Positions 1-23,961 of a stretch of DNA of 23,961 bases are shown here, piece by piece. The notes beneath the pieces are model-generated. The model saw nothing but the letters and a program-made list of their open reading frames with translations, had not been told where the DNA came from and made no database searches. This stretch comes from a virus. Location: positions 1 through 23,961 of IMG/VR virus record IMGVR_UViG_3300037168_000039; one strand, 5' to 3'. Position 1 is the stretch's first letter. Every line of letters begins with the position of its first letter. Position numbers and translations under genes: made by a program.

Positions 1-1
1 G

Positions 2-784
2 ATCAACACGATCGGCGTGACTACTACGCAACTGCACATGATCGCGCAAGCGGTCACCGTGCAACTCGATCGCGACCTCTCGCCGCATTGGGGCGGTAGC
101 CACATGGTGCGCGTGGGCGAATCTCCGAGCCCGGAGATTCTTCCTGGCGAGATCGCGTTCGCGCTCGTCGACGAGCTCCCGAGCACGCCGGGTGCCGTGG
201 CCTATCACGACGTTCAGGGCAACGGTGTCGCGGTCGCTTTCGAGGCGCTGTCGATGTGCAATTCGGTGTTGACGGGTCCCGACTCTGTCAGCGTCGCGAT
301 CAGTCACGAGTGTTGCGAGACCGTCGGCAATCCGTCGGTCAACTTGTGGGCGGACGACGGTCGCGGCAACGAATGGGCGCACGAGCTTTGCGATGCCGTC
401 GAGGCGTTCAGCTACACGATCAACGGACTCGACGTGAGCGACTTCCTGCTCCCGTCGTTCTTCGACGTCGTGGGTACGGCAGGTCCGTACTCGTTCGGTG
501 GTCACGTCTCGATGCCATCCCAGACGGGCCAGGGTGGCTACCAGATCCACCGGACAAGCGGAACGAACGAAGGGCAGGTGACGGCGCTGCACTCTGACGC
601 TCCGCACATTCTCATCCACGGCCAGCCCGGTCGACCGCTTCACGTCGCGAAGCGTGAGCACTGGTCGTCACGCTCCGGACGTCTCCGCGCGCTCGTACCG
701 CGCGGGATGTTGCTGACGCCAGGGAGCTCATGGTCAGGCCCCTTCGGTAGCTCGGTCAAACTGCATCCGGCCGAACGTGAGTAG
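2..784 (+). CDS. Metallopeptidase-like phage protein (5' end outside window)
   Basis: The frame is open from base 2, and the residues before the first possible GTG (base 17) read like the family's N-terminal region, so the true start is probably upstream of the window. Counting from that GTG, a zinc-protease-like H97-E98-x-x-E101 motif sits in SHECCE, followed about 25 residues later by a second conserved block, HELCDAVE (residues 122-129), then SDFLLPSFF and a GGYQ motif. I recall this arrangement (HExxE, then CDxVE, then a SxFxxPxWF-like stretch) from uncharacterised bacterial and phage proteins. Zinc binding and peptidase activity are inference. No signal peptide can be judged because the N-terminus is missing. 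It leads a rightward group with a 55-residue protein and the lysin candidate. Its role could be virion-associated or host-directed. The assignment to the family is moderately sure; the function is not known. Confidence 0.6.
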   Translation: MNTIGVTTTQLHMIAQAVTVQLDRDLSPHWGGSHMVRVGESPSPEILPGEIAFALVDELPSTPGAVAYHDVQGNGVAVAFEALSMCNSVLTGPDSVSVAISHECCETVGNPSVNLWADDGRGNEWAHELCDAVEAFSYTINGLDVSDFLLPSFFDVVGTAGPYSFGGHVSMPSQTGQGGYQIHRTSGTNEGQVTALHSDAPHILIHGQPGRPLHVAKREHWSSRSGRLRALVPRGMLLTPGSSWSGPFGSSVKLHPAERE

Positions 785-789
785 CTGGT

Positions 790-805
790 ACGGCTTCCCA
801 GCCGT
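790..805 (+). other. Short perfect hairpin upstream of the 55-residue gene
   Basis: ACGGCT (790-795) and AGCCGT (800-805) form a 6-bp perfect stem with a TCCC loop in the 73-base gap between two rightward genes. GCTGG (784-788) could pair instead with CCAGC (798-802), so two exclusive folds are possible. Only a weak T-rich stretch follows, so a terminator is not well supported. A role in mRNA processing or translation is possible, and chance cannot be excluded. Confidence 0.3.
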
Positions 806-857
806 TCTGCAAGTTAGATTCGGCGAAACGGCAGGTAGTTGGCCAAGGGAGCCAGGC

Positions 858-1025
858 ATGGGAGACAGCAACTGGCCCAAGGCCGACCCGGTAACAAGCC
901 CGCTGGACAATCATCCGAGCTGGCGTTTCATCGCCGAAGAGCGCGCGAGACAGTTGGATCGGGCGCACGAGCTGATCAAGATTCTGGAAGCCAGAATCGC
1001 CTACATGGAGAAGCGGATGCCATGA
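858..1025 (+). CDS. Small hypothetical protein, 55 aa, helical C-terminal half
   Basis: I chose the ATG at 858 because AAGGGA (845-850) lies seven bases upstream. The longer frame from the GTG at 777 lacks a ribosome-binding site and its added residues look like non-coding sequence. The protein has a polar, proline-containing N-terminus and a charged helix from about residue 22 to the end (RFIAEERARQ, then LIKILEARIAYMEK) that could form a short coiled coil. There is no membrane segment or signal peptide. Its stop codon TGA overlaps the ATG of the next gene as ATGA, so it is probably translationally coupled to the lysin candidate. It could be a lysis regulator or a small virion protein. No family was recognised. 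Confidence 0.6.
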   Translation: MGDSNWPKADPVTSPLDNHPSWRFIAEERARQLDRAHELIKILEARIAYMEKRMP

Positions 1026-1687
1026 TCGTCGCGCCCATCACACCTGGAGAATGGCTAGACACATCATCGCCGATTCTTGCCGCCATCATCCCTGCGATTC
1101 TCGCTCGTGGAAGCAAGGGCGTGATCCGCTACTGCCCGTTGCCCGGCAACTTCACGGGCAACGATGCGTCGGCTGGAGAGCTCGAACGGCTCACGGATGC
1201 CGAGCTCGGAGTCATGTTGATCCAGCACGTGCGCGGCCTTCGTGCGAACAATTTCCTATGGTCGCCAGCGACAGAGAGCGGCGCCAAAGACGCGGAATAC
1301 GCCGTCACGTGGGCGGAACGATGCGAGTACCCGATGGGTGGCACACTCTACCAGGACATAGAAGGCATCGACCCGACCGTGGGTGCCGCGCAGACGATCT
1401 ACTACTGCCAGCAGTGGGCTAGTACCGTCATCAGTCTCGGGTACCAGGCCGGTCTCTACGTCGGGTTCTCCGTGCCGCTCAGCCCAGGACAGCTCTACGC
1501 GCTACCGCACACGACGTACTGGCGCGCCGCTGGGTTCGTTCCGAGCGTCGAGCGCCGTGGCTACAGCGGGCAGCAAAGTGGAGCCGTCAACATCGAGGGA
1601 ACGCTGTTCGACCGAAACAAGTTCGGTCCGGACATCCTGCTCGACCTACCGCACTGCGCGATCGCCGGTCCGCTGCAAGCTGCTTAG
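1022..1687 (+). CDS. DUF1906 / Rv2525c-like glycoside-hydrolase-like protein, probable endolysin
   Basis: This 221-residue protein looks like a single TIM-barrel-type domain of the DUF1906 (Rv2525c-like) family, related to GH25-like lysozymes. Visible family features are GVIRYCPLPGN at 33-43 (first strand and loop), an LTDAEL segment, the acidic LYQDIEG stretch with D112 and E114 where the family's barrel carboxylates lie, GYQAGLYVG, the late YWRAAGF strand, and FDRN with D197 near the C-terminus. There is no separate cell-wall-binding domain, signal peptide or membrane segment. In phages such proteins are usually annotated as lysins or tail-associated muralytic enzymes; cleavage of peptidoglycan glycan is inferred, not shown. 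Its ATG overlaps the previous stop. A strong hairpin follows seven bases after its stop codon. The only membrane protein nearby, a holin candidate, is on the opposite strand. Confidence 0.8.
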   Translation: MIVAPITPGEWLDTSSPILAAIIPAILARGSKGVIRYCPLPGNFTGNDASAGELERLTDAELGVMLIQHVRGLRANNFLWSPATESGAKDAEYAVTWAERCEYPMGGTLYQDIEGIDPTVGAAQTIYYCQQWASTVISLGYQAGLYVGFSVPLSPGQLYALPHTTYWRAAGFVPSVERRGYSGQQSGAVNIEGTLFDRNKFGPDILLDLPHCAIAGPLQAA

Positions 1688-1693
1688 GACACC

Positions 1694-1730
1694 GCTCATC
1701 AGGGGCCGCCACCTCCGGCCCTGATGGAGC
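1694..1730. terminator. Strong hairpin between convergent genes, probable bidirectional terminator
   Basis: The arms 1694-1708 and 1716-1730 pair over 14 base pairs with two single-base bulges (G1705 and G1726) and a 7-base CCACCTC loop. It begins seven bases after the lysin stop codon and is the most stable fold I can see in the intergenic gap. No T-tract follows on either strand, so it is not a textbook intrinsic terminator. Its place between converging genes suggests it limits read-through or protects 3' ends. The rest of the gap (1731-1826) shows no gene. Confidence 0.55.
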
Positions 1731-1835
1731 AGTCGACCGTGTTGGATCGGCGGAGGAGCGTGCGGATTTTGGGTCCACGTTTTCCCTTTCGGGCGGGCTC
1801 CAGCGTCATTGCTTAGCAGGTGGGCGTCGATCCTT

Positions 1836-1865
1836 GCGGCTTTAGAGGATCGAACCCTAGGCCGC
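1836..1865 (-). other. tRNA acceptor/T-arm minihelix-like hairpin at the end of the leftward block
   Basis: Read on the minus strand right after the TAA stop of the last leftward gene, GCGGC (1865-1861) pairs with GCCGC (1840-1836). Inside it TAGGG (1859-1855) pairs with CTCTA (1847-1843), with one G-T wobble, around a 7-base loop TTCGATC that matches the tRNA T-loop consensus. No D-arm, anticodon arm or matching 5' acceptor strand was found upstream, so it is not a complete tRNA. TCGATCC/GGATCGA (1827-1833/1847-1853) offers an alternative fold. It may be an operon-end hairpin, a remnant of a tRNA 3' end as found at phage attachment sites, or chance. Confidence 0.35.
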
Positions 1866-2144
1866 TTAGGGCGTAGAGTCAAGCTTTGGCCGTGGCCCTG
1901 GCGGGTCACTGCCGGGCCGTAGCAGGCGCTCGAGCGCCTTCGACTGCCACTCGTTCAGCGAGGACAGGCGATCCATGCGGTGCTCAAGGTGGCCGATCCT
2001 CATGTCGCGAATCGAGCTCTTCTCGTCTTGCTTTCCGAGGTGGATGCCGACCTTGACGAGCACGCGACCCGAGGCCCACGCGGCCGCGCCGATGGTGGCC
2101 ACCGTGGGGACGATCGTAGCGACTAGGACCGTCCAGTCGCTCAC
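1866..2144 (-). CDS. Small one-TM protein with coiled-coil tail, holin candidate
   Basis: The 92-residue product has one hydrophobic segment near the N-terminus (about residues 4-27, rich in V, A, I and T). A charged helical stretch follows at about 35-75 (including HLEHRMDRL and LNEWQSKALERLL), and the tail is Pro/Arg-rich. One membrane helix plus a cytoplasmic or periplasmic coiled coil is seen in small phage lysis proteins and in other small virion membrane proteins, so holin is a candidate and not a firm call. It starts with GTG at 2144, overlapping the upstream stop as GTGA, with AGGTG a few bases before. It is the last gene of the leftward block and converges on the lysin candidate. Its stop abuts the minihelix-like hairpin. 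Confidence 0.55.
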   Translation of the reverse strand: MSDWTVLVATIVPTVATIGAAAWASGRVLVKVGIHLGKQDEKSSIRDMRIGHLEHRMDRLSSLNEWQSKALERLLRPGSDPPGPRPKLDSTP

Positions 2145-2404
2145 GTGTCACCTGACGGAGGAACATCCGACTCGAACCGCGCGAAACTCATCTCCGGTTG
2201 CGTCGGCCGCTCGTTGATGTGCGTGTGGGCCTCGACGCGCACCAGGCGCTCGTCCATTGCCTCGAGACGTTGTTCGAGTCGCATGACGCAATTGCGCACG
2301 GCGTTCGTTGTCGACGCCACGAGCTTCAGCGTCAGATTGAGGTCCGCGATGGCGCTCGTCTGCGCGATGAGGGCCTCTGCCAATGTCGCTACGATATCAC
2401 TCAC
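2141..2404 (-). CDS. Hypothetical amphipathic coiled-coil protein, 87 aa
   Basis: The start is GTG at 2404, which lies inside the end of the upstream gene (8-base overlap) with GGAG a few bases before it. Longer in-frame starts fall in the real upstream gene and add Arg/Ser-rich shadow sequence. The product is helical and heptad-like over residues 5-60, first hydrophobic-neutral (LAEALIAQTSAIADLNLTL), then charged (MRLEQRLEAMDERLVRVEAH). The C-terminal tail is disordered and acidic. There is no clear transmembrane span. It stops in a GTGA overlap with the holin candidate. A role with that membrane protein, for example in lysis or as a small structural protein, is inferred from position only. 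No family was recognised. Confidence 0.6.
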   Translation of the reverse strand: MSDIVATLAEALIAQTSAIADLNLTLKLVASTTNAVRNCVMRLEQRLEAMDERLVRVEAHTHINERPTQPEMSFARFESDVPPSGDT

Positions 2405-4868
2405 TGCCTGCTCCGATCTGTCCCCCGAAGTCAGACGAATCCTTGCCGAGTGACTTGAGCTTCGTGGCCTTTGGCCCTGCCGTTTTCTTGGCAGGTCCAC
2501 CGGGCGGCTGCGGCGTTTGCGTTCCGTTCGCGTAGAGCGATTGGATTTGCTGGATCGGACCCGGTCCGCCCATGGGTGTCCCGAGGAATTTGCTCACGCT
2601 CGCACGCTCGCGCATCGGCAGTTTCGCGTCCGGATGCGCCGCGCTCCATTTCAGAATCTCGGTCCGCATCTGCCCGTAGATCGAAGGGTAGATCGTGCGG
2701 AGCGCGTCGACGTGCGCATCAGACAACGTGCCGGCCTGCATGTGTTCGATTGCCCGCATCGGGTTGGCCACGATCTCAGCTTTATCATGAAACGCTAGCT
2801 TGTCGGAAGGACTTGGCGTCCACGTGTTCGGTGCCATCGGTTGTGGAGGTGTCGGCGATCGCGGTACCGCTTGCGCGAGGTACTGGACGGCGTTCGTCTG
2901 CGCCTGATTGTAGGCGGCCGCCACGTCGGGCGCCGTCGTCGCGAGAGGGGCCGTCGTCTGCCCCACCGCTTGCGCGAGCGCTGCCGGCGACGAGGCGAGC
3001 GTGTTGAGGCGCCCCGCGAGCTTGTCGTACTGCTGTCCCTTGCTGAGCCCCGACGTCGAGTCGAGCAACGACGCCATGTGATCCGACGGCTTGGCCGCGA
3101 TCGTCCCCCGGATCGCCATGTCTTGCACGACGTCACCGACGCGAGCCATCGTGTCTTGCAAGCGTGCGCGCGACTCGGCGCCGAGCACCGCGGCGAACAG
3201 ATTCGGGTCGCCGGAGTTTGCCGCCCGCTTGAGCGCCATCGACACGGCGATCATCCCCTGGTCTCCGGCCCAGCGCTTGGCGACGTACGCGAGTGGCATT
3301 GCTGCGACCTTGCCAACGGCGTGACCCACGATGGCGCCAGGGAATCCGCCGAGCGCTCCGCCGACTCCCGATCCGATCGTGGACATGAGCCCGGAGATCG
3401 CAGCGTGCATGGGGCCACGTCCACCGTTGAGGAGCGATGACGTGATCGCGAACTGCTTCCCGGCGTCGACCGCGTCGAGCTTTTGCGCGAAGTCTTCGAG
3501 CGTCGCGAGCTTCGCGTACTGGGTTTTCGCTTGCGCGAGCGCGCCCGTGAGCTCCGGCTTTTGCGCGACGGCAGCCACATCGTCGGATGCCGACTCGATC
3601 GCGCGTTTCGCGAACATGTAGGCGCTGGCCCTGGCCTGATCGGCTACCGTGACGTCGGCCGGTTTGCCTTTCATCCCAGCTTCTACGCTGGACAGCCACT
3701 GTTTTCGCAGGCTCGACACGTAGTCTTGCGCGTCGCTGAATTTCACGACGTCGACTCCGCTTGCCGTGCGGGTGACGGGCACGATGCTCGGATCGCTGGC
3801 GTCCGCGATGACGTCTTCGATGGCTGTCCGCGTCGACGCGAGCGCGCGTTGTCGCAATTGCGGACTGTCGAGGCCCTGTCGGATCGCGTCACCCAGATCG
3901 CCCGGGTGAAGGAATTTCTCCGCCACGTGGATCGGGTTTCCGCCGACCGTTTCAACCGCATCATCCGCCGTCGAGTCGAGGTCGGACAGCACCGAGTTCA
4001 TGACATTGCCCGTATTTTTCAGGTGCGTCGTGATGGCGTCTCCGAGCTCCTGTCGAGTCATGCCGGGCTTCAGGAGCTCCAAGTCATGGATCGCGGCGCC
4101 CGCTTTTTCCACCCAACCGAGATCGGCGTTGCGCGGGATCGGCCCAACGGCTCCTGCCGCGGTTCGGTTCGCGAGCTGATCCAGGCTCGGAACGTCGAGC
4201 GACTTCGCCAGTTCGACCGCCTTGTCTCGTAGAGCTCCACCGGCTTCGCCGAAGAGGTGCACGCCACCTCCGATCACTGCCCCAGCACCTACGCCCCATA
4301 GTAGCGTCTCGGCGGCCTGTTTTGGATCGCCAAACGCGGCCTGCGTGAGCGCGACGGGACTTGAGTACAGCGCGCCCTCGGTTGCCGCCTTGGCGACAGC
4401 GGCCGCGGTGTTGGCGGCCCACCCTGCACGCGCCACCTCTTCGGCAGGCACGATGCTGCGCGCGATCGCCTCACCTGCTGCACCAATGGGAGCGAGGAGC
4501 CCCGGCAGGTGCATGCCGAGCGCCTCGACGCCTCCGCCCCACGCGAGCGTCGACGCGGCACCCGCCACTCCACCGATTCCGCGCGCGAGCGTGTGCTCCC
4601 CTTCGCGAGTCTCGCGGATCTCCTTTTCGTCGGGTGTCTCGTCGCCTTCTTCGATCGCCTCTGGAACGCCCAGCAACGCCTGATTCAGGAAGCTCTTGCC
4701 GCCCGCTTCAAGCGATCCGAGGAACCCCTTGTCCTGTTCCTGCTGGACGAGCGCTGCACGGAAGGCTTCGTCCGGCGTCTGCGCGGTGCCTGGCGCGACG
4801 TGATTCGGATCGGTGGGGTCGCTCGTGTCGAGCGGAATCTCCGGCGGGATGTCGGTCTCGTCGCTCAC
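2397..4868 (-). CDS. Large virion protein, DNA-ejection / internal-protein candidate
   Basis: This 823-residue protein has an acidic, Pro-rich N-terminus (1-45) and an Ala/Gly-rich body. Three glycine-zipper-like hydrophobic stretches stand out, at about 97-140, 185-212 and 487-530; the last has GSGVGGALGG followed by small and hydrophobic residues. Long helices lie between them and a Pro/Lys-rich tail follows at about 640-823. Internal or ejected proteins of short-tailed phages (the P22 gp7/gp20/gp16 or T7 gp14-gp16 classes) are similarly large, Ala-rich and membrane-active, and lie after the tail genes. That is the basis for this call; no direct homology was seen. No lytic transglycosylase motif was found. 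It starts with GTG in a GTGA overlap with the upstream gene and ends 8 bases inside the downstream gene. A tape-measure-like role is the main alternative. Confidence 0.65.
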   Translation of the reverse strand: MSDETDIPPEIPLDTSDPTDPNHVAPGTAQTPDEAFRAALVQQEQDKGFLGSLEAGGKSFLNQALLGVPEAIEEGDETPDEKEIRETREGEHTLARGIGGVAGAASTLAWGGGVEALGMHLPGLLAPIGAAGEAIARSIVPAEEVARAGWAANTAAAVAKAATEGALYSSPVALTQAAFGDPKQAAETLLWGVGAGAVIGGGVHLFGEAGGALRDKAVELAKSLDVPSLDQLANRTAAGAVGPIPRNADLGWVEKAGAAIHDLELLKPGMTRQELGDAITTHLKNTGNVMNSVLSDLDSTADDAVETVGGNPIHVAEKFLHPGDLGDAIRQGLDSPQLRQRALASTRTAIEDVIADASDPSIVPVTRTASGVDVVKFSDAQDYVSSLRKQWLSSVEAGMKGKPADVTVADQARASAYMFAKRAIESASDDVAAVAQKPELTGALAQAKTQYAKLATLEDFAQKLDAVDAGKQFAITSSLLNGGRGPMHAAISGLMSTIGSGVGGALGGFPGAIVGHAVGKVAAMPLAYVAKRWAGDQGMIAVSMALKRAANSGDPNLFAAVLGAESRARLQDTMARVGDVVQDMAIRGTIAAKPSDHMASLLDSTSGLSKGQQYDKLAGRLNTLASSPAALAQAVGQTTAPLATTAPDVAAAYNQAQTNAVQYLAQAVPRSPTPPQPMAPNTWTPSPSDKLAFHDKAEIVANPMRAIEHMQAGTLSDAHVDALRTIYPSIYGQMRTEILKWSAAHPDAKLPMRERASVSKFLGTPMGGPGPIQQIQSLYANGTQTPQPPGGPAKKTAGPKATKLKSLGKDSSDFGGQIGAGSE

Positions 4869-6493
4869 GGGGTCTCGGGTTCCTCGCCCGTATCACCGCC
4901 ACCACCACCGAGCCGCTGCACTTCAGCGAGACGGTTCGCAAGCGCCGCCTTTCGGTTCTTGACGTCCTGAAGGATCTGCGCAGCTTGCGCGGCGTTACCA
5001 CCGGTGATGCCGCTCGATGTGGGAGCGCCCTTGAATCCAGCCTGTTCGAGCTGTTGAGAGAGCGCCGCCATGCGACCGCGTGCATCGAATCCGTTGCCCT
5101 GTATTCCGCCTTTCGTGAGCTGCGCGAGCTCTGTAGCAGCGGCTTCTGCGGCATCGAGTTGCGATCCTTCGCGCATTAGGATCGCGGCTCCTCGTCCGAT
5201 GGTACCTTTTCCACCTGGCTGCGAGTATACCGGTGCACCACTGCGGCCTGTCCAGGATTCGATGACGTTTTTTCGCGCGTCCGCCATCGACCCGCCGAAT
5301 TTTTCGACGAATTTCTGCGACTGTTCCGCAAGATCTTTCGCCGTCATCTGGCTACCGGCGGAGGTGCCTCCCGTCATCTTTTCGGCGTTCTTTGCAAGCT
5401 GCCACTGCCGACTCTGGATGCTGTCGATCTTGTCTCCGAGTGATTCGTTCGTCTTGCCGATCATCGACTGCGCTTGCGTCTGGACGTCGGAGTTGTCCTT
5501 GTAGAGCGCTGCCTGTTTCATGATCTGATTCTGCGCGATCGTGTACGCGCTCAGCGTCGAGTCGCGCTCGGCCTTCAGTAGTGCGTTCTGATGCTCGAAC
5601 GAGTCGTTGTTCAAGTCCGACTCTTTGCCTGCGACCATGAGCGCGTGTTGCAGGTTCGTTTTCTGCGCGTCGATGTCACGCGTGATCGCGTCGTTTAGCA
5701 TCTCCGCTCCGACGTTGCGTCCACCGAGGTGCGGCGAAAGACCGGCCGCGAATCCGCCAAGTCCGACCGAGATCGCCGAGAGAATGTTCGACGCCGTACC
5801 TGCCTTTTGCCAGTAGTTATTCGGGTTGACGCCTTGCGCCTCGAGTTCTGCGAGCTTGTCGCGGATCTTGCTCTGCTGGTCTTTCGTCTCGGCCTGAAAC
5901 TGCTTGCTAAACTCGGCCTGCTTTTTCTGGTCCGCGTCGAAGGCCATCTTTCCGAGCTGCGAATCCTCGACGAGCGCATTCGTTTGGTCGTTGAAGTTGC
6001 GTGCGAGATCCCCCACGTTGCCCAGCATCGCCGTCCGATCGTCGGCCGCTTTCTGCGCGGATGCCGCGAGCTGGCTTCCGTACGCCTTGTCGGCAGGGCT
6101 CATCCCGACGGGACGAGGTGCCATGCCCGGCTGACCCTGTCCAAATAGCACCGAGTTTGGGGTGTCTTGTGAGGCCTGCTGCTTCTGCGCATTTGCAAGC
6201 ATCGCCTGCTGGCCCGCCGCGATCGATGGGTCGGCCTGCATTTGCGCAGGCGTTGCCGCCATCGGGTTGGACGGCGTAAACGCTTGCGTGGCTGCGTTTG
6301 CGGCCGGTTGCTGCGACGCGGCCGCAAGAGACGACCATAGCGACTGGCTGTCATCTTTTGGCGCTTCGACTTGACCGACTGGGCCGGGCATCGATGGGTC
6401 AGCGACCGACGTCAGTGCGGCCGCTTCCGCGGGTGTTTCCGCGTCGGCCTCGGTGATGTCCGGGGGGAGCTCGAGAAGGGGTGCGCCGCTCAT
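4865..6493 (-). CDS. Virion protein with helical coiled-coil body, ejection-protein candidate
   Basis: This 542-residue protein is Ala/Gln-rich and mostly helical. Residues 1-130 are low complexity (P, A and Q). A charged coiled coil spans about 165-230. A Gly-rich hydrophobic segment at about 235-255 (NILSAISVGLGGFAAGL) is directly followed by AITRDIDAQKTNLQHAL, a pairing I recall from uncharacterised proteins of many environmental phages. More helices lie at 270-370 and a Gly/Glu tail closes the protein. The ATG at 6493 overlaps the upstream stop as ATGA, and its own stop overlaps the next GTG. Lying between the S74-containing fibre-like protein and the 823-residue protein, it is probably part of an ejected or tail-interior complex. 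The function is inferred from position and composition only. Confidence 0.65.
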   Translation of the reverse strand: MSGAPLLELPPDITEADAETPAEAAALTSVADPSMPGPVGQVEAPKDDSQSLWSSLAAASQQPAANAATQAFTPSNPMAATPAQMQADPSIAAGQQAMLANAQKQQASQDTPNSVLFGQGQPGMAPRPVGMSPADKAYGSQLAASAQKAADDRTAMLGNVGDLARNFNDQTNALVEDSQLGKMAFDADQKKQAEFSKQFQAETKDQQSKIRDKLAELEAQGVNPNNYWQKAGTASNILSAISVGLGGFAAGLSPHLGGRNVGAEMLNDAITRDIDAQKTNLQHALMVAGKESDLNNDSFEHQNALLKAERDSTLSAYTIAQNQIMKQAALYKDNSDVQTQAQSMIGKTNESLGDKIDSIQSRQWQLAKNAEKMTGGTSAGSQMTAKDLAEQSQKFVEKFGGSMADARKNVIESWTGRSGAPVYSQPGGKGTIGRGAAILMREGSQLDAAEAAATELAQLTKGGIQGNGFDARGRMAALSQQLEQAGFKGAPTSSGITGGNAAQAAQILQDVKNRKAALANRLAEVQRLGGGGGDTGEEPETP

Positions 6494-9400
6494 GACCGCG
6501 CCGCTTTCAAGAAGCCTTCGAGCTTGTTGAGCCGCTCATTCAGCATCGCCTGACCCGCCAGCATCGTGCCCTGCAGCTTACCGTAATCGACGCGCTTGTA
6601 TCCGTCCGGTCCCGTGGTGACGGCAGACCTCCCAAGGTCCGTCGATTCGATCTCCTGGGCCATCGGCGAAACGAATGTCCCATGTCCAGCGCCCGGCATA
6701 TCGGGGTCCTTGTACCGGTAGGAGTGCGCGTGCACGCTGTCCAAGAATCCCTGCACGTCGCGCACGTCCGTCTTCGCGTCCTCGTCGCTGAGAATCTTCG
6801 ATCCGAGACTGGAAGCCAGACCGGTCGGCGTAAGCGATGCTTGGCCAGTGATGGCCCCAGCGATGCCCGACGGAGCAGGAGGTGTAGCCGTCGGGTTTCC
6901 GCCCGTGTAATGACCAGCGGTTCTCGGTCCCGTGTTGCCCTTCAACTGAGTCGCCGGAGTCGCCAGCGCAGCCGTTCCGTTCGTGTACGTCGGCAGATTC
7001 GACGTCAGCGGTGCCGGTATCGGCTGCGCAGTTGCGGTGTTCCCTGGCTGATACTGCTGCACCGGAGAGCTCAGTGCCGACGGCTGCACGTTGCTAATGC
7101 CGTTGAAAAAGTTGTTCAGGTTGGGGTTCGTTTGCTGAGGTTGACCCATTGCGTAGTATTGCGACGGCAGATTAGAACTCAGACCTGCTGGAACGTTGCT
7201 ACCGCTGAGAGGCGTCTGATTGAACGTGTCCCCTGCGAAGTTGCTAAGGTTCGGATTGTACGGAGCAGGTGGTGTCTGAACCCCAGTCGAGGTCATGCCA
7301 GCATTTTGCGACACACCTCCGGCAGAAATCATCCCTCCACCGGCGCCGACCATGCCGGCACTTACTCCTCCACCACCGGAGCCACCACCGTTGTAGCTCG
7401 CTGCCGTGTTGCTGCCCTGTTGCTGGTATCCTCCGCCCGTGGGAGCTCCACCACCGGACCATCCGCCACCGCCGGACGACGCGCCCGTGGACCCTCCGCC
7501 CGATGTCATTCCTCCGCCCTGCCATCCGCCGCCGTTCCACGAGCCGGCCGTGACACCCGCTGCACCCTGGTAGCCGGCGTCCGTGTAGCTCGCCTGATTG
7601 CCTTGGCCGTATTGCGCGTTGGGGTCCTGGAGCTGCTCCGCCATCGCGGGCACGTACGTGCTCTGCGCTGGCGTGCCGGTGTTCATGAAGCTGTTGTTCG
7701 AGCCGCTGATGCCGGAGCCAGACGTGTTGCCCGCCTCGAGAAAACTCTGGAGTTGCTGATTGCCGGAGATGACGTTTTCTTTTGCCGACTCGTCGGAAAG
7801 CGAGTCCGAGTTCTGAGTGTCGATGTCGTCGATTCCAGAGCCGGCATCCATGGTGGCGTACGGACTTGAGCCGCTGCCTGGCGTCTCGACTTCTTTCGTC
7901 GTCGGCGCCGAGCCACCAGAGCCGAAGAGACCGAAGGCATTCGCGAGCGCGGAAAGACCAGCGAGCACCCCGCTGACCGCTGGTCCGACAACGGGAATGA
8001 ATGCGGCGCCTGTCGTGGCTGCGGTTTCTGTCACGTTGCGCGCGGTGTAGTTTGCCGCCGATCCTCCGACGGATTCTTTCGTGTAGGTCGGGTTGGATGC
8101 GAAAGGCGTGGACGTCGAGACCTGCTGATCCATCTTCGACTGGTGGAGTTGCGTCAAAAACGATTGGAGCATCGGGTTGCCACCCTGGATGCCCTCCTTC
8201 ACGTTCTCGTCGCTCAGCGTCTGCGAAAGGAACGCCTGTTGTTGTGCTGGCGTCATTCCCGCCATTTGCTGCTGATAGAAGGCCTGTAGACCGGGCGGCA
8301 ACGACGAAAGGATCTGCGCGTCGGTTCCTTCCCCTCCGCCCGCATTGCCTCCGGTTCCGCCGGTGTCTGGCGGGACGTAGCTTCCGCCACCCTCTGTCCC
8401 ACTGGTATCACCAGGCGTTCCGGCGCTTCCGCCGGTATCCGTTGTTCCGCTGGTTTCTCCACCAGTTCCGCCGGTACCTTCACCCGGCGTGTAATTCGGA
8501 TTCAGTACCGCATTCGGGTCGTTTGCGGTTGTCGGTTGGCCCGTTACTTTGGAGATCCACTGCGCGGCCGCTCCGACTCCGCCCGCGACGCCGTTGTAGA
8601 TCGCGCCAGCGAAATTGGAGTTCGCCATCGCGCTCGTGTTGAACGCGTTCTCGTTGATGTTGTTCACCGCGTTGCGCTGATTGACCTGCAGCGTTTGATT
8701 CGCGAGCTCGGCGCTTTTGTTCGCCTCGCTGATGCCGGTCATCGCGCCTGCGAGACCCAGGTTGTAGTTCTGAGAGTTGGCAAGAGCCGTCAACGCGTTG
8801 GCAGAATTGTTCTGATTCGTAGACTGCAAAAGCGCCGCGTTGCCCGCGTTGGCTGCGTTTTGCGCCGCCATGTTCGCAGCGGTGAACTGATTCTGACTGG
8901 CCATGTTGAGGCCCGTCATCGTATTGTCTGCGCCAGCGTTGAATTGCCCGGCCGCGTTCAGGCTGTTCATATTGGCCAGGGTCATCCCCTGGTCATTGGT
9001 GGCGTCGTACTGATTCGCTGCGTTGATCGAGTTCGCGTTTTGGATGTTCGCGGCCTGCGCCATGGCGGCATCGTTCGCCGCTGCATTGGTAGTCGCCGTC
9101 GCGTTGTACTGATTGTTCTGCTGGATCTGTGACGCATCAAACGAGTTCGCCGCGTTGGTGGCGCTCGCGTTGAACTGGGAGTTTTGCTGCGCCTGCTCGG
9201 CATCGAACGAGTTCGCCGTGTTCGTCGCCGCCATGTTCGCCGCGGCCGCCGCGTTGCTCGATGAGGCGTTGTACTGATTCGCCGCGTTCGCGCTATTCAT
9301 ATTCGCGAGCGTCATGCCCTGCGCATTGGTGGCGTTGTACTCGTTATTCTGCTGCGCGAAGTTCTCGTTCGCCAGGAGCTGCGCATTCTGCGCGCTCGTG

Positions 9401-10536
9401 TTGTATTCGGTAAACTGATTGCCAGCCGCTTGATTCGCGGCCGCCGAAGCTTGCGACATGCTCGCGTTTTGCGAGGCCGCTGCTTGCTGCAGTTGCGCGG
9501 CGTTGAGATTGTACGCCTGACTCTGTCCTCGCGCGGCCGTGTCGAGCGTGCCGAGCTGCGACTGCGCGTTCAAAGTTTCTTGCGCACGCTGGATTCCCAT
9601 CGACTGATTGAGCTGCGCTTGCGCGTTCGCCGCGGAGTTCGCCGCGCTGTAGGCACTGAGACCTGCGCCGCCGATGTTGCCACGCTGCGAGCCGAGCGCC
9701 GCGAGTTGCGCAGCGATCTGACTCTGTTCTCCCTGTTGGAGTTGCAGGTCGGCCGGCGACACGCCACCACCAGCAGCCTGCGTTTGTAGCGTGTTGGCAA
9801 GCTGGAGTTGCGCATTCTGCCACTGCGCGTCACCGTTCGTGCTCAGCGCAGCGGCCTGCATTTGCGCGGGCGTCATCTGCGAATACCCGGCCGCTTGCGC
9901 CGCGTTGCCGCTGGCCGCCGTGGCGCTCGACGCCTGACCGTACGCCGCGCTCACCTGCGCCGCCGCCATCTGCGCAGCGGTGTAGCTAGCCCCCTGAGCA
10001 AGCGCTGCGTTGTAGGTCGCTGCAGCGGCCTGGCTGGCCTGGTAGCTCGACGCTGCGATCGTGTTCGCGCTGTAGTTCGAGGCTGAGCCAGTAGCTGGGT
10101 TGTAGTTGCTTGCAACTCCCTGCGCGCCCTGCCCCGTGGCCACTCCGTACTGCGCCGGAGCGTTCGCCACGTTCAGCGGCTGATTGCTCGCGCTCGCAGC
10201 GGCGAGGTTGTTCCAGACGGTATTTAGGCCGTAGTTCCCGTCAGTGTTCGTCGGCGTGCCGGTGATGGCCGTGTCGTTGATCGGATACGGCGACGAGACG
10301 AACTGTCCGGTACCGTTCCAGCTTGGCGAATTGACGTTGAGGCCTAGTCCGCTCGTCGAACCGGGGACCGAAGCGGCGCCGAGAGACGGCGTTGACGTGC
10401 TGCTCGTCGGGGTCGTCGTCGGAGCCGTCGGCGTCGGCGTTCCGTATGGCTGACCAGTGCTGGGGTTCGTGAGCGGAGTCCTATCCGATCCGTTCAGGTA
10501 GACGTTGCCGGTTTGGGGGTCGACGGTGTAGGGCAT
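6490..10536 (-). CDS. Giant repeat-rich virion protein with C-terminal S74-type chaperone domain
   Basis: This 1348-residue protein looks like a tail appendage or fibre-like component. Regions: a Thr/Pro-rich N-terminus (about 30-60); a decapeptide array with Tyr every ten residues (143-192); a Gln/Ala-rich helical part (about 205-340); 23 consecutive 11-residue repeats (341-593) with Asn/Asp at repeat position 6; a Gly/Thr linker (about 690-745); a hydrophobic stretch (about 844-874); a Gly-rich region (about 993-1077); and a C-terminal domain from LSDEDAK at 1249 to 1348, ending DGYKRVDYGKL plus a helix. This last part matches the Peptidase_S74 intramolecular chaperone family, which trimerises fibres and can cut itself before the SD serine (S1250, with K1255 as likely partner). 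Two isolated SDExxK copies lie at 775 and 914. The gene starts one base after the nozzle gene and ends in an ATGA overlap. Confidence 0.75.
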   Translation of the reverse strand: MPYTVDPQTGNVYLNGSDRTPLTNPSTGQPYGTPTPTAPTTTPTSSTSTPSLGAASVPGSTSGLGLNVNSPSWNGTGQFVSSPYPINDTAITGTPTNTDGNYGLNTVWNNLAAASASNQPLNVANAPAQYGVATGQGAQGVASNYNPATGSASNYSANTIAASSYQASQAAAATYNAALAQGASYTAAQMAAAQVSAAYGQASSATAASGNAAQAAGYSQMTPAQMQAAALSTNGDAQWQNAQLQLANTLQTQAAGGGVSPADLQLQQGEQSQIAAQLAALGSQRGNIGGAGLSAYSAANSAANAQAQLNQSMGIQRAQETLNAQSQLGTLDTAARGQSQAYNLNAAQLQQAAASQNASMSQASAAANQAAGNQFTEYNTSAQNAQLLANENFAQQNNEYNATNAQGMTLANMNSANAANQYNASSSNAAAAANMAATNTANSFDAEQAQQNSQFNASATNAANSFDASQIQQNNQYNATATTNAAANDAAMAQAANIQNANSINAANQYDATNDQGMTLANMNSLNAAGQFNAGADNTMTGLNMASQNQFTAANMAAQNAANAGNAALLQSTNQNNSANALTALANSQNYNLGLAGAMTGISEANKSAELANQTLQVNQRNAVNNINENAFNTSAMANSNFAGAIYNGVAGGVGAAAQWISKVTGQPTTANDPNAVLNPNYTPGEGTGGTGGETSGTTDTGGSAGTPGDTSGTEGGGSYVPPDTGGTGGNAGGGEGTDAQILSSLPPGLQAFYQQQMAGMTPAQQQAFLSQTLSDENVKEGIQGGNPMLQSFLTQLHQSKMDQQVSTSTPFASNPTYTKESVGGSAANYTARNVTETAATTGAAFIPVVGPAVSGVLAGLSALANAFGLFGSGGSAPTTKEVETPGSGSSPYATMDAGSGIDDIDTQNSDSLSDESAKENVISGNQQLQSFLEAGNTSGSGISGSNNSFMNTGTPAQSTYVPAMAEQLQDPNAQYGQGNQASYTDAGYQGAAGVTAGSWNGGGWQGGGMTSGGGSTGASSGGGGWSGGGAPTGGGYQQQGSNTAASYNGGGSGGGGVSAGMVGAGGGMISAGGVSQNAGMTSTGVQTPPAPYNPNLSNFAGDTFNQTPLSGSNVPAGLSSNLPSQYYAMGQPQQTNPNLNNFFNGISNVQPSALSSPVQQYQPGNTATAQPIPAPLTSNLPTYTNGTAALATPATQLKGNTGPRTAGHYTGGNPTATPPAPSGIAGAITGQASLTPTGLASSLGSKILSDEDAKTDVRDVQGFLDSVHAHSYRYKDPDMPGAGHGTFVSPMAQEIESTDLGRSAVTTGPDGYKRVDYGKLQGTMLAGQAMLNERLNKLEGFLKAARS
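8758..9516 (-). repeat. Coding hendecad array, 23 x 11 residues
   Basis: Residues 341-593 of the 1348-residue protein split into 23 blocks of exactly 11 residues with no gap. Repeat position 6 is Asn or Asp in repeats 2-22 without exception, and position 11 is Asn or Gln in 20 of 23. Position 5 is often Tyr or Phe. Repeats 7 and 17 (GMTLANMNSAN and GMTLANMNSLN) differ at one residue. Hendecads are the signature of right-handed or straight helical coiled coils. Confidence 0.8.
9961..10110 (-). repeat. Coding decapeptide array with Tyr every tenth residue
   Basis: Residues 143-192 of the same protein form five 10-residue units (for example SNYNPATGSA, SNYSANTIAA, SSYQASQAAA). Tyr is at position 3 of each unit (145, 155, 165, 175, 185), with Ala/Ser elsewhere. 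A sixth block keeps the composition but loses the register. The periodicity is distinct from the 11-residue array downstream. Confidence 0.7.
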
Positions 10537-10537
10537 C

Positions 10538-13500
10538 TCACTGCACTCCGAATTGTTTCGTGACGGCGAGCTTGTTTCCGCCGACTTTCACGCCGATCAC
10601 GAGACCGAGAGCGCTCAGAGAAAATCCCGCACCACTCACGCTCGTGCCATTGTCGCTGATCGTGACCTGCAACGCCTGGCATTTCTTCAGCAGGTCGAGG
10701 CGAAACTGGTACGTAGGTAGTCCAAACGTGGCGACCACCGGAATGTTCGCCTGCACGACCGGGTCGGTGTTGTCGTAATCGTAGGCCACCGCGACGTTCA
10801 GTGTGTGCGGGCTGATGTACTGTCCGAGGAGGAACAGGTGGTAGATACGAACGAACCCCTGAAGCGTCTCCGGGTTGAGCCACGAGGTCTGGAGGCTGAA
10901 CGGGATGGCCGCTGCGCCGTCGAGGTACGCGGCAGCTGTCTGCTGATGCACGACTCCCGTCGCGTCGATCCAGCAATACGGGTTGCCCGCGGCGCCCGCG
11001 AAGAGGCACGCCCCGACGGCTGCGTGATTGGTGAACGTGCTCCACTGGTCATAGTAGTAGTCGTAGACGATCGCGATTCCGCTCGAGAGCGTGAACACGA
11101 CCCACTGGTCCGGGATCAGCGTCGCGGTCGTGACGGTCGTTCCTGCTGCGAGCGCGGTCACTGGCGCGCCCTTCCACGTGCAATTCAGCGAACGGTCCAA
11201 AAGGTAAATCTGCCCGTTCGTGGCCTGAAACAGAAGTCCCAGCGGCGTGAACACGATCGACTGCGGCGACGAGCACCCGACTCCGCCGGTCGGAATGAAG
11301 GTCGGCGCACCGATGTCGTTCTGATCTCCCGTCGCGGTCGGCCCCTGACCGGTGATGAAGAAGATCGCGTACGCTTTGAAAATAAAGAGGTTGCCGTCCA
11401 TGCGCGCGAGCGCCGTAATCTTGCCGCCGTCCGGGTCGACGCGGAGCGTAAGCAGCGGCGAGAACTGCATCGGCGACCCAAGGATCGCCTGTTGCGAGTA
11501 CCAGATCGTGTACGGGTCATCGACGCCAGCGAGCCAAAGTCGCTGCGAGTAGGTGGCCATCATCTTCGACGCGGGAGGACAGAAGTTCGGCAGCACCGGG
11601 TTTTGACCGATGCTCAGCGGCTGCGTGTAGAGCGCACCGTTCGCCGTGATACTTGCGTCAGCGAGCGTGTCCAAGAAGATCGTTATAGCGCCGGCACCAC
11701 CTGGTGGAGAGCAATACAGTGGCAGTGCAGCAGAGCTTACGCGGTAAAAGATCGTGCCGCCGTTCGTGGTGCGGTACCAAACCGCCTTGACGCCCGTCTT
11801 ATTCGTTAGGTTGAGGTTGGGCGCTTCACATTGCACGGAATTCGTTGCACCAGCTCCCGTCGTTACGGTTACCGGTGGAGAGGGCGCGGAGACCTCATTA
11901 TTTCCCTGCGAATCTACCCATTCGTACGTCGAAACGTACTGATAGGAGCCTTGCGCCATGGATCCGCCTGTTGCACTAGGCAGTAGATTGAGAACCTCAG
12001 GATAGAGCAGGAATCCGGCCTCGACGATGTGTTGCCCGTCGTATCTACGCGTCAGACCACCACTGATGTAGAGCGACCCATTGATGCTCTCTGACTGTAC
12101 CGGTGACACCCCTACGAAGCTCACGATTGTCGAATTGACTCCTAGCAGGGAGAGAATGATCCCAGCTTCCGTATTTGGCGCACCTTTGATTCCATTGACG
12201 AATGCGTAAACTCCCGTCGCAATCGCTTGACACTCCGGGACCATGTAATCGACGTTTTGAAGCCACCCAGCACCAGATCCGTACAGCGTTCTAGCCACCG
12301 TTGAAAACGCAGTATTGACGAGAAAATACGAGGACTGTTGATTTGTGTACCATGCCATCCACACATATATGTTTCCACCGAAAACGAACGGTTTGGCCGC
12401 AACACCTAGACCAGGAGAAAAGGCAAACCCGCCACCGGCAACTCCGGCTAGTGTCATTGTGCATAAGATGCTCTGCATGGCAGCGCTAAACGTCCCTGCC
12501 GTACCTGTGTAAAGTCCAAAGTAATAAGTGAGAGTGGTGCCGATAACTGCGCCGGCAACGGTAGCAGGAGTGGCGGACGTGGCGACTCCGTTCGTTGCAG
12601 CCAGTACTGTCGTACCAGTAGACGAGTACACTGCAACAGTCACATTGGTAGCATTGGAGCCAACGCACATGACCCAAACGTTATTGCTAGAGTCTGTCGC
12701 TAAACCGATCTGACCCTTTTGAACAGTAGCGACAGTAAGAGTTTTGACCGTATTCGAGAACGTCGTCGCGGTAAGCCCGGCGTTCAGCCCGGAGACGACC
12801 ACCGTCTGATTGACGTTCAGCTTCCAGTAGGCAACGAACACGTTGCCAGCCGGGTTGATCGCAGCGTCGTAATAGAACGGACTCACGAGGCCAGTGATAA
12901 CTTGAGCGACGAATGTAATTGTCGTCGGAGTAGCCGTAGACACCGTGTAAGAGGAGATGGCTCCCGCTCCGTTATCGATGAAGATCGCTACCGTAGTCGC
13001 CGAGATTGTGAGACACTTCGGTCGTCCGCTCCCGACTGTGCCGGTTAGGCTAGCGTCGGCAACGATTGCGGCCCCGGTGACAGCATCGAAAACTGCATAC
13101 CTAATACCATTGCGCGAGTCTTCCCAAGCGTACACGTCGATATTTCCTACGCGCGCATGGTCCGGCGACAACTGTTGGTAGCTGTTCTGTATGATCGTCT
13201 GATTCGTTAGAGTGACCGGAATGTCTGGTCCGCGATTCGTCCACTTCGTCTCGCCAGCGATATACGAATACATGCTTGATCCGTCGAACGCGACGAGCTC
13301 CGTTGACGCCGAGTTGCCGAGTGTTGCGAGTCCGACTCCTGCCGCAATGTTGCCGCCTTGCAGAATCGACGTGCTCAGCGACGAGTACCCCCACCGTCGC
13401 GACACGAGCCCCGTCTGCGTAAGAATCCCGTTCGTGAGCGACAGCAACGCGCTCGGTTGCAGCGGCTGCTTCGGGTCCGTCTTCGTGTCGATGCCCTGCG

Positions 13501-13552
13501 CAAAGCTCACGCTGACGAGCGTCTTGTTTCCGGGCGGAACGTTCGTGGCCAT
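10538..13552 (-). CDS. Large beta-rich tail protein, nozzle/hub candidate
   Basis: This 1004-residue protein starts at the ATG at 13552, in a TGATG overlap with the previous stop and with GGTGA just upstream. The longer frame to 13579 adds only shadow residues. The N-terminus carries FAQGIDTKTDPKQPL, then LTNG and a GLVSRRWGY stretch at 17-56, a pattern of podovirus tail nozzle or 'stabilisation' proteins. A second conserved block at about 665-795 (SQRLWLAGVDDPYTIWYS, a GKITALARMDGNLFIFK stretch, and SIVFTPLGLLFQ) looks like beta-propeller blades. The rest is Thr/Val/Gly-rich beta sequence. It is longer than T7 gp12 (about 800 residues), mainly because of the middle part. It follows the adaptor and two small beta proteins, as expected for the tail tip. 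Residues about 215-520 are encoded by DNA of clearly lower GC, which suggests a swapped domain. Confidence 0.7.
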   Translation of the reverse strand: MATNVPPGNKTLVSVSFAQGIDTKTDPKQPLQPSALLSLTNGILTQTGLVSRRWGYSSLSTSILQGGNIAAGVGLATLGNSASTELVAFDGSSMYSYIAGETKWTNRGPDIPVTLTNQTIIQNSYQQLSPDHARVGNIDVYAWEDSRNGIRYAVFDAVTGAAIVADASLTGTVGSGRPKCLTISATTVAIFIDNGAGAISSYTVSTATPTTITFVAQVITGLVSPFYYDAAINPAGNVFVAYWKLNVNQTVVVSGLNAGLTATTFSNTVKTLTVATVQKGQIGLATDSSNNVWVMCVGSNATNVTVAVYSSTGTTVLAATNGVATSATPATVAGAVIGTTLTYYFGLYTGTAGTFSAAMQSILCTMTLAGVAGGGFAFSPGLGVAAKPFVFGGNIYVWMAWYTNQQSSYFLVNTAFSTVARTLYGSGAGWLQNVDYMVPECQAIATGVYAFVNGIKGAPNTEAGIILSLLGVNSTIVSFVGVSPVQSESINGSLYISGGLTRRYDGQHIVEAGFLLYPEVLNLLPSATGGSMAQGSYQYVSTYEWVDSQGNNEVSAPSPPVTVTTGAGATNSVQCEAPNLNLTNKTGVKAVWYRTTNGGTIFYRVSSAALPLYCSPPGGAGAITIFLDTLADASITANGALYTQPLSIGQNPVLPNFCPPASKMMATYSQRLWLAGVDDPYTIWYSQQAILGSPMQFSPLLTLRVDPDGGKITALARMDGNLFIFKAYAIFFITGQGPTATGDQNDIGAPTFIPTGGVGCSSPQSIVFTPLGLLFQATNGQIYLLDRSLNCTWKGAPVTALAAGTTVTTATLIPDQWVVFTLSSGIAIVYDYYYDQWSTFTNHAAVGACLFAGAAGNPYCWIDATGVVHQQTAAAYLDGAAAIPFSLQTSWLNPETLQGFVRIYHLFLLGQYISPHTLNVAVAYDYDNTDPVVQANIPVVATFGLPTYQFRLDLLKKCQALQVTISDNGTSVSGAGFSLSALGLVIGVKVGGNKLAVTKQFGVQ

Positions 13553-13878
13553 CAGGTCACCAGAATATCGATCGCGCACTGCGCGGTCGAATTGAGAATG
13601 AGGAAGATCGCCGTGTTGATGTTGCCCGTCACCACCTCGGAGATGGTCGAAGCCGCGAGCACGGGACGCTGGCGACCCAAGAAGTAGCTCGTGTAGTTCC
13701 GCCCGAGCCCGTGGCTGATCTGATTGTTCCCGACGGCGAGCGTCACGTTCTTGAGGATCACCCCGTTCGTCAACAGGCCGCCCGTCAAGGGGAGCATCGT
13801 CTCGCGCAACGAATCCTGCACTTGGCGCAAGACAGGGTCCGCCGACGCAACATGCTTGAAGGGACGAATGAGCGGCAT
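13552..13878 (-). CDS. Small beta virion protein, collar-like
   Basis: This 108-residue protein starts at the ATG at 13878, one base after the previous stop. The earlier in-frame ATG at 13935 would add a basic, non-family N-terminus. The mature-looking sequence has a helical N-terminus (PVLRQVQDSLRETMLPL), then a strand, NNQISHGLGR, a strand with FLGRQRP, and a final ILNSTAQCAIDILV strand. The HGLGR block followed by a 'GW-V--R'-like strand and a terminal L-L-x-S strand recurs in short uncharacterised structural proteins of many tailed phages. It is probably a minor head-tail or tail-surface protein sitting next to the nozzle. The exact role is unknown. Confidence 0.65.
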   Translation of the reverse strand: MPLIRPFKHVASADPVLRQVQDSLRETMLPLTGGLLTNGVILKNVTLAVGNNQISHGLGRNYTSYFLGRQRPVLAASTISEVVTGNINTAIFLILNSTAQCAIDILVT

Positions 13879-13879
13879 G

Positions 13880-14455
13880 TCAGGCCTGTACCTGGTCGAC
13901 GAGGTAGTTCGCGATCTGCACGCCGTTGCCGGCATTGCTCGTGCTGAACCCCACCCATAGGTCCCATGTCTGCTTCAGCGTCGAATCCCACCCAGTGCCA
14001 GCCGCTGGAGTCCCCGCGGGCACCATCAGCGTCGTATCGGTCACGGTCGGGTTGACCGCGGCTGCGATCTCGAGGTTCAACGCGGTGATTCGCCCACCGC
14101 CGATGAGTGTCGCCGCAGTGCCGGAGCCGATCGTTTTGACGGCGAGAAGGATGTCGAGTTCAAACGGAGTGAGCGTGTTGGCCGTGCTCGAGAGCTGCAG
14201 CGATCCAGAGCTCCACGCCGCGACGGTTCCGCCGAGTTCGACCTGGAACGTGATGGTGCCAGCCGGCGTGACGATGTTCGAGAGCGCGCCCCACGCTCGG
14301 AGGTGGAACATGCTGCCGACGCGCACGTAGTTCGCCGGCAGCGTGAACACGTCGGACGCGTTGATCACGGACTTCGCGGTCGTGTACGTGTTGAACAGCG
14401 TCGCTTGCGCCGTGGAGCTCGCGAGCGTTTGGTGCGCGAAGACGTTGCCGCTCAC
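13880..14455 (-). CDS. Jelly-roll-like virion surface protein
   Basis: The start is GTG at 14455 in a GTGA overlap with the adaptor gene, giving 191 residues. The longer frame only reads into the adaptor's Gly tail. Family-like features in order are an LPANYVRVGSMFHLRAWG strand pair, SNIVTPAGTITFQVELGG, LTPFELDILLAV, a TAATLIGGGRIT strand, and a late WDSTLKQTWDLWVGFS followed by NAGNGVQIANYLV. This strand order with the 'tFDst-qt-dlfa-wS-ana-nsi' ending is one I recall from widespread phage capsid-decoration or fibre-type jelly-roll proteins. There is no membrane segment or catalytic motif. Whether it decorates the head or sits at the neck cannot be decided here; its position after the adaptor favours neck or tail surface. 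Confidence 0.65.
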   Translation of the reverse strand: MSGNVFAHQTLASSTAQATLFNTYTTAKSVINASDVFTLPANYVRVGSMFHLRAWGALSNIVTPAGTITFQVELGGTVAAWSSGSLQLSSTANTLTPFELDILLAVKTIGSGTAATLIGGGRITALNLEIAAAVNPTVTDTTLMVPAGTPAAGTGWDSTLKQTWDLWVGFSTSNAGNGVQIANYLVDQVQA

Positions 14456-15210
14456 CAGCCTCCCCCGTCGCCGCCCATCCCGCCCCAACCTCCGAGCCCG
14501 TAGTTCGAGCGCACCGTCTTGACGTCGGCAATCTGGCCAGGCTCCGAGTCATCGCGCGGCGTGGCTTCGAGCAAGACGCGTTGCTTCACTTTCTGCGCTT
14601 GTCCCGAGCACACGCCGGCCGAGTCGAGGCTTTCCTCCTTCAAGAGCACCTTCATCGCGACGTCATAGACGACGTACTCGTCCCATCCGAGCAACGTGAG
14701 CCAGTACTGGTCGATCGTATCCGTGTCGAGGACGAGCGTCGGCATCGTCGGGATGTACATGAGCTGATACGTCCCTCCGGCCGCTGGAGGTGGAAGCACT
14801 TCGACGACGTTGCCGTAGAGGTTCCACGCGGTCGGGATCTGGCCGTAGAGCAGGCTTACGGTAGGTCCCACGTACAGGTTGCGCTCGATGAGGTTTCCGA
14901 GCCGTCGCAGCGGCGCCCATCGAGTCGTCGGAGCCCCGGTAAGCTGGCGCCAGAGCCCTCGAGCACGGAGGAAATTAGGCAGGTTCGTTCCCGGGCCCAC
15001 CGTAATCTGATTGAGCGGCGGGTCTCCTCCGGCAAGTGTGAAAAGGTACTGTCCGGCATTGTAGTCCTCGTTGACCGATACGACGGCCGCATAGAGTTCC
15101 TGCACGCTCGAATTGACGAGGTAGTTCAATTCGCTCGTCGTGAGCGTCGCAGCGTTGACGCGGTCCGCTCGCTGCAGGGCGCGGAGCCGCAGGTCAGCGA
15201 GCGCGGTCAC
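14452..15210 (-). CDS. Head-tail adaptor (connector) protein
   Basis: This 252-residue protein has the N-terminal layout of phage adaptor proteins: DLRLRALQRADRVNA, then LTTSELNYLVNSSVQELYAAVV (helices at 5-45). A mixed beta core follows with LVLDTDTIDQYWLTLLGWDEYVVYDVAMKVL split over about 158-190, where the 'D-Y-v--aa-k-l-ke' helix is typical. A charged C-terminal helix and a Gly/Trp tail (YGLGGWGGMGG) close it. Such proteins bind below the portal and join it to the nozzle, as T7 gp11 or P22 gp4 do. The start is GTG at 15210, one base after the previous stop, and its stop overlaps the next GTG. The adaptor class is fairly sure; the exact subfamily is not. Confidence 0.72.
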   Translation of the reverse strand: MTALADLRLRALQRADRVNAATLTTSELNYLVNSSVQELYAAVVSVNEDYNAGQYLFTLAGGDPPLNQITVGPGTNLPNFLRARGLWRQLTGAPTTRWAPLRRLGNLIERNLYVGPTVSLLYGQIPTAWNLYGNVVEVLPPPAAGGTYQLMYIPTMPTLVLDTDTIDQYWLTLLGWDEYVVYDVAMKVLLKEESLDSAGVCSGQAQKVKQRVLLEATPRDDSEPGQIADVKTVRSNYGLGGWGGMGGDGGGW

Positions 15211-15211
15211 G

Positions 15212-15565
15212 TCAGATCCACACGAGCGTAAGGGTCTCGATCCCCGAACACGTGATGCCGAGCGTCGTCGGAGGGGTAGCGGGGAACGCCACGATCGTGG
15301 GCTTCGACGGCGAAATGACCGTGCCCGTATCGCCGGTGATGCCCTTCAGCGTCTTGACCAGGACGGAACCGATCGGGGGCACGATGACGACGCCGATCAG
15401 GGCCGTTGCCGGGACGGGAATCGCGTTGAACGCGGCCGCGGTGACGAATGAGCCGGGAGGCCCGCCCGACACGTTCGCAAGCGTGAACGTGTAGAGCGGA
15501 GCTCCGGCAAATCCGTCCGTACCCGACTCCGTGACGGAAATCGTGGTAGTGACGGACGTGCTCAT
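15212..15565 (-). CDS. Small beta-sandwich-like virion protein
   Basis: The 117-residue product begins with a Thr/Ser/Val-rich strand (STSVTTTISVTESG) and continues as alternating Val/Ile/Thr strands with Pro-Gly turns (NVSGGPPGSF, IPVPATALIGVVIVPPIGS). It ends in a hydrophobic strand (GIETLTLVWI). There is no charged helix, membrane segment or catalytic motif. The ATG at 15565 overlaps the upstream stop as ATGA, and it ends one base before the adaptor's GTG. The composition and its place between capsid-associated genes and the adaptor suggest a small structural or head-surface protein. No specific family was recognised. Confidence 0.6.
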   Translation of the reverse strand: MSTSVTTTISVTESGTDGFAGAPLYTFTLANVSGGPPGSFVTAAAFNAIPVPATALIGVVIVPPIGSVLVKTLKGITGDTGTVISPSKPTIVAFPATPPTTLGITCSGIETLTLVWI

Positions 15566-15867
15566 TTCTTGCCACCAGGCATCAGGAGCAGCGCGGCGTG
15601 ACCGCCGTGCCCTCCAATGGCCGTGCCCTCCAATGACCCGTCATCCATGTCGCCCGCCTCGTCGTGCTCGTCCGGCATCGACCCGCAAAGGTCGACAGCG
15701 TCACGGAGTGACTCCGCGGCCGCCTTGAAGTCCCCGGAGCTGCACGCCTCCCAGAATGCCTTGACGGCATCCTCGGCGGCGCTGGCATCGTCCTGATCGT
15801 CCGCCCCGTCCATCGGCTCTTCCGAGTCTTTCGGCTCGGGAGAGAGCATGTCTTTGAGGGAAGCCAT
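15562..15867 (-). CDS. Small acidic head-associated protein
   Basis: The ATG at 15867 overlaps the previous stop as TGATG and gives 101 residues. The longer frame reads antisense-like Arg-rich sequence. Residues 9-30 are strongly acidic (Asp/Glu) and probably disordered. Residues 31-61 form an amphipathic helix pair with the pattern AVKAFWEACSSGDFKAAAESL followed by DAVDLC, which I recall from short uncharacterised proteins near phage capsid genes. A His/Gly-rich tail with LLLMPGGKK closes it. It lies just after the decoration candidate. It may be a minor head component or an assembly factor; the function is unknown. Confidence 0.6.
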   Translation of the reverse strand: MASLKDMLSPEPKDSEEPMDGADDQDDASAAEDAVKAFWEACSSGDFKAAAESLRDAVDLCGSMPDEHDEAGDMDDGSLEGTAIGGHGGHAALLLMPGGKK

Positions 15868-16364
15868 CAGACGATTGCCGATCGCATGAGAGTGAAGCCG
15901 ACCCAAAAGCCAGTGCTCACGACCGGGTCGGTGAGCACACCGGTCGTGCTGCGCCAGCGAAGACGCACGGTACCAACACCGAGCGCTGGGTTGTTTCCGG
16001 GCAGATTGCCGATACCCGCCGTCTGATTTGTCACGTTGGCGTCGAAGTACGGCGACAACGGGGCCACTGCGCCCTGGTCGATCAACTGCGCCCATGGCGC
16101 GAGTAGAGCGATCCACTGCTCATCGAGCGTGAACAGATACGTGCCTGTTGCGGTATGGGGCTGGAGCAGCACGCCACCGGCGGGACCGATGGCTTTCTGC
16201 GCGCCCTTGATGCGGGTGTAGCTCGTCGTCGGGACGATCCCGCCTGCGGTCGTCGGAGCAAAGCCGACGACGTTGGCCGATCCGTCGAGCGCCACGAAAC
16301 CGAGAATCTCGGAGACGTCGTGCTCGAAATGCCCGAATACCTGACTGGTGAAGGGGGAACCCAT
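15867..16364 (-). CDS. Capsid decoration or head-fibre candidate
   Basis: This 165-residue beta-rich protein lies one base after the major capsid gene (TGAcATG), the usual place for decoration proteins. It has an early FGHFEH motif, a TGTYLFTLDEQWIALL strand-helix at about 85-100, and a late TVRLRWRS strand followed by STGFWVGFTLMRSA. The order (GHFEV-like start, Y-v-tLd---, final FxLxL-RS strand) is one I recall from small phage head proteins. No coiled coil or membrane segment is present. Translation is probably coupled to the capsid gene, which would suit a protein needed in high copy. Decoration is inferred from position and fold class. Confidence 0.6.
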   Translation of the reverse strand: MGSPFTSQVFGHFEHDVSEILGFVALDGSANVVGFAPTTAGGIVPTTSYTRIKGAQKAIGPAGGVLLQPHTATGTYLFTLDEQWIALLAPWAQLIDQGAVAPLSPYFDANVTNQTAGIGNLPGNNPALGVGTVRLRWRSTTGVLTDPVVSTGFWVGFTLMRSAIV

Positions 16365-16365
16365 G

Positions 16366-17688
16366 TCAGGCCGCCAGCGTGAGGTTCAGATTATTCCGGG
16401 GAATCTTCGGCACGCAGTTCGCGTAGGAAGCCCAGTAGGCTTGGATGCCATCCGCGCCCGCGAGACGGAGGAACTCGAGACCGTCTCCATTCATGATGCG
16501 GATCGGCTCTCCGACGCTGGCAAACTCCCAGTCCTCGATGTCCATGCCGGCGCCGAGTGTCGTCGGACATGCGTAGTCCGGGATGACGTCGACGGAGCCC
16601 TTTGCGCCGATGACCTTCACGCCTTCGAACCCGATCTCGGGATACTCGGAGGGGCTGATTTCCAAGAAGTTCACCATCCCGCGTGCGCTGATCGCGCTCA
16701 CGAGGTCGGAGAATTTCTTGTGATTCAGGAACACCTGCTTGATCGTTCCGCCCTTGAACGCGACCTGATTGGTGCCGCGCATGATGGCTTCCTCGATCCC
16801 CATGCTCGAACCGTCGAATCGCGTACCGGCTAGGAAGTCGGGCATCAGGTTGCGATTGACTCCGTACAGCGACGTCGCCAACTGCGCGACGTTCGCGGTG
16901 CTCGGAATGTACCCCTGGAACCCGGTGATGACGGTGCCGCCCAGCGTCCCCGCGACCTGCACGTCACCGCGGTGCTGGATGAAGTCGCCGTTCGTGGCCG
17001 TCGGGATGCCGTCGGCCGCGTCGTTCAGGTTGACCGCGACACCGGCCAACGTGCCGACGGTGAACGTGCCTGCATCGATGTTCGTCCCGATCACGTACCA
17101 ACCGTGGTTGTTGCTTCCGAGCGCACGCGGAGTTCCGCCGGAGTTCGTGAGGCTCGCCGTGAGCTCGTCGCCGGGCATGAAGTAGACGGCTGTCGATGGC
17201 AGGTTGAGCACCATGACGCTCGTCGCGAACGTCGGCATCTGCGTTGCGTTGCCGACGTTCGCGAGCGAACCCGTTCCATCGAGGTAGCTGAAGTGATGCA
17301 GACGGTTGGCGATGTTCTCGATCATCGCATCCATTTCGAGACCCTTCTCGTCGACGAACGCATTCTCGCGCCCCTCGCTTCGGAGCAAGGACTCCATGTC
17401 GAGGTTGATGAACCCGTACTGGTGCATCGTGTAGATTTCCCACGCGACGACGAGTGAACTCGTGTTCGTGGAGCGGGTCTGCGCTTGCGAGAACAAGCCG
17501 CTGACCGCGGCCGTGTTCGCGTATTTCAGCGGGACGTGGTACGCGCGAGTCGTGCTGGACGCGCCTGCGATGTCTGTCTTTTTCGGCCAAAGCGCGTAGA
17601 GCGGCCGGTCCACATAGGTCAGGTCTTCGATACCCTCGGCGTAGCGTTGCTTGAAAATCGGATCGAGAGTCGTGTAATTCGAGGCCAC
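16366..17688 (-). CDS. Major capsid protein, HK97-type
   Basis: This 440-residue protein has the expected layout of an HK97-fold coat protein. There is an N-terminal arm (1-40), an E-loop-like stretch with basic and small residues (45-80), a long spine helix around 105-132 (ENAFVDEKGLEMDAMIENIA), a beta-rich middle domain (135-265), and P-domain and A-domain segments. Near the C-terminus are KVIGAKGSVDVIPDY (about 360-375) and NGDGLEFLRLAG, typical of capsid-protein closing strands. It follows the scaffold gene. The start is GTG at 17688 with GGGTGA six bases upstream in the only real intergenic spacer of the block, which fits high expression. No N-terminal delta domain is apparent, matching the separate scaffold gene. 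Confidence 0.88.
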   Translation of the reverse strand: MASNYTTLDPIFKQRYAEGIEDLTYVDRPLYALWPKKTDIAGASSTTRAYHVPLKYANTAAVSGLFSQAQTRSTNTSSLVVAWEIYTMHQYGFINLDMESLLRSEGRENAFVDEKGLEMDAMIENIANRLHHFSYLDGTGSLANVGNATQMPTFATSVMVLNLPSTAVYFMPGDELTASLTNSGGTPRALGSNNHGWYVIGTNIDAGTFTVGTLAGVAVNLNDAADGIPTATNGDFIQHRGDVQVAGTLGGTVITGFQGYIPSTANVAQLATSLYGVNRNLMPDFLAGTRFDGSSMGIEEAIMRGTNQVAFKGGTIKQVFLNHKKFSDLVSAISARGMVNFLEISPSEYPEIGFEGVKVIGAKGSVDVIPDYACPTTLGAGMDIEDWEFASVGEPIRIMNGDGLEFLRLAGADGIQAYWASYANCVPKIPRNNLNLTLAA

Positions 17689-17720
17689 GTTCGGTCACCC
17701 TTTCGGGGATGACTCGCGGG
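17689..17720 (-). promoter_or_regulatory. Leader and ribosome-binding site of the capsid gene
   Basis: These 32 bases between the scaffold stop and the capsid GTG are the only spacer longer than one base in the 20-gene leftward block. AAAGGGTGA (minus strand, 17703-17695) ends six bases before the start codon. No convincing -35/-10 pair was seen in the spacer itself, so it appears to be a translation-initiation leader and not a promoter. Confidence 0.65.
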
Positions 17721-18743
17721 CTACCGTGCGACGTATTTCGTCACGTAGGCCTTCACCGGCTTAGTCCGGGTGCCTGGCGCGCGAGTCTGTTCCGTCGTGG
17801 TACCTGGTCTCGACTTAGGCGGTACCGCCCCCTTCGTTCCGACTGATGCCGCTGGCCTGACGTTTGCGCGCAACGACTCTGCCTCTTTTGCGTAGCGCCG
17901 TTCGGCGTTGTCGGCAAGGGTTTTTGCGTCCGGTATTTTGCCGGTTCGCTGGTACTCCGCCCATTGCGTTTCGTAGATGGCCTTTTTGATATCTTGCCCG
18001 GTGATGCGAGCGGCATGCATGAGGTGCGGATACTCGCCAGTCGCCAACACGGGGGCAATCTTCTCGCCGATGTAGGCTTCGATCTTCGCTGCGTTCGCGA
18101 GCTTCGCTTGCTCGGCGCGCCACTGCTCTTGTTCCGCTCGGAGCTGCTGTAGCTGCTGAGCCATCGACTGCTGCTCGGCGGCTACTCGCTGCTGAGGCGT
18201 CTGCGCAGCATCGTGCACGGCCATCGCCTGCACGTACGCGCGAGCGTCCGCCGGCGAGAGACGCAACGTCTTGGTCAAGAACCCGATCGGGTCTTTCTGG
18301 AATGCGGGCATGGCGTTGTCGATGAGCTTCACGCGCTCGGCGTTCAACTTGTCCGCTGCGCGCGCCTTCGCCAATTCCATCTTTTCGGCGGAGAGCTTCG
18401 CCTCTTGCCTCTTGAGACGAGCGATCTGGCGGTACCGCGCCTCTTCCTCCTTCACTGCCGGCGCGACCGGTGCAGCCGCGGAGTCTGCCGCCGTACCAGG
18501 GTTTACCGCATCGCTCGAAGCTGATGAGGAAACAGCGGTCTGCGGGTCGGGCGCGGCGGCAGGCTGCGCGGTAGCAACGGAAGCGGCGACGGTCGGAGCG
18601 ACACGGTTGCCGATCGTGACCTTCGTCACGGTGCGGTTGATCTTACCGGGCTCCTGTTTGGGGGCTGGTGTCGACACGCCAGCTTGCGGCGCGGCAGGAG
18701 TCGATACAACTGCGGGTGCGGGTGCGGGAGCTGCGTCGGGCAT
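17721..18743 (-). CDS. Scaffolding protein
   Basis: This 340-residue protein sits between portal and capsid genes, the standard scaffold position. Residues 1-97 are Ala/Pro/Thr-rich and probably disordered. Residues 98-140 are a Lys/Glu/Arg coiled coil. The conserved-looking QKDPIGFLTKTLRLSPADAR (149-168) resembles segments in other phage scaffolds. A Gln/Glu coiled coil covers 183-220 and helices follow to about 295. The Lys/Arg-rich C-terminus (310-340, ending KAYVTKYVAR) could be the coat-binding end, as basic C-termini are in other scaffolds. No protease triad or HslV/ClpP-like motif was seen, so a protease-scaffold fusion is unlikely. The ATG follows the portal stop after one base. Confidence 0.78.
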   Translation of the reverse strand: MPDAAPAPAPAVVSTPAAPQAGVSTPAPKQEPGKINRTVTKVTIGNRVAPTVAASVATAQPAAAPDPQTAVSSSASSDAVNPGTAADSAAAPVAPAVKEEEARYRQIARLKRQEAKLSAEKMELAKARAADKLNAERVKLIDNAMPAFQKDPIGFLTKTLRLSPADARAYVQAMAVHDAAQTPQQRVAAEQQSMAQQLQQLRAEQEQWRAEQAKLANAAKIEAYIGEKIAPVLATGEYPHLMHAARITGQDIKKAIYETQWAEYQRTGKIPDAKTLADNAERRYAKEAESLRANVRPAASVGTKGAVPPKSRPGTTTEQTRAPGTRTKPVKAYVTKYVAR

Positions 18744-18744
18744 G

Positions 18745-20718
18745 TTATGCGGCTGCCTGTATGGGACCGGTTCCGGCCGGGGCTAGGGGGGCTTGCGGGG
18801 GTGGAGGTGGCGCTCCGACTACGGGTCCCTGAGGAGGTGGACCAGGAGGGCCGCCAGGAGGAGGAGCACCGGGAGGGCCGGCACTAGGAGGGGCAGGGGG
18901 GGGAGCATTCTTCGATGCCTGCATGGCGAGAGATTCTTGAAAGAATCGCAGTAGGAGCTCGGTGCGTTCGATCGGGATGTTCGGGTCGAGATCGGCGCGT
19001 AGCCACGCGTTCGCCGCCATCGCCACGCACTTGTCGACGTCTGCGATGCCGTTCGGTGAAACGTATTTCCCTTGATCGCGGATGCGCGAGAGGCAAAGCA
19101 TGATGTTGTCTCGAGACGCCGTCATCTCGTCGATCCACGCATTCAGGTTCGGGATCTTGATCTGCGAAAGCGCCACGTCGATCGGCATGAATCCGGACTG
19201 AATCAGCTCCTGGATCGTATTGAGCTGACCCTCTGGAGTGCGCGGAAGCAGCGACGTCGGAAACGCCTGGAGCGAGTACTGATCCTCGTCAAGCGACGCG
19301 TCTTTCCAGTTCACCGTTTCGATGAACGAACGACCCGGCACCTTGACCGAGAGCTTCTTGTTCTTCTTGTAGAGGTCCGCGCTCATGTCGAGGATGATCT
19401 TGGCTTCTTCGATATGGAATCGCTCCCAACGCTGACCGATGATCGCGAAGCGCTGCGTTTCGACGTCCTGATACGTGCGCATCGCCACGCCGGAGTTGAG
19501 CCCCGCTGGCTTGTCGCTCTGACTCGAGAGCTGCGAAAGACCGAGCTGCTTGTAGCACCAATCGATCATCCACTGCAGGAACTGGTAGACGTCGCCGGAT
19601 GCAGCGGGAGGCGTCTCGAACACCGGCTTCGTTCCGGTGTACTGATTGACGCTGATGCCGTTCTGGATCTGATGCTGCGAGACCTGCGAAAGCTTTTCGA
19701 TCCAAACGCGGGGAACCGCGAACAGATAGATCGACTGCATCACCGAGCGGAGCACCTCATTGATCGCCCGCTGCATGCCCTCGATTTCTTGCGCGATGCC
19801 GAAGCCGAAGGGACCATAGGTCGGCGGAGAATACTGCCACCGCACAATCGGAAGGTACGGCTTCGTCCACTCCTCACTCAGCAGCGTGCACCCTTCGATC
19901 GCGACGACGTGACGGCCGACGTCCGCGTCTCCGCCCTTGTCCGTGAGCGTCCGTCGCCACGAGTGCGTGACGAGCACCATGTCAGCGGACGACATGAACG
20001 CCATCTCGCCCTTCCACGAGTTTTTGGCCTCGCGAATCTTCTCCTCCTGATCGGGATACTCGGCAAGAAGCTCGGCAAGCGGCGTAGGGTGTTGCCAATG
20101 AATCTCGTATGGATCGTTGTACATACCCACGATCTCGTCGATGACGACCTCGTCGATCTTCAGATACTCCGCGGCGATCTGTCCGCGCGATTCCTTGAAC
20201 AACACGGCGCCATCGCCGTAGATGCCGCCGTCTCGGAACACTTCGTCGTTTGCCGCATAGACTCCGCCGCCGTCAAAGCTGCCGTCGAGAAACTTCGTGA
20301 GCTTGTCGGACTTCAGAATGAGACGCGAGTCGGCGGAGCTCGGGAGGATGAAAACGCGAACCTTGTCCTTTGCAATGCGAGCTTGGCTTGTGTCGACGCA
20401 CGACTTGATCACGTTGCAGTTGAGCCGATGATACGGCGCAATCGTGGAGCTCGAACCGCTACGGAAGAGTGAACCCGCCCAGAACGAACCGGTATTGCAA
20501 TAGAGGTTCTGGTACACCGCGAGTTCGTACCTGCGACGGACCTGCTTATTTTTCAGAGCTCGGCAAAGCGCCGTCGTGTACTCCCACTGCCGATCGTCTG
20601 GCTGGATGTACCACTCGATCTGTTGCTGCAGATCGGTAACGCGGCCGCCGGCCTTACCGCCGCTGACCCGCGTCTTGTACTTCTTCTTGGTGACGGTTGA
20701 GCGGCCTACGTCGGTCAT
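18745..20718 (-). CDS. Portal protein
   Basis: This 657-residue protein is the dodecameric head vertex through which DNA passes. Its core has the usual portal layout: a helical and beta N-terminal wing (30-130), a DGAVLF stretch at about 170, a YLPIVRWQYSPPTYGPFG segment leading to an IAQEIEGMQRAINEVLRSV helix (about 290-325), a PAGLNSGVAMRTYQD stretch where Q and D/E residues are typical (about 405-420), and long C-terminal helices to about 600. The length is near that of P22- and T7-type portals. From residue 606 a Pro/Gly/Ala-rich tail of about 50 residues follows, encoded by C-rich DNA with an 8-base C run. The ATG overlaps the previous stop as ATGA. Confidence 0.88.
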   Translation of the reverse strand: MTDVGRSTVTKKKYKTRVSGGKAGGRVTDLQQQIEWYIQPDDRQWEYTTALCRALKNKQVRRRYELAVYQNLYCNTGSFWAGSLFRSGSSSTIAPYHRLNCNVIKSCVDTSQARIAKDKVRVFILPSSADSRLILKSDKLTKFLDGSFDGGGVYAANDEVFRDGGIYGDGAVLFKESRGQIAAEYLKIDEVVIDEIVGMYNDPYEIHWQHPTPLAELLAEYPDQEEKIREAKNSWKGEMAFMSSADMVLVTHSWRRTLTDKGGDADVGRHVVAIEGCTLLSEEWTKPYLPIVRWQYSPPTYGPFGFGIAQEIEGMQRAINEVLRSVMQSIYLFAVPRVWIEKLSQVSQHQIQNGISVNQYTGTKPVFETPPAASGDVYQFLQWMIDWCYKQLGLSQLSSQSDKPAGLNSGVAMRTYQDVETQRFAIIGQRWERFHIEEAKIILDMSADLYKKNKKLSVKVPGRSFIETVNWKDASLDEDQYSLQAFPTSLLPRTPEGQLNTIQELIQSGFMPIDVALSQIKIPNLNAWIDEMTASRDNIMLCLSRIRDQGKYVSPNGIADVDKCVAMAANAWLRADLDPNIPIERTELLLRFFQESLAMQASKNAPPPAPPSAGPPGAPPPGGPPGPPPQGPVVGAPPPPPQAPLAPAGTGPIQAAA

Positions 20719-20933
20719 GACATCCGCGCCAATTCAGACCAGGCTTTCCTGGTGGCGGCCGCCAAAACGTCAGACAACGGATCCTTGTAGGCGCCTGGCG
20801 GAAGTGGATACGACAAGAAGCCTGGCCATTCGACAGGACGCGGCAACCCTTCTTGAGCGCGTCGATTCCATTCGAGCTTGGCGAGCTTCGTTCCCCAGCG
20901 CTTGGCCCATGGCCCGATCGGTTCGTACTTCAC
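20715..20933 (-). CDS. Small basic hypothetical protein, 72 aa
   Basis: The GTG at 20933 overlaps the upstream stop as GTGA, and its own stop overlaps the portal ATG as ATGA, so it is tightly coupled on both sides. The product is basic and Trp-rich (five Trp), with AKRWGTKLAKLEWNRRAQEG at 10-29, a Pro-rich middle (PRPVEWPGFLSYPLPPGAY) and a helical end. There is no membrane span or zinc motif. Its place just before the portal gene suggests a packaging or head-vertex accessory role, but no family was recognised. Confidence 0.55.
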   Translation of the reverse strand: MKYEPIGPWAKRWGTKLAKLEWNRRAQEGLPRPVEWPGFLSYPLPPGAYKDPLSDVLAAATRKAWSELARMS

Positions 20934-21142
20934 GGCCTACCCAAGTTGCGCAGCATCAGAGCCGCGTCCTGCTTGTCAGACGGCATCTTGCGCAGGAGCT
21001 CAAACTCATCCTCCGGTGGAGGCGCTTCCTTCACCGGCGCGGCCTGGAGCGGACGCTCGATCGTTACGCCGTCGATCTCCACGCGCGTAAGGCCATGCTT
21101 GACCATCGTCGACGCGACTTGCTCGAGTTCCTCAAGCGTCAA
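20930..21142 (-). CDS. Small acidic hypothetical protein, 70 aa, TTG start
   Basis: The coding look begins at TLEELEQVASTMVKHG. The only start at that point is TTG at 21142, with CAGGTG five bases upstream and an 11-base overlap with the zinc-ribbon gene. The longer frame from 21280 lies antiparallel-free but out of frame within that gene and reads as shadow. An internal ATG at 21106 is the alternative. Residues 1-30 look like a helix followed by two short strands (RVEIDGVTIER), then a Pro/Glu linker and a C-terminal helix (KQDAALMLRNLG). It is coupled to the next gene by GTGA. The function is unknown; similar short genes are common between terminase and portal genes. Confidence 0.5.
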   Translation of the reverse strand: MTLEELEQVASTMVKHGLTRVEIDGVTIERPLQAAPVKEAPPPEDEFELLRKMPSDKQDAALMLRNLGRP

Positions 21143-21461
21143 TGGGCACCTGCACGAACGGCTTGCAATCGTCGCAGACACGGAGGTACCAGCCGCTGAA
21201 AAACTTGCCGGTCCGCTCCGCGTGGCCCTGCGCGTCGACCTTGGTGACCTCGACACGCACGCTACGGGGATCGGACCCACGAGCGCGAATCATCGTGCGC
21301 GAGCGCTTGTATTGCCGGCATCGGTCGCAACGAAAGTGCGTCACCGGCTCGCGTGCCGTGCGCTTCGACAGGTCGCCCTCGACCACTCTCTCGAGTTGCT
21401 TGTCGAGCCGCTTTTCCCCTTCGTACTGCGACAGTTGGCGGTACAGAAACGGGCGTCGCAT
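21132..21461 (-). CDS. Zinc-ribbon-type small protein
   Basis: The 109-residue product has two Cys pairs, C45-x2-C48 (FRCDRCR) and C96-x2-C99 (RVCDDCK), about 48 residues apart, with basic and aromatic residues around them. This spacing suits one zinc site in a treble-clef or zinc-ribbon fold. Residues 1-40 are charged and helical (YEGEKRLDKQLERVVEGDL). It lies between terminase and portal genes, so a DNA-packaging or nucleic-acid-binding role is plausible, but the family was not recognised. The ATG at 21461 overlaps the previous stop as TGATG. Confidence 0.6.
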   Translation of the reverse strand: MRRPFLYRQLSQYEGEKRLDKQLERVVEGDLSKRTAREPVTHFRCDRCRQYKRSRTMIRARGSDPRSVRVEVTKVDAQGHAERTGKFFSGWYLRVCDDCKPFVQVPIDA

Positions 21462-21955
21462 CAGAAGACGCCTTTCATGCGGACCTTTGCGCGGGGAATG
21501 ATCGTTCCGCTCGTCGCGGTGTATAGGATACGCATCCAGGCGTAGTTACAGCGATCGTCGTCGATCACGATCGTCGTCGCATTCGCGACCGGTGGAGGCG
21601 TCAGCGTAGCCACCGCGCCTGGGTAGTAGTGCGTGGACCAGTTCCCCGCGACGATGGGATACAACGGAAGCTGATTCCAGAACGCGGTCGGCAGGTCGAA
21701 CGAGTTCGGCGTCAGCGTCGAGTTCAAAACCTCGTCATTCGACACCTGCACTTGCAGCGTGCCGGACGGAGCACCCGTAGCGGGACACGAGAACACGAGT
21801 CGCCAGAAGTCGACTTGTTCCACCGGGATCGGGACGCTAAAGAACGTCGTCCCGATTGCGGCTTCGAAGCCGTCCATGATGGTCTGCGGACTTGTTGCGT
21901 CAGTCCAACCGTCGAGTGACGCTCGTAGCGTTTGATGTGCGACGCGGCGACTCAT
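21461..21955 (-). CDS. Beta-sandwich-like virion protein
   Basis: Up to 164 residues if the ATG at 21955 is used. That start has GGGAG about ten bases upstream but overlaps the terminase gene by 56 bases. An ATG at 21877 (M27) would avoid the overlap but has no clear ribosome-binding site, so the start is uncertain. The core has a FWRLVFSCPATGAPSGTLQVQVSND stretch split by loops at about 50-74, Trp- and Tyr-rich strands, and an ending with YAWMRILYTATSGT and VRMKG. The 'GT--v--Snd' and 'W-R--Y--tSGT' blocks recur in small carbohydrate-binding-like beta-sandwich proteins of tailed phages. It is probably a virion surface component, although it is encoded next to TerL. No enzyme motif was seen. 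Confidence 0.6.
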   Translation of the reverse strand: MSRRVAHQTLRASLDGWTDATSPQTIMDGFEAAIGTTFFSVPIPVEQVDFWRLVFSCPATGAPSGTLQVQVSNDEVLNSTLTPNSFDLPTAFWNQLPLYPIVAGNWSTHYYPGAVATLTPPPVANATTIVIDDDRCNYAWMRILYTATSGTIIPRAKVRMKGVF

Positions 21956-23375
21956 CGATTGGGCGCTCCCATGGGTCTGGCTTGACCTGGGATTTAGCGT
22001 ACTCGCTGTCGAGACGCAATCGAGACTTTTCTTCGTCGCTGATTCGTGGTGCGCCCATGACCGGGTCGGCCGTGCACTTGCTCAGCGCGAGCGCGATGCT
22101 TGGCGCGTAGTCCGCGTGTCGCCCGTCGGAGGTTTCAGGCAGGTCGATCGTGAATCCGTTCGGCGTGATCTTCTGCCGAATGCTGAGCAAGTCCGCACGG
22201 ATGACGTCGCTCTTCGGCAGTTCCACTTCACCATTCGCCAGTAGCGTCGCCATCGCCTCGTACCTACCCAGACGATCGCCAGCACCGCGTTCACCGACAG
22301 ACAGCAGAAGCCCCTTGCGAACCGCGATAGACTTGAGCGCATGGGCCTCGTACTGGTCGGTGTACACGCCAACGGCCTGGTACCGTTGGCATATTTCGGT
22401 GATCTCACCCATCACGGCTTCGGGGTCGTTCGGTGCTCGCGAGCTCCCTTTCCACTCACGCGCCACCACGATGGCATTCTTGAGCTTTCCGCAAGCCCAC
22501 CTGCGTGTGGCGAGCACGAACGTCCACGGGTTGCGCGAGTAGCCCGGATCCATCGCGCCCACGTAGTAGTGCCCGCGCTCGTACGGGAGCTCGCCATCGC
22601 GCTCCGCGGCATCGAGCCACGCGCTCGCGAGCATCGAAAGCGCGTCGCCCTCGGTCGGAATCGCCGCGTACTCGCGCGACCAGTACGACTCATTGGGCTC
22701 CAGCGAGTGCGTCCACTCTTCTGTCAGCTCCGGGTGCGCAACCCACGTCGGAGCGACATACACGCGCTGCGATGCCGTGTTGCCGCGGTCTACGGCCTTC
22801 GCGTGTGCGTCGAGGCTCCCAAGCGGGCTCGACGACAGGAACATGCGCGCCCGAGGAATTGTAGCCATCGTCGGCCGCACGCTCGCGAGCACTTCGGTCG
22901 CTGGGTTCGCGCCGGTGTCCGCATCGCGCCACTTCGATACCTCATCGCAGATCACGCAGATACACGTGGCTCCGCTCACGCCCGCAATCGTCGCGGTGAA
23001 CACGCGAAACTCGACGCGCAAGTCCTTGCACGCGATCTTGTCTGCGGTCGATTTGTGTTCGACCTCGCACGCGTTGAGGATGGCACCGAGCGTGACCAGG
23101 AGCTCGGCGGCGCGCTTGCGATCCTGGGCGATGAGCGCGACCACCGGCGTATCGCCAGGCGCGACGTAGTGCTCGCCGTAGAGCGCCTCGGCAACGGCAA
23201 CGCGGCAGAGTGACGAAGACTTGCCACCACGCCGGCCAACCCGCCACGCCGACTCGCGGATCGTTGTATCGTAGAAGTCGCCGAGCTTCTCACGCCACCA
23301 TGACGACATGGCCGGCATCGAAGCCCGCTCGCATGCGGCGTTGACGAGGTCGATGCCGTCGATGACGGATGTCAC
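21900..23375 (-). CDS. Terminase large subunit (TerL)
   Basis: This 491-residue protein is the ATP-driven DNA-packaging motor with its nuclease. ATPase motifs: Walker A G47-RRGGK52-S53, Walker B ICVIC ending in D144-E145, and the coupling-type motif LSSSPLG at 180-186. Nuclease (RNase H-like) motifs: D276 in GAMDPGY, D340 in VYTDQY, and D422 in HADYA, giving a plausible acidic metal-binding triad. Both domains and the linker are intact and the length is normal. The GTG at 23375 overlaps the upstream stop as GTGA. No recognisable small-terminase gene lies beside it. The C-terminus (from about 450) is charged and may contact the portal. Confidence 0.9.
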   Translation of the reverse strand: MTSVIDGIDLVNAACERASMPAMSSWWREKLGDFYDTTIRESAWRVGRRGGKSSSLCRVAVAEALYGEHYVAPGDTPVVALIAQDRKRAAELLVTLGAILNACEVEHKSTADKIACKDLRVEFRVFTATIAGVSGATCICVICDEVSKWRDADTGANPATEVLASVRPTMATIPRARMFLSSSPLGSLDAHAKAVDRGNTASQRVYVAPTWVAHPELTEEWTHSLEPNESYWSREYAAIPTEGDALSMLASAWLDAAERDGELPYERGHYYVGAMDPGYSRNPWTFVLATRRWACGKLKNAIVVAREWKGSSRAPNDPEAVMGEITEICQRYQAVGVYTDQYEAHALKSIAVRKGLLLSVGERGAGDRLGRYEAMATLLANGEVELPKSDVIRADLLSIRQKITPNGFTIDLPETSDGRHADYAPSIALALSKCTADPVMGAPRISDEEKSRLRLDSEYAKSQVKPDPWERPIDESPRRTSNATSVTRRLD

Positions 23376-23599
23376 GCCAGTACGTCAGAGCAGTAGACCA
23401 CGCAGAGCGTAAGCGGGACGATTGCGTACTGGTCGACCTCCGCATGCCGCACGATGATCGTGTCGTCGCTGCGCCACGTCATCGACCATGGCATGCCGTC
23501 GGCCTTCGTGATGCCGAAGTCACTTTGCCGCCCGGCGAGTACCACGGGCAGATTGAATTTGACACCCGCGATCTTCGGGCGGCTGGTAGTCTCACGCAT
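23372..23599 (-). CDS. Small beta-rich hypothetical protein before TerL, 75 aa
   Basis: The ATG at 23599 is the best start. The longer frame to 23716 runs antisense through the GNAT-like gene and adds Ser/Thr/Arg shadow residues. A perfect GGAGG lies only two bases before this ATG, which is unusually close. The product is strand-rich (GVKFNLPVVLAGRQSD, then DDTIIVRHAEVD and YAIVPLTLCVVYC) with no helix-turn-helix, so it does not look like a small terminase subunit. Its stop overlaps the TerL GTG as GTGA. It is the first gene of the leftward block and shares a CATG with the rightward gene's start. No family was recognised. Confidence 0.55.
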   Translation of the reverse strand: MRETTSRPKIAGVKFNLPVVLAGRQSDFGITKADGMPWSMTWRSDDTIIVRHAEVDQYAIVPLTLCVVYCSDVLA

Positions 23600-23961
23600 G
23601 ACCTCCGCCTTACCATGCCTCGTCCGCGACGTCGAGGTAGACGAGTGGCCGTTCGTGCTGTCGAGCTTGACGCGCTCGGTGCCCGGCAACGTGCACGACG
23701 ACGCCAGGGAGCTCATGCGGCGATGCCGGGTGCTCGTCGCATGCGACCCGGAGCAAACGTGGCACCTGTACGGCTGCGTTGTATTCGGCGCGGAGTCGGT
23801 TCACTGGCTCTACGTGAAGTCCGCCATGCGCCGGCTAGGGGTCGGCCGTGCGCTGCTGGACGCGGTCCCCCTTCCGCGTCCCGTCATCGCCTCCCTCCGC
23901 CCCCCCCCGTGGGTACCACGGGAGGTAGCTGACTTCCGTCCCCTCTACGCCCTCACGCGCT
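23598..23961 (+). CDS. GNAT-like protein (3' end outside window)
   Basis: The frame is open to the last base and gives at least 121 residues from the ATG at 23598. Residues 9-23 read VRDVEVDEWPFVLSS, like the start of the family I recall from phage genomes. VLVACDP (45-51), YGCVVF (58-63) and ESVHWLYVK (66-74) form the central strands. R78-R-L-G-V-G83 is the acetyl-CoA pyrophosphate-binding motif A of GNAT N-acetyltransferases, followed by the helix RALLDAV. The substrate is unknown, and in such phage members catalysis has not been clear to me. A 9-base C run (23900-23908) near the end could hide an indel. In-frame codons continue upstream (for example the ATG at 23511), but the family-like start favours 23598. 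It is transcribed away from the TerL block. Confidence 0.65.
   Translation, partial: MTSALPCLVRDVEVDEWPFVLSSLTRSVPGNVHDDARELMRRCRVLVACDPEQTWHLYGCVVFGAESVHWLYVKSAMRRLGVGRALLDAVPLPRPVIASLRPPPWVPREVADFRPLYALTR

Follow-up and report, generated by a model that had tools for sequence, protein, structure and literature searches.

First-slot ejection proteins of short-tailed phages, such as T7 gp14 and P22 gp7, are encoded directly downstream of nozzle-type genes. In the T7- and P22-type phages compared in a 2022 review (PMC8954989), they are small and of constant size, about 181–240 aa, and those of the T7 type have four or five membrane-spanning segments. In the window analyzed here, a whole stretch of 23,961 nt from the IMG/VR record IMGVR_UViG_3300037168_000039, the same slot is occupied by a gene whose product, by contrast, reaches 1348 aa and adds an array of 11-residue repeats. 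One conserved hydrophobic segment, a possible membrane-spanning one, is seen in it (Kyte-Doolittle mean of 1.5–1.8 over 19 residues). Like tail fibres that carry the Peptidase_S74 (endosialidase chaperone) domain, this protein ends in an S-D-E-x-x-K motif followed by an S74-like domain; unlike them, it scores below the family cut-off, is encoded in a non-fibre slot and contains two extra S-D-E-x-x-K motifs upstream. The ejection slot and the S74-like end are of known kinds, and what seems to be new is the array. Its architecture appears to be undescribed in the libraries that we searched: against Pfam, PHROGs and NCBIfam the 1348-aa protein retrieved nothing beyond the sub-threshold S74 match, its profiles found no match in the PDB, either with the full protein at E-values up to 1 or with only the array at values up to 10, and the retrieved literature, all of it open-access, holds no description of such an array.

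The window comes from a short-tailed phage whose portal and head-tail adaptor are SU10-like (Table 1). Gene order is kept in the relatives (capsid, small genes, PF24175 adaptor, nozzle candidate, array protein), with orthologs of the 542-aa and 823-aa proteins coming next where the contig extends; two contigs end inside the array gene. In a second lineage of array-bearing phages, described below, the order is nozzle (phrog_3287, E = 1e-84, the same family as that of the nozzle candidate orthologs), small gene, array protein, and proteins of 513 and 671 aa, the latter with an SLT transglycosylase domain (E = 5.6e-16), which is typical of ejection proteins. The array gene is the first ejection gene after the nozzle gene in both lineages, and the matching gene order in P22 is 10-26-14-7-20-16.

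Table 1. Features of the window, with coordinates on its 23,961 nt; residue numbers are those of the 1348-aa array protein.
Feature	Coordinates	Strand	Basis or remark
823-aa protein, third gene of the presumed ejection cluster	2397..4868	-	Synteny, orthologs; no family match
542-aa protein, second gene of the presumed ejection cluster	4865..6493	-	Synteny; no family match
Array-protein gene (1348 aa), first gene of the presumed ejection cluster	6490..10536	-	Synteny, full-length homologs
Peptidase_S74-like C-terminal domain with third S-D-E-x-x-K motif, residues 1250–1348	6493..6789	-	
Second S-D-E-x-x-K motif, residues 914–919	7780..7797	-	
Hydrophobic Gly-rich segment FIPVVGPAVSGVLAGLSAL, residues 846–864	7945..8001	-	
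First S-D-E-x-x-K motif, residues 775–780	8197..8214	-	
Conserved post-array helix, residues 594–645	8602..8757	-	Homolog alignment; pLDDT 76–86 over most of it
11-residue repeat array, 23 units, residues 341–593	8758..9516	-	Well-formed part, units 2–21
Conserved pre-array helical domain with anchor ARGQSQ, residues 235–340	9517..9834	-	
Tail nozzle candidate (tubular B / P22 gp10-type), 1013 aa	10538..13579	-	Orthologs L008 and L013 match phrog_3287 weakly
Head-tail adaptor (SU10_adaptor)	14452..15210	-	PF24175, 29.5 bits (cut-off 27)
Portal protein (SU10_portal)	18745..20718	-	PF23899, 31.5 bits (cut-off 30)
Terminase large subunit	21900..23375	-	phrog_2, E = 8.7e-17

The S74-ended gp17 of phage H6/1, annotated as "putative ejection protein", and gp17 of phiGT1 are encoded in this same slot and are versions of the first-slot ejection protein, and two PHROG families are hit by the short S74-ended relatives, phrog_6121 ("virion structural protein") and phrog_4287 ("DNA ejection protein"). 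Likewise, gp27 of phiM5 occupies the slot, contains the same GGSR helical domain and, according to its record, was detected in the proteome of the phage particle, although it was nonetheless named "putative tailspike". Assignment of the array gene to the first ejection-protein slot, the position of P22 gp7 and T7 gp14, is well supported, and by analogy with phiM5 gp27 its product is very probably present in the virion, as the earlier note had proposed. With the short S74-ended relatives as query, similarity to P22 gp7 was not detected (hhalign probability 0.3); hhalign comparisons with P22 gp16 and H6/1 gp19 were likewise not significant. A comparison with H6/1 gp17 is circular, the query alignment already containing that sequence, and carries no weight here.

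The array divides exactly into 23 units of 11 residues, with no insertion. Position 6 is Asn or Asp in 21 consecutive units, from 2 to 22 (17 Asn and four Asp among the 23), position 11 is Asn or Gln in 20 units and position 5 is Tyr or Phe in nine. The Asn/Asp run of 21 compares with a maximum of eight at period 11 among thousands of shuffles of the region, in which it never exceeded 10 at any period. The unit count and the tallies for positions 6 and 11 coincide with those of the earlier note, whose observation is confirmed with some corrections. Units 1, 22 and 23 fit badly (leave-one-out scores of 0.6, −1.0 and −6.1), leaving a well-formed array of approximately units 2–21, and the stronger unit is longer: self-similarity peaks at a lag of 22 residues (z = 7.6), with a z of only 2.7 at lag 11, so that the main unit is a 22-mer in which two 11-residue types alternate, [AQ]AxQ(Y/F)NAxxx[QN] and [AQ](A/M)xLANxxxxN. 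The first type carries the Tyr/Phe at position 5 and the second reads roughly AMTLANMNSLN.

Searches of viral contigs retrieved a near-identical relative (L002), diverged full-length homologs (L003/L007, L008 and L009) and a truncated one (L089), with the three full-length diverged homologs showing 43–49% overall identity to the 1348-aa protein; no relatives were found in the bacterial and archaeal genomes or in the plasmids searched. The register of the array is set by the ARGQSQ anchor of the pre-array domain, after which it starts in the same phase in all four diverged homologs, and these also conserve the 11-residue spacing and the Asn at position 6, so that the array withstands the refuting check on homologs named in the earlier note. 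Unit numbers vary, from about 22–23 in the window to 24, 13, 20 and at least 11 in the diverged homologs. Over the 85 units of the five window-family arrays, position 6 is Asn in 77, Asp in five, Thr in two and Gly in one, and position 11 is Asn in 38 and Gln in 33; their approximately 990 residues do not include a single Lys, Arg, His, Cys, Pro or Trp. In the part of the array covered by L002 (residues 341–499), this sequence and the window differ by 18 synonymous and one nonsynonymous codon changes, a strong sign that the protein is constrained; the array is under purifying selection.

Using the array alone as query, we found about 20 more phage proteins (L096–L116) with ends unlike those of the window family; together with the homologs, they rule out that the array is a one-off feature. 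Their arrays comprise 21–66 in-register units, counted by accepting Asn, Gly, Ser, Asp or Thr at position 6 and tolerating single misses, and the period-11 run of L104 reaches 65 (Asn, Gly, Ser, Thr, Asp or Ala allowed), where shuffled sequences give at most 25. In many of these arrays position 6 cycles N-N-N-G, defining a 44-residue super-unit that Tandem Repeats Finder recovers as 132 bp. Array length changes by whole units: L098 and L104 have 62 and 66 units, respectively, despite 99.4% identity over 660 bp of downstream DNA, from which it follows that whole modules, here of 44 residues, are gained or lost quickly. The annotated relative MW202879 (327 aa) shares the domain before the array position and lacks a long array, which indicates that the array is an expansion within a smaller protein. 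An hhalign comparison between the domains that precede the array in each of the two lineages was not significant. The array could also be pictured as an intrinsically disordered, prion-like spacer: Asn plus Gln make up about a third of its residues, AlphaFold2 confidence is low (see below) and phage proteins for the tail, attachment and penetration have been catalogued with prion-like domains rich in Asn/Gln (PMC5694896). Nevertheless, the strict 11-residue register through up to 66 units, the shifts in length by whole units only and the purifying selection on its residues make this improbable.

Hydrophobicity over the 85 units has an amplitude of 0.214 at 2.75 residues versus 0.055 at 3.67, and the power at 3.67 residues in the five arrays (0.6–2.6) compares with null maxima of 7–8. 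The 2.75-residue period is dominant in all five window-family arrays and in nearly all the second-lineage arrays scored, mostly with a secondary peak at 5.5 residues and with little or nothing at 3.6–3.67; on an alpha-helix, this period means several apolar stripes around it and no single sticky face. In the best hendecad register, derived from the weak 3.67 component, positions 1, 4, 5 and 8 form the core and hence Asn-6 is left at an outward, "f", position. These values set the array apart from a conventional hendecad coiled coil and do not support the core with buried Asn-6 envisaged in the earlier note; a trimer with stacked Asn in its core is improbable. The array resembles the hendecad/undecad coiled coils exemplified by meningococcal NadA3 (PMC6191539) in having an 11-residue repeat that is probably helical; it differs from them in the absence of a 3.67 stripe, the fixed Asn at positions 6 and 11 and the lack of basic residues.

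Two single-chain AlphaFold2 runs, one with the array plus its flanks (pLDDT 40–66 in the array and up to 86 in the flanking helices, with predicted helices of up to 84 in the pre-array domain) and another with an 88-residue in-register segment (mean pLDDT of 60), modeled helix and no strand, with array values of about 40–69. An alpha-helical array is favoured by these models, not established, because their confidence within the array is low. Type I antifreeze and LEA proteins likewise have Ala-rich units of 11 residues, in their case helical; no homology to the array was found and their function is unrelated. A Foldseek search of the array model against viral models gave no match, to which we give little weight since the model is of low confidence. 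The hydrophobic periodicity might instead reflect a beta-solenoid of 22-residue coils with Asn ladders at the turns, in agreement with the alternation of apolar and polar residues (p-h-p-h-h-p-h-p-p-h-p), the invariant Asn and the spectral peaks at 5.5 and 2.75 residues, as expected of a four-sided coil of this length. However, Ala, Gln, Leu and Met account for approximately half of the residues in the window-family arrays, beta-branched residues are scarce, and both models contain helix and neither contains strand; we consider a beta-solenoid as improbable as the disordered spacer.

The Peptidase_S74 match of the 1348-aa protein reaches 17.6 bits, short of the 22 set as cut-off in Pfam, while relatives L013 and L017 score 26.3 and 39.2 bits; an hhalign value of 98.9% ties its S74-like end to that of the short S74-ended relatives. 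This C-terminal domain and the S-x4-K motif would suit a trimeric, S74-chaperoned tail fibre or spike in which the array serves as a hendecad-rod shaft, related to the one proposed in the earlier note. Additionally, some slot relatives are annotated as tailspike or tail fibre, no other large fibre candidate was recognized downstream of the ejection genes in L007, L008 and L088, and we identified no separate spike gene in the contigs of the window family, which are incomplete. Yet the gene sits between the nozzle and the ejection genes and not in a fibre or spike locus; H6/1 encodes a separate spike besides its slot protein, as phiGT1 does separate fibre and spike genes; no S74 domain was seen in the array lineage L096–L116, with L099 matching no Pfam family; and the 3.67-residue hydrophobic stripe is absent. 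A fibre shaft is thus unlikely and, like the beta-solenoid and the disordered spacer, ranks below a helical array in an ejection-slot protein.

The array is a real, selected 11-residue repeat, locked in register and variable in length, within the protein of the first ejection slot. On balance, we believe that it is helical and that this virion protein is ejected, the array refolding as a trans-envelope element, and we hold this reading to be somewhat better than an even chance. Since the repeat recurs in many phages and the protein is in the DNA-ejection slot, the array probably belongs, as a part of variable length, to the injection machinery and not to a tail fibre. The protein would be packaged together with the neighbouring ejection proteins and expelled through the portal and nozzle, after which the array could refold across the host envelope as an extended helical element, be it a bundle, a tether or the wall of a tube. 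Its neutral Asn/Gln/Ala surfaces, with no prolines or cysteines, would not hold the passing DNA, and the number of units would set its reach. At 1.5 Å per residue, 66 units in one straight helix would measure about 1090 Å, so the array would have to double back, form a bundle or become extended only once outside the head. Besides the low model confidence within the array, the lack of detected homology to P22 gp7 and gp16, the name given to phiM5 gp27 and the absence of an identified spike gene in the window family, other points weigh against this ejection reading: the dominant 2.75-residue period is not what an amphipathic helix needs, S74-type ends are chiefly familiar from tail fibres and spikes, and the size of described first-slot proteins (PMC8954989) is far below 1348 aa.

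In the phages examined here, the slot holds proteins of up to about 1360 aa and, in the second lineage, much of the extra length is one strict repeat. Relatives with no long array (327 aa), with 21 units and with 66 units make the control of channel length by unit number testable, which bears on what sets the length of the trans-envelope channel of a short-tailed phage. If the array is helical with no coiled-coil core, its helical packing would lie outside the usual coiled-coil rules. A bolder proposal, possible but rather doubtful, is that these arrays represent a class of helical repeat not described before, with an Asn ladder, no basic residues and no coiled-coil core. Having arisen or spread in at least two lineages of phage proteins, it would form an envelope-spanning tether or conduit, its reach set by the number of 11-, 22- or 44-residue modules that phages gain and lose by recombination.

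Other repeats were seen in these proteins. A second type, of about 20–21 residues, lies upstream of the array in L104 (1045–1344) and L089 (9149–9990), with the sequences GYxAxxFGGAQAAPAxLAQAT or TAAQYQAAQAAAQGYSAAQG. The short S74-ended relatives L027 (8345–10216), L017 (5568–6950) and L038 (8582–10222) contain different Asn/Gln-rich arrays, with a 9/18-residue spacing and a hydrophobic period of about 4.5, apparently a parallel expansion in proteins of this kind. The three S-D-(E/D)-x-x-K motifs of the array protein, the third at 6772–6789, are kept in order in L007, L008 and L009, which also share the Gly-rich segment between the first two; a full S74-like domain follows only the last motif, and the three could be repeated self-cleavage sites.

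Elsewhere in the window, the nozzle candidate is about 85% identical (residues 126–1013) to its L002 counterpart (6953–9996), versus 97–100% for the neighbouring proteins, which suggests a hypervariable or recombined region, possibly in contact with the host. A 164-aa protein (21461–21955) adjoining the terminase matches a gene located downstream of the ejection genes in L013, whose product has a weak match to Hoc-like head decoration. Finally, positions 839–1687 encode an Rv2525c-like glycoside-hydrolase domain (PF08924, 61 bits), a probable endolysin, that is found near the ejection genes in three relatives, on varying strands.
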